Shown here: positions 1 to 64,000 of the stretch, piece by piece | How positions within the stretch are numbered: position 1 is the first letter of the stretch | Layout: each line of letters starts with the position of its first letter | NCBI RefSeq assembly: GCF_003612555.1 | Contig: NZ_RAZF01000010.1 | Span: 1 to 64,000 of the forward strand | From: Acutalibacter sp. 1XD8-33 | GTDB lineage: Bacteria; Bacillota; Clostridia; Oscillospirales; Acutalibacteraceae | Length of the DNA stretch: 64,000 nt | Direction: 5' to 3' | Notes under the pieces: model-generated | What the model was told of the DNA's origin: nothing | What the model saw: only the letters and a program-made list of their open reading frames with translations | Databases searched by the model: none | Made by a program: the position numbers and the translations under genes

Positions 1-509
1 CCGCGCTGGATGTACTAGATCTGCCGGAAGAGGAAGTTAGTGCCGCGGACAAGTTATGGGCGGTGTTGAGGCCGGAGCTGGTGGACGAGATGATTCTCCA
101 TGAGTTTGCCTGCTGGTGTGCGGAAGAGGCGCTGGCATCTGTGCAAAACCCCGATCCCCGGAGTGTAGCGGCCGTTGAGGCCAAGCGGAAATGGATGCGG
201 GGAGAAACTACCGATAGGCAGTTGGAAAAAGCCCGGGAGGCCGCGAGGGACGCCACGAGGGACGCCGCTGAGTATGCCGCGTGGTGTGCCGCTAGGCGTA
301 CCGCTATGGACGCCGCGTGGTGTGCCGCCATGGATGCCGCTAGGTGTGCCGCTGAATGTGCCGCCAGGTATTCCGATAGGTGTGCCGCTGAATGTGCCGC
401 TTGGTGTGCCGCCAGGGATTCCGCTAGGCGTGCCGCTTGGTGTGTCGCATGGAACGATGCCCGGCGCAAACAAGTTCAGATGCTGCGGGAGCTGCTGGGG
501 AATGGCTGA
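1..509 (+). CDS. Ala/Cys-rich phage protein, 5' partial
   Basis: The frame is open from the window edge (first full codon at position 3), so the N-terminus is missing. The visible part opens with an acidic helix and a segment around MILHEFACWCAEEALA, followed by an alanine-rich tract of about 60 residues built from short AAxCAA-type units with recurring Cys, Trp and charged residues, and ends in LRELLGNG. Proteins with this layout occur in phages and are often labelled putative immunity (Imm5-like) proteins; that link is from memory and function is unknown. Codons of the tract are near-identical GCCGCT-type repeats, so the DNA is itself repetitive. The stop overlaps the next start by 8 bases. 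Confidence 0.6.
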   Translation, partial: ALDVLDLPEEEVSAADKLWAVLRPELVDEMILHEFACWCAEEALASVQNPDPRSVAAVEAKRKWMRGETTDRQLEKAREAARDATRDAAEYAAWCAARRTAMDAAWCAAMDAARCAAECAARYSDRCAAECAAWCAARDSARRAAWCVAWNDARRKQVQMLRELLGNG

Positions 510-903
510 GTTTTTTCTGGATCTGGTTCCGCCGCGAGTGACGCACCAGCAGAAAAAAGTGGCGGTTGTGGGGGGAAAGCCCCGGTTTTACGAGCCGGAA
601 AGATTGGCGGACGCCAGAAGGATATTCCTGCTCTTTCTCGCGCCCTACAGGCCCGCCAGTCCATGGGAGGGGCCCGTGCGGCTCTGTACCCGCTGGCAGT
701 TCCCCAGGGGCAAGCGCAAAGCGGGGTGGAAAACCACACGGCCCGATACGGACAACCTCCAGAAGCTCCTGAAGGACTGCATGACCCAGGCGGGATTCTG
801 GAAGGACGACGCGCAGGTGGTATCGGAGACGGCGCAGAAGGTGTGGGCCCAGAGGGCTGGGATCTGGATTAAGGCGGAAGAAATTGAGGTGTTCTCCCCA
901 TGA
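502..903 (+). CDS. rusA: RusA-family Holliday junction resolvase
   Basis: 133 aa. RusA enzymes are small dimeric, Mg-dependent endonucleases that cut Holliday junctions and are common in the replication/recombination block of lambdoid and clostridial phages. The family signature is visible as RPDTDNLQKLLKDC (about residues 80-93) followed by WKDDAQV (100-106), giving the conserved Asp/Asn/Lys/Asp set (D82, D84, N85, D92, D102/D103). ATG 502 is chosen because the upstream in-frame sequence is low-complexity shadow of the preceding gene; the start overlaps the upstream stop and the stop overlaps the next start (ATGA), so translation is probably coupled. Length matches the family (about 120-140 aa). 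Confidence 0.85.
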   Translation: MAEFFLDLVPPRVTHQQKKVAVVGGKPRFYEPERLADARRIFLLFLAPYRPASPWEGPVRLCTRWQFPRGKRKAGWKTTRPDTDNLQKLLKDCMTQAGFWKDDAQVVSETAQKVWAQRAGIWIKAEEIEVFSP

Positions 904-1097
904 AGCCCAAAGAGGTGAAAGACTGGATGAACCGGCGGGTGATCTACAGGCCCAGCGGAGCGGCCTACCGTCTGACCGCGTATATCTACCGCCAGGACAG
1001 GAACGCCCAGCCGGTATACCAGGCGGAGCTGCAAGACCTGACGGCGGAGAGCTCGGTGCTCATCTGCCGCCTGCAGGATGTGGACCCGGAGAAATAA
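900..1097 (+). CDS. small phage protein, unknown function
   Basis: 65 aa, starting in the ATGA overlap with the resolvase gene. It looks like a single beta-rich domain ([18 protein letters not shown]...) with no Cys clusters, membrane segment or recognisable motif. Small proteins of this type commonly follow rusA in clostridial prophages, but I do not recognise a function. Confidence 0.55.
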
Positions 1098-1110
1098 GGA
1101 GGGTGAAAAC

Positions 1111-2478
1111 ATGCCTGGAGCAAAGAGCAGAGATAAGAAAATGACCCACCTCTCCCTGTTTACGGGGATCGGGGGGCTTGATCTGGCGGCGGAATGGGCG
1201 GGGTTTACCACCATCGGGCAGTGCGAGTGGGCGGATTACCCCACAAAGGTGCTGGAAAAACACTGGCCTGGGGTGCCCCGCTGGCGGGATATCCGGACGC
1301 TGACAAAGGAGAGCTTTCATGAACGAACAGGATTACGAACAGTTGACCTTATTTCCGGAGGGTTCCCGTGCCAGCCGTTTTCCGTTGCCGGGAAGCGAAG
1401 AGGCTGTGAGGATGACCGTTACCTCTGGCCGGAAATGCTGCGGGTTATTGAAGAACTGCGGCCCCGTTGGGTTATTGGCGAGAATGTTGCTGGAATCATC
1501 AAAATGGCGCTCGACACGGTGCTTTCTGACCTGGAAAGTATCGGATACGCCACACAAGCGTTTATTATTCCGGCTTGTGCCGTCGACGCCCCGCACAGGC
1601 GGGACAGGTGCGCGATTGTGGCGAACACCGATGCGGGAAATGTTCCCAACGCCGACGGCTTCAATGGCAGAACACGGCGGGCCGAACGGGAGGGACAGCC
1701 ACGGGAAACCGGGGCTACATATGGCGGCTTTAATGTACCCGACCCCCACGACCGGCGCGGGCCTATGCGGCGGCAGCGGGAACTATCATCAGTTGAAGAA
1801 GCTGGAAGCGGCGGGAGAGATCACGGAGGAAGAGCGCCGGAACATGGCACAAAGGAACGGCGGGCAGCTGAATCCGGATTGGGTCGAGTGGCTGCAAGGA
1901 TTTCCAATAGGATGGACGGAGGTGGAATAAATGGCGATGGCAGAAAAAACAGCTCCGGTCAAGCGATGCCCTGTTTGTGGAGCGCTCATGGTGAGAAAAC
2001 GATACAATGGCAGGTTGGAAGATATGGGAGCGTTTCTGCGCAGAGTATATTGCAGCAGAAAATGCATGGCAAAAGGATATACAAAGGCAGACGCTACTCT
2101 GGCAGCATTGAGGAAGAGGAGCTCGAAAATGCGCGGAAAAAGCTGCTAGATGTGCGGGGCAAAAGAAAATCTTCAGGCGCATCACATAGACCAGAATCCG
2201 AAAAACAATACGTCGGGAAATATTATGACACTGTGCGCGGGGTGCCACACCAGACTTCATTGGGCTCAGGGCAAAACGGTGTGTCAGCGCAGAACATTGG
2301 CTTCTGGCAGGACGAACCTTTGAACGTGCCCAGGATCGCGGTCGGCATAAAGGACCGGGTGAACCGGCTGAAATGTCTGGGAAACGCTGTGGTTCCCCAG
2401 CAGTTTTACCCGGTATTCCGGGCAATTTATCAGTTGGAAGGAGAGGGCTATGCAGGACATGGAGGCATACCGGATTGA
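1111..2478 (+). CDS. C5-cytosine DNA methyltransferase carrying nested genes
   Basis: 455 aa with start 1111, placed 6-7 bases after AAGGAGGG. It transfers methyl groups from SAM to C5 of cytosine, probably to protect phage DNA from host restriction. Motif I is [11 protein letters not shown] (about 16-26), motif [10 protein letters not shown] with catalytic Cys87, motif VI ENVAG (124-128), motif [13 protein letters not shown] (163-171), and motifs [19 protein letters not shown] near residue 416 onward. The roughly 230 residues between VIII and IX hold the target-recognition region and look low-complexity (Gly/Arg/Ser rich). Two other protein-coding frames lie inside this gene in frame +2 (1319-1930 and 1931-2323), the first already overlapping conserved motifs IV-VIII. 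The whole frame is nevertheless open to the final motifs, so the enzyme is plausibly functional. Confidence 0.85.
1319..1930 (+). CDS. nested phage protein overlapping the methyltransferase in frame +2
   Basis: 203 aa, read one base out of frame with the surrounding methyltransferase. A good ribosome-binding site (AAAGGAG, 7-base spacer) precedes ATG 1319. The protein has the hallmarks of a family I recall near phage cytosine methyltransferases: VTSGRK (about 33-38), [23 protein letters not shown] (partly quoted; about 70-92), repeated FPTPT/YPTPT segments (109-113 and 138-142) and a C-terminal [19 protein letters not shown]-type ending. Function is unknown. Because its conserved N-terminal half lies over methyltransferase motifs IV-VIII, both frames appear to be used. 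It ends in TAA directly followed by the ATG of the HNH gene. Confidence 0.7.
1931..2323 (+). pseudogene. HNH endonuclease interrupted by an in-frame amber codon
   Basis: Read as one frame this is a 130-codon HNH protein: an N-terminal zinc ribbon (CPVCG at about 13-17, YCSRKC at about 40-45), a basic linker ([12 protein letters not shown]), then a second C-x-x-C knuckle and the nuclease motif [11 protein letters not shown]...[15 protein letters not shown] at 2147-2149 occupies the first variable position of the second C-x-x-C knuckle, and an ATG follows at once (2150), so a 57-residue C-terminal piece could be re-initiated. A Shine-Dalgarno-like GGAGGTGG precedes ATG 1931. It lies entirely inside the methyltransferase gene in the other frame. 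Neighbouring genes use TAG as a normal stop, so I treat this as a point nonsense mutation, or less likely a split or read-through gene. Confidence 0.7.
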
Positions 2479-2656
2479 GAACGCGTTCTCGGTTCGGGCC
2501 ATAGACAGCAGCTGCAGGGGGCTGAAATACTTTGTGGACGACGACCGCAGGGGGATTGTGATCGCGGGCGACAGAGGCATGGTGGGCCTGACCCTGAAGC
2601 AGGCCGGGGCGCTGTCGGAGGAGCTTCCGGCCATTATTGAAACTCAGCTGGGATAG
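2450..2656 (+). CDS. small phage protein, unknown function
   Basis: 68 aa, overlapping the last 29 bases of the methyltransferase gene and preceded by GGAAGGAGAGG. It reads as a compact alpha/beta domain ([20 protein letters not shown]...) and ends in a helix containing [15 protein letters not shown]. No catalytic motif or membrane segment is seen. Position between two methyltransferase genes suggests the same early transcription unit. Confidence 0.55.
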
Positions 2657-2682
2657 ATATCAGGAAATCGAGGGAAATAAAA

Positions 2683-5178
2683 ATGGATTATTTGGATTTT
2701 TTGCGTTCAAAGATTGATATCGCGCCGGAAACGGGAATTGCCATCGATCCGTCGGAGATCAGTCCGGCGCTGCTTCCCCATCAGCGCGATGGGGTAGCCT
2801 GGGCCGTGCGCGGCGGCAGAAGGGCGCTTTTCGAGGCCTTTGGCCTGGGAAAAACCGTTCAGGAGCTGGAATATTGCCGCCTGGTTTTGCGGCACAAGGG
2901 AGGCCGGGCCTTGATCGTCATGCCGCTGGAGGTACGGGCGGAGTTTCTCCACGACGCCGTGGAACTATTGGGGATGGAGGCCCCCCGCTACATCCGGCAT
3001 ATGGACGAGGCGGGAAAAGAGGGGATTTATCTCACCAATTATGAGCGCGTCCGGGATGGGGATATCGACCCCAGGGGTTTTACCGCCGCCAGCCTGGACG
3101 AGGCCTCGGTTTTGCGGAGCTTTGGAAGCAAGACCTATCAAACTTTTTTGGAGAAATTCAAAGGGGTGGAGTTCAAGCTGGTTGCCACGGCTACCCCCGC
3201 CCCCAATAAGTACAAGGAGTTGATTCACTACGCGGGATATCTGGAGGTGATGGACACAGGCCAGGCCCTAACCCGGTTTTTCAAAAGGGACAGCCAGAAA
3301 GCCAACAATCTGACCCTGTATCCTGGCAAGGAGCGGGAATTCTGGCTTTGGGTATCCAGCTGGGCCCTGTACATTCAAAAGCCCTCTGATTTGGGATATG
3401 CCGACGATGGCTATGACCTTCCCCCCATGCGGGTGCGGTATCACAAGCTGGAGACCTCCCCAGAAATTTCCACGGACCGGGACGGCCAAGAACGGCTTTA
3501 TGAGGAGGCGGCTGTGGGGATGGTGGGGGCAATGAAGCTCAAGCGGGACAGCGTGGCCCAGCGGGCGGCCTATGCGGCGGAGCTGGTGGAAGAGAGCCCT
3601 CAGGATCATTTCATCCTCTGGCACGATCTGGAAGCGGAGCGCAGGGAGATCAAGCGGCTGCTGCCGGAGGCCCGGGAAATCTACGGGACCCAAGATCCGG
3701 AAGAACGGGCCGCCGCCAGCGCGGACTTCGCCCAGGGCCGCTGCCGCCTGCTGGCCACAAAGAAGGAGATCTCCGGCTCCGGCTGCAATTTCCAGCGGCA
3801 CTGCCACAGGGCGATTTTTGTGGGAATTGATTTTGAGTTCAACGACTTCATTCAGGCTATTCACAGAATTTACCGCTTTTTGCAGAGAGAAGAGGTGGTG
3901 ATCGACATTATCTATCTGGACCAGGAAGCAGAGGTGCTCCAAGCCCTGCAGGAAAAGTGGTCTCAGTACAACGAAATGACCCAGGAGATGGCAAGGATTG
4001 TCCGGGAATACGGCCTGTCCTCCCACAATCGGATGGACGTGTTGTCCCGGTCCATTGGGGTGGAACGGCAGGAGGTGAAGGAGGAACGCTTCACAGCGGT
4101 ACATAACGACTGTGTTTTAGAGCTGCGGGGCATGAAAGGGAATTCCGTGGGGCTGATCCATACCAGCATCCCCTTCTCCAACCACTATGAATATACGGCC
4201 AGCTACAACGATTTCGGCCACAACCAGAACACGGAAGGTTTTTTCCGCCAGATGGACTACCTCTCTCCAGAGCTTCTGCGGGTGCTGCGGCCCGGCCGGG
4301 TAATGGTGGTCCATGTCAAGGACCGGGTGCTTTTCGGCAGCGCCACAGGCACGGGAATGCCCACGATGGAGCCATTCCATGCCCTGTGCATAGAGCACTA
4401 CAGGAAGCATGGGTTTCAGTATTTTGGCATGATTACCGTGCTGACAGACGTGGTGCGGGAGAACAACCAGACCTACCGGCTGGGGTACACGGAGCAGTGC
4501 AAGGACGGCACAAAAATGGGAGTGGGGTGTCCGGAGTACCTGCTGCTGTTCCGCAAGCTGCCCAGCGACACCTCCAAGGCCTACGCGGACCAGCCGGTGG
4601 TCAAGTCCAAGGAGGAGTACAGCCTGGCCAGATGGCAGGTGGACGCGGCGGGCTTCTGGCGCAGCTCCGGAGACAGGAGGCCCACCCCGGAAGAACTGGC
4701 CTCTCTGCCCATTGGAAAAATCAGCAGACTTTACCGGGAGAGCTCCCGGCGGCGGATATATGACTATAAGGAGCATATCGCCGACGGGGAGGCCCTGCTG
4801 GAAGCGGGACGGCTCTCCAAGACCTTCGAGACCATCCCGGCCCAGAGTTGGTCCCCCTGGGTGTGGGACGATGTGTCCCGGATGAGGACCCTGAACACCA
4901 GCCAGAGCCAAAGGCGGCAGCAAATGCACGTCTGCCCGCTGCAGCTGGACATTGTGGAGCGTGTGATCGAGCGGTATTCCTCTCCGGGGGACCTAGTGCT
5001 GGATCCCTTTGGCGGGCTGATGACCGTCCCCGAGGTGGCGGTAAAAATGGGGCGGATCGGCTATGGCATAGAGCTGAACCCGGATTATTTCGTGGACGGC
5101 GTGGAGTATTGCCGGTCCGCCCAGGCCCAGAAGGACCAGCCCACCCTGTTTGACCTGGTGGGCCCCAGCGCCGGGTGA
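2683..5178 (+). CDS. SF2 helicase fused to a beta-type DNA methyltransferase
   Basis: 831 aa, two enzymatic halves. Residues about 20-450 are a superfamily-2 helicase: Walker A GLGKT (about 53), DEAS as the DEAH-type box (about 138), ATATPAPN motif III (about 167), and QAIHRIYR motif VI (about 390). Residues about 470-831 are an amino-methyltransferase with permuted order: a motif-IV-like TSIPFS (about 493) comes before the SAM-binding motif I VLDPFGG (about 772), as in beta-class N4-cytosine/N6-adenine enzymes. The usual (D/N/S)PPY is here SIPF, so base specificity cannot be read off. No nuclease domain is visible, unlike Type III or IIG restriction enzymes. Probable role: phage DNA modification, perhaps coupled to translocation. 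Confidence 0.8.
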   Translation: MDYLDFLRSKIDIAPETGIAIDPSEISPALLPHQRDGVAWAVRGGRRALFEAFGLGKTVQELEYCRLVLRHKGGRALIVMPLEVRAEFLHDAVELLGMEAPRYIRHMDEAGKEGIYLTNYERVRDGDIDPRGFTAASLDEASVLRSFGSKTYQTFLEKFKGVEFKLVATATPAPNKYKELIHYAGYLEVMDTGQALTRFFKRDSQKANNLTLYPGKEREFWLWVSSWALYIQKPSDLGYADDGYDLPPMRVRYHKLETSPEISTDRDGQERLYEEAAVGMVGAMKLKRDSVAQRAAYAAELVEESPQDHFILWHDLEAERREIKRLLPEAREIYGTQDPEERAAASADFAQGRCRLLATKKEISGSGCNFQRHCHRAIFVGIDFEFNDFIQAIHRIYRFLQREEVVIDIIYLDQEAEVLQALQEKWSQYNEMTQEMARIVREYGLSSHNRMDVLSRSIGVERQEVKEERFTAVHNDCVLELRGMKGNSVGLIHTSIPFSNHYEYTASYNDFGHNQNTEGFFRQMDYLSPELLRVLRPGRVMVVHVKDRVLFGSATGTGMPTMEPFHALCIEHYRKHGFQYFGMITVLTDVVRENNQTYRLGYTEQCKDGTKMGVGCPEYLLLFRKLPSDTSKAYADQPVVKSKEEYSLARWQVDAAGFWRSSGDRRPTPEELASLPIGKISRLYRESSRRRIYDYKEHIADGEALLEAGRLSKTFETIPAQSWSPWVWDDVSRMRTLNTSQSQRRQQMHVCPLQLDIVERVIERYSSPGDLVLDPFGGLMTVPEVAVKMGRIGYGIELNPDYFVDGVEYCRSAQAQKDQPTLFDLVGPSAG

Positions 5179-5199
5179 CGCAAGAAAGGGGGCCATAAA

Positions 5200-5346
5200 A
5201 TGACCAATCGGGAAAAGCTGAAGAGCATGAGCGATACGGAGCTGGGGGACTGGATCTGCGGGCTCATGACGGCGGAGGACTGCGAGGAAAGATGCCCGGC
5301 CAGGGACCTTTGCCATGTGGGCACAACGGTATGCCCCACTGGCTGA
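5200..5346 (+). CDS. small Cys-rich phage protein, probably frameshifted at its C-terminus
   Basis: 48 aa as read, with start 5200 a few bases after AAGAAAGGGGG. It has five Cys (WICGLM, DCEERCPARDLC, TVCPTG), a layout typical of small phage zinc-knuckle proteins beginning MTNREKL. In such proteins a Trp-Leu-Lys helix usually follows the last Cys. Here that helix (MPHWLKAKAKEAEESGSI) is present in another frame from about 5320, ending at 5387; one missing C in the GGC-ACA at about 5319 would explain it. The 14-base overlap this would create with the next gene fits the coupling seen elsewhere in the operon. Confidence 0.5.
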   Translation: MTNREKLKSMSDTELGDWICGLMTAEDCEERCPARDLCHVGTTVCPTG

Positions 5347-5373
5347 AAGCGAAAGCGAAGGAGGCGGAGGAGA

Positions 5374-5592
5374 GTGGATCCATTTGAGCGGGACGCCCGG
5401 CAGTATGAAAGAGAGTTAGAGCGGATTCAGTCCCGGCTGGAGATTCTGGAACGGCAGGAAAGGCACGATCATAGCGTTTCTTTGCAGAGGCAGATCGACA
5501 TGTACAAGGAGATGGAAATCGAAATGAAAATCAATATCCGAGGGATGCGCCGCCGGGTAAAGGAGGAAAACCATGAACAAAACAAAGATTGA
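5374..5592 (+). CDS. small coiled-coil phage protein
   Basis: 72 aa from GTG 5374, preceded by GGAGGCGGAGGAG. Almost entirely charged helix (ERELERIQSRLEILERQE, then KEMEIEMKINIRGMRRRVKEE), a probable coiled coil. Such proteins are common between replication and regulatory genes of clostridial phages and have no assigned role. Confidence 0.55.
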   Translation: MDPFERDARQYERELERIQSRLEILERQERHDHSVSLQRQIDMYKEMEIEMKINIRGMRRRVKEENHEQNKD

Positions 5593-5665
5593 ATACGTTG
5601 ACTACTTCGACACCTACGAAGAGGCGGCGGCGTGTGCCGAATAGGCCCGGAACGCATAGGAGGCG

Positions 5666-5980
5666 ATGATGATGAGAGACACATCTCTGGTCAGCTGGGC
5701 CTACTGGCCTCAAGGTGGGCCGGTCGTGCATGGCAAGATGCCAAGAAAAGATATGCAGAAAACTCTCCAGAAGTTTGAGGGTGAGGCCCAGAAGGTGCTG
5801 GCTGAGACCGGGGCGGACCATGTAGTGTATGGCCGCAAGTTCTACAATGAGGACGGAGAGCTTGAGGAGATTCGCTTCTACCTATTTCCGATGACCGATA
5901 CAGAGTTCGAGAAAAGGGTCATCCCCCTGAAGAACCAGCAGGTATACGCAATCCACAAAATGAAGGAGGCGTTGGGATGA
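5666..5980 (+). CDS. phage protein, unknown function
   Basis: 104 aa. Three consecutive ATG codons follow AGGAGGCG; the first (5666) is used here but any could serve. The sequence looks like a small soluble domain with KVLAETGADHVVYGRKFY in the middle and a helical end, without known motifs. Its stop overlaps the start of the MazG-like gene by 4 bases, so the two are probably co-translated. Confidence 0.5.
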   Translation: MMMRDTSLVSWAYWPQGGPVVHGKMPRKDMQKTLQKFEGEAQKVLAETGADHVVYGRKFYNEDGELEEIRFYLFPMTDTEFEKRVIPLKNQQVYAIHKMKEALG

Positions 5981-6309
5981 GCGACAGTCTGAGAGCGTCG
6001 GTGGTCTTCCGCAAAGCGCTGAATCAGTATGGGGCGGATCCCCAGGTTTTCATGGTGATGGAGGAAATGTCCGAGCTGCAAAAGGAGCTGTGCAAAAACC
6101 ACAGAGGCGCGGATAATGTCTCCAGCATTGCGGAGGAAATCGCCGATGTGGAGATCATGCTGGAGCAGATGAAGATTCTGTTCGCCGTGGGCCCCCTTGT
6201 GGAGGAGGTCAAGGCCGCCAAGATCCGGCGGCTGGCAGACAGATTAGCGGGACGTCCGGAATCTGAGCAAAAGGAGGCAACACATGGAACACATCGAAAG
6301 CCACTCTGA
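5977..6309 (+). CDS. MazG-like nucleotide pyrophosphohydrolase
   Basis: 110 aa all-alpha protein of the MazG/dUTPase-like NTP pyrophosphatase type. The metal-binding pattern is visible as EEMSELQKEL (about 28-37) followed by IAEEIADVEIMLEQM (about 50-64). These enzymes hydrolyse (d)NTPs to monophosphates; phage versions are thought to adjust nucleotide pools or the stringent response. The C-terminal 20 residues are probably unstructured. It overlaps the next gene by 26 bases. Confidence 0.75.
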   Translation: MSDSLRASVVFRKALNQYGADPQVFMVMEEMSELQKELCKNHRGADNVSSIAEEIADVEIMLEQMKILFAVGPLVEEVKAAKIRRLADRLAGRPESEQKEATHGTHRKPL

Positions 6310-6598
6310 GGCCGAAATTGTCAACGGATGTATTGCGCTGATGCAGGAACTGACTGGCCAATTCGAAGAGTACCTGGAGTATATGGACATTGTGCCAGGG
6401 GAGGGTGAGGAGCGGTTTGCAGCGGCTTTTTCATACTTCCACATTGTTCAGAGGCTTATGCTTTGGAAAACATACCACAGCGGCGGGACCTTCACAATAC
6501 AAAAATGCGCTGAGTTGGGTTTTGACTCTGGCGATTGCGTGATTTTCCGGGACGAACGTGACAAGGAGGAAGAGGATGGACAGACTGACCATCCCTGA
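6284..6598 (+). CDS. phage protein, unknown function
   Basis: 104 aa, start 6284 after AAAGGAGG. Mainly helical and acidic (SEAEIVNGCIALMQELTGQF..., RFAAAFSYFHIVQRLMLW), soluble, no metal or catalytic signature. Its last residues overlap the next gene's ribosome-binding site and start. Confidence 0.5.
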   Translation: MEHIESHSEAEIVNGCIALMQELTGQFEEYLEYMDIVPGEGEERFAAAFSYFHIVQRLMLWKTYHSGGTFTIQKCAELGFDSGDCVIFRDERDKEEEDGQTDHP

Positions 6599-6779
6599 CG
6601 GGGATTACTGCCGCGATGTGTGCGGCAATGCCAATACCTGCCGCCGGTTGAAGGAGGGCAAAACCATGTGCTCAGAAGTAGCTCGCTACCGCCGCCTGCG
6701 GGAGTATGAGGACACGGGGCTTTCGCCGGAGGAAATCGAAAAAATGATCGGGGAAGGAGGGCGGCGGCATGTACATTAA
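6576..6779 (+). CDS. small Cys-containing phage protein with EDTGLSPEEIE motif
   Basis: 67 aa. ATG 6576 is preferred over 6558 because it follows AAGGAGGAAGAGG. Cys at CRDVCGNANTC and MCSEVARY could bind zinc. The segment YRRLREYEDTGLSPEEIEKM is a hallmark of many short proteins in gut Firmicute phages and is otherwise of unknown purpose. Confidence 0.55.
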   Translation: MDRLTIPDGDYCRDVCGNANTCRRLKEGKTMCSEVARYRRLREYEDTGLSPEEIEKMIGEGGRRHVH

Positions 6780-6870
6780 CCTATTTTGGGCAGGGACGCT
6801 GCTGGTCATCGTGGTGGAAATTGTGTCCCTGTTTGTGATCGGCCTGGTTAACGCAAACAAGAAAAAGTAA
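6769..6870 (+). CDS. 33-residue single-pass membrane protein
   Basis: ATG 6769 overlaps the end of the previous gene and follows GGGAAGGAGGG. The product starts MYINLFWAGTLLVIVVEI, one hydrophobic segment (about residues 4-27), and ends NANKKK, giving a positively charged cytoplasmic tail. Similar mini membrane proteins with MYINLFW starts recur in gut phages. Role unknown; position next to two membrane-anchored proteins is suggestive. Confidence 0.55.
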   Translation: MYINLFWAGTLLVIVVEIVSLFVIGLVNANKKK

Positions 6871-6886
6871 CGAAAAGGAGGACATT

Positions 6887-7435
6887 ATGAAAAGCAAACT
6901 GAAATTGTATGGGATCATCGCGGCTATTTTGGCGGCAGTAGGCCTCATGTCTGTTTTTGCCGTACAGGGGGCCCAGAACAAGGCGATTGCGTTGGAAGAG
7001 CAGGTGGAAGCCGCGAAGTCCGACGTAGCCGTCCAGGAGAAGCGCCGGGTGGATCTGGTCTATAACCTGGCGGACTGCGTGAAGCAATACGACCGGCACG
7101 AGGCGGAAACCCTCACGGCCATTGTAGAGGGGCGGGGCGGCACAGGAAATATCGGAAATGCCTCCACCGCAATCGCGGCCGTTTCGGAGGCCTACCCGGA
7201 GCTGAAATCAGATGGCAACTACCGGGAGCTTATGAACGAGCTTTCCGTCACAGAAAATCTCATCGCCCAGTATCGTGCCAATTACAACAAACAGGTCAAG
7301 ACCTATAACCGGCATGTCAGGTCTTTTCCGGGCAGGATGTGCCTGGATATTCTGGGCTATCAGTCCGCAGAGTTTGAATATCTGGATTATGACGCCCCCG
7401 CCAGCGCGCCCCAGGATCTTTTTGAGGAGCGCTGA
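6887..7435 (+). CDS. LemA-family membrane protein
   Basis: 182 aa with an N-terminal transmembrane anchor (about 6-27) and the helical LemA body: VDLVYNLADCVKQYDRHE (about 56-73), NASTAIAAVSEAYPELKS (about 92-109), LSVTENLIAQYRANYNKQVKTYN (partly quoted). LemA proteins are membrane-anchored helical bundles of unclear function. Ribosome site AAAAGGAGG lies 7 bases before ATG. It is followed after 2 bases by a second membrane protein, and the pair looks like a unit. Phage-borne lemA is uncommon; a superinfection or envelope-modifying role is only a guess. Confidence 0.8.
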   Translation: MKSKLKLYGIIAAILAAVGLMSVFAVQGAQNKAIALEEQVEAAKSDVAVQEKRRVDLVYNLADCVKQYDRHEAETLTAIVEGRGGTGNIGNASTAIAAVSEAYPELKSDGNYRELMNELSVTENLIAQYRANYNKQVKTYNRHVRSFPGRMCLDILGYQSAEFEYLDYDAPASAPQDLFEER

Positions 7436-7437
7436 AA

Positions 7438-8166
7438 ATGGAGGTTACCAAGAGGGAAGTCCTTGCCAGTGTGGGAATCGTGGCGGTTATGCTGCTGATC
7501 GGGATGGTGATTTCCCAAAGAATCTGGCAGGCGAAGCTGGATCAGGATGAGATTTACCAAAAGGCGGCGGAAATTGCGGACGCGGAGCTTTTTCAGTATG
7601 GAATGCGTACCGGCTTGGGAAACGCTTTCGTGCATGGAGAGCTTTCCGCTGTGGACCCGGTCTCCTTCCCCGAAATTGGCGGGGAATATATGGCATTGGA
7701 AAAGGTGAAGGAGCGGCATACAAGGCACACCAGACAAGTAAGGCACACCAGAACAAACGCAAAGGGAAAAACGGAAACCTATTATACCACGGAGGAATAT
7801 TGGACGTGGGACCGGGTTTCTTCGGAGGAAAAGACCTGCAAAGAGGTATTGTTCTGCGGGTCGGTTTTCCCCTCCACAAAAATTCAGCTTCCGGGGATGG
7901 AATATATCGCCACCATTCGGGAATCCGCAAAAATCCGGTACAAATATTATGGCACAGGCGCGAGCTGTACGGGGATGGTTTTCACCGAACTGAGAGACGG
8001 CGGTATTTCGGAGGATTCCCCCTTTTACAAGGATATGGACATCGAAGAGGCCAGGAAATTCTTGGAAAGCCGGGATTGGCGGTGGGTGTTTTGGCTTGTC
8101 TGGGCGGGCGTTACCGGCGCTTTGACATATGGCTTTTTCCGGTTGGAAAACAGGTGGATGGAATAG
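7438..8166 (+). CDS. two-pass membrane protein paired with LemA
   Basis: 242 aa. Transmembrane segments at about 10-27 and 217-235 flank an extracytoplasmic domain of about 190 residues containing a His/Arg/Thr-rich stretch (RHTRHTRQVRHTRTNAKGK, about 93-111). No enzyme motif seen. It starts 2 bases after lemA, so the two proteins are probably made together. Function unknown. Confidence 0.6.
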   Translation: MEVTKREVLASVGIVAVMLLIGMVISQRIWQAKLDQDEIYQKAAEIADAELFQYGMRTGLGNAFVHGELSAVDPVSFPEIGGEYMALEKVKERHTRHTRQVRHTRTNAKGKTETYYTTEEYWTWDRVSSEEKTCKEVLFCGSVFPSTKIQLPGMEYIATIRESAKIRYKYYGTGASCTGMVFTELRDGGISEDSPFYKDMDIEEARKFLESRDWRWVFWLVWAGVTGALTYGFFRLENRWME

Positions 8167-8176
8167 GAGGTGCGTC

Positions 8177-8494
8177 ATGACAAAGGAGCTTTTGGAGCGG
8201 CACGCGGATACCTGCGAGGAGATCGGGGAGTTGGAGCGCCAGTGGAAAGCCCTGCCCCTGCGGGAGATGCTTTCCTTCCAGGAACAGCACGGGGAGCGGA
8301 TGGCTCAGTTGGTGGCCTCTAAAATGGAGACGGAGGCCTTCGCCGGTTCGCTGCCCTGGGACAAGCGAAAGCTGGTGCGGGCGGTGATGAAGCACGGCCC
8401 CCGCTGGGACCTGGTCCGCCGGGAAATCCACAGCATGAAATCCCCGGACGCGCTGCGCATGGAGTATAACCGGATATTTGAAAACAATTTGTAA
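8177..8494 (+). CDS. phage protein, unknown function
   Basis: 105 aa from ATG 8177 (AGGAGG 7 bases upstream); the longer frame to 8129 lies within the previous gene. Helical and highly charged; the second half (KRKLVRAVMKHGPRWDLVRREI) is basic and could bind nucleic acid, with a SANT/Myb-like feel that I cannot confirm. It is the last protein gene before the RNA-like block. Confidence 0.5.
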   Translation: MTKELLERHADTCEEIGELERQWKALPLREMLSFQEQHGERMAQLVASKMETEAFAGSLPWDKRKLVRAVMKHGPRWDLVRREIHSMKSPDALRMEYNRIFENNL

Positions 8495-8620
8495 ACTTTT
8501 TGCATTTGTTCGTTTTGTTCGTTTTGTTCGCCTATCGTAAAAGGTGTGAAAGAGAGTACAAGAAGTGTTTTCCTTTCTAAATCCGCCCCGGTTTTTCCTG
8601 TTTTCCCGGGGCGGGGAGAT
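8495..8620 (+). other. intergenic stretch with short repeats and a GC-rich hairpin
   Basis: Contains a triplicated TTCGTTTTG-type repeat (about 8508-8530) and a hairpin with arms CGCCCCGG and CCCGGGGCG (about 8584-8614). It leads straight into the tRNA-like element and could hold its promoter and processing signals. No gene seen. Confidence 0.4.
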
Positions 8621-8732
8621 GCCGCCGTAGCTCAGTGGCAGAGCGGTGGAGACGAAGGAAGCGTCAACAGGCGCTGGGCGAGAACGCCGTTATCCACTCC
8701 GCGGGCCCCCGGTTCAAATCCGGGCGGCGGCA
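8621..8732 (+). tRNA. tRNA-like gene with enlarged anticodon domain
   Basis: Canonical tRNA parts are present: acceptor GCCGCCG (8621-8627) pairs with CGGCGGC (8725-8731), D-arm GCTC...GAGC (8630-8644), and a perfect T-arm CCCGG-TTCAAAT-CCGGG (8708-8724). The anticodon stem GTGGA/TCCAC (8646-8650 / 8693-8697) closes 42 bases instead of 7. That insert can fold into two hairpins (GACG-7nt-CGTC and GGCG-11nt-CGCC). No normal 7-base loop with U33 is obvious, so no amino acid is assigned. It could be a tRNA with an insertion, a decoy for anticodon nucleases, or part of a larger RNA. CCA is not encoded. Confidence 0.55.
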
Positions 8733-8741
8733 AACAATTCC

Positions 8742-9372
8742 CCCGCGCGGGGTTATCTCAGCTGGGCCGCTCCCATCCGTGAAAGCCGGACGCAACTCAT
8801 GCGATTAGAAGGGACGCCGGTACGCCGCTGCAAGATGCGTACACGATATGCGGGCCATTTGGCGCATGAGCCTATGGCTGGCACCAGTGTGGTCTTGGAT
8901 AATCGGAAAGAGGAAAAGCAGTTAAGCGCGATAATTGCTGAACTCCGGAAGAAGAACAAGGGCGTGTGATAATTGTACAATAAGCGCACGTCAGGCTTTG
9001 TGCCAAGCCACATAATATTCACGGCGCAGGTTGCCGGGGCAGCTCCCTGCAGGGTTCAAGTCCCTGGCCGTGGACGCTGTGCAGAGCGGGCGGGTCGCGA
9101 GCCGCTAATCTGCAATCACGGCATATGGGACGCGCACGGTGTGGTGAAGGGCGGCCGCCTGGTAGGGAGTGCGCAGTGCCGGAGAGGTCGAGAGGGAGAG
9201 TATCTGGCAAATATGTGCGGTGGCGGAATAGGTAGACGCATAATTTTCTGCGTTTTGTAAAACTTGCAATTCCGGTTCGAATCCGGCGGAGCGCTTGAAC
9301 ACAAGAGCTTTGTGCGAAAACGCAGGCGAATTGCATGAGCAGATGCGGGGTGCAAATCCCTGCCCGCGCGGG
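8742..9372 (+). ncRNA. candidate giant structured RNA with tRNA-like ends
   Basis: A 631-base block without a convincing protein gene between two coding operons. Its two ends (8742-8751 and 9363-9372) form a perfect 10-bp closing helix of CCCGCGCGGG. The 5' end continues as a D-arm-like TTATCTCAGCTGG and the 3' end is preceded by a T-arm-like CGGGG-TGCAAAT-CCCTG (about 9346-9362). Inside are a T-armed minihelix (9019-9074), a tRNA-Leu-type D-arm (TGGCGGAATAGGTAGACGC, about 9220) and another T-arm (CCGG-TTCGAAT-CCGG, 9272-9286). Size, phage setting and tRNA proximity recall the large phage RNAs GOLLD and ROOL, but I cannot confirm membership; degenerate tRNA genes are the alternative. Confidence 0.45.
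9019..9074 (+). ncRNA. T-armed tRNA minihelix inside the structured block
   Basis: TCACGGC (9019-9025) pairs with GCCGTGG (9067-9073), a 7-bp acceptor-like stem with one wobble. It is stacked directly on a perfect T-arm CAGGG-TTCAAGT-CCCTG (9050-9066), with A9074 in the discriminator position. Only 24 bases, one hairpin, replace the D and anticodon arms. Geometry fits a substrate for tRNA-processing or CCA-adding enzymes; that is inference. Confidence 0.4.
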
Positions 9373-9486
9373 ATATGTGGGCCCTTCCGGGCATGACCGG
9401 GGGGCGCGGGACATAAGGGAAGCACAGGCGGAAAGCATGAAAGCCCTGAATGACAGCCCGGCTCAGAAATCAAAAGGTAAAGGAAA
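9373..9486. other. short intergenic tail before the antirepressor gene
   Basis: GC-rich with a possible hairpin CCGG-GCATGA-CCGG (about 9388-9401), then a stretch leading to an AAAGGTAAAGGAAA ribosome-binding region before the antirepressor gene. No gene seen. Confidence 0.35.
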
Positions 9487-10284
9487 ATGGAAATGAATGA
9501 GATGCAGATTTATCAGGACCCTCGGTTCGGCCAGATGCGAGCCTTTCTCCGGGATGGGGAGCCCTGGTTTGTGGCGGCGGACGTGTGCGCGGCGCTGGAA
9601 ATCAAGAACGGAAGGGACGCCATGACCCGTCTGGATGAGGATGAAAAGGGCGTCGCTTCAACCGACACCCCCGGCGGCTCCCAGAAAATGTCCATTGTCA
9701 ACGAGCCCGGCCTTTACTCCCTGGTGCTGGGCAGCCGTAAGCCGGAGAGCAAGGCCTTCAAGCGGTGGATTACTCATGATGTGATCCCCAGTATCCGCCG
9801 CCACGGGCTCTACGCCACGGAATCCACCATAGAGGCCATGCTGGGGGACCCGGACACGGCCATCCGCCTTTTGCAGGAGGTGAAGCGGGAGCGGGCGCGG
9901 TCCAGGGCCCTGTCCGCGAAGGTGGAAGAGGACCGGCCCAAGGTGCTGTTCGCGGATTCGGTGGCGGCCTCCAACACCTCCATCCTTGTGGGGGAGCTGG
10001 CTAAGCTGCTGAGGCAGAACGGGGTGCAGACGGGCCAGAACCGGCTTTTCGCCTGGATGCGGGACAACGGGTATCTGATCCGCCGGGCGGGATCGGACTA
10101 CAACATGCCCACACAGCGGGCCATGGAGATGAGGCTTTTCGAGATCAAGGAGACCAGCGTCACCCACGCCGACGGCCATGTGAGCGTAAGCAAAACCCCG
10201 AAAGTCACCGGCAAGGGCCAGCAGTATTTTGTGGGGGTTTTTCTCGGGGACCGGCGGGAGAAGGGAAACGAATGTGGTACATAG
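9487..10284 (+). CDS. phage antirepressor, BRO-N plus ANT (KilA-C) domains
   Basis: 265 aa. Residues about 8-110 are a BRO-N domain (GEPWFVAADVCAALEIKN, then NEPGLYSLVLGSRKPESKAFKRW), and about 145-250 match the phage antirepressor C-terminal domain (LAKLLRQNGVQTGQNRLFAWMRDNGYLI). Such proteins relieve repression of lytic genes or bind DNA during induction. A short helix-rich linker (RLLQEVKRERARSRALSAK) joins them. Several in-frame ATGs lie at the start; 9487 is the first after the ribosome-binding region. The end overlaps the next gene. Confidence 0.85.
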   Translation: MEMNEMQIYQDPRFGQMRAFLRDGEPWFVAADVCAALEIKNGRDAMTRLDEDEKGVASTDTPGGSQKMSIVNEPGLYSLVLGSRKPESKAFKRWITHDVIPSIRRHGLYATESTIEAMLGDPDTAIRLLQEVKRERARSRALSAKVEEDRPKVLFADSVAASNTSILVGELAKLLRQNGVQTGQNRLFAWMRDNGYLIRRAGSDYNMPTQRAMEMRLFEIKETSVTHADGHVSVSKTPKVTGKGQQYFVGVFLGDRREKGNECGT

Positions 10285-10826
10285 CCGCCGTATTATCCGC
10301 CATTTTTGTAGTCCTATATGTTCTGTTTCTCTTGACTGCAGCGGCCCAGGACAGGAACAGCGGTCAGGAGGACCAGCCTCCGCAGTTTTCCTCACCTGAG
10401 TATATGGAGCGCCTTGCCACTGTATGCGAGGCCCTTTGGCAGGAACGGGAGGAACCATATATCCTGATTCTTTGGTGGGGCTTAGACGGGCTCAGACTTA
10501 ACGGCGACGGCTCTTTGGAATGGATTAGCAAAAGAAGGACTGTGGAGCAGCAAATGACGGGCGCGGCAGGGCTTTGCAATACAATCCCCGAGGAACGCAG
10601 CTGGTATGCATTGCAAAACTGCTGCAATGGCGCAGATTCCCGATTGTGGGAGCTGTCTCAGGCAAATTTCAGAATGAAGCTGCAGGCCGCCCAGATGGAG
10701 CATAACCAAAGATTGACCCAAATGATAGGGCAGATCCAAAGTGCCCGCGTCTGCGAAATCCCTCTGGGCAGGCAGATCCAAAGTGTGCCCTGCGATACAG
10801 ACAAAAAAACAGGATGTGACCTATAG
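10272..10826 (+). CDS. membrane-anchored phage protein, unknown function
   Basis: 184 aa, N-terminal membrane segment (about 3-24) then a soluble, Trp- and Gln-rich part. A 14-base direct repeat (GCAGATCCAAAGTG) near the end duplicates the peptide RQIQS/GQIQS. It overlaps the antirepressor gene by 13 bases. No motif recognised. Confidence 0.5.
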   Translation: MWYIAAVLSAIFVVLYVLFLLTAAAQDRNSGQEDQPPQFSSPEYMERLATVCEALWQEREEPYILILWWGLDGLRLNGDGSLEWISKRRTVEQQMTGAAGLCNTIPEERSWYALQNCCNGADSRLWELSQANFRMKLQAAQMEHNQRLTQMIGQIQSARVCEIPLGRQIQSVPCDTDKKTGCDL

Positions 10827-10940
10827 ACGACCTGATTTTGAAAGAGGATGAGGAATTATTCAGATCATGGCATGGGCCCTGGGGCTGGCGGACAGGCAGA
10901 TCAGACACCTGTGGACTGTCCCAAGGGAGGAGGTGGCAGG

Positions 10941-11093
10941 ATGGAAAAACCGAAGCTGCCTGGCGAGGGCGTAGGCTTTGAGCGGATCCGGCGCATTACC
11001 GGCTATCTGGTAGGCACCACCGACCGCTGGAACAACGCCAAGCGCGCCGAGGAGCGGGACCGGGTGAAGCATCAGGTGAACGTCAAAGAATAG
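10941..11093 (+). CDS. small NrdD-tail-like phage protein
   Basis: 50 aa from ATG 10941, preceded by GGGAGGAGGTGG. The core ERIRRITGYLVGTTDRWNNAKRAEE resembles the C-terminal tail of anaerobic ribonucleotide reductase (NrdD), and proteins of this size in gut phages are often labelled as such. It lacks the Cys zinc site and all catalytic domains of NrdD, so reductase activity is not possible by itself. Role unknown. Confidence 0.6.
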   Translation: MEKPKLPGEGVGFERIRRITGYLVGTTDRWNNAKRAEERDRVKHQVNVKE

Positions 11094-11107
11094 GAGGCAA
11101 ATCAAAA

Positions 11108-11452
11108 ATGGAGAACCAAAGCACAAATTGCTGCTGCTGCGAGTTCGGGCCCCATTCCGGGAATAATTTCCGGGAGATTCCCGCTGTTGTGGAAGTTGTG
11201 AGGCGGACCTTGCAGGGCCTGGAAGAAGCTATGAAAAAAGACAACCAGAAAATGGAGGAATCTGAAATGAAAGTGTCCTACAAAGACTACACCGGCCGTC
11301 TGATGAAGCTGGAACGCAAGTCCCCGAATCTGTTCCCCGTAGACCGATTCGAGCTGGCGATTCAGCTGGAGGAGGGCGAGATCGTCACCTTCCCCGACGT
11401 GCTCCTGAAGGACGTCTCCTTCACCGGGGGCAGGATTTCACTGGCAGAGTAG
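11108..11452 (+). CDS. phage protein, unknown function
   Basis: 114 aa, beginning with a CCCC cluster (NCCCCEF) and a helical segment; the second half (MKVSYKDYTGRLMKLERKSPN...) looks like an independent beta-rich domain that may also be translated alone from ATG 11268. Upstream of the terminase genes. No recognised motif. Confidence 0.5.
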   Translation: MENQSTNCCCCEFGPHSGNNFREIPAVVEVVRRTLQGLEEAMKKDNQKMEESEMKVSYKDYTGRLMKLERKSPNLFPVDRFELAIQLEEGEIVTFPDVLLKDVSFTGGRISLAE

Positions 11453-11481
11453 ATCTTTCCTGTGGGAAAGGCGGCGAGAAT

Positions 11482-11904
11482 GTGGCCCAAAGGCTGACCG
11501 ACAAAAAGAAAAAGCGGATCATTGCGGATTATGTGCAGCTGGGCAGCTACAACGCCGTCGCGAAAATGCACGGGGTAGCGGACACCACTGTAAAGCGGGT
11601 TGTTCTCGGGGATCCCCATATGCGGGAAAAAGCGGAGCAGAAAAAAGAGCAGAACACGGCGGACATTCTGGACTACATGGAAAGCCAGCGGGACGACGTG
11701 TGTAAGGTGCTGGGGATCTGCCTGGGGGAGCTGAAAAAGCCAGAGCGCTACGCCAAAACTACCCCACAGCAGATCGCCACCACCATGGCCATCCTCATAG
11801 ACAAGTACACCGCATTCGGCGGCGGGCCCAAGGAGGAGGCCGAAGAGGACGGTCTGAGCCGGAGCCTGCGGGAGCTGGGGGAGAGGCTGGAAAGCGATGA
11901 TTAG
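11482..11904 (+). CDS. terS: terminase small subunit
   Basis: 140 aa from GTG 11482. An N-terminal helix-turn-helix (KKRIIADYVQLGSYNAVAKMHGVADTTVKR region, about 10-40) is typical of PBSX-type small terminases, which bind the packaging site and hand DNA to the large subunit. The acidic C-terminus (RSLRELGERLESDD) is the usual contact for the large subunit. The stop overlaps the large-subunit start by 8 bases. Confidence 0.8.
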   Translation: MAQRLTDKKKKRIIADYVQLGSYNAVAKMHGVADTTVKRVVLGDPHMREKAEQKKEQNTADILDYMESQRDDVCKVLGICLGELKKPERYAKTTPQQIATTMAILIDKYTAFGGGPKEEAEEDGLSRSLRELGERLESDD

Positions 11905-13120
11905 CGATAAGCAAAAGAAAATTCTGGCCTTCCCCCACAGCTCCTACGAGGTTCTCATCTGCGACGGAGCGGTGCGGTCGGGCAAAACCTCTCTGATGGC
12001 CGTGGCCTTTATCGACTGGGCCATGAGGGAGTTCTCCGGCCAGAGGCTGGGGATCTGCGGGAAAACCGTGGACAGCGCCGTGAAAAACATCGTGGTCCCC
12101 TATTTGTCCATGAGCTACGCGAAAAGCCGGTACACCCTGCGCTGGCGGCGGTCCCAGAAAATTCTGGAAGTCCGCCGGGGCCGCCGGGTGAACTGGTTCG
12201 AGGTGTTCGGCGGAAAGGACGAGGCCGCTTTCATGTTGGTCCAGGGCCGCACTCTGGCCGGGGCCATGCTGGACGAAGTGGTGCTGATGCCCGAGAGCTT
12301 TGTGAATCAGGCCGTGGCCCGGTGCTCTGTGGAGGGGTCCAGGATCTGGTTTTCCTGCAACCCCGGCCCCCCCAACCACTGGTTCAAAACAGAGTGGATC
12401 GACCAGCGGGAGAAGCATAACGCCCTGTATCTGCACTTCGACCTGACGGACAACCCGGCCCTTTCCCAGAAAATCCGGGACCGCTATCAGCGCACCTATA
12501 CCGGGGTGTTCCACGACCGCTACGTGAAGGGGCTCTGGGTAGCCGCCGAGGGCAGAATCTACCCCATGTTCGACCCGGACCGCCATGTGTTGGAGGAAAT
12601 CCCCCCCACAGAGGGCCCCTGGTATGTTTCCACGGACTTCGGCATTCAGAACGCCACGGTGTTCCTCCTCTGGCGGAAGCAGGCGGACTCCGCCCGCTGG
12701 ATCTGCCTGGGGGAGTACTACTACTCCGGGGCGGAGGCCATGCGGCAGAGGACCACCGCCGAGCATGTGGAGGGCCTGCGGCGGATGCTGGACGGAATCT
12801 CCCCCAGGGCGGTGATTGTGGACCCGTCCGCCGCCCCCTTGAAGGTCCAGCTGCGCCGAGTGGGGTATCATGTGCGGGACGGGGACAACCGGGTCCTGGA
12901 GGGCCTGGACGACGTGGGAGTGCTGCTGCAGAATGATCTGCTGGCCTTCGCGCCCCAATGCGAAAACACCATCCGGGAGTTCCCCGGCTACGTGTGGGAC
13001 AGCGGGGCGGCGGCCCGGGGGGAGGACGCCCCCCTGAAGTCCGGCGACCACTGTATGGACGCGGTCCGGTATTTCGTCCGGACGCAGAAGCTGGTCCGGC
13101 GGTCCGGCCCGGCGGTTTAG
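11897..13120 (+). CDS. terL: terminase large subunit, PBSX type
   Basis: 407 aa. The packaging ATPase/nuclease of the virion operon. Walker A-type DGAVRSGKTSLMA (about 24-36), Walker B followed by acidic residue in GAMLDEVVLMP (about 121-131), and nuclease Asp residues in YVSTDFGIQNATVF (about 244), AVIVDPSA (about 309) and GDHCMDAVRY (about 390). Length is usual for PBSX/SPP1-type proteins (400-430). GC is high, matching the rest of the structural genes. Confidence 0.9.
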   Translation: MISDKQKKILAFPHSSYEVLICDGAVRSGKTSLMAVAFIDWAMREFSGQRLGICGKTVDSAVKNIVVPYLSMSYAKSRYTLRWRRSQKILEVRRGRRVNWFEVFGGKDEAAFMLVQGRTLAGAMLDEVVLMPESFVNQAVARCSVEGSRIWFSCNPGPPNHWFKTEWIDQREKHNALYLHFDLTDNPALSQKIRDRYQRTYTGVFHDRYVKGLWVAAEGRIYPMFDPDRHVLEEIPPTEGPWYVSTDFGIQNATVFLLWRKQADSARWICLGEYYYSGAEAMRQRTTAEHVEGLRRMLDGISPRAVIVDPSAAPLKVQLRRVGYHVRDGDNRVLEGLDDVGVLLQNDLLAFAPQCENTIREFPGYVWDSGAAARGEDAPLKSGDHCMDAVRYFVRTQKLVRRSGPAV

Positions 13121-13159
13121 AGCCCATCCCAAAAGAGAGAAAAAAGGAGGCGACCCAGT

Positions 13160-14740
13160 ATCAGAACCTATCAGGACCTGCTTGCCTGCGGGCAAGATGA
13201 GGCCAGCCGGATGGAGTTTGTCCGGCAGGCGGTGGAGGAGCACAGGCAGAGCCGCCGCTATCAGACGGCCCGGAGCGCCCGGAAATATTATGAGCAGGAA
13301 AACCCCACCATCGCCCGGTATGAAAAGCTGCTCTACGACGCCCACGGCCTCGCCCACCGGGACCTGTACGCGGCCAATCATAAAATCGCCAGCGGATTTT
13401 TCACCTTCGCGGTGGACCAGCTCTGCGGCTATCTGCTGGGCAACGGGGTTTCCTTCACCCAGGAAAACACCAAGGGCAGGCTGGGGAAAAAGACCATGCC
13501 CCTGGACCAGCAGCTGATGGAGGCGGGGCAAACCGCTCTGATCGAGGGCGCGGCCTACGGCTTCTGGAATCTGGACCATGTGGACGTGTTCGGGGTGCTG
13601 GAATACGCCCCCCTGGAGGACGAGGAGGACGGGGCCATGAAAGCGGGGATCCGCTTCTGGCAGGTGGACCCGGAAAAGCCCCGGCGGTTCACCCTCTACG
13701 AGCCCGACGGCTACACGGATTATATCCAGCGCAAGGGGGAGGATATCCAGGTCTATGAGAGAAAGCGGCCCTATAAGCTGCTGACCTCCACCTCTCCGGC
13801 GGACGGTTCCAGAATTGTGGCCGGGGAGAACTACCCGGGATTTCCCATCGTCCCCCTGAAAAACAACAAGAAGAGCCGGTCCTATCTCTGCGGCAAGCGG
13901 AACACCGTGGACGCCCTGGACCTGGTGACCTCCGGCATGGTGAACAACGTGGACGAGGGGAACCTGATCTATTGGGTGCTGGTGAACTGCGAGGGCATGG
14001 ACGACCTGGACGACGCCCAGTTTATCCAGCAGGTGAAGAGGACCCATGTGCTCCACGCGGAGGGCGACCAGGGAGCGACTGCCCAGCCCCACTCCATAGA
14101 AGCCCCGGTGCAGGGCAACGACGCGGCTATTTCCCGGCTGGAAAAGCGGCTCTATACGGACTTTCAGATTTTTGACGTGTCCGCCGTGCTGGCCGGAAAC
14201 CAGACCGCCACGGCCATCCGGGCCATGTATGTGCCCATGGACCTGCGGGCGGATCATTTCGAAACCCAGGTGACCCGGTTCCTGCTGGGCATTCTGGAGC
14301 TGGCGGGCATTGAGGACGAGCCCAGCTATACCCGCAGCAAGATTATCAACACCCAGGAGGAGACCCAAACCATTCTGATGGGGGCGGATTTCCTTCCCCG
14401 CACCTATATCACGGAAAAGCTGCTGATTCTCTGGGGGGACGGGGACAAGGTGAAGAACCTCCTGGCCCAGATGGAGGCGGAGGAGTTGGAGCGCTTTGCC
14501 CCGGAGCCCTCCCGGCAGGAGGAGTCCGGAGAGGACACCCCTACCGCCGGGGAGGCCATAGAGGCGGCGGAAGAGGCCACCGGCAAAACCCTGAACGGGT
14601 CCCAGACATCCAGCCTGATCACGGTGATCAAGGGGCTGAAAAGCGGCGACATCACGGAAGGGCAGGCCGTGCGGATTCTGACCACCTCCATCGGCGTGAC
14701 GCGGGAGGAAGCGCTGGCGATTATAAGGGGTGAGGAATGA
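13160..14740 (+). CDS. portal protein, SPP1 gp6-like, with ATC as apparent start codon
   Basis: About 526 aa. The dodecameric portal docks the terminase and joins head to tail. The family N-terminus (xRTYQDLLACGQDEASRMEFV) is readable from 13160, where the codon is ATC, sitting 9 bases after a perfect AGGAGG (13145-13150). The first in-frame ATG is 13211 and has no clear ribosome site, so either ATC is used, the codon has mutated, or a shorter protein is made. The body contains the usual QENPTIARYEK, LCGYLLGNGVSF and GNQTATAIRAMYVPMDLRAD segments. The end overlaps the next small gene (ATGATG). Confidence 0.85.
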   Translation: MRTYQDLLACGQDEASRMEFVRQAVEEHRQSRRYQTARSARKYYEQENPTIARYEKLLYDAHGLAHRDLYAANHKIASGFFTFAVDQLCGYLLGNGVSFTQENTKGRLGKKTMPLDQQLMEAGQTALIEGAAYGFWNLDHVDVFGVLEYAPLEDEEDGAMKAGIRFWQVDPEKPRRFTLYEPDGYTDYIQRKGEDIQVYERKRPYKLLTSTSPADGSRIVAGENYPGFPIVPLKNNKKSRSYLCGKRNTVDALDLVTSGMVNNVDEGNLIYWVLVNCEGMDDLDDAQFIQQVKRTHVLHAEGDQGATAQPHSIEAPVQGNDAAISRLEKRLYTDFQIFDVSAVLAGNQTATAIRAMYVPMDLRADHFETQVTRFLLGILELAGIEDEPSYTRSKIINTQEETQTILMGADFLPRTYITEKLLILWGDGDKVKNLLAQMEAEELERFAPEPSRQEESGEDTPTAGEAIEAAEEATGKTLNGSQTSSLITVIKGLKSGDITEGQAVRILTTSIGVTREEALAIIRGEE

Positions 14741-14970
14741 TGAGCGATTTTCGACCTAAAGATATTGTAATTTACAAACCGACGGGAGAGAAATTCATTG
14801 TTTACGGTCTGTTTGATGGGAAATGCGGACTAAAGCCAATCGGAGGGGAAGGACTGTTCGTTGCGGACAAGAACGATGTCGTTCTCGACGCGACCTTTTC
14901 GGAGGCGGCATCCCAATCGCTCAAAAATATTATAAGCAATCTGGAAGAGCCTAATGAAACGCAAACCTGA
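14737..14970 (+). CDS. small insert gene (moron) in the head operon
   Basis: 77 aa, visibly more AT-rich than both neighbours, inserted between portal and minor head genes. The protein (FRPKDIVIYKPTGEKFIVYGLF...) looks like a small SH3-like beta fold followed by a short acidic tail. The same position in related phages is usually empty. No known motif. Confidence 0.5.
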   Translation: MMSDFRPKDIVIYKPTGEKFIVYGLFDGKCGLKPIGGEGLFVADKNDVVLDATFSEAASQSLKNIISNLEEPNETQT

Positions 14971-16168
14971 CCTGGCCCATTCCCGCACCGACCGCGAGCT
15001 TGCCGCCCTGGAATCCCGCATCGCAGCCGAATACAAAAATGCCGCTAAGGAGCTGCAAGAGAAAATCGACGTCTACTTCGAGCGGTTTAAGGAGCGGGAC
15101 GCAGAACAGCTCCAGCTTTTGCAGGAGGGGAAAATCACCCGGCAGCAGTACACCCAATGGCGGCTGGCGCAAATCGGGCGTGGGAAACGGTTTGAGGCCC
15201 TGCGGGACCGGGTGGCGGAGCGAATGACGGACGCAAATGAAGTTGCCTCCGCATATATAAATGACCGGACCCCTGCCATTTACTCCCTCAACCGCAACTA
15301 TGCGGCCTACACCATTGAGAGCCAGGTTGGGGCGAATGTTGGCTTTGACCTGTGGGACGAACAGACCGTGAAGCGCCTGATCGTGGAGCGGCCGGACCTT
15401 ATGCCGTATTATCCGGCAAAGCGGGCGGTGAAGCGCGGTATTGATCTGAAATGGGGCAAGCAGCAGATCACCGCCCAAATTACCAGCGGGATTCTACAGG
15501 GGGAGAGCATCAAGTACCTGGCCGACCGGCTTCAGACCAATATTCCCAACATGAACCGCACAAGCGCCATCCGGGCCGCGCGGACCGCCGTGACCGGGGC
15601 CCAGAACGCCGGACGCATGGACAGCTACGCCGCCGCCGAGGACATGGGGATCCGGCTCAAGAAGCAATGGCTGGCAACCCTGGACAACCGCACCCGCCAC
15701 GCCCACCGCCTGCTGGACGGCCAGACCCAGGACCGGGACAAGCCCTTCCACTCTGAGCTGGGGGATATCATGTATCCGGGGGACCCTAACGCCAATCCCT
15801 CCAATGTGTACAACTGCCGGTGCACCCTGACGGCAGAGGTGCGGGACGCGCCGTTTCCCCCAAACCCCATACGCCGCGCCCGCGACCCGGAGGCCGAGGA
15901 GAACATCGTGATCCCCGACATGACCTACGCCCAGTGGGAGGCCTGGAAAAAGGCGGAAAACCGGTATATGTGGGAAACATACCAGAAGATGGGCAAGAAC
16001 GCGTCCGCCGATCAGAGGCAGTACAATCACTATGTGGAGCTTCTGGGCAGAAAAGCGCCTAAGACGTTCCGGGCGTTCCAGCAGATGAAATATCGGGCCC
16101 CGCATAAGTACGAAGCTCTGAAAAAGCTGGCACAGCAACAAAGGAAGGAGGAAAGGGGGAAGAAATGA
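14954..16168 (+). CDS. minor head protein, SPP1 gp7 / Mu gpF-like
   Basis: 404 aa. A helical N-terminal half (two long coiled segments, about 12-90) leads to the MuF domain: WLATLDNRTRHAHRLLDGQ (about 238-256) and YPGDPNANPSNVYNCRCTL (about 276-294), the latter with the conserved NCRC. These proteins bind DNA or portal inside the head and are injected or needed for infection. Overlaps the previous gene by 17 bases. Confidence 0.85.
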   Translation: MKRKPDLAHSRTDRELAALESRIAAEYKNAAKELQEKIDVYFERFKERDAEQLQLLQEGKITRQQYTQWRLAQIGRGKRFEALRDRVAERMTDANEVASAYINDRTPAIYSLNRNYAAYTIESQVGANVGFDLWDEQTVKRLIVERPDLMPYYPAKRAVKRGIDLKWGKQQITAQITSGILQGESIKYLADRLQTNIPNMNRTSAIRAARTAVTGAQNAGRMDSYAAAEDMGIRLKKQWLATLDNRTRHAHRLLDGQTQDRDKPFHSELGDIMYPGDPNANPSNVYNCRCTLTAEVRDAPFPPNPIRRARDPEAEENIVIPDMTYAQWEAWKKAENRYMWETYQKMGKNASADQRQYNHYVELLGRKAPKTFRAFQQMKYRAPHKYEALKKLAQQQRKEERGKK

Positions 16169-16563
16169 ACGTTGAAATCACCGACAACAGCGCCGAATTC
16201 CGGGCCGGGATGGAGGCCGCCGTGCTGCGGGCGTTGGAGAAATGCGGACTCAAAGGGGAAGAGTACGCGAAGAAGATGTGCCCCGTGGACACAGGCAATC
16301 TGCACAACTCCATCTCCCATCAGGTGGAGCCGGGAGAACAGGCGGTTTACATCGGCTCCAACTCCGAATACGCCGCCTATGTGGAGCTGGGCACCGGCAA
16401 ATACTATCCCGGCGGCAGGCAGGATCCCTGGGTCTACCAGGATGCCAAAGGCAACTGGCACCTGACCCATGGCCAGCGGGCCCAGCCCTACCTTAAGCCC
16501 GCCGTGGCCGGCCACGCCAAAGAGTATGAATCCATTATCAAGGGGGAGCTTCATGGGAAATAG
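16165..16563 (+). CDS. HK97 gp10-like head-tail protein
   Basis: 132 aa. Signature VDTGNLHNSISHQV (about 45-58) and EYAAYVELGTGKYYPGG (about 71-87) followed by AQPYLKPAV, typical of the HK97-gp10_like family (SPP1 gp16.1/17 type) at the head-tail interface. Overlaps the minor head gene by 4 bases (ATGA). Confidence 0.85.
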   Translation: MNVEITDNSAEFRAGMEAAVLRALEKCGLKGEEYAKKMCPVDTGNLHNSISHQVEPGEQAVYIGSNSEYAAYVELGTGKYYPGGRQDPWVYQDAKGNWHLTHGQRAQPYLKPAVAGHAKEYESIIKGELHGK

Positions 16564-16714
16564 CCGCTTGACGTCGGAACAGCTCCAAACGCTGGAAATG
16601 GTTCTCCGCCATGGGGACCGGGTGGAGCTGGTCCCGGTCAAGGGCGGAGTGCGCCTGCTGCGGGTGCGCCGGGAGGAAGTGAAAAAGGCGGAGGAAATTC
16701 CGGAAAACCCTTGA
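16553..16714 (+). CDS. small phage protein, unknown function
   Basis: 53 aa, start 16553 after AAGGGGGAG, overlapping the gp10-like gene. The centre HGDRVELVPVKGGVRLLRVRREEV is a motif seen in short proteins of many gut phages. Its stop lies within the -35 region of the promoter that follows. Confidence 0.5.
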   Translation: MGNSRLTSEQLQTLEMVLRHGDRVELVPVKGGVRLLRVRREEVKKAEEIPENP

Positions 16715-16739
16715 CTTTAAGGGAAGTTTATGGTAAACT
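16711..16739 (+). promoter_or_regulatory. sigma-A-like promoter upstream of the scaffold/capsid block
   Basis: TTGACT (16711-16716), 17-base spacer, TAAACT (16734-16739). It is followed by a GC hairpin CCCGCCC...GGGCGGG (16764-16785) and two terminators, so transcripts of the head genes could be both renewed and attenuated here. Confidence 0.4.
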
Positions 16740-16796
16740 ATACTTACAATATAATAAAAATTCCCCGCCCTAAGCGTTGGGCGGGAAGGGCCGAGA

Positions 16797-16838
16797 GGGG
16801 TCAATAACGGAAGCAGTTCCGCTGTTGGCCCCTTTTTT
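16797..16838 (+). terminator. intrinsic terminator 1 before the scaffold gene
   Basis: Stem GGGG...CCCC extended inwards with CGGAA-GCAG-TTCCG, followed by six T. It carries a GGAAGGGCCGAG box at its 5' side that recurs in terminator 2 and at 21317. Confidence 0.7.
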
Positions 16839-16885
16839 GTTTTTCGCGAAGAAACCAGATTCCCGGAAATAAGCGGTTTTCCGGA

Positions 16886-16938
16886 AGAGCCGAGCGTGGC
16901 TGTGGACCCCTGAGTGGGCCTGCGGCCGCGCTCTTTTT
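16886..16938 (+). terminator. intrinsic terminator 2 before the scaffold gene
   Basis: Arms AGAGC (16886-16890) and GCTCT (16930-16934) with a GC-rich interior and a five-T run. Tandem with terminator 1; probably tunes capsid/scaffold expression relative to the upstream head genes. Confidence 0.65.
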
Positions 16939-17021
16939 ATTTGGTAAAACCCGCAGAGAACGCGGTTTTATAGATTAACGAACGGCAGAGACTGCCGCCG
17001 GGAAAAAGGAGTTAATTTTTT

Positions 17022-17663
17022 ATGGCACTGACAAAAGCACAGGTACGGGAGATTCTTTCCGCCGCCGGGGTGGACAAGGAACATATGAGCGACGCTGTGG
17101 AGAAAATCATCGACGGCCATGTGGCCTCCGTGAACGCTCTGCGGGAGGAAATCGATACGTACAAGGAGACCGCCGGGAAGCTGGCCGACGTCCAAAAGGA
17201 GCTGGAAGCGGCCCAGACGGAGCTCTCCGCGTCAAAGAACGACAAGTGGGAGCTGAAGTACAAGGCGATCAAGGAGGATTTCGAGGCATATAAGGCCCAG
17301 CAGTCCCAAAAGGACGCCCACGCCGCCAAGGAAGCCGCCTATCGGGCGCTGCTGAAAGCGGCGGGAATCAGCGAGAAGCGGCTGGAATCCGTTCTCAGGG
17401 TCAGCGACGTGGACGGCGTGGAGCTCAACGAAAAGGGTGAGGTCGCCGACGCCAAGGACCGGCTGAAATCCCTCAAGGAGGAATGGGCGGACTTTATCGA
17501 GACGCGGGAGATCCAGGGAGCCCAGATCTCCACGCCCCCGGACGGAGCCGGCGGCGGGCGCACCATGACCAAGGAACAGATTCTGGCAATCAAGGACACC
17601 GGAGAGCGGCAGCGGGCCATGGCCCGGAACCTGGATCTCTTCGGCATAAAAGGAAAGGAGTAA
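17022..17663 (+). CDS. capsid scaffold protein, Phage_GP20 family
   Basis: 213 aa. Starts with the conserved ALTKAQVREILSAAGVDKEH, followed by a long coiled coil (about 40-110: ALREEIDTYKETAGKLADVQ...) and a C-terminal region with KGEVADAKDRLKSLKEEWADF. Scaffold proteins line the inside of the procapsid and are lost on maturation. GAAAAAGGAG precedes the ATG. Immediately upstream of the capsid gene, as expected. Confidence 0.85.
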   Translation: MALTKAQVREILSAAGVDKEHMSDAVEKIIDGHVASVNALREEIDTYKETAGKLADVQKELEAAQTELSASKNDKWELKYKAIKEDFEAYKAQQSQKDAHAAKEAAYRALLKAAGISEKRLESVLRVSDVDGVELNEKGEVADAKDRLKSLKEEWADFIETREIQGAQISTPPDGAGGGRTMTKEQILAIKDTGERQRAMARNLDLFGIKGKE

Positions 17664-17666
17664 AGA

Positions 17667-18599
17667 ATGCCTAACGTAGTCACTACAGCGGAAGAAAAAC
17701 TGATCACCCAGGAGGATATGAAGCGGGCCCGAGAGGTGGATTTTGTCTATCAGTTCGAGCACACAAGCCTGGCGAAGCTGATGGAGGTGCTGGGGGTAAC
17801 CCGGAGGATCCCCATGATGGAGGGGACCACCATGTATTACTACACCACCACCGGAGAGCTCCAGGACGGCAACGTGGCCGAGGGCGAGATCATCCCTCTG
17901 AGCCAGTACAAAACCGAGAAAAAGCCCATCGGCGAGATCACCCTGAAGAAATGGAGAAAGGCCGCCAGCGCCGAGGCCATCAAGAAGTCCGGCTATGACG
18001 CCGCCGTCCGGGATACGGACGCGGCTCTGCTGAAGGATGTGCAGGTCAGCGTTAGAAAGAGCCTGTTCGACTTTCTCAACGGCACGATCCAGGATTCCAC
18101 CCCGGTTGCCGGGGACAGCCTCCAGGCGGCGCTGGCCGCCGCGTGGGGCCAGCTGCAGGTGAAGTTTGAGGACGACACCACCCAGGCGGTGTATTTCCTC
18201 AACCCCCTGGACATTTCCCGCTATCTGGCCACTGCCAACATCACCACCCAGACCGCCTTTGGCATGAACTATATCGAGGATTTTCTGGGCCTGGGCACGG
18301 TGATCATCTCCTCCCGGATTACCGAGGGGACCTTTGTGGCCACGGCAAAGGAGAACTTTATTCTGTACTATCTGACCATGGGCGGGGACGTGGCGTCCTC
18401 CTTTGGTCTTACGGCGGAGGAGCTGGGCCTTGTGGGCATCAACAGTGGCTACCCCAACAAGGAGCGGGCCCAGATTGAGAGCCTGGTGATGAGCGGCGTC
18501 CAGATTCTGGTGGAGTACGCGCCGGGGGTGGTCAAGGGCGTCATCGGCAGCGGAACCACCCTTGCGGCCGCGTCCGCAAAGGCCTCCGCCGGTAAGTGA
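17667..18599 (+). CDS. major capsid protein, HK97 fold
   Basis: 310 aa. N-arm (ITQEDMKRAREVDFVYQF), then E-loop/P-domain segments (GEIIPLSQYKTEKKPIGEITLKKW) and A-domain (FLNPLDISRYLATANITT..., YIEDFLGLGTVIISSRI). Matches phage major capsid proteins of the SPP1-like/clostridial prophage type and has no cleavable prohead peptide. Starts 3 bases after the scaffold stop. Confidence 0.85.
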   Translation: MPNVVTTAEEKLITQEDMKRAREVDFVYQFEHTSLAKLMEVLGVTRRIPMMEGTTMYYYTTTGELQDGNVAEGEIIPLSQYKTEKKPIGEITLKKWRKAASAEAIKKSGYDAAVRDTDAALLKDVQVSVRKSLFDFLNGTIQDSTPVAGDSLQAALAAAWGQLQVKFEDDTTQAVYFLNPLDISRYLATANITTQTAFGMNYIEDFLGLGTVIISSRITEGTFVATAKENFILYYLTMGGDVASSFGLTAEELGLVGINSGYPNKERAQIESLVMSGVQILVEYAPGVVKGVIGSGTTLAAASAKASAGK

Positions 18600-18616
18600 G
18601 GAAGGAGGGCGGCGGA

Positions 18617-19054
18617 ATGCTCGAACAGGTTCTGAGAGAAACCAAAAACTGGTTTCTTGTGCCGGGCGGCGTGCATCCGGGCAGCTACACCATCCAGGAC
18701 GGCGGCATCGCGCTGCCCTTCCTCCAGGAGGGCCAGTATTTCCGCATCTGCGGCAGCTTGTTCAACGACGGCTTGCACCGGTACGGCCCGGCCATGGAGC
18801 TTTTGCAGGATGAGGCCTTCCGGGGGGCGGTCTGGGCGCTGGCAGTGCCCCGTGCCGTGGTGGAGCTTGCCGAGGAGATTGCCGCATGGCAGAAGAAGTA
18901 CGGCGCGGTCATTGAAAGCCCTTACACCAGCGAGAGCTTCGGCGGCTACAGCTATAGCAAGGCCAGCGGCGCAGGGGACAGCACCGGCTCAGGCGGCTGG
19001 CAGACGGCGTTCCGGGAACGGCTGAACCCGTATAGAAAGTTGAGGGGAATTTGA
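18617..19054 (+). CDS. head-tail connector (adaptor) protein
   Basis: 145 aa from ATG 18617 (GGAGGGCGG upstream). SPP1 gp15-type adaptor proteins occupy this slot after the capsid gene. Features: NDGLHRYGPAMELLQDEAFRGAVWALAVPRAVVELAEE helical core (partly quoted) and TSESFGGYSYSKASG, the usual SFGGYSYS motif. Confidence 0.7.
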   Translation: MLEQVLRETKNWFLVPGGVHPGSYTIQDGGIALPFLQEGQYFRICGSLFNDGLHRYGPAMELLQDEAFRGAVWALAVPRAVVELAEEIAAWQKKYGAVIESPYTSESFGGYSYSKASGAGDSTGSGGWQTAFRERLNPYRKLRGI

Positions 19055-19293
19055 TGGTGGAATTGAAATCTTGCCCGTTTTGTGGCGGCAAGGCAGTTGT
19101 GAAAACCAGTTCTAATTCTGTAGACCATTGTGGCCTGTTTTCGCAACTTCACAGCGTTTCTTGCTCGAAATGTGGTGCAACAACTTCAAAAACATATAAA
19201 TCGGAGTTTCGGCGAGACATTGATGGATTTCACGTCATCCACGATGGCTATGAAGAAGCGGCAACGGACTGGAACAGGAGGGCCACAGAATGA
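19054..19293 (+). CDS. Lar-like restriction alleviation protein
   Basis: 79 aa zinc-ribbon protein: LKSCPFCGGKAVV (about 4-16), CSKCGAT (about 37-43) and the C-terminal AATDWNRRATE. This Cys-x-x-Cys plus WNRR layout is the Lar/restriction-alleviation family, which in Rac prophage modulates the EcoK methyltransferase. The gene is AT-richer than its structural neighbours and sits between connector genes, so it looks like an inserted moron. Anti-restriction in this host is inferred. Confidence 0.7.
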   Translation: MVELKSCPFCGGKAVVKTSSNSVDHCGLFSQLHSVSCSKCGATTSKTYKSEFRRDIDGFHVIHDGYEEAATDWNRRATE

Positions 19294-19640
19294 GCCTTTT
19301 ACAAGAGTACATGGAGCCCTGCCAGCTGATTGAGAAAAAGCGCGTACCGGACGGCGAGGGCGGTTTTATTACAAACTGGGCGGATGGGGCGGAGTTCAAG
19401 GCTGCTGTGGTCTGTGACACCTCCATGCAGGCCCGGACGGCAGAGAAACAGGGTGTTACCAGTCTTTACACAGTGACCTGCGAGCCCAACGCCAAGCTGG
19501 AGTACCACGACGTGTTCCGCCGGCTGTCCGATGGCAAGATCTTCCGCTGTACCAGCGACGGAGATGACGTTAAGACGCCCAAGCGGGCCACGTTCCAGTT
19601 TTCCCAGGTGACGGCGGAGGAATGGGAGCTGCCCCGATGA
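19290..19640 (+). CDS. head completion (stopper) protein
   Basis: 116 aa, beta-rich, in the slot of SPP1 gp16-type stoppers. Typical text: EKKRVPDGEGGF (about 14-25), YTVTCEPNAKLEYHDVFRR (about 63-81), KIFRCTSDGDD. Overlaps both neighbours by 4 bases. Confidence 0.65.
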   Translation: MSLLQEYMEPCQLIEKKRVPDGEGGFITNWADGAEFKAAVVCDTSMQARTAEKQGVTSLYTVTCEPNAKLEYHDVFRRLSDGKIFRCTSDGDDVKTPKRATFQFSQVTAEEWELPR

Positions 19641-20008
19641 CCAAAGCCGCCGCCCTGCACGGGTTCTTCTCCTCCTTCGGCATGACGGCTTATGCCGCCG
19701 CCAGCGTCCCCGAGGACGCGGAGCTGCCCTATCTCACCTATGAGCTGATCACCAGCGCCTGGGACGGGGGAGAGGTGGGCATGACGGTAAACCTGTGGTT
19801 TTACACCGAATCCGAAAAAATCCCCAACGGCAAGGCGGAGGAGCTTTCCCGGGGCATCGGCCTGGGAGGCAAAATCCTTCCCTGCGACGGGGGCTATATC
19901 TGGCTGAAACGAGGGGCCCCCTGGTGCCAGTCTCTCCGGGACGAGGCCTCCCCCAACATCAAGCGCCGGTATCTGAACGTAACGGCGGAATACCTTACGA
20001 AAAATTGA
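19637..20008 (+). CDS. tail completion protein
   Basis: 123 aa from ATG 19637. Matches the gp17-like tail-to-head joining family: FFSSFGMTAYAAASVPEDAELPYLTYEL and VNLWFYTESEKIPNGKAEEL (both partly quoted). Lies directly before the tail tube gene. Confidence 0.7.
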   Translation: MTKAAALHGFFSSFGMTAYAAASVPEDAELPYLTYELITSAWDGGEVGMTVNLWFYTESEKIPNGKAEELSRGIGLGGKILPCDGGYIWLKRGAPWCQSLRDEASPNIKRRYLNVTAEYLTKN

Positions 20009-20020
20009 AAGGAGTACGAA

Positions 20021-20629
20021 ATGGGAAAGTTTACAGTGATTCCCAAGGATACCTTCGACGGCCTCCAGCTGGACGCGGGAATCCTGCTGAAAAAGTTCGA
20101 CCCCGCCGATGGGGCTTTTGAGGACAAAGACCTGATCTGCGCCACCTCCGGCGGGATCAACCCCTCTTGCGTGCCCACCTACAGCGATTTCGCGGAGGAC
20201 GTGGACAACGCCCCCAACAACATGATGGAGTTCAAGCACCTGGACGGCTGGGACTGCAAAATGGGCTTCACCTCTCTGGGCACGTCAGCGGAATCCATCC
20301 GGCTGTCTCTGGGCGCGGCAGACATTGATCCGGAAACCGGCAAAATCACCCCCCGCAGAAGCGTGAAGCTCACGGACTTTTCCGACGTGTGGTGGGTCGG
20401 GGACCGGGCCGACGAGGGCATGGTTGCCATCCGGCTGATCAACGCCCTGTCCACCGGGGGCTTCTCTCTGCAGACCACCAAAAACGGCAAGGGGCAGGTC
20501 TCTATGGAGCTGACCGGCCATGTGTCCATCAAGGAGCAGGACCGGATGCCCATGGAGTTCTACAGTACGGGCCCGGTTCCCGGTTCGGAGACCGGCGGAG
20601 AGCCCGGCACGGGAGAGGAGGTAGCCTAA
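20021..20629 (+). CDS. major tail tube protein
   Basis: 202 aa. Phage tail tube proteins of this class begin near KDTFDGLQLDAGILLKKFDP and contain ICATSGGINPSCVPTYSDF and GHVSIKEQDRMPMEFY. Position between tail completion and chaperone genes agrees. GAAAGGAG precedes the ATG. It lacks the extra C-terminal Ig domain often seen. Confidence 0.8.
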   Translation: MGKFTVIPKDTFDGLQLDAGILLKKFDPADGAFEDKDLICATSGGINPSCVPTYSDFAEDVDNAPNNMMEFKHLDGWDCKMGFTSLGTSAESIRLSLGAADIDPETGKITPRRSVKLTDFSDVWWVGDRADEGMVAIRLINALSTGGFSLQTTKNGKGQVSMELTGHVSIKEQDRMPMEFYSTGPVPGSETGGEPGTGEEVA

Positions 20630-21028
20630 ATGAAGCTGTCGCAGCTGAGCACCGACGGGGCTATGGACGCCCTGTGCCGCCTGACCCCCTACATCACCCA
20701 CATCACCACGGACCAGGAGTTTGTGGCGGCCATCGGCAAGGTGGTGAACCTGGAAGAGGTGAACCTTTACGGCCAATATGTGCTGATTATGGACCGGCTG
20801 GGCGAGGCGATCCCCATTCTGCTGAACACCCACCGGGCGGACGTGTACGGCATTCTCTCTGTGCTGAACGAAAAAACTCCCCAGGAGATTGCGGCCCAGC
20901 CCGTGCGGGAGACCTTCTCCCAGCTTCGGGAGGTGTTCCAGGATGAAGAGCTGCTGGGTTTTTTCAAATCGTTTCTGGGGCGGGGGAAGAAAGAACCCTC
21001 CGGGCCATCTGCAGCGCCCCCCGGCTGA
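20630..21028 (+). CDS. tail assembly chaperone (G-type)
   Basis: 132 aa, all helical core (EFVAAIGKVVNLEEVNLYGQYVLIMDRL...) ending in a low-complexity GRGKKEPSGPSAAPPG tail. It starts one base after the tail-tube stop. The G/G-T chaperone pair wraps the tape measure during tail assembly. Confidence 0.75.
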   Translation: MKLSQLSTDGAMDALCRLTPYITHITTDQEFVAAIGKVVNLEEVNLYGQYVLIMDRLGEAIPILLNTHRADVYGILSVLNEKTPQEIAAQPVRETFSQLREVFQDEELLGFFKSFLGRGKKEPSGPSAAPPG

Positions 21029-21306
21029 CGGCCCGGGGATATCTGGCGGTGCTGCCCGTCCTGATCCGCCGGGAGCTGGAAGAGCTCTCCTTCCGGGTGT
21101 ATGTGACGGACGCCCTCCAGGCTGTGGAGGAAAACACGGCGGTTTCCGCCGCCTTCCTCACCAATGGCAAGGCGGGGAAGGTCCTGTCTGTGCGCTGGGC
21201 CCAGAGAATTCTGGACCAGGAGGCTCCCGCCCCCAGGGAGGAGCGCACGCGGGAGGAGATCGTGGACCATATCAGAGAAAAAATAGCAGCACTGCCCCCG
21301 GGGTAA
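20977..21306 (+). CDS. T extension of the tail assembly chaperone, made by -1 frameshift
   Basis: An open -1 frame overlaps the end of the G gene and continues to 21306, reading RAICSAPRLTARGYLAVLPV then RRELEELSFRVYVTDALQAV, the usual T domain. It has no good start codon or ribosome site of its own. The G-rich run followed by AAGAAAG (20982-20993, zero-frame CGG GGG AAG AAA) is the likely slip site; the GGG codon can re-pair in -1. It is not a perfect X-XXY-YYZ heptamer. Confidence 0.65.
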   Translation, partial: GAGEERTLRAICSAPRLTARGYLAVLPVLIRRELEELSFRVYVTDALQAVEENTAVSAAFLTNGKAGKVLSVRWAQRILDQEAPAPREERTREEIVDHIREKIAALPPG

Positions 21307-21369
21307 GAGGTCCCCGGGAAGAGCCGAGAGGGGCTTCCGAAATTGTATTTAAGGGAAAGGAGGCCCTTT

Positions 21370-24300
21370 TTGGACTTATTTAATCTGAGCGCGAAAATAT
21401 CCCTGGACGCAAGCGAATTCGACGCGGGGCTGAAAAACGCCTCGGGAAAGTTTTCCGGCTTTGCCTCCAGCCTGAAAAAGGGCCTTTCCGGCGCGGAGAG
21501 CTTTTTCAAGCCCGCTGTGGAGGGCTTTCAGGCCGTGGAGACCGTGGGCAAAAAGACGGGCGATGTAGTGATGTCCGGGGTGAAGGGCTTTATGGCGGCC
21601 TCCACCGCCGTGGCTGGGTTCGGGGGGACTGCGGTCAAGGCGGGGATGGACTTCGACGCGGCCATGTCCCAGGTTTCGGCGGTGTCCGGGGCCACAGGGG
21701 AGGACTTCAAAGCCCTGCGGAACAAGGCCATTGAGATGGGCGCTTCCACCCAGTTCAGCGCCTCGGAGGCGGCGGAGGCCTTTAACTACATGGCCATGGC
21801 GGGCTGGAAAACCGGGGACATGCTGGGGGGCATCGAGGGCATCATGAACCTAGCTGCGGCCTCTGGAGAGGACTTGGCAAGGACCTCTGATATTGTTACC
21901 GACGCTATGACGGCTTTTGGCCTGTCGGCGGATGGGACAACAAAGGTCCTTGTAAATGGATTTGAAAAGGAAGTCCCTAATGCAAGCCATTTTGCCGATG
22001 TGCTGGCCGTAGCGGCCAGTAACGCCAATACAAATGTCGACATGATGGGAGAAACATTCAAGTATGTAGCTCCTGTTGCGGGCACGTTAGGGTATTCAAT
22101 AGAAGATACCGCGTTGGCCATCGGGCTGATGGCGAACAGCGGTATCAAGGCATCCCAGGGCGGCACGGCGCTACGGTCTATCATGAACCGTATTGCCACA
22201 GACGCGGGCGCAAGTTCTAAAAGCCTTGGAGCACTGGGCATACTCACGGAAAAACTTGGCGTGGAGTTTTATAACGCAGATGGTAGCGCAAGAGACCTGA
22301 ACTCTGTGTTAATGGAAAGCCGGGAGGCATGGAAAGAACTCACAGTCCAGGAACAGGAAAATTACGCGAAGAAGATTGCCGGAGAAGAAGCGGGAACCGC
22401 CTGGATGGCAATGATGAATGCCAGCAATGCAGATGTTCAGAAGTTGACATCCAGTCTGATTGAGTGCAACGGTGCGGCTGGGAAAATGGCTGCCACCATG
22501 ATGGACAATCTGGCCGGGGACATGAAGCTCTTTAAAAGCGCCCTGGAGAGCTTACAGATTTCGATTTCCGACGCCTTGAACCCCACCCTGCGAGAGTTTG
22601 CCCAGTTCGGCACAAAGGCCATGGAGCAGCTGACAAAGGGCTTCCAGAGCGGCGGGACAAAGGGCTTTTTCTCCGCGCTGACGGGCATCGTCACCCAGGC
22701 CACAAAATTCCTCGCGGAAAAAGCGCCTGAATTTGTCAAGGTAAGCTGGCAGTTTGTGGAATCCCTAGCGAACGGCATTTTGGACAGCGGCGATGAAATC
22801 CTGGCGGCGGCTGGAGAGATCATCAACATCCTGATCACCGGCGTAGGCACTTGGCTGGGAGAGCACGGGGAAGAGCTGGTGCAGTTCGGCATGGGGATGG
22901 TAGATACCATCTTCCAAGGGTTCAGCCAAGCCGGAGATCTGATCTCCGAAAATATCGGGCAGTTCATCCCCCTGATTGCCAACGCCTTTCTCAGTTATCA
23001 CGAATCTTTGTTCACCGTGGGCATAGACATCCTGGGGGCCATTGGCCGGGGGCTGGTGGAGAACAAGGACAAGATTATGGAAATGGCCTCCAGTACGGTG
23101 CGGAATATCGCCCTGGCCATTGCCGAGAACGCTCCGGCCATTATCGACGGGGCCATCGTCCTGCTGGAAGCCCTCGCCAACGCGGTGATGGAGAACTGGC
23201 CCTTGATTGCCGCTGTGGGCATGGAGATTATTGCCAAGCTGGTGGAGGGAATCACCACCAATACCCCGGCTTTTGTTGCGGCCATCGCCCTGCTTTTCCC
23301 CCATATCACAAAGATCATTGATGTGGCAAGCGGCATTCTTGACGTGGTCGGGAAGATCGTAAGCGCAGTCACAAGCGGGATAGGAAATATCCTGGATATC
23401 GGGAAAACCTTGATGTCCGGCATCCAAGGCCTGTTTTCCTTGATCACCGCCCACCCCGTCATTGCCGTGATTACGGCCATTGTGGGGGCCCTGATCTATC
23501 TCTGGAACAACTGCGAGGAGTTCCGGGAGGCCGTCCAGGCTATCTGGGAGGCCATTGTCAGCTTTTTCCAGGCGGCGGGCGAGGCCATACAAGCCGCTTG
23601 GGTGGGGATTGTGGACTTTTTCCAAGGGGTCTGGGACGGCATCGTGAACATTTTCCAGAATGTTGGCCAGTGGTTTTCTGACGTGTTTTCCGCCGCTGGA
23701 CAAGCGGTGCAGGACGCTTGGGGGGCGATTGTGGCGTTCTTCCAGGGCATCTGGGACGGCATTGTGGACATCTTCCAGGGCGTGGCGGAGTGGTTCGGGA
23801 GCATTTTCTCCGCAGCCTGGGACGCCATCAAATCCGTTTGGGACGCGGTGCTGGGGTTCTTTGGCGGCATCGCCGACGGCATCCACAGCGCCTTTGAGGC
23901 GGTGACCAGCTTCCTGAGCGACGCCTTTTCCGCCGCCTGGGACCTGATCTCCGGCGTGTGGGAGGCGGCGGTAGGCTTCTTCTCCGGGGTCTGGGATGGA
24001 ATCCAAGGGGTTTTCTCCGCCGTTGCGGACGTGCTGGGGGGCTTCTTCTCGGCCGCGTGGAGCGCCGTCACCGGGGTCTGGGAGGCCGCTACCGGCTTCT
24101 TCCAGGGCATCTGGGACGGCATCACCGGCATTTTCCAGGGCGTGGCGGACTGGTTCGGGAACCTGTTCTCCCAGGCCTGGGAGGCCATCACCAGCGCGTG
24201 GAGCGGCGTGGGCGAGTTCTTCTCCGGTATCTGGGACACCATCACCGGGTTCTTCTCCAACGCCTGGCAGGTGTTCAGCGACATCGGCGGGAACATCGTC

Positions 24301-24744
24301 AAGGGCCTGTGGAGCGGCATCACGGGCTTGGCGGGCTGGCTTTGGGACAACATCTCCGGCTGGGTGCAGAGTATCTGGGACGGCGTGCTGAACTTCTTCG
24401 GCATCCACTCCCCCTCCAAAAAAGCGGAATGGGCCTTTAATATGCTGATGGAGGGATCCGCGAAAGGCGTGGAGAAAAACGGCTACAAGGCCGTCCGGGC
24501 CGTGGAGGACGTAAGCGCCCAGGTGATGGACGCTCTGCGCACAGATCCGATGAACATCGACTTCTCCCCCAGGCCTGTGGGCTGGGAGGGCGCATCCTCC
24601 GGCGCTGGAAAATCCTCCGGCGAGGGCGCTTCCTCCCTGGGCGGCACCACGATCATTATCAACTCCCCTGTGGCGGTGGATCCGGTGCAGGCCGCCCGGG
24701 AGTGGAAGAAAACCAGCCAGCAGATGGCTCTGGGATTTGTATAA
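21370..24744 (+). CDS. tail tape measure protein
   Basis: 1124 aa from TTG 21370, preceded by AAAGGAGG. It sets tail length and is ejected into the cell. N-terminal coiled segments are followed by the TP901-type core (AVSGATGEDFKALRNKAIEMGASTQFSASEAAEAFNYMAMAGW region, about 105-145), hydrophobic middle segments, then about six to seven Trp/Phe-rich repeats of roughly 40 residues (variants of FFQGIWDGIVDIFQGVAEWF, about 730-1000). The C-terminus has NFFGIHSPSKKAEWAF, typical of this family. Positions about 21850-22480 are AT-richer than the rest and look like a recombined patch. Confidence 0.9.
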   Translation: MDLFNLSAKISLDASEFDAGLKNASGKFSGFASSLKKGLSGAESFFKPAVEGFQAVETVGKKTGDVVMSGVKGFMAASTAVAGFGGTAVKAGMDFDAAMSQVSAVSGATGEDFKALRNKAIEMGASTQFSASEAAEAFNYMAMAGWKTGDMLGGIEGIMNLAAASGEDLARTSDIVTDAMTAFGLSADGTTKVLVNGFEKEVPNASHFADVLAVAASNANTNVDMMGETFKYVAPVAGTLGYSIEDTALAIGLMANSGIKASQGGTALRSIMNRIATDAGASSKSLGALGILTEKLGVEFYNADGSARDLNSVLMESREAWKELTVQEQENYAKKIAGEEAGTAWMAMMNASNADVQKLTSSLIECNGAAGKMAATMMDNLAGDMKLFKSALESLQISISDALNPTLREFAQFGTKAMEQLTKGFQSGGTKGFFSALTGIVTQATKFLAEKAPEFVKVSWQFVESLANGILDSGDEILAAAGEIINILITGVGTWLGEHGEELVQFGMGMVDTIFQGFSQAGDLISENIGQFIPLIANAFLSYHESLFTVGIDILGAIGRGLVENKDKIMEMASSTVRNIALAIAENAPAIIDGAIVLLEALANAVMENWPLIAAVGMEIIAKLVEGITTNTPAFVAAIALLFPHITKIIDVASGILDVVGKIVSAVTSGIGNILDIGKTLMSGIQGLFSLITAHPVIAVITAIVGALIYLWNNCEEFREAVQAIWEAIVSFFQAAGEAIQAAWVGIVDFFQGVWDGIVNIFQNVGQWFSDVFSAAGQAVQDAWGAIVAFFQGIWDGIVDIFQGVAEWFGSIFSAAWDAIKSVWDAVLGFFGGIADGIHSAFEAVTSFLSDAFSAAWDLISGVWEAAVGFFSGVWDGIQGVFSAVADVLGGFFSAAWSAVTGVWEAATGFFQGIWDGITGIFQGVADWFGNLFSQAWEAITSAWSGVGEFFSGIWDTITGFFSNAWQVFSDIGGNIVKGLWSGITGLAGWLWDNISGWVQSIWDGVLNFFGIHSPSKKAEWAFNMLMEGSAKGVEKNGYKAVRAVEDVSAQVMDALRTDPMNIDFSPRPVGWEGASSGAGKSSGEGASSLGGTTIIINSPVAVDPVQAAREWKKTSQQMALGFV

Positions 24745-24753
24745 GGAGGCGGC

Positions 24754-25644
24754 ATGAAGCGGGAAATCACCATCCGGTCTCTGGCGGGCCGGGGAGAACT
24801 GACTCTCCGCCAGGGGGACGCCGGGGGCTATTGGCTGGGCACGGTGGACTGGGGACAGGTCCCCGGCCAGCACCAGGAGTACCGGCACCTGAATCAGGTA
24901 GGCAGCACCATTGTGGACACCATCGTGGGCACCCGGGCTCTGTCCATCGTGGGCTGGGTGCTGGACGGCGGAACCGGCGATCTCCGGGAGCGCTGCGCCT
25001 TTCTCAACGCCTTCTTCTCTCCGGTGGAGGACTACATCCTGGAGTACGAGGGGAAGAAAATCCAGTTCCGGCCGGATTCCTCCATCCAGTACCCCCCGGA
25101 GTACAGGCAGAACAACGAGAAAGTCCGGAAGTTCCTGCTGCAGGCCACCTGCCCGTTCCCCCTGTTCTCCGACCGGACGGACATGGCCGTGGCCTTTGAT
25201 TCCACCGGCAAGCTGTTCCGGTTCCCCACCAATTTCGGCCAGGAGGCCCCCTTAGTGATGGGATCCCAGAACCGGGCCTACACGGCGGAGACCAACAACA
25301 CCGGCGGATTCCAGACGGGAATCACCGCTCGGCTGCGGTTTTCCGGCACGGTGGAGAATCCCCGAATCCGGAACCTGACCTCCGGAAAATACATCGGGGT
25401 GAACCGCGCTTTCCACAAGGGGGAGCTGCTGGAAATCTCCACCCTGCCGGGGGAAAAGCGCATGACCCTTTATCCCGCCCAGGGAGAGCCGGAAAACCTG
25501 ATCCGCTATCGGGACTTCGGCGGGGAGTGGATCCAGCTTCTGCCCGGGCGGAACCTGCTGGCCCTGGAGTGCGCCAACCCCGATCAGCGCCTCTCTATGG
25601 CCGTCACCCTCTTCTATACCCCCCTCTATCTTGAGGTCGAATAA
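24754..25644 (+). CDS. distal tail protein (Dit-like)
   Basis: 296 aa, directly after the tape measure. N-terminal belt domain with DYILEYEGKKIQFRPDSSIQ and a C-terminal galectin-like part with GTVENPRIRNLTSGKYIGVN, arrangement and length typical of siphophage Dit proteins that form the hub between tail tube and tip. Confidence 0.8.
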   Translation: MKREITIRSLAGRGELTLRQGDAGGYWLGTVDWGQVPGQHQEYRHLNQVGSTIVDTIVGTRALSIVGWVLDGGTGDLRERCAFLNAFFSPVEDYILEYEGKKIQFRPDSSIQYPPEYRQNNEKVRKFLLQATCPFPLFSDRTDMAVAFDSTGKLFRFPTNFGQEAPLVMGSQNRAYTAETNNTGGFQTGITARLRFSGTVENPRIRNLTSGKYIGVNRAFHKGELLEISTLPGEKRMTLYPAQGEPENLIRYRDFGGEWIQLLPGRNLLALECANPDQRLSMAVTLFYTPLYLEVE

Positions 25645-26167
25645 AGGTCGTGGGGCTGTCTCAGCTGCCGCCTCGGTCGGCGACGGGAAATCGCCACCGG
25701 CGATTGCCTCCCCCACACCCCACAAACTTTTTGAAAAGAAGTTTAAGACGTTACCTTCGGTAAGTCTCAAAAACTTTTACACACTCCTCATTTCATTCGT
25801 CGCACATGACGCCACGAATGGAGAAATGAGATAGCTGAGTTTCGTCATAGTGTCTAAAAGATAAACACTCGCATGGCTCGGTTTATCTTTACGTTTTGCT
25901 ACGGAAAACTCTGCTAAGCTGGGTGTGGGCGCTTTCAGTTAGCCAGGGTAAAAGTGTTGTCCACTTTTTCAAAAGTGGCGTGGTGTGGAGCGGAGCTCCA
26001 CGGTCTTGCCCTTGACCTTAACTCCTAAGAAGCGCAATTTTTGCGGGTGTGAATAATAGTTAATCTCATGCAATGAGATGAATCTCTTTTGCAACTGAGA
26101 AAAAAGTCCCCTGGGCCCAGGAGAGGGCCGATTGTAAGAAGAAAAACATTCCCAGAAAGGAGCCGCG
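25645..26167. repeat. 523-base non-coding insert of host-type palindromic repeats in the tail operon
   Basis: No plausible gene. Contains hairpin AGACGTTACC-TTCGGTAAGTCT (about 25746-25767) and a 60-base unit (25943-26002) that matches 57731-57790, in host DNA upstream of pckG, at 57 of 60 positions, including CCACTTTTTCAAAAGTGG and GTGGAGCGGMGCTCCAC palindromes. Such an insert between Dit and Tal genes is unexpected in a phage and indicates transposition or recombination of a host repeat into the prophage. The last 40 bases carry the ribosome site for the next gene. Confidence 0.6.
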
Positions 26168-27301
26168 ATGGAACTTAAAATGGAAGTCTACTCTCCCGCT
26201 CTGGAGCTTCTGGGGATTCTGGAGGGCTGCCGGTCTCTGGTGTATGAGGAGAAAGCCTTTTCCTCCGGCAGCTTTACCCTGGAATCCCTGATCACCCCCG
26301 AAATTCTCAGCCTGATCAAGCCGGACCGCATCATCTGGTTCCGGGAGGGCGCGGCGGGCATTGTGGAGCTGATCCAGCAGCAGGAGAGCCGGGAGGGGCC
26401 CTATATCACCGTGAAGGGAAGCCTGCTCACGGGGATTCTGGGCCGAAGGATTCTCTGGGGCCGGTATGATCTCAAGGGCACGGCGGCGGAGTGCATGGCC
26501 CGGCTGGTAGACGATTCCTGCATCCACCCCACCCGGGGGGACGGGCCAGCCCGGGTGTTGCCCGGGTTGAAAATGGCGGAGCCCCAGCCCGCCGGGGATG
26601 GTGTTCCCGCCCTGCGGGCCCAAAAGACCGGGGGGACCCTGCTGGAGGCCCTCGAAGAGCTGGGCGAGGCGGGAGCCACCGCTTTCGGGGTGGAATTTTC
26701 CCCCAAAGAGCCGGAGCTGCGGTTCTGGACCCGGGCCGGGGTGGACCGCACCGCCGGGCAGACCCAGCGGGACCCGGTGCTGTTCTCCACAGAGCTGGAC
26801 GACGTGTTGGAAGCGGAATACAGCTGCAGCTCCGCCGGATACCGGAACGTGGCCCTGGTGGCCGGAGAGGGAGAGGGCCCGGACCGGATTTATCTGACGG
26901 CGGCGGAGCCCGGCGGGGAAGCGGCGGGTTTTTCCCGGCGGGAGCTCTGGGTAGACGCCCGGGACCTGCAGCGGGGGGAGGAGGGAAGCGAGGACCGGCT
27001 TACCCCCGAGGAATACGCGGAGGTGCTTCTCACCCGGGGCGGGGAAAAGCTGGCGGAAAATCCCCTGGCGGAGAGCTTTCAGGCCACGGTGCGCACGGTG
27101 GACCCCACCTATCGGCTGGGCCGGGACTTCCTTCTGGGGGACAGGATCACCGTGGAGGACCGGCGGCTGGGCATCCGGGCGGACGCGGTGGCAACGGCGG
27201 TGCGGTACGGCATCAGCCGGGAGGGGGAGAGCCAGGAGCTCACCCTGGGCTACGGCCAGCCCACCATCTATGAAAAACTCAGCAGAAAGGCGGACAGATA
27301 A
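26168..27301 (+). CDS. tail-tip protein, ReqiPepy6 gp37-like (Tal)
   Basis: 377 aa. Start after AGAAAGGAG. Contains MEVYSPALELLGILEGCRSLVYEEKAFSSGSF (partly quoted), IITVKG-type core and VDPTYRLGRDFLLGDRITVEDRRLGI, the standard text of the Siphovirus gp37-like family that forms the baseplate hub next to Dit. No peptidase domain is attached. The stop overlaps the next ATG by one base (ATAATGG context). Confidence 0.8.
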   Translation: MELKMEVYSPALELLGILEGCRSLVYEEKAFSSGSFTLESLITPEILSLIKPDRIIWFREGAAGIVELIQQQESREGPYITVKGSLLTGILGRRILWGRYDLKGTAAECMARLVDDSCIHPTRGDGPARVLPGLKMAEPQPAGDGVPALRAQKTGGTLLEALEELGEAGATAFGVEFSPKEPELRFWTRAGVDRTAGQTQRDPVLFSTELDDVLEAEYSCSSAGYRNVALVAGEGEGPDRIYLTAAEPGGEAAGFSRRELWVDARDLQRGEEGSEDRLTPEEYAEVLLTRGGEKLAENPLAESFQATVRTVDPTYRLGRDFLLGDRITVEDRRLGIRADAVATAVRYGISREGESQELTLGYGQPTIYEKLSRKADR

Positions 27302-29256
27302 TGGCGCTATACGACGGCTTTTTTGACGCGGTACTGGACGAATCCACCGGCAAATATGACCGGGAATACTCCGGGGAGGACTTCGTGGGGTATTTCGAGA
27401 ACATAGTAGGCTCCGGGGTGTGCGTCTATGAGAACCCGGACAGCTTCCGGCCCCTGTGGACGGCCCAGGGGGTGCTGCTGGCTCCGGGGGCCCTGTTCAT
27501 CCGGGGCTACTACCTGCACAACCGGCCCGGCCCCCATGAGGATCCGGCGGAGTACCGGGGGTATCTTGTGCCTTTGGAGGGGGAGGGAGAGCAGGCGGTG
27601 CTGGCCCATCTGGATCTGGCCGTCCGGCGGATTGAGCTGCTCTGCCAGCCCAGGGGCCAGGATATTCCAGAGGATTCCCTGGTGCTCTGCTATGCGGATC
27701 CGGCGTCCGGCACGGTGGCCGACACCCGCCAGGACCCGGACCTCTGCGGCATCCTGGACGCCGCGGGGGACCTGTCCGGCAAGGTGGCCTACGCGGTGGA
27801 CTACATCGACAACCAGGTGGAGGGTCGGCTGCAGGAGGCCCGGGAGCAGATCGCCGCAAAGGAGGCGGAGCTAGACGGAAAGATCGCCCAGGTGGCCGCC
27901 GAGGTGGAGAAGATCACCCCGCCTCCTGTGGGCACGGTGCAGTTCACCGCCAGCCAGAACGTGGGCCCGGAGTGGCTTCTCTGCGACGGCTCCTTCGTCA
28001 ACGAAGCGGACTATCCGGAGCTGGTGGCCGCGCTGGGGAAGCACGTGCCCAAGCCGGAGGATTTCACCGAAATCGCCGCAGGGCGGCTTCCCGCCAACCT
28101 GACAAACGGGGTGATCCAGGACGGCAAACTCTGGACCTATTCCTTTGACCAGGGGAAGCTGCTGGGCCTGGACCTGTCCACAAAGGCGATCACGGAGATT
28201 CCCGTCACCGGCACAGACGAGCTCTATGCTCCGGCTATGCAGAGCATTTATCTTTCCATGGCGAACGGCGGCGTGTTTCTCGCCCAGTATAAGGAGAGCG
28301 ACGCCCTTGCCAATAAGCTGCTGATCTATACAAACTACGCCTTTTCCCCTGGTGCGGCCTCCCTCCCCATGACGCGGCTCACCTGGGACAAGCCCGAGCT
28401 GGGCGGGATTTCCAAGGAGGACATGGTGCCCTATGTGTCCTATAACGCCTTCGAGGAGGCCTATCAGATTGCGGTGGGGGTGGGCTCCCCCACGTCAAGG
28501 ACAGTGCCATTTACCTATTCCCTAAAATGGAAAGAGGGAAACCAGATCCTCCCCTACCCCACATACAAGGATTATCAGATGACCGCCGCGAAAACAATCT
28601 ATCCCTATGCGTCCGGAAATCCTGCCGGAAAAGCCGGGTATCAGCGGAAAGCCCAGGGGGAGCTGCTCTATCTCTCCAATGATGTCACCCTCTCCTCCAC
28701 CCCAAAAAAGCTCTACTCCATCCAGAGCAGCGCCTCAATGCCCGCCGGGGACCAGACATTGCGCCAGCAGCTGGCCGTAGCCACAGAGACAGCGGCCCTG
28801 ACGGCGGTGGAAAAAACCGGCGCTTCCGGCCAGTTCCGTGTTGTTTTCCTCCAGAAAAACGGAAGCAAGACCAGCGTTTCCGTCTCGGTGAACGCGGGGG
28901 TCTACTCCCGTGTGTTTGAGGACGCCGCCGTGTATGTGGGGGAGATGGACCTGTGGCTGATTTTTGTGGGTACGGGCCTGCTCTTCACCTCTGACTTGGC
29001 AAACGCCGCCCGGTATGGCTTTCTGGATACCACGGAGGTCCTGGGCGTCATCACCCGGAACGGCTTTTTAGAGTACGATTCCCAAAGCCGTATTCTATAT
29101 ATTATGGGCCAGGATACGCAGAACGTGGTGAAGGTGGGCGCGTTCCAAATGCCCCCCCTCTACAACTACGCCAACGACGGGGCCTGGCTGCCCATGCTTG
29201 CCAGCGACGGGGTGCCCGCGTACATCAAGGCCACGGAAACGGAGGCGGCAGCGTGA
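27301..29256 (+). CDS. baseplate/receptor-binding protein with collar-type domain
   Basis: 651 aa. N-terminal baseplate-attachment domain (YDGFFDAVL...GEDFVGYFENIVGSGVCVY, about 4-45), a coiled linker (about 175-205, LQEAREQIAAKEAELDGKIAQ region), then a collar-like motif VGTVQFTASQNVGPEWLLCDGS (partly quoted, about 215-235) and a long beta-propeller-like or fibre region to the end. Probably the main adhesin. Confidence 0.7.
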   Translation: MALYDGFFDAVLDESTGKYDREYSGEDFVGYFENIVGSGVCVYENPDSFRPLWTAQGVLLAPGALFIRGYYLHNRPGPHEDPAEYRGYLVPLEGEGEQAVLAHLDLAVRRIELLCQPRGQDIPEDSLVLCYADPASGTVADTRQDPDLCGILDAAGDLSGKVAYAVDYIDNQVEGRLQEAREQIAAKEAELDGKIAQVAAEVEKITPPPVGTVQFTASQNVGPEWLLCDGSFVNEADYPELVAALGKHVPKPEDFTEIAAGRLPANLTNGVIQDGKLWTYSFDQGKLLGLDLSTKAITEIPVTGTDELYAPAMQSIYLSMANGGVFLAQYKESDALANKLLIYTNYAFSPGAASLPMTRLTWDKPELGGISKEDMVPYVSYNAFEEAYQIAVGVGSPTSRTVPFTYSLKWKEGNQILPYPTYKDYQMTAAKTIYPYASGNPAGKAGYQRKAQGELLYLSNDVTLSSTPKKLYSIQSSASMPAGDQTLRQQLAVATETAALTAVEKTGASGQFRVVFLQKNGSKTSVSVSVNAGVYSRVFEDAAVYVGEMDLWLIFVGTGLLFTSDLANAARYGFLDTTEVLGVITRNGFLEYDSQSRILYIMGQDTQNVVKVGAFQMPPLYNYANDGAWLPMLASDGVPAYIKATETEAAA

Positions 29257-30041
29257 TTTCCTATGGCTTCTGCCTGGGGGACCCCTCGGGTCGGTACAGT
29301 TCGGAGGATTTCGCCGGGGCCTTCCACCCGGTGACCGGCAGCGGCGTCTGCCGGTGGGGCAACCGGTTCGCCCTGTCGGTGGAGGGCATGAGCGCCACCC
29401 TCCAGAGCGGCTTCGCCCTGGCCTTTGGCCGCTGGCTGAAAAGCGACGGCCCCTATGAGCTCCTGCTCTCCCCCGGCTGGGACCACGGGGACCGCTTCGA
29501 CCTTGTGGGCGTGCGGGTGGACCTGGAGGCGAAGCGGGCGGCGCTGGCGGTGCTGGAGGGCGCGGCCCAGGAGCCTCCCCCGGGCTTCCTGCCCCTGTAC
29601 CGCCTCCGGGTGAAGCGGGGGGCTGTGAACCTGCTGCCGGAGGACGTGGAGGACCTGCGGATTGACATCCCCAGCTTGGCGCAGAGCAGCCGGGAGGGCC
29701 TGCGGGCCTATGGCTTCGTCACCTCCGGCCTGGACCGGCGGGTGGAGGAGATTCTGGCCCTGGGGGACGGGATCCTCCAAAAAGGGGACCGGGCCATAGA
29801 GGACCTGGACGCCGCCATCCGCAAGGCCGGGGGGATGCCGGCTGTTGGCGAACTGACAACCGGGCGGCGGGCCCCTCAGCCTGAAAGCGGCTGGCTGCTC
29901 TGCCACGGGGGGCCCGTTCCAGAGGAATATCCGGAGCTTGCGGCACTGGGCCTGGAGGCGCTGCCGGACATCCGGCCGGAAGATCCCCGGCTGAGCACCT
30001 GGATATTTGCTGGGGAGGCCCAGAGAGAGGATGGTGTATAG
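29253..30041 (+). CDS. baseplate protein, paralogous N-terminus to the preceding gene
   Basis: 262 aa from GTG 29253, overlapping the previous gene by 4 bases. Its first 40 residues (YGFCLGDPSGRYSSEDFAGAFHPVTGSGVCRWGN region) follow the same pattern as the preceding adhesin's N-terminus, and its end again has a short collar-like ESGWLLCHGGPVPEEYPELAALG. It looks like a shortened duplicate lacking the fibre part, perhaps a chaperone or minor tip protein. Confidence 0.6.
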   Translation: MISYGFCLGDPSGRYSSEDFAGAFHPVTGSGVCRWGNRFALSVEGMSATLQSGFALAFGRWLKSDGPYELLLSPGWDHGDRFDLVGVRVDLEAKRAALAVLEGAAQEPPPGFLPLYRLRVKRGAVNLLPEDVEDLRIDIPSLAQSSREGLRAYGFVTSGLDRRVEEILALGDGILQKGDRAIEDLDAAIRKAGGMPAVGELTTGRRAPQPESGWLLCHGGPVPEEYPELAALGLEALPDIRPEDPRLSTWIFAGEAQREDGV

Positions 30042-30637
30042 TGTTCCAGCTTTACGCGGAGAAGAACCAGCTGCGTGTGCGGCAGAGAGAGCCGGTGACC
30101 AGCGGGTCGGTGAATGTGTACGAGGTGGGGTTCGGGTTCTCGCCGGAGTGGGATGGGCTCTCGACAACGGCAGTGTTCCGGTGCGGGGACGTCTCGGTTT
30201 CCATGCTGCTAGGCGAGATCGGGGCCTGCGCCGTGCCCTGGGAGGTGTTGGAGGACCCGGGCCGCAGGCTCTACGCCGGCGTCTACGGCACGCGGGGCGG
30301 GGAGCTGGTGCTGCCCACGGTATGGGCGGAGCTGGGCACGGTGCTGGAGGGCGCAAGCTCAGGAGAAAGGGCCCGTCCCCCCACTCCGGACCTTTGGGAG
30401 CAGGAGCTTTCCCGGAAAGGCGACCGGCTTGACGTCACTCCGGACGGAAGTCTAGGCCTTTACGCCGGGGACAATCTGTTAAGCTCCGTGCCTTTCCAGG
30501 GGGGCGGAGGCACGGCGGGCGTGCTGAGCTTCTACGGGCGCACGGGCCGGGTAGAGCCAGAGGCCGGAGACTACACCCCGGCCATGGTGGGCATGGAGCC
30601 CATCACAAATTCACAGATGGAGGAGTTGTTGAAATGA
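30041..30637 (+). CDS. tail-tip associated protein with Ig-like N-terminal domain
   Basis: 198 aa from GTG 30041. The N-terminus (VNVYEVGFGFSPEWDGLSTTAVFRCGD) is a beta-sandwich type often found in baseplate-associated phage proteins; the end (FYGRTGRVEPEAGDYTPAMVG, partly quoted) is the G-R-x-G-x-V-x-P-x-x-G-D-Y-T motif of tail fibre attachment. Overlaps next start by 4 bases. Confidence 0.6.
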   Translation: MFQLYAEKNQLRVRQREPVTSGSVNVYEVGFGFSPEWDGLSTTAVFRCGDVSVSMLLGEIGACAVPWEVLEDPGRRLYAGVYGTRGGELVLPTVWAELGTVLEGASSGERARPPTPDLWEQELSRKGDRLDVTPDGSLGLYAGDNLLSSVPFQGGGGTAGVLSFYGRTGRVEPEAGDYTPAMVGMEPITNSQMEELLK

Positions 30638-31377
30638 GCACAAGAGCACAGAAAATGGGCCGGGAAGTGGCTGCGGCACAATATCTGGACGCGGACGGCC
30701 TGCTGTTCCTGTGGAACAAGCTGAAGGCTACGTTTATGGAGCAGGGCGGGGTGCCTTGGGGGGCGAATTTCTACTATTTCAGCGCCGACCAGCCCCCCGA
30801 GGCCAACCAGATCCTCACCATCCCCCGGCGGCAGTTCGCCTTTAACCCTGTGAACGCGTCCCTCTGCTACGGATTCCTCACCTACCGGAGCAAGCTCTGG
30901 ATCGCGTCCGTCTCTGTGGGGGTGTACAACGAGGGCAACAGCACCTTCCAAGCCGGGATCATGAACCTGTGGGCCGTGGAAGGGGGAGGCGGCGCGGCGG
31001 ACAGCGTGGCCTGGGAGGATATCACGGGCAAGCCGGAGCTGGTGCTCCAGTCGGTTTACGACGCCTTTGTGGGCGAGACCCAGGCCGCCCTCACGGACCG
31101 CCCCACCACCCAGCAGATGAATGAGGCCATCAACGTCGCCGTGGGCTCCGTCTACCGCTACGCGGGCAGCGTGGCTACATATGACAATCTGCCAACTGAG
31201 GGCGTCTCCGGCGGGGACGTGTACAACGCCGAGGATACGGGCATGAACTGGGCCTGGGTCGCCCCCACGGACACGGAGCCGGGGTACTGGGACAGCCTGG
31301 GCCAGACCTTCACCATCGAGGCCATCCCTAACGCGACCATCCAGGCCATCGTGGACGGCACCTATGGGGAGGACTGA
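30634..31377 (+). CDS. tail fibre-associated protein
   Basis: 247 aa. Opens with a helix and YLDADGLLFLWNKLKATF (about 17-34), a segment repeated in many gut-phage fibre proteins, then an Ile/Tyr-rich body and NLPTEGVSGGDVYNAEDTGMNWAWV (partly quoted), a common fibre repeat. Probably part of the side fibre complex. Confidence 0.6.
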   Translation: MSTRAQKMGREVAAAQYLDADGLLFLWNKLKATFMEQGGVPWGANFYYFSADQPPEANQILTIPRRQFAFNPVNASLCYGFLTYRSKLWIASVSVGVYNEGNSTFQAGIMNLWAVEGGGGAADSVAWEDITGKPELVLQSVYDAFVGETQAALTDRPTTQQMNEAINVAVGSVYRYAGSVATYDNLPTEGVSGGDVYNAEDTGMNWAWVAPTDTEPGYWDSLGQTFTIEAIPNATIQAIVDGTYGED

Positions 31378-31380
31378 TCT

Positions 31381-32433
31381 ATGGGCTTTCTGGACGAACT
31401 GGGATTGAATTTTCTCTGGGGAAAGATCACGGCGAGGCTCTCCGCCAAGCAGGACAGGCTTACCGGCCAGACCGGGCAGGTGGCGGGGTTCGGGCAGAAT
31501 GGGGCCCTACAGCCCCAATACCTGAATTTTACGGTGGCAGGAGACGGAAACCCGGTGGGCGCGGTGATCTCCTTTTTGGGGTTGAACGCGCCCCAGGGCT
31601 ATCTGGTGTGCGACGGCGGGATGCACGCGATCGAGGATTACCCGGAGCTGGCGGGCTTCTTTGAGAGCCAGTTCGGCACGAAGAACCACTTCGGCGGGGA
31701 CGGAGAAACCTCTTTTGCCGTGCCGGATATGCGGAACTTGTTTCTGCGTGGGTATCATGGAGACACGGAGGAAGTCAGCGCCGAACTGGGACAGCGGCAG
31801 GAAGCTACAGAGGTTCCCTGGGTTGCGGCGCTTAATGGATATGGTACCTCCGGGCTTTGCAATATGGGAATTTCCAAAGATCCCAGCCGCCCCGATGATC
31901 TCCCCCATTTTCGAAACAACGAGCTGGAAAACTTTGACTTGGATAGCACCATAACCACCGCTATAGTAGGCAGCGGGAATAATGTATTCCAGAACAATCC
32001 CAATACAGAGTGGAAGGTTGACCCCAGACCGGTTCCAGTCAGAGGGAAAGTCCGTCCTGTGAACATGGCCGTGCTCTACTGCATCAAAGCTGTTTCCGCA
32101 GAGAGCAGCCGGATCGGCGAGTATTCTACAGAGGAAGTGCCCATTGGTACATGGATTGATGGGAAAACAGTGTACAGGATGGTAATTCAAGGCACTTCTG
32201 GCAGCGTTACAGGATCATGGCGTGACGTCAAAGAAATTCCAAATGTTGAAAATGTGGTTTCCCTCTCTTTTGTCATTTGGAACAGTGAAGACAATCGGAA
32301 CTGCGGAAACGACAGAGAATGTGTAGTAGGATATTCTTCTTCTACACAAATGCTTGGGATTTATGCGATAACCCAAAATAGAACCAATCAGCCATTCACT
32401 GCTCTGTTTGAATACACCAAAACCACAGACTGA
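31381..32433 (+). CDS. tail-collar fibre / receptor-binding protein
   Basis: 350 aa. N-terminus FLDELGLNFLWGKITARLSAKQD links to the previous fibre gene; the collar domain is clear: GAVISFLGLNAPQGYLVCDGG (partly quoted, about 59-79), then FAVPDMRNLFLRGYHGD (about 116-132). From about 31750 onwards base composition becomes AT-richer, which fits exchange of receptor-binding tips between phages. Confidence 0.75.
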   Translation: MGFLDELGLNFLWGKITARLSAKQDRLTGQTGQVAGFGQNGALQPQYLNFTVAGDGNPVGAVISFLGLNAPQGYLVCDGGMHAIEDYPELAGFFESQFGTKNHFGGDGETSFAVPDMRNLFLRGYHGDTEEVSAELGQRQEATEVPWVAALNGYGTSGLCNMGISKDPSRPDDLPHFRNNELENFDLDSTITTAIVGSGNNVFQNNPNTEWKVDPRPVPVRGKVRPVNMAVLYCIKAVSAESSRIGEYSTEEVPIGTWIDGKTVYRMVIQGTSGSVTGSWRDVKEIPNVENVVSLSFVIWNSEDNRNCGNDRECVVGYSSSTQMLGIYAITQNRTNQPFTALFEYTKTTD

Positions 32434-32447
32434 AAAGAGGTGAGATC

Positions 32448-32729
32448 ATGAACGAATGGGGCGTAGTAGGGGTGATCGTCGCGCTGGTGGGGCTGATAGC
32501 GGCGGTGGTGGGGCCCATGATCAAGGTGAGCTCTACCCTGACGCGAATCTCCACCATCCTGGATGGGGCCACCGAACGGCTGAACAAGCTGGAAACCGCC
32601 GACCGGGATTTCCAGGAAAGCGCCCGGCAGGCACATTCCCGGCTCCACGACCGGATTGACGGAGTGGACAGCCGGGTGAACAACCACGAGGTCCGCATCT
32701 CCACTTTGGAGCACGCGGAAAAGCTGTGA
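32448..32729 (+). CDS. XhlA-like hemolysin/lysis accessory protein
   Basis: 93 aa with an N-terminal membrane segment (about 5-24) and a coiled coil (ISTILDGATERLNKLETADRDF onward). Same size and place as XhlA in PBSX and SPP1-like phages, where it works with the holin. AAAAGAGGTGAG precedes the ATG. Confidence 0.6.
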   Translation: MNEWGVVGVIVALVGLIAAVVGPMIKVSSTLTRISTILDGATERLNKLETADRDFQESARQAHSRLHDRIDGVDSRVNNHEVRISTLEHAEKL

Positions 32730-32749
32730 ATTTGAGAGGAGGAATGGCA

Positions 32750-33493
32750 ATGGTGACAGTGACAACCCAGCCCTGCCCGGAAACCAAGTACAACATCAAG
32801 TGTCCGTACGTAAGAACGCCACGATTTGTGGTGGTCCACAACACCGGCAACGACGCCCCCGCCAAGAACGAGGCCGCCTACATGCAGCGCAACGACCGGG
32901 AGGTCTCCTTCCACGTGGCGGTGGACGACCGGGAGGCTTTGCAGTGCCTGCCCTTTGGCCGCAACGCCTGGGCCAGCGGCGACGGCCGGGGGGATGGCAA
33001 CATGTACGGCATCCACATCGAGATCTGCTGGTCCCTCAGCGGCGGGGATCGGTTCGCAAAGGCGGAGCGCAACGCCGCGGAGTACATCGCGGGCCTGCTC
33101 AGGCAGTACGGCTGGGGGCTGGCGCAGGTCAGAAAGCATCAGGATTTCGACGGAAAATACTGCCCCCACCGGACCATGGACCTGGGCTGGCAGCGGTTTT
33201 TGAACATGGTGAAATCGGAGCTGGACAAGCTCCAGAAAAAGGAGGAACCGGAATTGACACAAGCGCAGGTAAAGGAGATCGCGAAGAAGGAGGCCGCGGC
33301 GGAGTTCGCCCGCCAGAACCCCGTGTACAACACCATTGACGAGGTGCCCGACTACTGGCGGGAGGACGTCCGCTGGCTCATGAACCGGGGGATTCTCCGG
33401 GGTAACGCCAACGGCAAGCTGGGCCTCTCCCGGAGCGAATGCAAAGCCGCCGTGCTGGTAAAGCGCGGCCTGGAAAAGGCGGGGGTGGCGTGA
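32750..33493 (+). CDS. endolysin, N-acetylmuramoyl-L-alanine amidase
   Basis: 247 aa. Amidase_2 catalytic domain (about 20-165): RFVVVHNTGND gives zinc ligand His30, KHQDFDGKYCPHR gives His130 and Cys138. The C-terminal part (about 190-245: VPDYWREDVRWLMNRGILRGNANGKLGLSR) is an SLH-like/NGKL repeat that may bind wall. The ATG at 32750 is preferred because AGGAGG (32737-32742) is 7 bases upstream; an ATG at 32744 is too close and the 32726 GTG is within the previous gene. Confidence 0.85.
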   Translation: MVTVTTQPCPETKYNIKCPYVRTPRFVVVHNTGNDAPAKNEAAYMQRNDREVSFHVAVDDREALQCLPFGRNAWASGDGRGDGNMYGIHIEICWSLSGGDRFAKAERNAAEYIAGLLRQYGWGLAQVRKHQDFDGKYCPHRTMDLGWQRFLNMVKSELDKLQKKEEPELTQAQVKEIAKKEAAAEFARQNPVYNTIDEVPDYWREDVRWLMNRGILRGNANGKLGLSRSECKAAVLVKRGLEKAGVA

Positions 33494-33774
33494 TGGACTT
33501 CTCCAAGAAGCTCATTTCGGACATCCGGTGGCTGCTGTGGGCGGTGACCCTGGGCGGGCTGCTGCTGGCGGCCTACTGCATCCGCAACGGCTACGTGGGA
33601 TCCCTGCCTTGGCTTTCGGCGATGGTGGGCCTGCCCTGGACGGCCCACGGGGTGGTGTGCAGCTTCTACCTCAACATGGCGAAATCCGACCATAAGCAGG
33701 GCGGGATCACCTTCGAGAGCGCGAAAGCCAACCGTTTTGACCATCATTTGGAAGGAGGAGCAGCCCGTGAATGA
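33493..33774 (+). CDS. small membrane protein, possible holin
   Basis: 93 aa starting in the TGATG overlap with the endolysin gene. Two hydrophobic segments (about 12-33 and 41-60) and a charged C-terminus. Position beside the endolysin suggests holin or antiholin. The tail FDHHLEGGAARE runs into the ribosome site of the next gene. Confidence 0.55.
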   Translation: MDFSKKLISDIRWLLWAVTLGGLLLAAYCIRNGYVGSLPWLSAMVGLPWTAHGVVCSFYLNMAKSDHKQGGITFESAKANRFDHHLEGGAARE

Positions 33775-34171
33775 TTTTTTGACCACCCTTTTGCAGGCGG
33801 TGATTGTGGCCGCTGTGCCCGTGTGCGCCGCGTTTATCGGGCAGGCGGTCAAGGCGCTGGCCGCTTACCTTGGCCGGAAGTCTGACAGCGACATGGCCCG
33901 CAAGTACCTGGAAGCCGCCGCCAGCGCCATTTCCACCGCCGTCACCTACACCAGCCAAACCTATGTGGACGGGCTGAAAAAGGCCGGCGCGTTCACCCCG
34001 GAGAACCAGCGGGAGGCCCTTGAAATCGCCCTGGGGCAAGCCCAGAGCCTCTTGACCAAGGAGGCCAAGGCTTTCCTCAAAGAGGCCTACGGCGACCTGG
34101 AGGCCTACCTCAAGAGCCGCATTGAGGCAGAGGTGCGCAACCAGAAAACCGCTCTGCCCGTCCTGGCGTAG
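33767..34171 (+). CDS. phage holin, LLH family
   Basis: 134 aa from GTG 33767 (GAAGGAGGAG upstream). One N-terminal membrane helix (about 6-30) followed by a long amphipathic helical region (KYLEAAASAISTAVTYTSQTYVDGLKKAGAFTPENQREALEIAL, partly quoted), the layout of LLH-type holins. It forms the membrane lesion that releases the endolysin. Confidence 0.75.
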   Translation: MNDFLTTLLQAVIVAAVPVCAAFIGQAVKALAAYLGRKSDSDMARKYLEAAASAISTAVTYTSQTYVDGLKKAGAFTPENQREALEIALGQAQSLLTKEAKAFLKEAYGDLEAYLKSRIEAEVRNQKTALPVLA

Positions 34172-34274
34172 GGGCAGAAAATCCGCCCTCTATCCGTTGG
34201 CGGAGCGGGATTGAGAATTGACGGATCCCCCGGAAAATGCTATCCTTATAGGAAAGGAAGGATGTGCAAAAAAT

Positions 34275-34610
34275 ATGAAAAAGCAAAAGGAAGAAGAAAC
34301 GATTAATATCAGCACCCCGGAATCGCTGGCTTCTGAAATGTACCGGGAGCTGAAAAAGGTGAATCAGTTTAAAACCACAGTGATTCTCTGGCTTTGCGGA
34401 ATTATTCTGGCTCTGGTAGCGGCAATGGGCATTTTGAGCTGGTATCACATCCACATGTGGAGCCAGTTCGACACCGTGGTGGTGGATACCGGCGAGGGCG
34501 GCGGAAACGCCAACTACATTCAGGGAGATAACCAGGGAGGAGTGTACAACTATGGCGAAGGTGACAGTGAGAAAGCGCCGGAAGGGCAAGTCCCGGGGAA
34601 CCCGGATTAG
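34275..34610 (+). CDS. single-pass membrane protein after the lysis genes
   Basis: 111 aa from ATG 34275. A short cytoplasmic helical part, one membrane segment (about 37-57, TVILWLCGIILALVAAMGIL), and an exported Gly/Asn-rich tail with NYIQGDNQGGVYNYGEGDS. AT-richer than the lysis genes. Could be a superinfection-exclusion or spanin-like factor; no evidence beyond topology. Confidence 0.5.
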   Translation: MKKQKEEETINISTPESLASEMYRELKKVNQFKTTVILWLCGIILALVAAMGILSWYHIHMWSQFDTVVVDTGEGGGNANYIQGDNQGGVYNYGEGDSEKAPEGQVPGNPD

Positions 34611-34634
34611 GCGCAAATAGGCGGGGAGGGCTGC

Positions 34635-34853
34635 GTGAATATCAAAACGGAGTTTACCCAGCCGGAGTGCGACCGGTTCCGTCGGGAGTGCAATTTCTCC
34701 GACGAGGAGCGGGCGGTGTTCGACCTGCGGGTGAAGAACAAGACCGTGGTTCAGATCCAGCTTCTGCTTGCGGAGCAGAACCTGCCCATGTCGGAATCCA
34801 CCATTAACCGCAGAATCCGGAGCATCAAGAGGAAGATATATAAGATCATGTAG
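34635..34853 (+). CDS. small helix-turn-helix regulator
   Basis: 72 aa from GTG 34635. ERAVFDLRVKNKTVVQIQLLLAEQNLPMSESTINRRIRSIKRKI (partly quoted) is a sigma-70 region 4 / GerE-like helix-turn-helix. Likely a late or accessory transcription regulator of the prophage. Confidence 0.65.
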   Translation: MNIKTEFTQPECDRFRRECNFSDEERAVFDLRVKNKTVVQIQLLLAEQNLPMSESTINRRIRSIKRKIYKIM

Positions 34854-35160
34854 AAATAGTATGGGGCCTCCGCCGCCACAGAACGGCGGCTACGGCAAGA
34901 CCTTGGGGCTTTGCCCCAAAACCTACAAGGGGCCTAACGCCCCTTGACCGCGCAATGTGTTTCATTGGGGCGCACATAGCCAACCAGGGGAAAAGTTTCG
35001 TAGACTTCGTAAAACGAAGTCTTACCTTTCTCAAAGGTGGTGGAGGCCGTAAACATCGCCCCCAAAAACACGCGCCTGCAAATTTTTGACAGAAAAAGGA
35101 GAGAAACCCGATAGGGCGACTCTCTTTTTTTGTGCCATAATAGAGATAGAAGGAGGGCGG
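34854..35160. repeat. non-coding block with host-type palindromic repeat
   Basis: Contains ACGGCAAGACC, hairpins GGGG-CTTTG-CCCC and GGGGC-CTAAC-GCCCC, CAATGTGTTT, CCAGGGGAAAAGTTT and GTAGACTTCGT...ACGAAGTC in the same order as the block at 63233-63400 before secA. No gene seen. A short TAATAGAGATAGAAGGAGGGCGG region near 35140 leads to the next gene. Confidence 0.55.
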
Positions 35161-35183
35161 GGGCACACGCGGAAACCGCCCCC

Positions 35184-35603
35184 ATGAGAAAAATGAACTA
35201 TGCCTATTATAACCCCAATCCCCAGGGGAAGGCCGTGGGGGACTGCGCCGTCCGGGCCATTTCCAAGGCCCTGGGCCAGACCTGGGACGAAACCTACGCG
35301 GGCCTCTGCCTGGAGGGATTCCTCCGCAAGGACTGGGGGAACGCCGACAATGTGTGGGGCCACTATCTGAAAGCCCACGGATTTGTCCGAAGCTGGATCC
35401 CCGACGACCGCCCGGACTGCTGCACGGTGGAGCGGTTCGCGGCGGAAAACCCAATAGGAACATACGTTTTATCTATGCCGGGGCGGCATGTGCTGACCGT
35501 TGAGGACGGCGTGATCTATGACAGCTGGGATTCCCGAAATGAGATCCCCGTGTATTTCTGGGCGAGGCGGGAACCGCCCGCCGACCGCAGCACCAGAGCT
35601 TAA
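35184..35603 (+). CDS. papain/C39-like cysteine peptidase-type phage protein
   Basis: 139 aa. Start ATG 35184. The layout YYNPNPQGKAVGDCAVRAI (Cys21), PGRHVLTVEDG (His102) and YDSWDS (Asp113 or Asp116) is that of small papain-fold or C39-like cysteine peptidases found in gut phages. No secretion signal. Activity and substrate unknown. Confidence 0.65.
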   Translation: MRKMNYAYYNPNPQGKAVGDCAVRAISKALGQTWDETYAGLCLEGFLRKDWGNADNVWGHYLKAHGFVRSWIPDDRPDCCTVERFAAENPIGTYVLSMPGRHVLTVEDGVIYDSWDSRNEIPVYFWARREPPADRSTRA

Positions 35604-35616
35604 GGAGGTAACTGAA

Positions 35617-36114
35617 ATGGCTTATCAGCCCTATCCATACGGCGGATATTCGCCGGGCCCATACTACTCCGGACCTGTGCCGGACCAGCTGGCCCAGCTG
35701 CGGCAGAACCAGCAGCTGCAGGCCATGCAGCTGCTGCCTCCCCAGCCCCAGATGCCCCAGCCCATCCCGGGCCAGGCCGTTCAGCCGGTCCAGCAGATGG
35801 AGAACGGGGGAATTATCTGGGTGCAGGGCGAGGCCGGGGCCAAGGCCTATATGGTGGCCCCGGGGAACACGGTCCCCCTGTGGGACAGCGAGGCCCAGAG
35901 GATCTTTCTGAAATCGGTGGATATGTCCGGAATGCCCTCCATGCGGGTGCTGGACTACACCGAGCAGGGAGGCGCGGCCCAGAAGCCAGGCCCCGTGCCG
36001 CAGATTGATCTGAGCAATTACATCACCCGGGATGAGCTGGACATCATCCTGGGGGAACGCCTGAAGCGGCCCTCCAGGGCCCCGCAGAAAAAGGAGGAAG
36101 CAGACCATGAGTAA
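35617..36114 (+). CDS. Pro/Gln-rich phage protein with conserved C-terminal domain
   Basis: 165 aa, good ribosome site TAAGGAGG. The first 65 residues are low-complexity (YQPYPYGGYSPGPYYSG, then Gln/Pro-rich); the middle holds GGIIWVQGEAGAKAYMVAPGNTVPLWDSEAQ (partly quoted), a domain common to this late module in Firmicute prophages. It may be a virion-associated or assembly protein. Confidence 0.55.
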   Translation: MAYQPYPYGGYSPGPYYSGPVPDQLAQLRQNQQLQAMQLLPPQPQMPQPIPGQAVQPVQQMENGGIIWVQGEAGAKAYMVAPGNTVPLWDSEAQRIFLKSVDMSGMPSMRVLDYTEQGGAAQKPGPVPQIDLSNYITRDELDIILGERLKRPSRAPQKKEEADHE

Positions 36115-36346
36115 TCCCTTGTATCAGGATCTTGGGCCCGCTCAGGGCCAGCAGGAGGGCCCCGCAAACATGATGCGGGCCTTTCAGCAGTTCATGAAGC
36201 AGAACCAGGGGAAAAACCCCAATGAGATGATCCAGCAGCTGCTCTCTTCCGGGCAGCTGAACCAGCGGCAGCTCAACCAGGTCCAGCAGATGGCAAAGCG
36301 CATCGAAGGGCCTCTCAGCAGCTTGAAGGGAATGTTCGGGTTCTAA
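36107..36346 (+). CDS. small Gln/Met-rich phage protein
   Basis: 79 aa overlapping the previous gene by 8 bases. Helical, Gln-rich (FQQFMKQNQGKNPNEMIQQLLSSGQLNQRQLNQVQQMAKR, partly quoted), ending SLKGMFGF. Companion of the preceding gene in many gut prophages; no function known. Confidence 0.55.
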   Translation: MSNPLYQDLGPAQGQQEGPANMMRAFQQFMKQNQGKNPNEMIQQLLSSGQLNQRQLNQVQQMAKRIEGPLSSLKGMFGF

Positions 36347-36402
36347 ATTTGTGCATACAGTCTGGCCAGACTTTGCAAATATATCAAAAAGGAGAATTTT
36401 AT

Positions 36403-37278
36403 ATGTCTCTTGGAAATGAAAGCGGCGGCGTGCCCGCCGTCATGAACGTGACGCCTACCGGCGGCGGCTCCAACTGCAACGGCGGCTGGGGCGGCGACTG
36501 GGGCGCGTGGATTATCCTGTTCCTGATCTTCGGCATGGGCGGCTGGGGCGGCATGGGCGGATGGGGAATGGGCGGCATGATGGGCGGCTATCCCGTGGAA
36601 GCCATCCTCCAGCGCAGCCTGGACACCCAGACCACCATCAGCAAGCTGGACGGCGTGAACCAGGGCATCTGCGACGGCTTCTATGCCCAGAACAACGCCC
36701 TGAACACCCTGGGCATGAACGTGATGCAGGGCTTCCACGGTGTGGATAACGCCGTGTGTAACCTGGGCAATGCCATGCAGCAGGGCTTCAACGCCACCCA
36801 GGTAGCCATGCTGCAGGGCGACAACGCCACCCAGCTGGCGATTCTGCAAGGCAACAACGCTCTGGCCTCTCAGCTGGCCAACTGCTGCTGCGAGAACCGG
36901 GCGGGGCAGGCCGACATCAAGTACCAGATGGCCACCAACACCTGCGCCGTGCAGAACACCATCCAGAGCACCACCCGGGATGTGATCGATAACCAGAACA
37001 CCAACGCCCGGGCCATTTTGGACGCGCTGAACCAGAACTACATCCGCACCCTGGAGAGCGAGAACCAGAGCCTGAAGCTCTCCGCCTCTCAGGCCCAGCA
37101 GAAGGCCGCCATCGGCGCGATGATCTCCGCCAGCGAGGCCACCATCCTGCGCCGCACCGGCGCGGAGTGCCCCACCCCCGCCTATGTAGTGCAGCCCCCC
37201 ACCCCGGTGAACTTCCCCACCAACTGCTGCGGGCAGTTCGCGGGCTGGAATAACGGCGGCTGCGGCCAGTGCGCCTGA
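36403..37278 (+). CDS. Gly/Trp-rich membrane-type phage protein
   Basis: 291 aa. Start 36403 (AAAAAGGAG upstream). N-terminal hydrophobic region (about 30-70: GGWGGDWGAWIILFLIFGMG then Gly/Trp/Met repeats), followed by long helices with repeated Gln/Asn units (AMQQGFNATQVAMLQGDNATQ, AILQGNNALASQLANCCCENR) and a Cys-rich end. Common in Firmicute prophages after the lysis genes; role unknown. Confidence 0.6.
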   Translation: MSLGNESGGVPAVMNVTPTGGGSNCNGGWGGDWGAWIILFLIFGMGGWGGMGGWGMGGMMGGYPVEAILQRSLDTQTTISKLDGVNQGICDGFYAQNNALNTLGMNVMQGFHGVDNAVCNLGNAMQQGFNATQVAMLQGDNATQLAILQGNNALASQLANCCCENRAGQADIKYQMATNTCAVQNTIQSTTRDVIDNQNTNARAILDALNQNYIRTLESENQSLKLSASQAQQKAAIGAMISASEATILRRTGAECPTPAYVVQPPTPVNFPTNCCGQFAGWNNGGCGQCA

Positions 37279-37322
37279 TTTTCTGGCTAATTTTTTCCCC
37301 GAATAACGGGTGATTATTTCGG

Positions 37323-37381
37323 GGAGTGGTTGTTGCAAAAATCGCAACGGCCACTCCCTTTGATTCAAGGAGTGGTTTTTT
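37323..37381 (+). promoter_or_regulatory. attenuator with mutually exclusive hairpins
   Basis: GGAGTGG occurs at 37323-37329 and 37369-37375; CCACTCC lies between them at 37351-37357. The central arm can pair upstream (with an inner GTTGC/GCAAC stem) or downstream, where it makes a classical terminator ending in six T (37376-37381). The arrangement is an antiterminator/terminator switch. A preceding CCCCGAA...TTCGGGG hairpin (37297-37324) partly overlaps it. Confidence 0.55.
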
Positions 37382-37431
37382 GAATATTGAGCATCTGCCC
37401 ACCGTGGCCGATATGAAACGAGGTGCAGGCA

Positions 37432-37836
37432 ATGGCATGTAAACCTGTTTGCAAGCTCTGCGACCACCTGGTGATTTCCCAGGCCGTCACATTTGCCGGG
37501 GGCAACCTGGTGATCAATCTGCCCGCCGGAAGCTACAACAACCGGGAGAAATACTGCATCGTTGTGGCCCAGGCCATTCCGGATACCGCCACGATCAACG
37601 CTCCGGTTGTTTTCACCATCGGCACGGGGACGGAGCAGTACCCGCTGACCAACCGCTGCTGCGCCCAGGTGACCGCCTGCGGGATCCGTACCCGCACCCG
37701 GTACTCTACCGTGGTATCCACCAGCGGCACAGGCGGCACGTTCCGCCTGCTGGGCAGCGCCTCCCCCTGCCCGACAAATAATCTGCCCAGCATCAACGGG
37801 ACGGCTCCCGCCGCGCCCACCGCGCCTGCGGCATGA
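37432..37836 (+). CDS. Cys-containing beta-rich phage protein
   Basis: 134 aa from ATG 37432. Starts MACKPVCKLCDHL with a C-x-x-x-C-x-x-C, then a beta-sandwich-like body (TFAGGNLVINLPAGSYNNREKYCIVVAQ) and a Pro/Ala tail. Lies directly behind the attenuator; a short alternative reading frame ends over its start. Function unknown; plausibly a virion decoration protein. Confidence 0.55.
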   Translation: MACKPVCKLCDHLVISQAVTFAGGNLVINLPAGSYNNREKYCIVVAQAIPDTATINAPVVFTIGTGTEQYPLTNRCCAQVTACGIRTRTRYSTVVSTSGTGGTFRLLGSASPCPTNNLPSINGTAPAAPTAPAA

Positions 37837-37850
37837 AAGGAGAATTTAGC

Positions 37851-38288
37851 ATGGACAACCTGAAAGACAAGCTGTGGGACGAGCTGGAAAAGATCGACCG
37901 GAAGGAAGAGCTGAACCCGGGAGACCTGGAGCTGGCCCACAAGCTCACCGATACCATCAAGAACATCGACAAGATCTGTATACTGGAGGAAAGCGAGGGG
38001 TACAGTCAGGACGGCGACTGGACCGCCGATATGCGCGGAAGCTATGGAACCGGCTCCAGCTACGCCAACCGGGGCAAGCATCTGGTGCGGTCCCACTATA
38101 GCCGTGACGGCGGCTCCCATGGCGGATATAGCTCCCGGCGGGGCGGCTCTCGCGGCGGCCGGGGCGGCTATAGCCGGGACGATGGCCGCAGTGAGATGAT
38201 GGAGCATCTGGAAAAGGCTCTGGATTCAGCGTCCGAAGAGGACCGGGAGGCGGTTAAGCGGTTCATAAGGCAGCTGGAGAGTGCCTGA
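37851..38288 (+). CDS. phage protein with Gly/Arg/Ser-rich region
   Basis: 145 aa, start after AAAGGAG. Helical N-terminus (LWDELEKIDRKEELNPGDLELAHKLTDTIKNIDK, partly quoted), a Gly/Arg/Ser/Tyr-rich centre (about 85-118) resembling RNA-binding RGG tracts, and a helical end (EMMEHLEKALDSASEEDREAVKRF). Part of the late accessory module; homologues are common in Firmicute prophages. Confidence 0.6.
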   Translation: MDNLKDKLWDELEKIDRKEELNPGDLELAHKLTDTIKNIDKICILEESEGYSQDGDWTADMRGSYGTGSSYANRGKHLVRSHYSRDGGSHGGYSSRRGGSRGGRGGYSRDDGRSEMMEHLEKALDSASEEDREAVKRFIRQLESA

Positions 38289-38303
38289 TAGGGGGAAGGA
38301 CCC

Positions 38304-38630
38304 GTGCTGGATATCAGGGAAATCGAGTATTGGATCTCCAAATATGAGCGGGAAGCGGATAAGCTGGACCAGTGCGTTACTCTTTCGGCGCTCTATACCA
38401 TTCGGGACCGGCTGGCCGGAGAGGGTCAGCGGCCCCCGGAGGAAAGGCGGGCCGTCCCGCAGGAGCTCCCCTTGGAAGCGGAGCAATATGGCGAAACCGA
38501 ATTCCTGCGGACGGTTTCCCGAAAGGACCCGGGCGCGGCTTGGACGGTAATGGACGAGCTGATGGAAACCCTGCAGGTGATGAACCCCAGAATTTATGCC
38601 AGTGTAATGAGAAAGCTGCGAATCTTGTAA
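38304..38630 (+). CDS. last prophage gene, helical protein of unknown function
   Basis: 108 aa from GTG 38304. IREIEYWISKYEREADKLDQCVTLSALYTIRDRL looks like two helices; the second half (ETEFLRTVSRKDPGAAWTVMDELMETLQVMNPRIYASVMRKL, partly quoted) is a helical domain seen at the end of this module in related prophages. Followed by a strong terminator. Confidence 0.55.
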   Translation: MLDIREIEYWISKYEREADKLDQCVTLSALYTIRDRLAGEGQRPPEERRAVPQELPLEAEQYGETEFLRTVSRKDPGAAWTVMDELMETLQVMNPRIYASVMRKLRIL

Positions 38631-38635
38631 TTCAA

Positions 38636-38678
38636 AGACCCATCCCAGCGTATAGCAGGACGGGTCTGATTTTTTTTC
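38636..38678 (+). terminator. intrinsic terminator at the right end of the prophage
   Basis: Arms AGACCC (38636-38641) and GGGTCT (38662-38667) followed by an eight-to-nine-T run. It closes the late accessory module; element DNA begins within about 20 bases. Confidence 0.75.
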
Positions 38679-38681
38679 CAT

Positions 38682-39533
38682 AGCGCGGTTTGCCTGTGGG
38701 TAGGGGAAAAACCGCCCTCCGCGCAGCAGCGGGTGCGGCTGGCAATCATCGCGGCTCTTGAAAAAAAGCCCGCCGACTTTGCCGCGTTCCTCCGATTGAT
38801 GGAGGAGTCCGGCTTTGCCGTCAAGCGCGGGCGGGGCGGCGTGGTGTCGTTCCTCGCGCCGGAGCAGGACAAGTACACCCGGCTCCAGGCATCCACCCTT
38901 GGCGCGGGCTTTGACCCCGAGGACATCCGGGCAGTGATCGCCGGGGAGCGGCCCCTCCCGGAGCTCCCCAAGAACGCGCCGCCCCCGGCCCGGCAGGTGG
39001 GGCTTATCATTGACATCCAAAAGCGCATGGCAAAAGTTCGCGGAAGCGAACTTTCGGGCAAGGGCCCGGCTTATGAACGGTGGGCCAAGGTTTACAACCT
39101 CAAACAGATGGCCGCCGCCCTCCAGTTCTTGCAGGAGAACAATCTGACCGACTATGACGCGCTGGCGGCAAAGACCACGGCGGCGGTTGACCGGGCCCAC
39201 GCGCTGGCCGGGGAGCTCCAGACCACCGAGGCCGCCCTCTCCAAAGTCTCCGGGCTGATGGGGGCCGTGGTGGACTATGCAAAGGCCCGGCCCGTGTTTG
39301 ACGGCTACAAGGCGGCCCGGGCCGCTATGAATGAATTGCTGGGCGGTGAAAAGCTCCCCAAAATGGACGCGCTGAAAAAACAGCGGCGGGAGCTGGCAGA
39401 CAGGAAAAAGGCTCTCTATGCTGAGTACCGGCAGGCCCAGCGGGATATGCGGGAGGCTGTGGCGGTCAAGGCCAACATCGACCATCTGCTCGGCCTTACG
39501 GACGGGCGCACCGATAAGGAACAGACGCGATAG
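38682..39533 (+). pseudogene. relaxase/mobilization protein, 5'-truncated
   Basis: Readable from about 38706 to the stop: GEKPPSAQQRVRLAIIAALEKKP..., then YERWAKVYNLKQMAAALQFL, ARPVFDGYKAARAAMNELLGG, and VKANIDHLLGLTDG. This is the C-terminal third of a MobA/MobL-type relaxase of clostridial integrative elements; the N-terminal nicking domain with its Tyr and His triad is absent. The gene begins abruptly at the prophage end, which suggests that the prophage is inserted in it or a deletion removed the rest. Confidence 0.7.
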
Positions 39534-39554
39534 CGGCGGTGACGCAGCCAATCT

Positions 39555-39577
39555 CTTTGGGACATTTTGTCCCAAAG
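39555..39577. repeat. TTGGGACA...TGTCCCAA palindrome 1
   Basis: Perfect inverted repeat with arms CTTTGGGACA / TGTCCCAAAG just after the relaxase stop. Related palindromes lie at 42133, 42990 and 43384, each upstream of an element gene. Confidence 0.5.
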
Positions 39578-39722
39578 AGCCGGGTTTGGGGAGGCTCCCC
39601 AACAAGCATTTTTGCGGGCCTGCGGCCCAGCAAAAATTTCGGGTGTGGCCACACCCGAATTGCTTGCCGTTTGTGCGCTCCCCTATACATGGCGCGAAAA
39701 AAAACGGAGGTCGCGCTTTTCC

Positions 39723-40085
39723 TTACGCTCCCTCCGTCTCTCTGGCTTTTCTGATACCCTCTGCGGCTCCCTCTATGATGATAAGCTCCTTTTCGTCCAT
39801 TCCGTTCAGCATCCGGTCAATATGTTTCCGGCGCTCACTCTCGCCGCCCAGCTTGTCCGGGTAGAAAAATTCATCTACGGAAATATCAAAAAGGGTGACG
39901 AGCTTGTAAAAGGCATTGAGGCTGGTGTGCTGGCCCCGATTTTCAATATACATGATGGAGCGCGGGGTGAGGTCTACAAGCTGGGCCAAGTGCTCCTGCG
40001 TCCAGCCTTTAGCTTTTCGTCTGCGCTTGATTTCTTGGCCCAGGGCATGACAGTCCAGGCGCTTTTCGTATTGGTACATTTTCAC
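39723..40085 (-). CDS. Xre-family regulator
   Basis: 120 aa. N-terminal Cro/CI helix-turn-helix: LGQEIKRRRKAKGWTQEHLAQLVDLTPRSIMYIE (partly quoted, about 15-48), then FYKLVTLFDISVDEFFYPD (about 60-78). Typical small repressor of integrative elements. Convergent to no gene, divergent from the TetR gene. Confidence 0.8.
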   Translation of the reverse strand: MKMYQYEKRLDCHALGQEIKRRRKAKGWTQEHLAQLVDLTPRSIMYIENRGQHTSLNAFYKLVTLFDISVDEFFYPDKLGGESERRKHIDRMLNGMDEKELIIIEGAAEGIRKARETEGA

Positions 40086-40210
40086 ATCACCCCTATATTA
40101 TTTTACATTTCGGGGCGGAATATGAGAACGAAATAAAATTTTATATTTTAGTAGTATTTGTTTTCACTTTTTCTGCGTGAAATTTTTACATTTCATAGAG
40201 TGATTTGCTA

Positions 40211-40260
40211 TTGACCTATTAGGTAAAAAGAGGTATAATGATGTTGACCTAATAGGTTAA
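40211..40260 (+). promoter_or_regulatory. promoter with two TetR-type operators
   Basis: TTGACC (40211-40216), 17-base spacer and TATAAT (40234-40239). Two copies of an almost identical palindrome, TTGACCTATTAGGTAA (40211-40226) and TTGACCTAATAGGTTAA (40244-40260), cover the -35 and lie downstream of the -10, an ideal arrangement for autorepression by the TetR protein encoded next. Confidence 0.75.
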
Positions 40261-40285
40261 TCTTTTGCAAACGGAGGAACACACA

Positions 40286-40921
40286 ATGTCTATTAAACTA
40301 TTGGAGTTAGATCCACAAAGGCGGGATGCTATTCTAAATTCGGCATTAAAAGAATTTTCTATGCAAGGGTATGATAATGCATCGACCAATATCATCGCTA
40401 AAAATGCCGGGATTTCTAAGGCCCTAATGTTTCACTATGTAAGTAACAAACAAGAACTATTTCTTGTCGTATATGATTACTTTTCCGAACTTATCAGAAA
40501 AGAGTATTTTGAATTGATGAATTACGAAGAACGCGACATTTTCACTAGACTGCGTCAATCGTACTTTTTGCAGATTAAAATGTCTGAAAAATATCCTTGG
40601 ATTTTGGACTTTAATAAGCTATCACGCCCCACAAATTCCGCTGAGGTAAACGAAGAACTTGAAAGTCGAGCACATAAAGAAAAATCGAGTTGCTACCCAA
40701 AATTGTTCGATAACATAGATGAAACCAAGTTTAGAAAAGGGTTGAACATAGAAAAATGCAAGCAGCTTATCTTTTGGTCTAATGTTGGATTTGCTGACCA
40801 GCTATTAGAAAAAATTCGAGAGCAGAAAAGCGCTGTTTTGGATAGTGCTACCATTATTTCTGAACTTGATGATTATTTTGTTGAACTACGGAAAGTTTTT
40901 TATGAAATCAGCGATAAATAA
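40286..40921 (+). CDS. TetR/AcrR-family repressor
   Basis: 211 aa from ATG 40286 (CGGAGGAAC upstream). N-terminal helix-turn-helix: AILNSALKEFSMQGYDNASTNIIAKNAGISKALMFHYVSNKQEL (partly quoted). The C-terminal ligand-binding part is helical and AT-rich in code. It probably binds the palindromes at 40211 and 40244 and controls itself and the peptidase gene. Base composition is clearly lower in GC than the surrounding element. Confidence 0.85.
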   Translation: MSIKLLELDPQRRDAILNSALKEFSMQGYDNASTNIIAKNAGISKALMFHYVSNKQELFLVVYDYFSELIRKEYFELMNYEERDIFTRLRQSYFLQIKMSEKYPWILDFNKLSRPTNSAEVNEELESRAHKEKSSCYPKLFDNIDETKFRKGLNIEKCKQLIFWSNVGFADQLLEKIREQKSAVLDSATIISELDDYFVELRKVFYEISDK

Positions 40922-41744
40922 GGCTAGGGAATATCCCATAAAGTTAAAAAGAAAACAGCACATCAGTGTTGCAGTGATAATTTGGATTGTCTTTTTTTCG
41001 ATTGTATTTGACGTAGGCGAAAAGCATTATAATGGAGGAGATGAAATGGAAACAGCACAGGAACCAATCGTTGTAGCATTTCCTTTAAGGGGTGAATGGC
41101 TTGCACCAAACACTCCTGGCACAAAAATTCCCAGTCACGGCACAAACCAATTAGGAACAAGATATGCTTTTGACTTTGTGCAAGTAGATTGGAATAGAAC
41201 AGGTTGGCCAGCATATCGCACAAGTTTTTTGCGATACCTTTTTTCGGGTATTCCATTAAATCAATATTATTGTTGGGGACAAGAGGTATATTCACCTTGC
41301 GATGGAGTTGTTGTCCAAGCTCAAGATGGATATGCGGAAAATTCTAAAACAAATTTATTTTCAGATACGGTTAATGCGTACAAAAACGCACATTATTTTA
41401 ATCCCGAAAGAGATGATATACAATCTGTTGCCGGAAACTACATTATCATAGACTGTGGCAACAATGTATATGCCGCTCTCGTTCATCTTCAAACAGGTTC
41501 TATTCAAGTTTCTGTTGGTCAAAGTGTAAAGACGGGGGATGTAATAGGTCGGGTCGGTCATTCAGGTAACTCGTATGCACCGCATTTGCATTTTCAGCTT
41601 ATGGACAGTAGCGACATAACGATTGCTAATGGATTACCTTGTGCCTTTGAGGAATATGAAGTTTATCAAAACAACGAGTGGAATGTCATACAAAACGGTA
41701 TTCCTACAAGCACAGATAGGATACGCTTTGAAAAAACAGACTGA
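40902..41744 (+). CDS. membrane-anchored M23 (LytM-type) metallopeptidase
   Basis: 280 aa if started at 40902 (overlapping TetR by 20 bases), with a membrane anchor (about 22-40, HISVAVIIWIVFFSIVFD). A strong internal site (GGAGG before ATG 41046) could give a 232-residue soluble form. The M23 fold is shown by HGTNQLGTRYAFDF (metal His and Asp, about 81-94), DGVVVQAQDGY and the HLHFQ motif (about 230). M23 enzymes cut peptidoglycan cross-bridges. Same operon as the TetR gene, AT-rich, hence a cargo module; might be a cell-wall hydrolase or resistance factor. Confidence 0.75.
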   Translation: MKSAINKAREYPIKLKRKQHISVAVIIWIVFFSIVFDVGEKHYNGGDEMETAQEPIVVAFPLRGEWLAPNTPGTKIPSHGTNQLGTRYAFDFVQVDWNRTGWPAYRTSFLRYLFSGIPLNQYYCWGQEVYSPCDGVVVQAQDGYAENSKTNLFSDTVNAYKNAHYFNPERDDIQSVAGNYIIIDCGNNVYAALVHLQTGSIQVSVGQSVKTGDVIGRVGHSGNSYAPHLHFQLMDSSDITIANGLPCAFEEYEVYQNNEWNVIQNGIPTSTDRIRFEKTD

Positions 41745-41854
41745 GAAATAGGAAATTAGGACTGCATAGCATAAAACATCCGCCCAACGGGAAATAAAAA
41801 AACCGTTGTTGCGGCGGCTGATTATCTGCGCGCCAAAACAAAATACAGTAGCCT

Positions 41855-41899
41855 AACGGCGGTTTTGAAATAACAAATTTCAAGCCGCCGTTTTCTTTT
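41855..41899 (+). terminator. intrinsic terminator after the TetR-M23 operon
   Basis: Arms AACGGCGG (41855-41862) and CCGCCGTT (41885-41892) enclosing an inner TTGAAAT/ATTTCAA stem, then a T-rich tail (TTTTCTTTT). Confidence 0.75.
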
Positions 41900-41941
41900 G
41901 AAAAAATAGAATACGGAGGGTGTATTAAGGTCGCCCATTTT

Positions 41942-41982
41942 TAAGGACACGGCGGTATCCGGGAGGTATCGTTGTGTCCTTA
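41942..41982. repeat. TAAGGACAC...GTGTCCTTA inverted repeat
   Basis: Nine-base arms separated by 23 bases in a 340-base intergenic stretch (41900-42245) that holds no gene. May be a protein-binding site or part of the element's transfer region. Confidence 0.4.
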
Positions 41983-42132
41983 TTTACTGTTCGACCCCCT
42001 AACCTGTTAAAAAAAGCCCACCGCCTAAATGGGAGCAGTACGGCTATGAACATGAAATATACCAGTATATAAATGAATATATAACTTCGTGCGTCTGTGC
42101 GGCCTTGTGTCGCCCAGGCGCTTTTTTGTACT

Positions 42133-42151
42133 TTGGGACAAACAGTCCCAA
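42133..42151. repeat. TTGGGAC...GTCCCAA palindrome 2
   Basis: Arms TTGGGAC and GTCCCAA around AAACA, about 100 bases upstream of the sigma-factor gene. Confidence 0.45.
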
Positions 42152-42245
42152 GGTACGGGACGGTTCTCCCGGGTGCCGCTCCCCGCCGCCCTCCATATCG
42201 TTTCCCGGCAACCCAACCACAAAAAACGATATGGAGGTACATATA

Positions 42246-42668
42246 ATGACTATCATCAACTTGCGCGACTTTTACTACTGGTACACCCAGGACGAATATA
42301 TTGAGGTTACTGACGATGTGGCCGAGGCGCTCCAGGCCAGCGTCCGCTACGAGGCGGCCTATACCGAGCGTGTCCGCTACAACAAGGCATACTATTCCTT
42401 GGATGCGGATGACGGCATCGAGTATTCCGCCTGCCTGCACGAGCTCACCCCGGACGAGGTTCTGGAGCTCAAGGAGCGGTTTATCCGTTTGTGGAACGCG
42501 CTGAACAGCCTGCCGGAAACCCAAGGCCGCCGGGTGGACGCTCACTTTATCCTCGGCATGACCTACCGGGAGATTGCCCAGGCCGAGGGCGTGGATAAGA
42601 GCGCGGTGCGTCGCTCTGTCCTGAGCGGCATCGCGCAGATGAAAAAATATCTGCAAAAAAATTTCTGA
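42246..42668 (+). CDS. sigma-70-like factor of an integrative element
   Basis: 140 aa. N-terminal part TIINLRDFYYWYTQDEYIEVTDDVAEAL... and a C-terminal region 4 helix-turn-helix LGMTYREIAQAEGVDKSAVRRSVLSGIAQMKKYL (partly quoted). Proteins of this exact size and start are conserved in clostridial ICEs (Tn916-like cargo region) as small sigma/regulators. ATG 42246 follows GGAGGTACAT. Confidence 0.75.
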   Translation: MTIINLRDFYYWYTQDEYIEVTDDVAEALQASVRYEAAYTERVRYNKAYYSLDADDGIEYSACLHELTPDEVLELKERFIRLWNALNSLPETQGRRVDAHFILGMTYREIAQAEGVDKSAVRRSVLSGIAQMKKYLQKNF

Positions 42669-43093
42669 TTGCCGTCTCCATTTGCTCCACTTTTCTGGTG
42701 GTATATGAGAGGAAGTTTTTTCTTCTCCACAACTGAATAGCGGGCGGCCCCGAGTGAATACGGGGAGCCGGGCGGCGGGTGCGCGGTGACTTCTCCCACG
42801 GGAGGACGAGCGACCAACACCACCGCCGCGTGTGGGGAATTTGCCAGCCCCACGGCCACGATCCGCGAGGGACAAGCTGGCCGCTTGCCGCTTGAGGCCG
42901 CCGCACAAAACAAGGAAATGCCGGGCCGCTACCTGCTGTCTTTTGACGGGCCAAACATACGGGCCCGGCGTTTCCATTTCAAACAAGTTCGAGACAAATT
43001 GTCCCAAGGTGAGGACAGGCCAAAGGGCAGCACTTTCGCGGTGCTGTCCTTTCGCGTTTCCCCACCAACCCAAAACGCAAAGGAGGTTTTACC
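42669..43093. other. 425-base intergenic region of the element
   Basis: GC-rich, with several short inverted repeats (for instance CCCCG-AGTGAATA-CGGGG near 42750) and palindrome 3 at its end. No coding sequence seems real on either strand. Could hold the transfer origin, but no oriT motif is recognisable to me. Confidence 0.35.
42990..43008. repeat. CGAGACA...TGTCCCAAG palindrome 3
   Basis: An imperfect copy of the element palindrome, about 90 bases before the small gene at 43094. Confidence 0.4.
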
Positions 43094-43360
43094 GTGAAAC
43101 TGACCGCACAAGAGCTGGAACAAATGAAAAGCGTGGACATCGGCGCGGTGAGCGCGGATGCGCTGGCTGACGTGAGCGGTATGGCCTTTGACCGCACCCT
43201 CCCCCGGGAGGAGCGGCTGGCCCGGTTTGTGAGACGGGCCGTCAATCCGTACTGCTTTAGCGTGGGCGGCGTGGGCGTGAAAATTGAGTTTGCCGAGGGC
43301 GGCCCCTCCCTCCAGGATACGCTGACCGCCTTTCTTATCCGGCAAAAGAGCGGGCTGTAA
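43094..43360 (+). CDS. small integrative-element protein, unknown function
   Basis: 88 aa from GTG 43094 (AAAGGAGG upstream). LTAQELEQMKSVDIGAVSADALADVSGMAFD opens the protein, then PREERLARFVRRAVNPYCFSVGGVGVKIEF. This protein is regularly found just before the serine recombinase in gut-Firmicute ICEs. No enzyme motif. Confidence 0.6.
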   Translation: MKLTAQELEQMKSVDIGAVSADALADVSGMAFDRTLPREERLARFVRRAVNPYCFSVGGVGVKIEFAEGGPSLQDTLTAFLIRQKSGL

Positions 43361-43383
43361 CTGCTGTTGCGGCCTGCTCCCAC

Positions 43384-43403
43384 TTCGAGACAAAATGTCC
43401 CGA
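43384..43403. repeat. TTCGAGACA...TGTCCCGAG palindrome 4
   Basis: Lies immediately upstream of the -35 of the recombinase promoter, so it is well placed to bind a regulator. Confidence 0.45.
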
Positions 43404-43416
43404 GGCATCGGCATCC

Positions 43417-43445
43417 TTGTCGATACCCCGGAACAGAGTTATAAT
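43417..43445 (+). promoter_or_regulatory. promoter of the serine recombinase gene
   Basis: TTGTCG (43417-43422), 17-base spacer, TATAAT (43440-43445), followed by GGGAAGGAGG and the ATG at 43477. Confidence 0.6.
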
Positions 43446-43476
43446 ATAAGTGTAATGTGATAGGGAAGGAGGAACA

Positions 43477-45153
43477 ATGGCACGAGCTAAAAACAGAGGG
43501 TATCAGCAGACTTTAACCCCTACCGATACAATCCGGCGCTGGCGTTTAGGCGCATACATCCGCCTTTCCAAAGAGGATTTGAAAAAGGGCAAGGACGACA
43601 GCAACAGCGTGAAGAACCAGCGCGACCTGCTGGGGGATTTCTACCGGCGGCACATGAACGAATTTGAAAGCGCGGTTGAATATGTGGACGATGGGCACAC
43701 CGGGACGGATGCCAACCGCGAAAACTTCCAGCGGCTCTTGGCCGATGTGATGAGCGGGAAAATCAACTGCGTGATTGTGAAAGACCTTTCCCGGTTCGCC
43801 CGGAATTACAGTGACGCGGGGAGTCTGATTGATAACTTGTTTGTGCAGATGGGCGTCCGCTTTATCTCCCTTGCGGAGAACGTGGACAGCTACCTAAACC
43901 CCGACAGCGTTTCAAACATTATCGTTCCGATAACTAACGTGATGAACGATAACTATTGCTACCAGACCTCAAAGAAAATCCGGCAGGTTTTTGATTACAA
44001 GCGGCGCAACGGCCAGTACATCGGCTCTTTCGCTCCCTATGGCTACATCAAAGACCCAAAGGACAAGCACCAGCTTATTGTGGATGCGGATGCGGCTGAA
44101 ATCGTCAAGCGCGTTTATTCCATGCTCCTGCAAGGCTCGTCTAAAAGGGCCATCGCGCTGTATCTGAACGAACACGGCACACCCAGCCCCACGGCCTACC
44201 GCCGGAAAAAGGGCCTGCCCGTTTCCTCGGCTGTGGCGGACGACCCCATGTGGGGAGCCCGCATGATACATGAAATCCTCACCAACCCCATCTATACCGG
44301 GGATTTGGTACAGGGCCGCCGCCGGGTGAAAAGCTACAAGGTACACCAGATTGAGGCTGTGCCGGAGGAAGAATGGGTGCGCGTCCCCGATACTCACGAG
44401 GCCATCATCACCCACGAAACCTTTGACAAGGTGCAGGCCCTGCTGGTACGCGATACCCGGACATCCCCCAAAGGGCGGGAGGTTCACTTGTTCAGCGGTT
44501 TTCTGAAATGTGCGGACTGCGGGAAATCCATCACCCGCAGCCAGAGCGGGAAAAATATCTATTACGCCTGCTCCACTTACAAGAACCGCTCCCGGACGGC
44601 CTGCTCCATGCACTCTATCAAGCACAACCGTCTGGAGGCCGCCGTTCTGTTCGCTATCCAGTATCAAGTGAACACCGCCGTTTCCTACTCGGAATTGATA
44701 GCCCGTATCAACTCGGCCCCGCTGAAAAAAAGTCAATCCCACCGCCTTAACGACCAGATAGCCGCAAAGGAAAAGGAATTGACCCGGATAACCCGCTACA
44801 AGCAGTCACTGTATCAAGATTGGAAAGACGGGGAGATCACCCAGCAGGAATACCGGGATATGAAAGCCGATTATGAACGGCAGGCCGCCGAGCTTGCGGA
44901 TGTGCTGGCCCGGCTGAACGCGGAACGTGCGGAGCTGGCAAACGGCGTTGACAAGGAACACCCCGCGCTGGTAGCCTTTGCAAAGTATCAAAGCATCGAA
45001 ACGCTGACCCGTGAAATCCTCACGGACTTGGTAGACCATATCAAGGTTTACGAAAACGGCAATATCAGCGTTCATTTCAAGTTCGCGGACGAGTTCCGCA
45101 AGATTGCCGAGTACATTGAAATCAACACCACCGATACCGCCGAGGCGGGCTGA
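43477..45153 (+). CDS. large serine recombinase
   Basis: 558 aa. Catalytic domain about 20-170: AYIRLSKED with Ser31, DDGHTGTDANRENFQRLL, IVKDLSRFARNYSDAG. Recombinase domain about 200-310 (APYGYIKDP..., MIHEILTNPIYTGDLVQG), zinc ribbon (CADCGKSITRSQSGKNIYYACSTYKN, partly quoted, about 345-372) and a coiled coil (about 425-490). TndX/TnpX-type enzymes excise and integrate ICEs and genomic islands. Length, motifs and all three Cys are intact, so it could be active. Confidence 0.9.
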   Translation: MARAKNRGYQQTLTPTDTIRRWRLGAYIRLSKEDLKKGKDDSNSVKNQRDLLGDFYRRHMNEFESAVEYVDDGHTGTDANRENFQRLLADVMSGKINCVIVKDLSRFARNYSDAGSLIDNLFVQMGVRFISLAENVDSYLNPDSVSNIIVPITNVMNDNYCYQTSKKIRQVFDYKRRNGQYIGSFAPYGYIKDPKDKHQLIVDADAAEIVKRVYSMLLQGSSKRAIALYLNEHGTPSPTAYRRKKGLPVSSAVADDPMWGARMIHEILTNPIYTGDLVQGRRRVKSYKVHQIEAVPEEEWVRVPDTHEAIITHETFDKVQALLVRDTRTSPKGREVHLFSGFLKCADCGKSITRSQSGKNIYYACSTYKNRSRTACSMHSIKHNRLEAAVLFAIQYQVNTAVSYSELIARINSAPLKKSQSHRLNDQIAAKEKELTRITRYKQSLYQDWKDGEITQQEYRDMKADYERQAAELADVLARLNAERAELANGVDKEHPALVAFAKYQSIETLTREILTDLVDHIKVYENGNISVHFKFADEFRKIAEYIEINTTDTAEAG

Positions 45154-45226
45154 CCCCCGCCAAAAGCAAAAAACCTTTTGACAGTGTGTTTTCCTAATAG
45201 GAGTTAATCATACGAGGTGAAACTTA

Positions 45227-45574
45227 ATGCCAAACTATGAAAAGCCCTTGGGAGACGCTGTCAGAAAGGCCAGGGTCATGCTTGACCTCACACAGCGCAG
45301 CTTAGCAGAAAAACTCGGTGTCGATGAGCGAACAATTCTAAATATCGAGAGTTACCACAGTAACCCGGAAATGAAGAATCTTTTCCCGTTGGTTAGGACG
45401 CTTAATATTGATCCTTGGGAAATTTTCTATCCGGAACTCGAACAGGAAAATCCATCATTTAGACAACTGCGAATAGAACTGAAAGAGTGCAGCGATGCTG
45501 AGATCGCCGCACTGATTCCAGTTGTTGAGGCCGCGCTCAACATTGTAAAAGCGAAACGGGGCAAAAAGGTCTAA
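45227..45574 (+). CDS. Xre-family regulator
   Basis: 115 aa. Helix-turn-helix LGDAVRKARVMLDLTQRSLAEKLGVDERTILNIES (partly quoted, about 8-42), then IDPWEIFYPELEQ and a helical C-terminal domain (SDAEIAALIPVVEAALNIVK). Found at the end of the element next to the recombinase; probably regulates element genes. Stop overlaps the end of the convergent KTR-type gene. Confidence 0.8.
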   Translation: MPNYEKPLGDAVRKARVMLDLTQRSLAEKLGVDERTILNIESYHSNPEMKNLFPLVRTLNIDPWEIFYPELEQENPSFRQLRIELKECSDAEIAALIPVVEAALNIVKAKRGKKV

Positions 45575-45762
45575 TCCACGTTCTTGCCCGGTTCATTATT
45601 TACAACCATTTTAAGGTTGATTACGCCAATTTGGATGCTTCTCTTGCATTTCGGGCAGTAGAGCGGGAAGTTCAACAGAACTGTATCCGGGTTAACTTTG
45701 GTATGCGTTTTGGTCCTGCAGACGGGGCAATGAATCCAATGTTCCTCTTTCTTTTTGTCTAT
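45571..45762 (-). CDS. cysteine-rich KTR-type protein, ATA at the start position
   Basis: 63 codons on the minus strand. Recognisable as the small zinc protein of conjugative elements: HCPVCRTKTHTKVNPDT, LLNFPLYCPKCKRSIQIGV, with two C-x-x-C pairs. No ATG, GTG or TTG is available; an AGGAGG lies 7 bases upstream of ATA (45760-45762), which occupies the expected start. Either ATA is used poorly or the start has been lost. Confidence 0.6.
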   Translation of the reverse strand: MDKKKEEHWIHCPVCRTKTHTKVNPDTVLLNFPLYCPKCKRSIQIGVINLKMVVNNEPGKNVD

Positions 45763-45910
45763 ATTTACACCTCCTGCGGCGCTGGCTCTGTATCTGGTAA
45801 CTGGCTCGGGCCGCTTTTTTCTAAAATATAGCGGGTAAAAGTGGAGTACAGGTGGAGTTGAGGGGGAGTTTCAATAGAGTTTTTCAATGGTAGTGCGCGC
45901 CGCAGGAATA
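45763..45910. other. intergenic with GTGGAG direct repeats
   Basis: Holds GTGGAGTACAGGTGGAGTTGAGG (partly quoted; about 45841-45863), related to motifs at 48865 and 49000 (inverse). Candidate binding site of the response regulator encoded nearby. Confidence 0.35.
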
Positions 45911-45958
45911 AAAAAAGGAGTACAACCATCTTCGAAACGGTTGCACTCCTTCATTTTT
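45911..45958. terminator. bidirectional terminator between element and two-component genes
   Basis: Arms AAGGAGTACAACC and GGTTGCACTCCTT with A-run on one side and T-run on the other, so it can stop transcription from both directions. Confidence 0.7.
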
Positions 45959-45964
45959 CCCTTT

Positions 45965-47311
45965 TTAAGAAAGGCGGACTATAAAGCGCACCCCACCCTC
46001 TGTATTGTTAATGTCATATGCCATCCTATGCTGATCCAAGATCGTTTTAACAATATACAGCCCCAGCCCGCTGCCACCGGTCTTTCGGTTGTGGGAGGAC
46101 TCCACCCGATAAAACGGCTCGAAGATGCGCTCCAACTCACCCTCTGGTATGTGTCCGGTGTTGAGGACTTCCAGTACGTTCTCTCTCAGCGATACCCTGA
46201 TGACAGAATTATTTTCCGAATGGATGACCGCATTCCCAATAATATTTGACACAGCTTTTTCCAGTAAATCGCGGTCGCCCACGCAGGTGCATTCATTGAG
46301 GCCAGCTATCAGCTGCTGCCCCTTATCTTCTGCCAGCCCCTGCCATTTCCGGCAGCAGGACTGGACGAGGGCGGTCATGTTTACTTCAGCCTTGTTCAAA
46401 CTGAAATCACTGCCTGCCATCCGGGAAACGGACAGAATTTCCTTGACCAGATTCTCCATCTCTTTTATAGTCCGCATAGAGCATCGAAGGTGCTTGTCCC
46501 TGTCCTTATACTCGCCAACCTGATAAATCATCCCCTCCAACTCGCCTTTCAACACAGTAATAGGGGTTTTCAACTCGTGGGACACTGCCCGGAAGAAGTC
46601 CATTCGTACTTTCTCCTGTCGGTGTTCCTGCTCAATATCCTCCTGCAATTTGGCGTTGGCGGTGGTTAACTCCCGGAGCGCGATATCCAAGCGTTCGGCC
46701 ATAGTGTTGAGGTTCCTCGCCAGTATGCCCACTTCGTCCGTGCGGGTAGTATCGCACCGCCACGTCATGTCCAGCGCGGCAAGGCGCTTGGAAATATCGC
46801 TGATCTTCAAAATCGGTTTCGCAAGAAAATGTGTGTACGCACTGGCGGCAATGATGGAGATAGAAAGGATTAGCAGGCTGATAATGGACAGCAGATTCCA
46901 GAACGCTTTGGTAAGCTGATTCACCAGCCTGCCGGATATGGTAACGGAAAGCTGATAGGTTTCTTCGCCAATTTTCAAATTTGCGGTAGCGGTCTGAGCA
47001 GGCTGCTTTTCATCCGATGTGGATCCTTCTCCAAAGGTGACAGTATTTAGCTTTCCGCTCAGCGTGGCGACAGCATTGTGGTTCAGGCAAAATTCATAGA
47101 TATGGTTTATGGCGTCATCCACAGTACCGTTTTCCAATTCCGTGACCAATCGGCCCATCTGTTCCGTGTAGCCCATAGTCTGCTGTGAACGGTAGCTGGC
47201 TGGCATGACCGCCGTGACAATTCCATAGAGGAGGAAACTGACAGCAAATAGCAGAATGGTCAGTGAGAGGAATATTTTCATCCATAGGCTGTTCTTAATG
47301 GTTTTTATCAA
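45965..47311 (-). CDS. sensor histidine kinase
   Basis: 448 aa. Two membrane segments (about 11-35 and 143-165) flank an extracytoplasmic domain of about 105 residues; a HAMP linker follows (about 167-220), then the HisKA box AVSHELKTPITVLKG (phospho-acceptor His about 245) and the ATPase domain with NIIGNAVIHS, RIFEPFYRVESS and GGSGLGLYIVK. Overlaps the regulator gene by 17 bases. Together with the downstream ABC transporter this resembles systems that sense and pump antimicrobial peptides; target unknown. Confidence 0.9.
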   Translation of the reverse strand: MIKTIKNSLWMKIFLSLTILLFAVSFLLYGIVTAVMPASYRSQQTMGYTEQMGRLVTELENGTVDDAINHIYEFCLNHNAVATLSGKLNTVTFGEGSTSDEKQPAQTATANLKIGEETYQLSVTISGRLVNQLTKAFWNLLSIISLLILSISIIAASAYTHFLAKPILKISDISKRLAALDMTWRCDTTRTDEVGILARNLNTMAERLDIALRELTTANAKLQEDIEQEHRQEKVRMDFFRAVSHELKTPITVLKGELEGMIYQVGEYKDRDKHLRCSMRTIKEMENLVKEILSVSRMAGSDFSLNKAEVNMTALVQSCCRKWQGLAEDKGQQLIAGLNECTCVGDRDLLEKAVSNIIGNAVIHSENNSVIRVSLRENVLEVLNTGHIPEGELERIFEPFYRVESSHNRKTGGSGLGLYIVKTILDQHRMAYDINNTEGGVRFIVRLS

Positions 47312-47963
47312 TGCGATATCCCACCCCTCTTATAGTTTCGATACAGTCTACCCCCAGCTTTTTGCGGATATTTTTGATGTGGGTGTTGATGATTTTATCA
47401 TCTCCCAGATAGTCATAATTCCAGATAATATCCAGCAGCTGCTCCCTGGTGAATACCCGGCCCTGGTTCTCCATCAGCAAGCGCAGGATGTCAAACTCCC
47501 GGGCGGTCAAAGTTATTTCTTTACCCTCAACAAAAACCTTATAGTTTTCTGTGTCCAACTGGACATTTTGATAGGCCAGCACACTGCTTTTCTCTCCAGC
47601 CTGGGATCTCCGCAGCACAGCCTCTATCCGTTTCAAAACCAGCGGCATGGAAAAGGGCTTTGTGATATAATCGTCCGCCAGCAGATCAAAGCCTTTTAGT
47701 TGGCTGTCCTCATCATCCAGAGCGGTCAGCAGGATAATAGGCGTGCTGCTCTCATTGCGGATCATCTCGCAGACCGAATAGCCGTCCAGCCGGGGCATCA
47801 TGATATCCAGCAGCACAAGGTCAAAGCTGTCCTTGTGAAAGGCGGCAATACCGTCCATACCATCATCTGCCAGTGTGGCCTGGTACCCGGCGTCCTCCAA
47901 AAATATTCGCAGGATATTTTGGATGGACGCTTCATCTTCTATAACTAAAATATGCTTTTCCAT
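47295..47963 (-). CDS. OmpR-family response regulator
   Basis: 222 aa from ATG (complement of 47961-47963). Receiver domain with phospho-acceptor Asp53 (LVLLDIMMPRLDGY), Thr and Lys (LLTALDDEDS, YITKPFSM), and a winged helix with FDILRLLMENQGRVFTREQLL and RGVGYRI. Only about 15 bases upstream of its start codon sits an IS element, so the native promoter is separated from the gene. Confidence 0.9.
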   Translation of the reverse strand: MEKHILVIEDEASIQNILRIFLEDAGYQATLADDGMDGIAAFHKDSFDLVLLDIMMPRLDGYSVCEMIRNESSTPIILLTALDDEDSQLKGFDLLADDYITKPFSMPLVLKRIEAVLRRSQAGEKSSVLAYQNVQLDTENYKVFVEGKEITLTAREFDILRLLMENQGRVFTREQLLDIIWNYDYLGDDKIINTHIKNIRKKLGVDCIETIRGVGYRIDKNH

Positions 47964-47981
47964 CTGATTCGCCTCCCTTAG

Positions 47982-48833
47982 ATAGTGTCTACACAAGGTA
48001 GAGGAATTGTGATAGAATGGAAGCATCAAAAAAGACAGGAGAGGAAAAGATGGATGCTTCTTATCACAGACACGATATAAGCGATCAGGTGTGGTCGTTG
48101 CTGGAACCCCATTTGCCAGGACAACGAGGACAGTGGGGAGGGATTGCCCAGGATAACCGTCGCTTTATCAATGCGGTGTTTTGGGTATTGCGGACCGGAG
48201 CGCCCTGGCGAGATTTGCCTCCCGATTACGGGAAGTGGGGCAGCGTTCATCAGCGGTTCATCCGTTGGCGCAGAAAAGGTGTTTGGGAAAAACTTCTGGA
48301 AATTCTGATCGACGAACCGGATTATGAATGGCTGATGATCGACGCCAGCCATATCAAAGTGCATCCCCAGGCGGCGGGGGGCGAAGGGCGGCAATCAGGA
48401 TATGACCAGGACAAAAGGGGGCTCAACACCAAAATACATCTGGCCGTGGAGGCGAATGGTATGCCAGTCCGAGTGCTTATTACAGAAGGTACCCGAGCGG
48501 ATTGTAAAGAAGCTGTCCACCTGATAGAGGGTATTTCTGCGGAGATCTTGCTGGCAGACCGGGGCTATGACACAAATGATATCCTGGCCTATGCGGTTTC
48601 AGCTGGGATGGAACCTGTGATTCCGCCCAAGAGGAACCGCAAAGAACAGCGTGACTATGATAAATATCTCTATAAGCTGCGTCATTTGGTAGAAAACTGC
48701 TTCCTTACCCTGAAACGTTGGAGAGGTATTGCTACTCGTTATGCTAAGACCTCTGATGCCTTTATCGCTGCGGTACACGTCCGTTGTATCGCTATTTGGG
48801 CTGCTATTCGTGCTTAACTTATGTAGACACTAT
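47982..48833 (+). mobile_element. IS5-family insertion sequence, 852 bp
   Basis: Terminal inverted repeats ATAGTGTCTACACAA (47982-47996) and its partner ending 48833 match at 14 of 15 positions. The insertion is flanked by a TTAG duplication (47978-47981 and 48834-48837), which fits the YTAR target of the IS427/IS5 group. A single transposase gene fills it. Intact ends and duplication point to a recent insertion. Confidence 0.85.
48050..48817 (+). CDS. IS5-family transposase
   Basis: 255 aa, one uninterrupted frame (many IS427-group members need a frameshift). DUF4096-like N-terminus (ISDQVWSLLEPHLPG, INAVFWVLRTGAPWRDLPPDYGKW) then DDE catalytic residues in WLMIDASHIKVH and ILLADRGYDTND, with a late Glu in LVENCFLTLKRWRGIATRYAK (partly quoted). 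ATG 48050 follows GGAGAGG; an upstream ATG at 48017 is possible. Confidence 0.85.
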   Translation: MDASYHRHDISDQVWSLLEPHLPGQRGQWGGIAQDNRRFINAVFWVLRTGAPWRDLPPDYGKWGSVHQRFIRWRRKGVWEKLLEILIDEPDYEWLMIDASHIKVHPQAAGGEGRQSGYDQDKRGLNTKIHLAVEANGMPVRVLITEGTRADCKEAVHLIEGISAEILLADRGYDTNDILAYAVSAGMEPVIPPKRNRKEQRDYDKYLYKLRHLVENCFLTLKRWRGIATRYAKTSDAFIAAVHVRCIAIWAAIRA

Positions 48834-48837
48834 TTAG

Positions 48838-49049
48838 TACCCGTCTTTATTATATAGCATGATTGTGGAGCTGAGGTGGAGAAACTCAATATTTCTCTCG
48901 GGTACAAGGAATTGTACCCTTATTTTATGGGCAAATCAAGCTATCAAATGTTAAGAATCGAAAACTCTATCAAATCTACCCTTTAACTCCACCGCAACTC
49001 CATCTTCACGGCGTATGATTGGATTATTCCACACAAGGAGGTCGATAAA
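48838..49049 (+). promoter_or_regulatory. upstream region of the ABC transporter operon with candidate regulator sites
   Basis: Contains GTGGAGCTGAGGTGGAG (about 48865-48881) and, inverted, CTCCACCGCAACTCCAT (about 48987-49003). Each is a pair of GTGGAG-type half-sites with about 10-base spacing, as expected for an OmpR-type regulator; the same pattern occurs at 45841. A ribosome site AAGGAGG is present at 49036. Confidence 0.4.
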
Positions 49050-50384
49050 ATGAATTTGTGGAAACGGGCCTGCCTGTATTCCATACGGAAAAAGGGCAAG
49101 ACGATCACGCTTCTAGCGTTTCTGCTGGTCATGGCAACAATGATGCTGACCTGCCTGTCCATCCAGTCCGCCACAAAAACCGCAAACGCCAACATCAAAA
49201 AAGCTCTGCTGGGGTATTTTACCATCAATGCGAAGCATCTGAAAAGCGGTATCCCGGAGGATACGGTGAGCAGCATTCTCGCCATAGACGGCTTGAGCGG
49301 CAGGTACACCCTGCGCTCCTATTCCCATGCAAATTACTATGACACGGGTGGAAAGCTGCTGGAGATCAGCACCGAGGGCGCGGCCCAGGTGCCGGAGGGG
49401 TACGAAAATGCCGGTAAGATCGTGGCGAACTCCAATTCGCAGGAGGACAGCTATTTCACAGATGGGGGCTTCGTGCTAACCGGCGGCAGCGCCGTCACCG
49501 CCGGAAGCAGGAATGAGGTGCTGATTCACGAGAAATTTGCCCAACGCAATGGGCTGGCTGTGGGCGATACCATGCTGCTGGGAAATGTATCGGAGAACGC
49601 CCATACAATCCCGGTGACGGTGGCTGGAATCTTTACCAACACAAAGGAGCAGGATTCCATTGGAATCGCGCCATCCTACGATCTCTATGACAACATCGTG
49701 TTTACCGACCTCTCCACCGCTTCTTTCCTGCTCTATGGTGATGGCGCGGCCAGCAGCCAATACGGAGACTTCTATGTGAATGATCCGGACGATCTTGACC
49801 GTATCATGACTGAGGTGCAGGAACTTCCAGGAATGGATTGGGAAAGCTGTACGTTGACCCGCTATGACAACGACTATCAAAACGCGAAAGAATCTCTGCG
49901 AAGTCTGCAAAACATTGTTTTTATTGCGATTGCGGTAGTGTCTATCATCTGTCTCGCAGTGCTGTCCCTGTTCCTGACGCTGCGGCTGCGGGGGCGTATT
50001 CACGAAACAGGCGTCTATCTGGCAATAGGCGTGTCAAAAGGCTCTGTACTTATGCAATATCTGCTGGAAGTGATTTTGGCGGCAGCTATCGCCCTGCTTC
50101 TTTCCTATGGTGTCAGTTCGGCTATATCCAATCAGATCGGGAGCTGTCTGCTGTCCCAAGTGACTACGGAAACCTATGAAGCAGTAGATTTGACCGGGAA
50201 CTCTGAAAGCGGTGGAGAACCTGCCGAGGATTTGGGACTGTCGGAGATCATGGTGGCGGTTTCGGCAAAGGACTACCTGACCGTGTGGGCCTTCGGCATG
50301 ATACTTTGCACGGCATCCACCGCCTTGGCCGCTTACCCGGTCATGAAGATGAAGCCCAAGAGCATTTTGTCACAGATGAGTTAA
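49050..50384 (+). CDS. ABC transporter permease (FtsX/MacB type), first of two
   Basis: 444 aa. One N-terminal membrane helix (about 18-38), a large extracytoplasmic domain (about 40-285), and three C-terminal helices (about 292-320, 340-365, 405-425). Ending KMKPKSILSQMS is typical. Works with the second permease and the ATPase. Substrate unknown. Confidence 0.85.
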   Translation: MNLWKRACLYSIRKKGKTITLLAFLLVMATMMLTCLSIQSATKTANANIKKALLGYFTINAKHLKSGIPEDTVSSILAIDGLSGRYTLRSYSHANYYDTGGKLLEISTEGAAQVPEGYENAGKIVANSNSQEDSYFTDGGFVLTGGSAVTAGSRNEVLIHEKFAQRNGLAVGDTMLLGNVSENAHTIPVTVAGIFTNTKEQDSIGIAPSYDLYDNIVFTDLSTASFLLYGDGAASSQYGDFYVNDPDDLDRIMTEVQELPGMDWESCTLTRYDNDYQNAKESLRSLQNIVFIAIAVVSIICLAVLSLFLTLRLRGRIHETGVYLAIGVSKGSVLMQYLLEVILAAAIALLLSYGVSSAISNQIGSCLLSQVTTETYEAVDLTGNSESGGEPAEDLGLSEIMVAVSAKDYLTVWAFGMILCTASTALAAYPVMKMKPKSILSQMS

Positions 50385-50395
50385 GGGGGCGCACA

Positions 50396-51688
50396 ATGAA
50401 TTTCATCACACGAGCGGTCTTGTATACCGCAAGAAAATGGAAAAAGACCCTGCTGCTGTTCTGCCTGTTGCTGGCAATCACCACTCTGGTTCTGTCCGGG
50501 CTTGCCATAGCAGATGTTCAGGAGGAACAGGCCGAGGAGGTCAGGGGAACGACAGGAGCAAGTTTTACCGTCAGCCGTAATACTGCGACAGGTGGCTGGA
50601 GCAGTGATAGAGGCGGCTCATTCAGCACGCAGGAATACCTTACGGCTGACAAAATGGAAAGCATCGCTGCTATCAATGGAATAGAGGGTTACAACGCTTC
50701 GATCCGCACCATTCTATGCCTGTCTGATCGTCGGGGGCAATGGCTGGAACAAATGGAACCTACAGGTTATGCGATTGTTGACTGTCAGTTTTACTCTTAT
50801 AGCTGCATCAATTCAAAATACCATTCTCTTTTCCTGTCCGGGGCTTTGGTTATGTGCGAGGGGAGGACGATTGATTCCTCTGTTAAGAATGGAATCGTTA
50901 TCAGTAAAGATATTGCGGATAAACATAATCTTAAAGCAGGCGATACCATCCAGGCAGTCAATAACCCTCTATCCGATGACAAAACAATGGATTTGGAAAT
51001 TGTTGGTTTATTTGAAGTCGTGGCGGATAAAACAGACGAGCGCAACCATTACAACGAATCTTCTTACTACGAGTATACGAACAATGCCTTTGTCAGTGAA
51101 GCCGCCATGAAGAAGCTGTTGGAAAATTACACAGATGTGGGCTATGCCTCCGCGGATTTCTTTGTTTCCGACCCGGAACGGCTTGAAAGTATCCTCCATG
51201 AGGTGCAAAAAATCAATACAATCAACTGGAACAACTTTCTTATTACAGCCAACGATGAAGTGTACCAAAATATCTCCAGCGCCCTTTCTGACACAGGTAC
51301 TCTGATTACTACCTTAATTGTTGTCATTACCGCCGTGAGCATGGTGCTGATGATTCTTATTCTATCCATGTCCGTTCGCAGCCGGAAAAGAGAAGCCGGA
51401 ATCTTGCTGGCGGTTGGTATCGCCAAACCTGTGGTTGTTCTCCAATATCTGCTGGAAGTCCTGTTGATTGCAGCGGCAGCGTTTCCTCTGGCCTATCTGT
51501 CCAGCAAACAGGCAGCTGGAACCTTGGGAACACTGTTCGGCAAAACGGCTGAACACATCATCGTTACATCGGAGCACTTTATGCTGGTTGTTGTCGTGGG
51601 CGGCGTCCTATTGGTGACAGCAGTGTTAGCATCCTGCATCTCCGCCATGCGGTTGAAGCCGAAAACAATCCTGTCACAAATGGAATGA
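50396..51688 (+). CDS. ABC transporter permease (FtsX/MacB type), second
   Basis: 430 aa from ATG 50396 (AAGGGGGCG upstream). Same topology as the preceding permease and a shared C-terminal end (RLKPKTILSQME), so they arose by duplication and probably form a heterodimer. The central extracytoplasmic domain is AT-richer and different. Confidence 0.85.
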   Translation: MNFITRAVLYTARKWKKTLLLFCLLLAITTLVLSGLAIADVQEEQAEEVRGTTGASFTVSRNTATGGWSSDRGGSFSTQEYLTADKMESIAAINGIEGYNASIRTILCLSDRRGQWLEQMEPTGYAIVDCQFYSYSCINSKYHSLFLSGALVMCEGRTIDSSVKNGIVISKDIADKHNLKAGDTIQAVNNPLSDDKTMDLEIVGLFEVVADKTDERNHYNESSYYEYTNNAFVSEAAMKKLLENYTDVGYASADFFVSDPERLESILHEVQKINTINWNNFLITANDEVYQNISSALSDTGTLITTLIVVITAVSMVLMILILSMSVRSRKREAGILLAVGIAKPVVVLQYLLEVLLIAAAAFPLAYLSSKQAAGTLGTLFGKTAEHIIVTSEHFMLVVVVGGVLLVTAVLASCISAMRLKPKTILSQME

Positions 51689-51713
51689 TTTTACGAAGAA
51701 ATGAGGTAGCCTT

Positions 51714-52349
51714 ATGAATATCATGGAAATCCAAAATGTGCAATATGCCTATGACGGCAAAAAGAAAGTCCTGAAGGGCATCAACGCTCAAATGGAGCTG
51801 GGCAAGATGTACGCAATCCTCGGCCCCTCCGGGTGCGGCAAGACCACGCTGCTGTCCCTGCTGGGTGGTCTGGACAGCCCCTCCAGTGGTCAGATTTTGT
51901 ACCAAGGAGAGGACATTGCAAAGACCGGCCTTGCCGCTCACCGGCGCAGTCATGTGGCGTTCATCTTCCAGAGTTACAACTTGATCGACTATCTGACCCC
52001 TATGGAGAATGTAGCTTTGACATCCAAACTGCCGCCGCTCCCCATTCTGGAGCAGTTAGGATTGACCGCAGAAGAAGCAAAGCGGAATGTGCTAAAGCTG
52101 TCCGGGGGACAGCAGCAGCGCGTAGCTATTGCCCGTGCTCTGGCCAGCGACGCGAAAGTTATCCTTGCAGACGAGCCGACCGGGAATTTGGACGAGGACA
52201 CGGCTGCTGAAATCACGGCCATCCTCAAAGACAGCGCCCATAAATCCGGCAAGTGCGTGGTGATCGTGACGCACTCTAATGAACTGGCGAAAGAGGCTGA
52301 TGCAGTCTTTCAGCTAACAAAAGGGGTATTAAAATTAAGTAAGCTTTAA
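51714..52349 (+). CDS. ABC transporter ATP-binding protein
   Basis: 211 aa. Walker A GPSGCGKTT (about 38-46), Q-loop FIFQSYNLIDYL, signature LSGGQQQRVAIARAL (about 130-144), Walker B VILADEPTGNLD, H-loop IVTHS. A few residues shorter than usual between Q-loop and signature (the helical region), but all catalytic motifs are intact. Powers the two upstream permeases. Confidence 0.9.
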   Translation: MNIMEIQNVQYAYDGKKKVLKGINAQMELGKMYAILGPSGCGKTTLLSLLGGLDSPSSGQILYQGEDIAKTGLAAHRRSHVAFIFQSYNLIDYLTPMENVALTSKLPPLPILEQLGLTAEEAKRNVLKLSGGQQQRVAIARALASDAKVILADEPTGNLDEDTAAEITAILKDSAHKSGKCVVIVTHSNELAKEADAVFQLTKGVLKLSKL

Positions 52350-52419
52350 TCACTATATTCTATCTGCTTGTATTTCTTTTTCACTTGGGTAGTTCACTAG
52401 ACCTGACATGGTGACAGGT

Positions 52420-52475
52420 ACCGCCTTTCACCGAGAGGGTATAGCCCCCTCTTGGCGGGAGGCGGTTTCTTTTTC
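52420..52475 (+). terminator. terminator after the ABC transporter operon
   Basis: Outer arms ACCGCCT/AGGCGGT (52420-52426, 52460-52466), inner CCGAGAGGG/CCCTCTTGG, then TTTCTTTTT. Confidence 0.75.
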
Positions 52476-52953
52476 ACAGTTTAATTAGCAACCCCTGAAT
52501 TTTTTGCCATTATACAGCCATTTATTGGACTTACAACCCTATTTTCAGGGAACTGTGGACTTAGCAGCCCTATCTTATTTTGCAATCCCGAAAGCCCATA
52601 CTCCCTTGAAACGACCGGCGTTGCCGGGCATCGTGACCCGGAGGTGGGGAGCATAGCAACCCCACCTCCTTTCTCCTGCTTGCTTTTCGACCTTGCCAAA
52701 CCCGCCCCAAAACCTGTGATTCTGAGGTTTGCCCACACTGGCCCAACACGGCCCACGCCATGGCTAGACCGAGTGCTTTCCCGACCAAGCCCCGCAAGCC
52801 CCAACACGGGGCCACGTAGGGGGTCAGGGGCCGACAGCGGCGATGAATGGCAAAGAAAAAGCGCACCGCGATTTGCGATGCACTCAGGGCTGGCGTTCAT
52901 TTTTCTGTCAAGCGTACCCGATATTGATGTCGTAGCAGTTCCCATCAGTGGAC
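52476..52953. other. 478-base gap without a convincing gene
   Basis: An open frame of 161 codons on the minus strand has atypical composition and no motif, so I do not call it. Probably debris of the accessory island. Confidence 0.35.
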
Positions 52954-53685
52954 TCATACAGAGCAAATCTTCGATTTGCTCTTATCCACAACATCGGTGC
53001 TGTCCTGGCCGTTGGCATACCGGTTCAGCCTGCTGGCGATGTCCCTATCCAGACAGGTGCTGTGTGGCCCGGCCCCTATGGGGTTATCCCAGCAGTCTAC
53101 CGCGCTGTTCTCCAGCCGCAGGCCAAGGCCCTGGGCATAGCTTTGTGCGTAGCCTATCCAGTAGCCGATGTCGAAGGAGGGTTCCTCTATGACCGGCTCT
53201 GGGGTTGGCGTGGGCGCTGGTGGCTCCGGCGTAGGGGCTGGAGTTGGTGTAGCCGCTGGTGGTGGAGTGGGCGCTGTTTTCACGGTAACTGTCAGGGTGG
53301 TGTCAGGCTCGGTATCTGGCTGCTTTGGCGCAGGCGTTGGGTCTATTGTCTTTGGTTCTGTGCCCTGCATATCGGTATCTTCTACGCTAGAGGTGGATGC
53401 GTATGAGCTTTCTTGTTTCGCGTGTGGAGAGATGGTTTGACTATCGTGTTCATCTTTAATGACAAATTTTTTGATTGTTGATACGGTCGGCTTGAAATTT
53501 ATTCCGGCGATGATCTGCTCAAGGACGGCAGTCATATCAATGGTAGCCCGGTCAGCTCCCGAGGCTGGTTCAGTCTTTACCGCGAGTGTTTGCAGAGCAG
53601 GTGCTGGGTCTGGCGGTGCTGTCTGGCACCCGATAATGCTCGCTAAGAGGGCTGTGGTCAGGAAGGCTGTTAGGATTTTCTTCAT
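52954..53685 (-). CDS. secreted lipoprotein, Pro/Thr-rich
   Basis: 243 aa from MKKILTAFL. Lipobox LLASIIGC (Cys about residue 20) marks a lipid-anchored extracellular protein. The middle (about 120-165) is Pro/Thr-rich repeats (PTPAPTPEPPAPTPTPEP) acting as a wall spacer; the end has FDIGYWIGYAQSYAQGLGL and CWDNPIGAGPHSTCLDRDIASRLNRYA. The C-terminal domain recurs in island-borne lipoproteins, function unknown. Confidence 0.65.
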   Translation of the reverse strand: MKKILTAFLTTALLASIIGCQTAPPDPAPALQTLAVKTEPASGADRATIDMTAVLEQIIAGINFKPTVSTIKKFVIKDEHDSQTISPHAKQESSYASTSSVEDTDMQGTEPKTIDPTPAPKQPDTEPDTTLTVTVKTAPTPPPAATPTPAPTPEPPAPTPTPEPVIEEPSFDIGYWIGYAQSYAQGLGLRLENSAVDCWDNPIGAGPHSTCLDRDIASRLNRYANGQDSTDVVDKSKSKICSV

Positions 53686-54038
53686 GGGTCTCATCCCTTC
53701 TTGAAGTTTTTCTTGACCACAAGGATACCACAAGATTTTGAGAAGTCCAGACCAAACCCAAAGAAATACCCTCTAAAGATGCCTTTGAAACTTTTGTAAT
53801 AATTGGGCAGAGTGCGGGCCGAGAACAGGTAACGGTTTGCGGTTATCTTACTTGTCATCAACATCTTTCTCTTGAAAATGAAAAGCCGGTCGCTTGTTTG
53901 CGAGGGCTAACCTCCAGCGACCAGCCATTTATGTTTGCTCTATTTCGTTGTTGTGCGAGTTCACTTCCTGCCGCAAAGCCAAAAGGCCGTTTTTACATCC
54001 ACGTTTCGGCACTTTTGAAATCCAGCCTTTTGAGATGC
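53686..54038. other. intergenic region between lipoprotein and tRNA cluster
   Basis: About 350 bases. A GGTCGCT...AGCGACC hairpin (about 53888-53923) is present; no gene recognised. Lies upstream (minus strand) of the lipoprotein gene, so its promoter should be here. Confidence 0.35.
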
Positions 54039-54061
54039 AAAAAACCGCGTGGTTACGCGGT
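54039..54061 (-). terminator. terminator of the tRNA operon
   Basis: On the minus strand: ACCGCGT-AACC-ACGCGGT followed by T5-6, about 35 bases after the last tRNA. Confidence 0.7.
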
Positions 54062-54095
54062 CTTTTACCCAAATATCTTTTTGGTTTTCCTAGGA

Positions 54096-54170
54096 TGGCT
54101 GGGCTGGCGAGATTCGAACTCACGGGTGACGGAGTCAAAGTCCGTTGCCTTACCGCTTGGCGACAGCCCA
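54096..54170 (-). tRNA. tRNA-Gln(UUG)
   Basis: Acceptor TGGGCTG/CAGCCCA, discriminator G and encoded CCA; anticodon loop CTTTGAC with TTG; T-loop TTCGAAT. Weak first pair is normal for tRNA-Gln. Confidence 0.9.
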
Positions 54171-54222
54171 ATATGCCGGGCACGGAGTCTAATCACAAAG
54201 AATTAAACTCCGTGCCCGTGTG

Positions 54223-54300
54223 TGGGGTGGAAGATGGGACTCGAACCCACGATCTCCAGAGCCACAATCTGGCGCTTTAACCAACTAAGCTACATCCACC
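54223..54300 (-). tRNA. tRNA-His(GUG)
   Basis: Acceptor GTGGATG/CTTCCAC region with C73 and encoded CCA; the extra G at -1 characteristic of tRNA-His is also encoded; anticodon GTG within GATTGTGGCTC. Confidence 0.9.
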
Positions 54301-54304
54301 ATAA

Positions 54305-54381
54305 TGGCGCGCCAAAAGGGACTCGAACCCCTGGCCTACTGCTTAGAAGGCAGTTGCTCTATCCAGCTGAGCTATTGGCGC
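54305..54381 (-). tRNA. tRNA-Arg(UCU)
   Basis: Acceptor GCGCCAA/TTGGCGC, encoded CCA, anticodon TCT in CCTTCTAAG, T-loop TTCGAGT. Confidence 0.9.
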
Positions 54382-54456
54382 ACATGAGGCATTCCCTTTG
54401 GCCTGCGTTCAAAGAGATAAAGTATGAAACAAATCGATAGGAAGCTGAAAGGAAAA

Positions 54457-54530
54457 TGGAGCGGGTGATGGGAATCGAACCCACACGACCAGCTTGGAAG
54501 GCTGGAGTTCTACCACTGAACTACACCCGC
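54457..54530 (-). tRNA. tRNA-Gly(UCC)
   Basis: Acceptor GCGGGTG/CACCCGC, encoded CCA, anticodon TCC in CCTTCCAAG, T-loop TTCGATT. First gene of the four-tRNA cluster in transcription order (Gly, Arg, His, Gln). Confidence 0.9.
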
Positions 54531-54670
54531 GCATCGACCCCGCACTCCAGAAGCCCTTCTAGCGCCATAACACACTAGGAACCTCCAGTTACTACGTGAT
54601 TATAGCATAGTTCAGTGGATTCGTCAAGTGAATTTTCAGCTCTCTTAAGAGATTTTCTTCCAGCCGCCTT

Positions 54671-55369
54671 TTATGACGCGATCTCATAGACGCAAATCGC
54701 TTGTAAAATACTTCCTGCCAACACAAACAGGTGGAAGCAAGAGTGCATATAAGGAATTTTCTTTCCCAGGCCGTAGAGTATCGTTCCCGCCGTGTACAGA
54801 ATCCCGCCGGCCAGCAGACACCAAAACCCCAAGTGGCTCACGCTTTTCCACAAGATCCCCATGGCAAAAATAACCACCCAGCCCATACATAGGTAACAGA
54901 CCATGGATACCGCTTTGAAGCGTTCCACGCTGACCGCGTTTAGGACAATCCCGACTGCGGCGGCGGCCCACACCAGCCAGAACATGGCCCAGCCAAGAAT
55001 GCCTCCCAGGCAGACCAACGTAATCGGTGTGTAGGTGCCGGCAATAAGCAGAAAAATCGTGCAGTGGTCCAGAGAGCGGAATACTACCTTCGCGCGGTTG
55101 AGCCCCAAACCATGATAAATTGTAGATATCGTGTACAGCATCACCATTGTGCCGCCATATATGGACACAGAGCTGATCACAACGGGGGTTTTCCGGCAGA
55201 ACACCAGCAGCAGGACCAAAACCGTCACAGCAAACAGGGCGGACACGCCATGAGACACAGCGGAAAAGATTTCTTCCCCCAGAGAATACCGGGGAAGGCC
55301 CATAGATTCGCATTTTTCCCGGCGAAGCTCTCCTCTGCTTCGGCTTTTCCTTGTCATCGCGTTTTCCAT
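54671..55369 (-). CDS. hemolysin III / PAQR-family membrane protein
   Basis: 232 aa, seven membrane helices. Family marks: EIFSAVSHGVSAL (about 33-45), STIYHGL (about 82-88), FRSLDHCTIFLLIAGTYTPITL (partly quoted, about 97-118), YMHSCFHLFVLAGS. His and Asp residues form the metal site of PAQR proteins. Despite the name, bacterial members are thought to affect membrane fluidity. Confidence 0.85.
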   Translation of the reverse strand: MENAMTRKSRSRGELRREKCESMGLPRYSLGEEIFSAVSHGVSALFAVTVLVLLLVFCRKTPVVISSVSIYGGTMVMLYTISTIYHGLGLNRAKVVFRSLDHCTIFLLIAGTYTPITLVCLGGILGWAMFWLVWAAAAVGIVLNAVSVERFKAVSMVCYLCMGWVVIFAMGILWKSVSHLGFWCLLAGGILYTAGTILYGLGKKIPYMHSCFHLFVLAGSILQAICVYEIAS

Positions 55370-55573
55370 TTTCGCACCTCCAGATTTTTAAAATAGCAAC
55401 ATATAGTTCTTGAGACCATTTATATGAATATTATATACCGCTTATCCTGAAAATGCAAGAGGTTTTTTCTGTGCTTTTTGAAACCTTGTGTAGATAATCG
55501 AGATGCAGCCCAAAAACAGCAAAATAAAATCACACAATTCTGAGAAAACAGAGATTTAGAGCAGGTACATTTA
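55370..55573. other. intergenic, AT-rich
   Basis: Upstream of the PAQR gene (its promoter region) and before the recombinase remnant. Nothing else seen. Confidence 0.3.
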
Positions 55574-55809
55574 GCGGTTTCCTACTCTGAAATTATCGTG
55601 CTTATCAGTACGGCCCCGGTCAAGAAGTGCCAGTCAAAGCGGCTGGACGACCAGATCGCGGCCAAGGAGCGGGAACTGGTGAAAGTCACCCGCTACAAGC
55701 AAGGTCTGTATTAAGACTGGAAAGACGGCGAGATCACTCGTGAGCACTACCACAACATGAAAACCGATTATGAACGTCAGATGGCCACGCTGACCGTTGT
55801 ACTGGAAAC
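55574..55809 (+). pseudogene. remnant of a second large serine recombinase
   Basis: Reads AVSYSEIIVLISTAPVKKCQ..., RLDDQIAAKERELVKVTRYKQ, a TAA in place of the Gln codon in LYxDWKDGEIT, then MKTDYERQMATLTVVLE. This aligns residue by residue with about 398-470 of the intact recombinase at 43477. Both ends are missing and a stop is present, so it is dead: the footprint of an older integrative element. Confidence 0.75.
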
Positions 55810-55935
55810 AGTTATGCGGCTTTATGCGAAGTTTTGCGCTTCAAAAAATTATTCAAAAAATTTTCACTTCTCCGTAACCCTTCCACTCTTAATAACGATA
55901 TATAGAATGAGGGCCCGAGAGAGAGGTGTGGGAAC

Positions 55936-56496
55936 ATGGAAGATGAAAAAATTGTGGCGCTGTTTTTACGCCGGGATGAGTCTGCCATCACCTATACGGC
56001 GGAGAAATATGGAGGCCGCCTACGGGCGCTGGCCAACAATCTGCTGGCGAATTCTTCAGACGCGGAGGAATGCGAGAACGATGCCTATCTACAGGCGTGG
56101 GCTGCTATTCCCCCTCATGAGCCATGGGATTACCTGTTCCCCTTTTTGGCAAAGATTACCCGGCGGCTGGCAATCAATGTCTGCCGTAGCCGGGGCCGCC
56201 AAAAACGCAGCGCACCTCTTACCCAGCTTACCAACGAGTTGGAGGAATGCATTCCCTCCCGGGAGGACGCCCAGGGGCAGGTGGACGGCATTTTTTTAGC
56301 CGAGGCCGTCAGCATCTATCTGCGTACCCTGTCTCAGGACCGCCGGGATATGTTCATCCGCCGCTACTGGTATCTGGACTCCATCTCCAGCATTGCGGAC
56401 CGGTTTGGAGCCAGCCAGAGCAAGGTAAAGACTACCCTCTACCGCTGCCGCGCCGGACTGAGAGACTATCTGTCTAAAGAAGGGTATTCGTTATAG
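55936..56496 (+). CDS. ECF-type RNA polymerase sigma factor
   Basis: 186 aa. Region 2: ALFLRRDESAITYTAEKYGGRLRALANNLL..., with DAEECENDAYLQAWAAIPPHEPWDYLFPFLAKITRRLAIN (partly quoted). Region 4: LSQDRRDMFIRRYWYLDSISSIADRFGASQSKVKTTLYRCRAGLRDYL (partly quoted). The downstream membrane protein is probably its partner. Ribosome site GAGAGAGGTGTGGG. Confidence 0.85.
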   Translation: MEDEKIVALFLRRDESAITYTAEKYGGRLRALANNLLANSSDAEECENDAYLQAWAAIPPHEPWDYLFPFLAKITRRLAINVCRSRGRQKRSAPLTQLTNELEECIPSREDAQGQVDGIFLAEAVSIYLRTLSQDRRDMFIRRYWYLDSISSIADRFGASQSKVKTTLYRCRAGLRDYLSKEGYSL

Positions 56497-56536
56497 CCCC
56501 AGCGCGCCGGGAATCGGAAAGGATTGTGATTTATGT

Positions 56537-57556
56537 ATGAATGGCAGTGATTTTTTAGATAAACTGGAGGGCTTGGACCCGGATCTCATCCAGGCGGCCG
56601 CCCAGGCTCCCGCCTCCAAACTCCGGCGGGTTTTCGACTTCAGTGCCTGGATCGCCGCGGCAGCCTGTCTATGCGTCCTCTTCTTGCCCTGGATTCTGAA
56701 GCAGGTGTTTCTTCCCCTGGCGCCTGAAGAATCCGCCGCTCCCGATAACGCCGTGAACACCTCCCACCAGCTGGAGGACGGGGGGGCGGAGGCGGGAGGG
56801 GGAGAGGCGCACTCGCCCCAGATGGCTAAGGAAGCGGAGCCTGAAGAGAATGTCTATGAAGAGACAGGAAAGCTGGAGTCCCAGAAAGCGGACATTTATA
56901 TAGAGTGCTACGACGACAGCGCGGGCAATAGTTGGACAGCCACCATCCTAGGTGAGACTTACCAGTCCGGTTTTCCCGAAGGCATGCTTCCGGCGGAGGA
57001 ATATTTCTCCCATAACGCCCAGGCCCCGGAGCCCGTCTCCCTGGCCGTTGAATTCGTCGATAGTATGTCTTTTCGGGGGGAAACCGAGTTCGCCCAGTCG
57101 GAGCAGGTGAAAAAGGCCCTGCCGGACCTGGGGGATTCCCATTCTCCCCTGATTTTCGGGGACTACGATGAGAAGGACCGGCTCTCCCAGCTGCAAATGT
57201 GCTGGGGCCTGGAAGAGGACGATGATGAGAAAGGGCTTACGGCCTGGTTCCTTACGGCCACTGTCTCCGCCCAGAATCCGGCAGACCCGGATACGGAAGT
57301 CCAGGCGAAGATTCAGGGGGGCGAGACCCGGGTCCTCCGGGACGGGGTGACCGTCGTCGCCCTGGGAACCTCCGGCCAGGAGAGGACCCTGAGCTTCCAG
57401 AGGGAGGGCATGTACTACCGGATTTTTGCACAAGAAGGTATTCCCGATGAGTACATGGTCGCGGTGCTGAACTGGTTCCTGGGGGACAGCTTTAGCCTGG
57501 ACCTCTTCTCCAAGGAAAATGGCGAGACTTTCCATGGCTTCAAAGCAGGTTCTTAA
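56537..57556 (+). CDS. membrane protein, probable anti-sigma partner
   Basis: 339 aa, 40 bases after the sigma gene. Short cytoplasmic part (LDPDLIQAAAQAPASKLRRV), one membrane helix (about 34-55), then an extracytoplasmic domain rich in Glu/Gly followed by a soluble fold ending NWFLGDSFSLDLFSKENG. The architecture is that of membrane anti-sigma or sensing proteins in clostridia; no zinc motif HxxxCxxC is visible, so the assignment rests on context. Confidence 0.6.
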   Translation: MNGSDFLDKLEGLDPDLIQAAAQAPASKLRRVFDFSAWIAAAACLCVLFLPWILKQVFLPLAPEESAAPDNAVNTSHQLEDGGAEAGGGEAHSPQMAKEAEPEENVYEETGKLESQKADIYIECYDDSAGNSWTATILGETYQSGFPEGMLPAEEYFSHNAQAPEPVSLAVEFVDSMSFRGETEFAQSEQVKKALPDLGDSHSPLIFGDYDEKDRLSQLQMCWGLEEDDDEKGLTAWFLTATVSAQNPADPDTEVQAKIQGGETRVLRDGVTVVALGTSGQERTLSFQREGMYYRIFAQEGIPDEYMVAVLNWFLGDSFSLDLFSKENGETFHGFKAGS

Positions 57557-57619
57557 GTTCGGCGGCTTTGCCGCCTGGTTCAAAAGATTCTCTTAAACTT
57601 AAAAGTTAAAAGCTGCATC

Positions 57620-57664
57620 AAAAAAGCAGAGAACGGCTGAATCATAGCCGCCCTCTGCTTTTTT
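57620..57664. terminator. bidirectional terminator
   Basis: AAAAAAGCAGAG ... CTCTGCTTTTTT with inner CGGCT/AGCCG stem. Ends the sigma/anti-sigma operon. Confidence 0.75.
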
Positions 57665-57730
57665 GATAAAGGGATTAAAATACTTATAGGAAAAACTTTT
57701 GCCCTGGACAGCTTGATCGGTCAATATTGA

Positions 57731-57790
57731 CCAGAGTAAAAGTTTTGTCCACTTTTTCAAAAGTGGCGTGGTGTGGAGCGGCGCTCCACG
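57731..57790. repeat. 60-base host palindromic repeat
   Basis: Same unit as 25943-26002 in the prophage (57 of 60 identical): CCAGAGTAAAAG start, palindromes CCACTTTTTCAAAAGTGG and GTGGAGCGGCGCTCCAC. Followed by another palindrome AAGAGTTTGCTCGCGAACTCTT (partly quoted; about 57809-57830). Confidence 0.7.
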
Positions 57791-57869
57791 ACTTTGCCGT
57801 AGCCACCAAGAGTTTGCTCGCGAACTCTTGGTGGCGGAGGCCATTCCGTATCACTCCATAAAAGTATGC

Positions 57870-59642
57870 TTACTTGCAGTTGGCCTTCAAAGTCTCCAAC
57901 TGGTCCTTCAGGGCCTGGGGCAGCTTGTCGCCGAACTGCTTGTAGAACTCCTCGATGCCCTCGGCCTCCTTGGCCCAGGCGGCCTTGTCCACGGTGAGGA
58001 TCTCCTTGAGGGTGTCGATAGAGAAGTCCAGACCCTCAAGGTTGATGTCCTCGGCCTTAGGCACAAAGCCAATGGGAGTCTCCACAGCGTCCACTTTGCC
58101 CTCGCAGCGCTTGATGATCCACTCCACCACGCGGAAGTTGTCACCAAAGCCGGGCCAGATGAAGTGGCCGTCCGCGTCGGTGCGGAACCAGTTTACATTG
58201 AAAATCTTGGGAGCTTTGTCTCCCAGCTTTTCGCCCATCTCGATCCAGTGCTGGAAGTAGTCGCCCATATGGTAGCCGCAGAAGGGCAGCATGGCCATGG
58301 GATCCCGGCGGACCACGCCCACGGCGCCAGCGGCGGCGGCGGTGGTCTCGGAGCCGGTGATGGAGCCTACAAACACGCCGGCGTTCCAGTCGCGGGACTG
58401 GTACACCAGGGGCACGGTGTCGGGACGGCGGCCGCCGAAGATGATGGCGGAAACCGGCACGCCCTCGCCCTTGTCAAACTCGGGGCTGATGCAGGGGCAA
58501 TTCTTGGCGGGAGCGGTGAAGCGGCTGTTGGGATGGGCCAGCTTGCCGCCCTCGGCGATGAACTCGGGGCCGTTCACATCGGCTCCCTTCCACTCCTGGG
58601 CATTCACAGGCGGGTTCTTGTCCAGGCTCTCCCACCACACGGTGTTGTCGTCCAGATTGCGGCCCACGTTGGTGAAGATGGTGCCCTTCTGGGTGGAGAT
58701 CAGGGCGTTGGGGTTGGACTTCATATTGGTGCCGGGGGCCACGCCGAAGAATCCGTTCTCCGGGTTGATGGCGTACAGGCGGCCGTCCGGGCCCTGGCGC
58801 ATCCAGGAGATGTCGTCGCCCACGGTCCACACCTTGTAGCCCTTGGCCTTGTAGCCCTCGGGCGGGATCATCATGGCCAGATTGGTCTTTCCGCAGGCGG
58901 AGGGGAACGCAGCGCAGACATACTTCACTTCGCCCTGGGGATTTTCAATGCCCAGGATGAGCATATGCTCGGCCATCCAGCCCTCGTTCTTGGCCTGATA
59001 GGAGGCGATGCGCAGAGCGAAGCACTTCTTGCCCAGCAGCACGTTTCCGCCGTAGCCGGAGTTTACGCTGATGATATAGTTGTCCTCGGGGAAGTGGCAG
59101 ATATAGCGTTTCTCCTCGTCGACGTCCACCTTGCAGTGCAGGCCCTTCACCCAGTCGGTGCTGTCACCCAGCACGTCCAGCACAGCCTTGCCGGTGCGGG
59201 TCATGATGGACATGTTCAGCACCACGTAGATGGAGTCGGTGACCTCAATGCCGATCTTGGCCAGAGGAGAGCCCACAGGGCCCATGGAATAGGGGATGAT
59301 ATACATGGTGCGGCCCTTGTAGCTGCCCCGGGCAATGTCGAACAGCATCTTGTAGGCCTTCTCGGGATCCATCCAATGGTTGGTGGGGCCCGCGTCCTCC
59401 TCCTTCTTGGAGCAGATGAAGGTGCGGCCCTCCACACGGGCCACGTCGTTGACGGCGGTGCGGTGGTAGTAGCAGTCAGGCAGTTTATCCTGGTTGAGCT
59501 TGATCATCTCGCCGGTAGAGCAGGCCTCCTTGCGCAGGGCTTCCACCTGCTCCTCAGAGCCATCGATCCACACCACGTTGTCTGGCGTGACAAGCTCCTT
59601 CATCTCTTCCAGCCAGTTCAGGACTGTCTTGTTGTTGGTCAT
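57870..59642 (-). CDS. pckG: phosphoenolpyruvate carboxykinase (GTP)
   Basis: 590 aa, usual length. Interconverts oxaloacetate + GTP with PEP + CO2 + GDP; in fermenters it often runs towards oxaloacetate. Motifs: YIIPYSMGPVGSP, KKCFALRIAS, P-loop AAFPSACGKTNLAMM (Cys and Lys in the kinase loop), and WTVGDDISWM for metal binding. The start MTNNKTVLNW follows GAAAGGAG at the right distance; the longer frame upstream is AT-rich leader. Confidence 0.95.
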   Translation of the reverse strand: MTNNKTVLNWLEEMKELVTPDNVVWIDGSEEQVEALRKEACSTGEMIKLNQDKLPDCYYHRTAVNDVARVEGRTFICSKKEEDAGPTNHWMDPEKAYKMLFDIARGSYKGRTMYIIPYSMGPVGSPLAKIGIEVTDSIYVVLNMSIMTRTGKAVLDVLGDSTDWVKGLHCKVDVDEEKRYICHFPEDNYIISVNSGYGGNVLLGKKCFALRIASYQAKNEGWMAEHMLILGIENPQGEVKYVCAAFPSACGKTNLAMMIPPEGYKAKGYKVWTVGDDISWMRQGPDGRLYAINPENGFFGVAPGTNMKSNPNALISTQKGTIFTNVGRNLDDNTVWWESLDKNPPVNAQEWKGADVNGPEFIAEGGKLAHPNSRFTAPAKNCPCISPEFDKGEGVPVSAIIFGGRRPDTVPLVYQSRDWNAGVFVGSITGSETTAAAAGAVGVVRRDPMAMLPFCGYHMGDYFQHWIEMGEKLGDKAPKIFNVNWFRTDADGHFIWPGFGDNFRVVEWIIKRCEGKVDAVETPIGFVPKAEDINLEGLDFSIDTLKEILTVDKAAWAKEAEGIEEFYKQFGDKLPQALKDQLETLKANCK

Positions 59643-59709
59643 GCTAAACTTGCTCCTTTCAAAAAAATATAGGAAAATTTGAAATTTGTAGAAACTCATT
59701 CTGACACTC

Positions 59710-59738
59710 ATTTTATCACATACGAGAAAAATAATCAA
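59710..59738 (-). promoter_or_regulatory. promoter of pckG
   Basis: On the minus strand TTGATT (59738-59733), 17-base spacer, TAAAAT (59715-59710), about 68 bases before the start codon. Confidence 0.6.
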
Positions 59739-59832
59739 GAGGGCTTTTTGATTAGGGAGACGCCCGCCCCAACAGGTTTTTGCGGCAACTTTTTCCTTTG
59801 TTGAAGGCAGCGCGTTCTTTGCAAAATACCAA

Positions 59833-59861
59833 TTGAATCCTGGAATGTTTTGTGGTAGAAT
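59833..59861 (+). promoter_or_regulatory. promoter of the MATE transporter gene
   Basis: TTGAAT (59833-59838), 17-base spacer, TAGAAT (59856-59861). Confidence 0.55.
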
Positions 59862-59892
59862 AGGGTTTATTCGGAAAATGGGAGGGAGATGT

Positions 59893-61299
59893 TTGACCGC
59901 AATCAGAAAAATCGCGGACCGGTATATTGGGACAAAAGCCTTTTATCTGTCCGTGGTTGCCCTACTGGTCCCCATGGTGATTCAGCAGGGCATCACCCAG
60001 TTTGTAAATCTGCTGGACAACGTGATGGTGGGCCGGCTGGGAACTGCTCCCATGTCCGGCGTAGCCATCGTCAACCAAATCATCTTTATTTTTAACCTCA
60101 CCCTGTTCGGGGGGATGTCCGGGGCATCCATTTTTGGGGCGCAGTACTATGGAAAAGGGGATCTGGAAGGCCTGCGGAATACGCTGCGTTTCCGGCTGCT
60201 GTTTGCCATAGCGGCTGGGGCGCTGGGCATCCTGGCCCTTATCTGTTTTGGGGACAGCTTCTTTATGCTGTTCCTTCACGCGGATGCCTCTACTCCGGAG
60301 GAAATTGCCGCCACCCTGTCATATGCCCGCAGCTATATGTGGATCATGCTGTGGGGGCTCCTGCCTTTTGCCTTGTCCAGTTGCTTTTCCAGCGTCCTAA
60401 AGGATACAGGAGAAACATTTATCCCCATGGTGGCCAGCGTAATTTCCATTGCGGTGAACTTGGCGCTCAATTACTTGCTGATTTTCGGCAGCTTTGGCTT
60501 TCCCCAAATGGGCGTGGCGGGCGCTGCTTTGGCTACAGTGATCGCCAGGTATATTGAGGCTGTCTATCTGATTTTTGAGTCTTTCCGGCACAAGGCCAAG
60601 TTCTCCTTTATGAAAGGCGCGCTGAAGAGCCTGCGGGTGCCTCTGCCTCTTGTGAAGCGGATTGCCATTACAGGAACCCCCTTGATGCTCAACGAGAGCC
60701 TATGGTCCATAGGCGTCTCCATGATCCAGGCCTGCTATGCTACCCGGGGGCTGGCGGCTGTGGCGGCCTCCAATATTAACGGCACGGCTTTTAACCTGTT
60801 TTCCCTGCTGATGATGGCCATGGGAAACGCAGTGGCCATTCTGGTGGGCCAACAGTTGGGCGCCAACGACATGGACGGCGCGAAGGGCACGGTACGCAAG
60901 CTCATTGCCTTTGGGGTGGCGGTAAATGTAGGCATGGGGCTGCTGCTGATTCTCTGCGCTCCTTTGATTCCTATGATCTATAATACCGAGGCCAACGTGC
61001 GGCATCTAGCTACCATGATGCTGATGATTTCCGGGGCTTTCCTGCCTCTGTCCGCCTTTACCAACTGCGCGTATTTCACCATCCGCTCCGGGGGGAGAAC
61101 CTTTATCACCTTCCTGTTTGACTGCGTGTTTACCCTGGCGGTCTGCCTGCCGGTGGCCCTGATCCTCAGCCGTTTCACTACGCTGAGTCTGCCCTGGCTG
61201 TTCTTTTTCGTCCAGTGCGTGGACAACGGCTTAAAGCCCATTATCGGGGGGATCATGCTGAAATCCGGGATTTGGGCCAAGAACGTGGTGAATGCTTAG
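59893..61299 (+). CDS. MATE-family multidrug/cation antiporter
   Basis: 468 aa from TTG 59893, which follows GGAGGGAG; an in-frame ATG at 59878 would add five residues but has no ribosome site. Twelve membrane helices in two bundles, with LVPMVIQQGITQFVNLLDNVMVGRLG (partly quoted) at the N-terminus as in NorM-type exporters. Likely exports drugs or metabolites using Na+ or H+. Confidence 0.9.
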   Translation: MTAIRKIADRYIGTKAFYLSVVALLVPMVIQQGITQFVNLLDNVMVGRLGTAPMSGVAIVNQIIFIFNLTLFGGMSGASIFGAQYYGKGDLEGLRNTLRFRLLFAIAAGALGILALICFGDSFFMLFLHADASTPEEIAATLSYARSYMWIMLWGLLPFALSSCFSSVLKDTGETFIPMVASVISIAVNLALNYLLIFGSFGFPQMGVAGAALATVIARYIEAVYLIFESFRHKAKFSFMKGALKSLRVPLPLVKRIAITGTPLMLNESLWSIGVSMIQACYATRGLAAVAASNINGTAFNLFSLLMMAMGNAVAILVGQQLGANDMDGAKGTVRKLIAFGVAVNVGMGLLLILCAPLIPMIYNTEANVRHLATMMLMISGAFLPLSAFTNCAYFTIRSGGRTFITFLFDCVFTLAVCLPVALILSRFTTLSLPWLFFFVQCVDNGLKPIIGGIMLKSGIWAKNVVNA

Positions 61300-61421
61300 A
61301 ATATGGCACAGTATGGTAGGAATTTTGCGGCCGGGGATGCTGCGCCGCCGCGCTGCCGGCTCATCTCTGCGGGCAGGGGTTCCAGCCCTAACAATTATTA
61401 AAGCAAAGAAGGAAACAAAGT

Positions 61422-62144
61422 ATGGAAAACAGCACATATCCCTATCAATATGAAACTCACTGTCACACCTGTTGGTGCAGCGCCTGCGCCCATGATACCC
61501 CCCAGGATATGGCCCGGGCGTATTATGAGCACGGGTACGCGGGGATTGTAATTACCGACCACTTCCTGCTGGGCAACACGGCGGTGGACCGCACTCTGCC
61601 TTGGGAGCGGATGATGGCCTGTTACTATGCGGCCTATCAGGCTGCGGCCGATTGGGCCCAGGGCAAAGACTTCGATGTGCTCTTCGGCATGGAACACAAC
61701 TATGGCAACGGGAGGGAGGCCCTCACCTATGGGATCAGCCTGGAGTTTCTCCTGGCTCACCCGGGGCTGCACCGCCTGCCGCCCAAGGAATATTACGCCG
61801 TGGTCCATGAGGCGGGGGGATTTGTCTCCATGGCACACCCCTACCGGGACCGGGGGTATATTGACATGAGCCAGCCGATGTTCCCAGAGTATCATGACGC
61901 GCTGGAGGTGTTCAATTTTTATAATTATCCGGAGGAAAACCGGAAGGCGGAAGATCTGGCCCGGTCCAGAGGGATGGTGGGCACCTCCGGCGGCGACGAG
62001 CACCGGAAGGACGGAGACGCCATTGGCTGTGCGGGAATTCTGCTGCCCAGGCGGGTACGCACAGGGGCTGAGCTGGTAGAAGTTCTCCGCAGCAGGGACT
62101 ATCAGATTCTGGTGGACGGCGAGGCCAGGAGCTGTGTGTTTTGA
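61422..62144 (+). CDS. PHP-domain phosphoesterase
   Basis: 240 aa. Metal ligands visible: ETHCHTCWCSACAHDTPQDMARAYYEHGYAGIVITDH (partly quoted; HxH near residue 13 and TDH near 45), MEHNY, SMAHPYRD and GGDEH. Lacks other domains; PHP proteins of this size hydrolyse phosphoesters (histidinol phosphate or nucleotides). Substrate cannot be told. Confidence 0.8.
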   Translation: MENSTYPYQYETHCHTCWCSACAHDTPQDMARAYYEHGYAGIVITDHFLLGNTAVDRTLPWERMMACYYAAYQAAADWAQGKDFDVLFGMEHNYGNGREALTYGISLEFLLAHPGLHRLPPKEYYAVVHEAGGFVSMAHPYRDRGYIDMSQPMFPEYHDALEVFNFYNYPEENRKAEDLARSRGMVGTSGGDEHRKDGDAIGCAGILLPRRVRTGAELVEVLRSRDYQILVDGEARSCVF

Positions 62145-62518
62145 GCACGTGAAGCGGGGGGCTTCCACATAAGGTACAACTAGAAGCGGCGCTTGAGAAA
62201 GACAAATCGGGAAAACCTTGCGGTGCGGCGGGCTGACTGGTTTGTCTTTGCTTTGTTTATGGCAAAACAATCGTAATCCACAGCCGTGGCTGTCAGAAAG
62301 TATCCCTTTTGAACTGTGTGGACTGGGTACGGCATCTGAGGTGCCGACATGGCCGTCAGTACAAGCGCGTGCTACTTTTCAAAAGAAAACGATAGATCAA
62401 AAGCCCATCCAAAGGAGATGGGCTTTATTACGGTCAGGACTTGTTTGAAAATAAAGACAGTGTTTTCGGCTTTTCAGACAGGATTTAAGGCGCTGGCCGC
62501 GAATTGTGCGGTGTTGCC
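62145..62518. other. non-coding region between PHP gene and spoVAC
   Basis: Holds only short direct and inverted repeats (GGCATCTGAGGTGCC around 62332) and the terminator below. No gene seen. Confidence 0.4.
62399..62430. terminator. bidirectional terminator
   Basis: AAAGCCCATC ... GATGGGCTTT with T-run on each strand. Confidence 0.7.
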
Positions 62519-62962
62519 TTAAATCTGAAATATAAAAATGATCAGGCCGTAGACCACGCTGGCCGTAATACCGAACACCAGCACAGGCCCGGCCACGGTG
62601 AACAGCTTCGCCCCCAGGCCGGTGATGAAGCCCTCGCTTTTGAATTCCATTGCGGGGGAGACCATGGAATTGGCAAAGCCCGTGATGGGAACCAGGACGC
62701 CCGCCCCAGCGTGTTTGGCGATATTGTCATACCAGCCCAGGGCAGTGAGGGTGGCAGAAATCAGGATGAGGCTGATGGAGACGGCCATGCGGGCCTGGGG
62801 CAGCTCTAGGCCGAGGTTCTGATATAAATTGCACAAAACCTGCCCGATTGTGCAGACAAAGCCGCCAAACAGAAAGGCCAGCGTACAGTCCTTTACAATG
62901 GGGGAGGGGGGAGAGGCCGCTTTCACGCTTTGGGCGTATTCTTCCGGGGTAATGGTTTTCAT
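62519..62962 (-). CDS. spoVAC: stage V sporulation protein AC
   Basis: 147 aa. Four membrane helices; family text AFLFGGFVCTIGQVL (about 29-43), GAGVLVPITGFANSMVSPAMEFKSEGFITGLGAKLFTVAGPV (partly quoted, about 86-127). SpoVA proteins form the dipicolinic-acid channel in the spore inner membrane. Usually followed by spoVAD and spoVAE; none lies within 370 bases here, so this is a stand-alone copy. Its presence marks the host as a spore-former or its descendant. Confidence 0.9.
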   Translation of the reverse strand: MKTITPEEYAQSVKAASPPSPIVKDCTLAFLFGGFVCTIGQVLCNLYQNLGLELPQARMAVSISLILISATLTALGWYDNIAKHAGAGVLVPITGFANSMVSPAMEFKSEGFITGLGAKLFTVAGPVLVFGITASVVYGLIIFIFQI

Positions 62963-63089
62963 GGTTGTTCCTTCCTTTCGCGCAAGATCGCATCATGGGG
63001 TTATTGTCTCTCCGAAAGCCGGACTTATTCTTGCGAAACGGGGAAAAGGCGGAAACCTCTGCACAAATGTAAATAAACTGTTGCGTTTC

Positions 63090-63119
63090 TTGCAATCCTA
63101 GCCTAAATCGTGCTATAAT
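63090..63119 (+). promoter_or_regulatory. promoter upstream of secA
   Basis: TTGCAA (63090-63095), 18-base spacer, extended TGCTATAAT with -10 at 63114-63119. Confidence 0.6.
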
Positions 63120-63232
63120 GTAAACAAAAGCCTCGCCGGGAAAGGCCTTGCGCTTCCCCGAGCAGATTTCTAATTGCGGAATTAAGCATACTTTTTTGTA
63201 GTAATACTGTGTGGCCTTCGTACGCACAGGTC

Positions 63233-63420
63233 GCGTACTACGGCAAGGCCGTGGGACTCCGTCCCACACCCCGCCAGGGGCTACGCCGCCCCTGGACCCG
63301 GCAATGTGTTTGGGTTTGGCACACTCAGCTAACCAGCGTAAAAGTTTGGTCCAGTCCAGGGTGAGAGTTCGTAAGACGAAGTCTAACGAACTCTTGCCGC
63401 CAGAGGCCAACACATACTTT
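63233..63420. repeat. host palindromic repeat block before secA
   Basis: CTACGGCAAGGCC, TGGGA-CTCCG-TCCCA and CAGGGGC...GCCCCTG hairpins, CAATGTGTTT, CCAGCGTAAAAGTTT and AGTTCGT-AAGACGA-AGTC in the order seen at 34880-35050 in the prophage. No gene. Confidence 0.6.
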
Positions 63421-63465
63421 TAAAAAGTATAAATATGAAACTTTCCGAGGACGAGAGGAGTTACT

Positions 63466-64000
63466 ATGGCGAATAATATCCTGACAAAATTCTTTGGCAA
63501 CTACAGCAAGCGGGAGCTGAAACGCATCCAGCCCCAAGTGGATAAGGTCCTGGCCCTGGAGGGGAAATACCGAGGGCTATCCGACGGGGACCTGAAGGCC
63601 GAAACCGGCCGGTTCCGGGAGGCGCTGAAAAGCGGAAGTACTTTGGACGATATCCTTCCCGAGGCCTTCGCCGCCTGCCGGGAGGCCATGGACCGGGTGC
63701 TTAGCAAGCGACTCTTTCCCGTGCAGATCCAGGGCGGCGTGATCCTCCACCAGGGGCGCATTGCCGAGATGAAAACCGGCGAGGGCAAAACCTTCACCCT
63801 GGCCCTGCCCGCCTACCTGAACGCCCTTTCCGGCCAGGGGGTGCATATCGTCACCGTGAACGAGTATCTGGCCAAGTACCAGGGGGAGATGATGGCCCGG
63901 GTGTTCAACTTCATGGGCCTCACCGTGGGGCTGGCCCTCACAGGCATGGACCCCCAGCAGAAAAAGGCCGCCTACGACTGTGACATCACCTATGGCACCA
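63466..64000 (+). CDS. secA: preprotein translocase ATPase SecA, 3' partial
   Basis: First 178 residues only; the gene runs off the window. N-terminus KFFGNYSKRELKRIQPQVDKV, Q-motif area LFPVQIQGGVILHQGRIAEM, Walker A KTGEGKTFTLALP and HIVTVNEYLAK (helicase Ia). Drives protein export through SecYEG. GAGAGGAG precedes the ATG at 63466. Confidence 0.95.
   Translation, partial: MANNILTKFFGNYSKRELKRIQPQVDKVLALEGKYRGLSDGDLKAETGRFREALKSGSTLDDILPEAFAACREAMDRVLSKRLFPVQIQGGVILHQGRIAEMKTGEGKTFTLALPAYLNALSGQGVHIVTVNEYLAKYQGEMMARVFNFMGLTVGLALTGMDPQQKKAAYDCDITYGT

What the first reader, a model, noticed from the sequence alone, without database searches (positions are those of the whole stretch)
8742..9372. 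Candidate giant phage RNA closed by a 10-bp helix with tRNA-like ends
A kilobase without protein genes in a dense phage genome. Its borders pair perfectly over 10 bp, and tRNA-type modules (D-arm-like 5' end, T-arm-like 3' end, further T-arms inside) are spread through it. Size near 630 nt, a phage setting and an adjacent tRNA-like gene recall the large phage RNAs ROOL and GOLLD, but the tRNA-like termini would be a feature I do not know from either.
Basis: partly seen in the sequence, partly recalled or inferred. Interest (0 to 1): 0.75.

Follow-up and report, generated by a model that had tools for sequence, protein, structure and literature searches.

The report
Phage tRNA mimic without anticodon arm
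The 3' part of this region is not the end of a giant RNA but one member of an apparently undescribed family of bacteriophage RNAs that copy the ends of a leucine tRNA while the decoding arm is replaced by a highly variable insert.

Summary
The 10-bp "closing helix" is one palindrome seen twice; a third of shuffled sequences contain such a pair. Its 3' arm is the acceptor strand of a local structure, 9214-9371: tRNA-Leu-type acceptor and D-arm, about 100 nt in place of anticodon and variable arms, then a T-arm with a 6-bp stem and UGCAAAU loop. A model built without the window finds it as the only hit in 64 kb (56.7 bits, E 1.7e-13). The same build occurs at 108 of 120 T-arm matches in phage contigs, with 75 different acceptor stems that covary, and in named Lactobacillus, Listeria and Enterococcus phages, mostly unannotated. 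An anticodon stem-loop occurs only at chance level (4 of 104 centres, against 17 of 19 genomic tRNA-Leu-type matches). Centres are hypervariable (86 clusters of 104). Upstream lie a tRNA with an expanded anticodon loop and a conserved 92-nt element. I read the family as a tRNA mimic cut out by host tRNA-maturation enzymes and carrying a variable payload; maturation and payload are inferred. ROOL and GOLLD are absent here, but two homologues lie just downstream of ROOL.

The parts
8177..8494 (+). 105-aa ORF with weak Myb-like DNA-binding match; upstream neighbour
   Evidence: Pfam PF00249 21.2 bits, below its cut-off of 24.4; relatives in L037/L038 stand upstream of the same R1 element
8621..8732 (+). 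expanded tRNA: canonical acceptor, D-arm and T-arm, 47 nt where the 7-nt anticodon loop should be
   Evidence: Rfam RF00005 50.6 bits; not called by ARAGORN
8742..8751 (.). first copy of palindrome CCCGCGCGGG; proposed 5' arm of the closing helix, not supported
8854..8878 (+). hairpin GCCAUUUGGCGCAUGAGCCUAUGGC; similar hairpins stand just before gene starts in some relatives
   Evidence: by eye against L119, L132, L139, L002; no statistics made
9020..9072 (+). possible mini tRNA-like fold: CACGGC/GCCGUG stem with a T-arm and one further arm, no D-arm; weak
   Evidence: sequence reading; mascRNA model only 18.3 bits, E 0.95; no homologues
9121..9212 (+). R1: conserved 92-nt element with two hairpin domains, directly upstream of the TLS
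   Evidence: six distinct loci, 4 of 21 predicted pairs with changes on both sides; an open reading frame in 4 of 6 is a caveat
9214..9371 (+). TLS: Leu-type tRNA-like RNA. Acceptor 9214-9220/9364-9370, D-arm 9223-9239, centre 9240-9342, T-arm 9345-9363 (6-bp stem, loop UGCAAAU), base 73 = G at 9371
   Evidence: model R2 built without it: 56.7 bits, E 1.7e-13, only hit in the window; constrained fold; family
9363..9372 (.). second copy of the palindrome; really last T-stem base, acceptor 3' strand, base 73 and one more base
9487..10284 (+). antirepressor (Bro-N + ANT); downstream neighbour
11897..13120 (+). terminase large subunit, start of the packaging genes

Best explanation
Window 9214-9371 belongs to a phage RNA family (here called TLS) that descends from a class II tRNA-Leu but no longer decodes. 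Shown: a 7-bp covarying acceptor stem, a conserved Leu-type D-arm, a T-arm lengthened to 6 bp with a UGNAAAU loop, no anticodon arm, and a hypervariable centre of about 20-180 nt. Inferred: the conserved half is there so that the host's tRNA-maturation enzymes (RNase P at the 5' end, RNase Z at the 3' end) excise it from a phage transcript and leave it folded like a tRNA, while the variable centre is the working part, a payload on a natural tRNA scaffold. In several temperate phages it lies between a late regulator and the packaging genes, so it would be made at the lytic switch. The window region is then a cluster of separate RNAs: expanded tRNA, noncoding stretch ending in R1, TLS.
For:: a scan on the 5' half alone gave 25 contigs; all 23 untruncated ones (17 distinct) have the matching acceptor strand and a 6-bp T-stem; control: 21 of 21 against 19 of 840 shuffled downstream stretches; a scan on the T-arm alone gave 120 matches, 108 with 6 of 7 acceptor pairs beside a D-arm, 75 distinct acceptors; all seven acceptor pairs change on both sides; 128 two-sided cells against 36.8 in shuffles and 14-27 when slid; model without the window finds it; no anticodon arm (4 of 104; shuffled 4.6%; 17 of 19 genomic tRNA-Leu-type matches have one); 86 centre clusters of 104, eight acceptors with more than one unrelated centre, five centre clusters with two acceptors; after base 73 = A the next base is T in 40 of 57, which fits RNase Z trimming (recalled); position beside late regulator genes in three named phages.
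Against: No expression or processing data. T-loop base 55 is G and base 56 varies, so the elbow that RNase P reads may be altered. The window acceptor has two G-U pairs. Rows for one search were chosen with 6 of 7 pairs required, which inflates its pairing percentage. The model R2 also scores real tRNA-Leu up to about 49 bits and some TLS with large inserts score below that. No function of any centre is known.
Confidence: 0.5

Rival explanations
1. Punctuation: the TLS is only a processing signal (as mascRNA is for MALAT1) by which RNase P trims the 3' end of a long noncoding RNA upstream and frees it from the late mRNA.
For: ROOL ends 13 nt before the TLS in L209 and about 175 nt before it, with a tRNA-Tyr-like gene between, in L175; rliG ends 4 nt before the TLS in L258 and overlaps its first 41 nt in L271. 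R1 ends 1 nt before the TLS in the window.
Against: Only 2 of 38 loci scanned have ROOL and 2 have rliG; only 25 of 77 TLS have 300 nt or more without an ORF of 80 aa upstream. R1 precedes other things in L119, L122, L124, L126 and L132. A mere signal need not carry a hypervariable, often structured centre.
Confidence: 0.2
2. Decoy: an anticodon-less tRNA that occupies host proteins which attack or bind tRNAs (for example tRNA-cleaving defence systems) and cannot itself be cut.
For: tRNA body kept, cleavable loop gone; phage setting; strong variability.
Against: No link to any defence system was looked for or found; variability lies in the part the decoy would not need.
Confidence: 0.12
3. A charged tRNA-like RNA, like tmRNA but with leucine: LeuRS and AlaRS do not need the anticodon (recalled), so it could be aminoacylated and act in translation.
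For: Leu-type D-arm; helix abutting the T-arm in 58 of 104, where a variable arm would stand.
Against: Base 73, a key LeuRS determinant (recalled), is A in only 57 of 96 and G in the window. 7+6 bp makes a 13-bp stack, a length recalled as unfavourable for EF-Tu in tRNA-Sec. No reading frame for tagging was seen; ARAGORN calls no tmRNA in the window.
Confidence: 0.07
4. Decaying tRNA genes without function.
For: Derived from tRNA-Leu; sometimes inside tRNA arrays.
Against: Two-sided acceptor changes in every pair; the same unusual T-arm in distant phages; closing helix abutting the T-arm in 58 of 104 against 89 of 520 shuffles.
Confidence: 0.05
5. The first reader's giant RNA, 8742-9372, closed by the 10-bp helix.
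For: The pairing appears in the single-sequence fold (z -1.86, 1 of 20 shuffles as good).
Against: Chance-level pairing, no distal partner in homologues (1 of 97), 3' arm used by the local acceptor stem.
Confidence: 0.03

Closest known systems
tRNA-Leu (class II tRNA)
   Same: 7-bp acceptor, GGCGGAAUAGGUAGACGC-type D-arm, T-arm; R2 also hits genomic tRNA-Leu at up to 49 bits
   Different: no anticodon arm, 6-bp T-stem, T-loop UGNAAAU, centre of 21-182 nt, base 73 not fixed
ROOL RNA (RF03087) and GOLLD
   Same: phage and prophage noncoding RNAs near tRNAs; two TLS lie just downstream of ROOL; literature: often near tRNA islands, tRNAs sometimes in the GOLLD linker (PMC12286853, passages)
   Different: no ROOL or GOLLD match in the window region; the TLS is small and tRNA-shaped
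tmRNA
   Same: tRNA-like ends with the anticodon arm replaced by other RNA (recalled)
   Different: Leu-type instead of Ala-type, complete D-arm, 6-bp T-stem, no tag frame recognised
mascRNA / MALAT1 3' end (RF01684)
   Same: tRNA-like body used as a processing signal (recalled); weak model scores nearby
   Different: 18.3 and 22.6 bits, below the cut-off of 42.5, and at other places than the TLS
bacterial tRNA-Sec
   Same: 13-bp acceptor plus T-stem stack (recalled)
   Different: 8+5 there, 7+6 here; anticodon arm there
engineered tRNA scaffolds
   Same: foreign RNA held in the place of the anticodon arm (recalled)
   Different: artificial; this would be a natural case

Membership tests
ROOL (RF03087) / GOLLD | match to the covariance model | tested here: not met
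   no match in 8490-9490 at E<=5 nor in the window at gathering score
tRNA (decoding) | anticodon stem-loop after the D-stem | tested here: not met
   4 of 104 centres, chance 4.6%; control 17 of 19; none seen in the window fold
tRNA (decoding) | acceptor stem, D-arm, T-arm | tested here: met
   with the T-stem one pair longer than canonical
tRNA-Leu | base 73 = A | tested here: not met
   G in the window; A in 57 of 96 in the family
tRNA-Leu | charged by LeuRS | not testable with these tools
   needs an assay
tmRNA | recognised tmRNA with tag reading frame | tested here: not met
   no tmRNA by ARAGORN in the window or by Rfam at E<=5 in 8490-9490
mascRNA-menRNA (RF01684) | gathering score 42.5 bits | tested here: not met
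   22.6 and 18.3 bits
TLS (this report) | match to model R2 built without the window | tested here: met
   56.7 bits, E 1.7e-13, only hit at E<=10; above the 49 bits of the best tRNA-Leu-sized hits in 299 genomes
TLS (this report) | 6-bp T-stem with UGNAAAU loop | tested here: met
   GCGGGG UGCAAAU CCCUGC at 9345-9363
RNase P / RNase Z substrate | cleavage at the acceptor ends | not testable with these tools
   needs end mapping or in vitro cleavage
intron-bearing tRNA | group I intron or anticodon arm interrupted by an intron | tested here: inconclusive
   no intron family in Rfam at E<=5, no anticodon arm at the normal place; an unknown intron type is not excluded

The most novel reading that the evidence does not exclude
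Phages of Bacillota carry a natural tRNA scaffold: a large, unannotated family of anticodon-less, tRNA-Leu-derived RNAs with a 13-bp acceptor/T stack whose exchangeable, hypervariable centres are payloads (anti-defence or regulatory RNAs) matured by the host's own tRNA enzymes at the lytic switch.
Probability: 0.4. Interest if true: 0.87.

Novelty: new variant of a known kind. Interest (0 to 1): 0.68.

Why it matters
If right, a common phage RNA has been overlooked because it falls between tRNA finders and RNA family libraries: none of the TLS in the loci scanned was called by ARAGORN or by Rfam's tRNA model (overlap check). It would be a natural case of a tRNA body used as a carrier, gives a recognisable marker beside ROOL and other phage noncoding RNAs of unknown function, and its centres are a ready list of candidate small RNAs to test in phage-host conflict.

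Tried and rejected
Homologues of the whole region: none in phages or plasmids by blastn. In 29 genus and 398 family genomes, each count including the own genome, only short patches; of the six that I printed, L002 and L006 are TLS. The antirepressor gave the own prophage (L039) and 79 other loci; R1 searched in those 79 (L040-L118) gave only one 15-bit hit, in L085. R1 in 398 family genomes: only the own genome convincing, four weak hits of 23-25 bits, with only 10 candidates scored per genome. R1 pattern in the genome collection: 8 stretches; L126, L131 and L132 are real (L131 and L132 are the contigs of L124 and L123), L127-L130 and L133 look like chance by their flanks.

R1 as protein: one frame is open in four sequences (95, 48, 96 and 70 codons, unlike each other outside R1) and 8 of 14 variable columns are third positions; it is interrupted in L122 and shifts in L126. 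Seven ORFs of the region matched no protein family above noise. I keep RNA, but coding is not wholly excluded.

Model R2 could not be used to count TLS in genomes, because host tRNA-Leu match it (240 of 299 genomes at E<=1e-5, 12 candidates scored per genome); I used it only for the score comparison.

Row choices: alignment A2 holds 34 of the 35 compact TLS listed (L245 left out) plus the window; A3 and model R2 hold 31 of those 35 (L187, L194, L225, L245 left out). Of 108 TLS, 104 could be cut into ends and centre. Of 120 T-arm matches in 119 contigs, 8 had no 6-of-7 acceptor partner by my rule (several look like TLS by eye) and 4 lay at contig ends. Gap statistics used 77 of 108.

Papers: all ten searches used; no listed title described such RNAs, but the library is open-access only. 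Seen: PMC12286853, PMC5643018 and PMC3556495, passages each; the rest as listings. The paper I recall as describing ROOL and the DUF3800 RNAs (10.1093/nar/gkx699) is not held.

Full report
WHAT WAS CLAIMED. One RNA of about 630 nt, 8742-9372, closed by a 10-bp helix and bearing tRNA-like ends. The window is part of a 3.6-Mb bacterial assembly; an IMG/VR viral record holds the identical stretch over the 12.6 kb compared, so this is a prophage.

CHECK OF THE OBSERVATION. The 990 nt between the 105-aa ORF (8177-8494) and the antirepressor (9487-10284) hold no recognisable protein: seven ORFs gave only noise in PHROGs and Pfam, and the 107-aa one nothing in tblastn on phages (best E 5) or in 200 family genomes other than its own. 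Rfam finds one thing at gathering score, a tRNA at 8621-8732 with 47 nt where the model has the 7-nt anticodon loop; ARAGORN misses it. ROOL, GOLLD and tmRNA do not appear even at E<=5. The two arms are one palindrome, CCCGCGCGGG. A 10-nt inverted pair occurs in 33% of 300 dinucleotide shuffles (mean 0.57), and the fold of 8735-9380 is only mildly better than shuffles (z -1.86, 1 of 20 as good).

HOW THE LOCAL STRUCTURE WAS FOUND. Relatives of the 105-aa ORF (L037, L038) showed a conserved 92-nt element, R1 (window 9121-9212). Its pattern led to L119-L126, L131 and L132, six distinct loci with the window. In L119 a stretch beginning GTGCGGTGGCGGAATAG, like the window just after R1, opens a tRNA-Leu-like body that ends in a T-arm and a matching acceptor strand 178 nt later. 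L002 (same genus) and L006 (same family) have the same body.

THE FAMILY. A scan for that 17-mer alone, which says nothing about the 3' half, gave 25 viral contigs. All 23 that were not truncated (17 distinct) have the complementary acceptor strand and a 6-bp T-stem; 21 have a TG.AAAT loop, one an enlarged TG loop, one TTCGAAT. As a control, the 3' half is found in 21 of 21 tested and in 19 of 840 shuffled downstream stretches. On 35 aligned rows all seven acceptor pairs change on both sides: 97.7% of cells paired (shuffled 76.2%, slid 36-44%), 128 two-sided cells (shuffled 36.8, slid 14-27). Those rows had been chosen with 6 of 7 pairing required, and the first and last two T-stem pairs were fixed by the pattern, so the percentage is inflated; the variety of acceptor pair types and the one-sided 17-mer scan are not. 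A model made from 31 of these sequences, window excluded, finds the window at 9214-9371 with 56.7 bits and nothing else at E<=10, not even the four real tRNAs at 54 kb. In 299 genomes of the phylum the tRNA-Leu-sized hits reach 49 bits; only two other places, G551 (67.3) and G713 (62.9), exceed the window. The separation is not clean for all members: TLS with large inserts score 30-50 bits (L119, L139, L144, L155, L284).

NOT A DECODING tRNA. An anticodon stem-loop right after the D-stem is present in 4 of 104 centres, as in shuffled centres (4.6%), and in 17 of 19 genomic matches with the same D-arm; one of the two exceptions, L299, itself looks like a TLS. The T-stem has one pair more than a tRNA. 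Base 73 is A in 57 of 96. No TLS is called by ARAGORN in the loci scanned, nor by RF00005 in 38 distinct loci; 39 Rfam and 9 ARAGORN hits were checked for overlap by script, the rest by eye.

THE CENTRE. Centres are 21-182 nt, median 67.5. In 58 of 104 the minimum-energy fold has a helix of 4 bp or more that abuts the T-arm, against 89 of 520 shuffles; several of the shortest are a single 8-bp hairpin. By BLAST, 104 centres fall into 86 clusters; eight acceptor sequences carry more than one unrelated centre, and five of the eleven multi-member clusters occur with two acceptors (in one of these the two differ by one base). Some members carry further hairpins in the D-loop (L119, L143, L144, L155, L167, L194, L195, L202, L217, L227; by eye).

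WHERE IT LIVES. Named phages: Lactobacillus Sha1 (between a RinA-like regulator and HNH/terminase genes), LP65 and LpeD; Enterococcus EG-TP1 (after a transcriptional activator) and EFP01; Listeria vB_LmoS_188 (after a sigma70-like gene), B054 and P70. All eight are hit by the model, LP65 at 49.1 and P70 at only 24.6 bits, both in the range of real tRNAs. Six of the eight stretches bear no annotation; LP65 orf80 and B054 gp75 overlap theirs. In bacterial genomes the T-arm pattern is rare: 2 of 398 in the phylum and 2 of 29 in the genus, the own genome counted in both; backward control 0 in the rows shown. ROOL precedes it in L209 (ROOL 667-1248, TLS 1262-1385) and, with a tRNA-Tyr-like gene between, in L175; Listeria sRNA rliG, part of prophage A118 and reported as up-regulated in macrophages (PMC3556495, one passage), precedes it by 4 nt in L258 and overlaps its first 41 nt in L271. 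These are 2 and 2 of 38 loci scanned.

MECHANISM. Shown: anatomy, covariation, loss of the decoding arm, modular variable centre. Inferred from established tRNA biology (recalled): RNase P reads acceptor, T-arm and elbow, and RNase Z trims CCA-less 3' ends, so such ends should be matured like a tRNA; a T after A73 in 40 of 57 fits. Inferred only: the centre is the useful part. The ROOL and rliG cases make processing of an upstream RNA a serious rival or second role; against it, only 25 of 77 TLS have 300 nt or more without an 80-aa ORF upstream.

WHAT THE WINDOW REGION IS. In order: expanded tRNA 8621-8732; 8733-9213, a noncoding stretch ending in R1, perhaps a separate RNA of up to about 480 nt; TLS 9214-9371; then the leader of the antirepressor gene. 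R1 has 4 of 21 predicted pairs with changes on both sides in six sequences, though single-sequence folds are only weakly better than shuffles (z 0.14 to -1.78), and a reading frame through it is open in four of six. A cluster of RNAs with tRNA-like bodies between them fits better than one closed giant RNA.

NOVELTY. The ten paper searches of an open-access library listed no description of such RNAs, so I call it a new variant of tRNA-like RNA; subscription journals and preprints were not searched. The names TLS and R1 are mine.

Noticed in passing
window 8621-8732; L202 4216-4366 and 5279-5402; L222 7661-7776: Other phage tRNAs matched by Rfam over 112-151 nt, so with large inserts: expansion is not limited to the Leu type.
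   Followed up: partly
L124 7980-8054, L132 4567-4642: tRNA genes at the place of the window's expanded tRNA; the one in L124 has an 8-nt anticodon loop (ARAGORN reads a four-base anticodon).
   Followed up: no
L119, L124, L132, L139: A second conserved stretch, GCGGGACAGAATGGGGYAAA or close to it, in the same noncoding regions.
   Followed up: no
L124 8432-8496: DUF3800-VIII RNA (Rfam) directly after R1, so R1 belongs to a neighbourhood of several phage RNAs.
   Followed up: no
L142: Four places in one phage contig score as TLS (59-69 bits), inside a tRNA array.
   Followed up: no
L167, L194, L227: Similar D-loop inserts (CCTGCGG.GAGTAGATAAGG.CGTG ... GCGCAGGTCACG) in three TLS: possibly a separate small RNA domain.
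   Followed up: no
L144, L147, L149, L150, L152: tmRNA genes called by ARAGORN a few hundred nt or less from the TLS in phage contigs.
   Followed up: no
window 8886-8969: The end of a 107-aa ORF reads like protein (VVLDNRKEEKQLSAIIAELRKKNKGV) but matches nothing.
   Followed up: partly
window 54096-54530: Four ordinary tRNA genes (Gln, His, Arg, Gly) on the minus strand.
   Followed up: no
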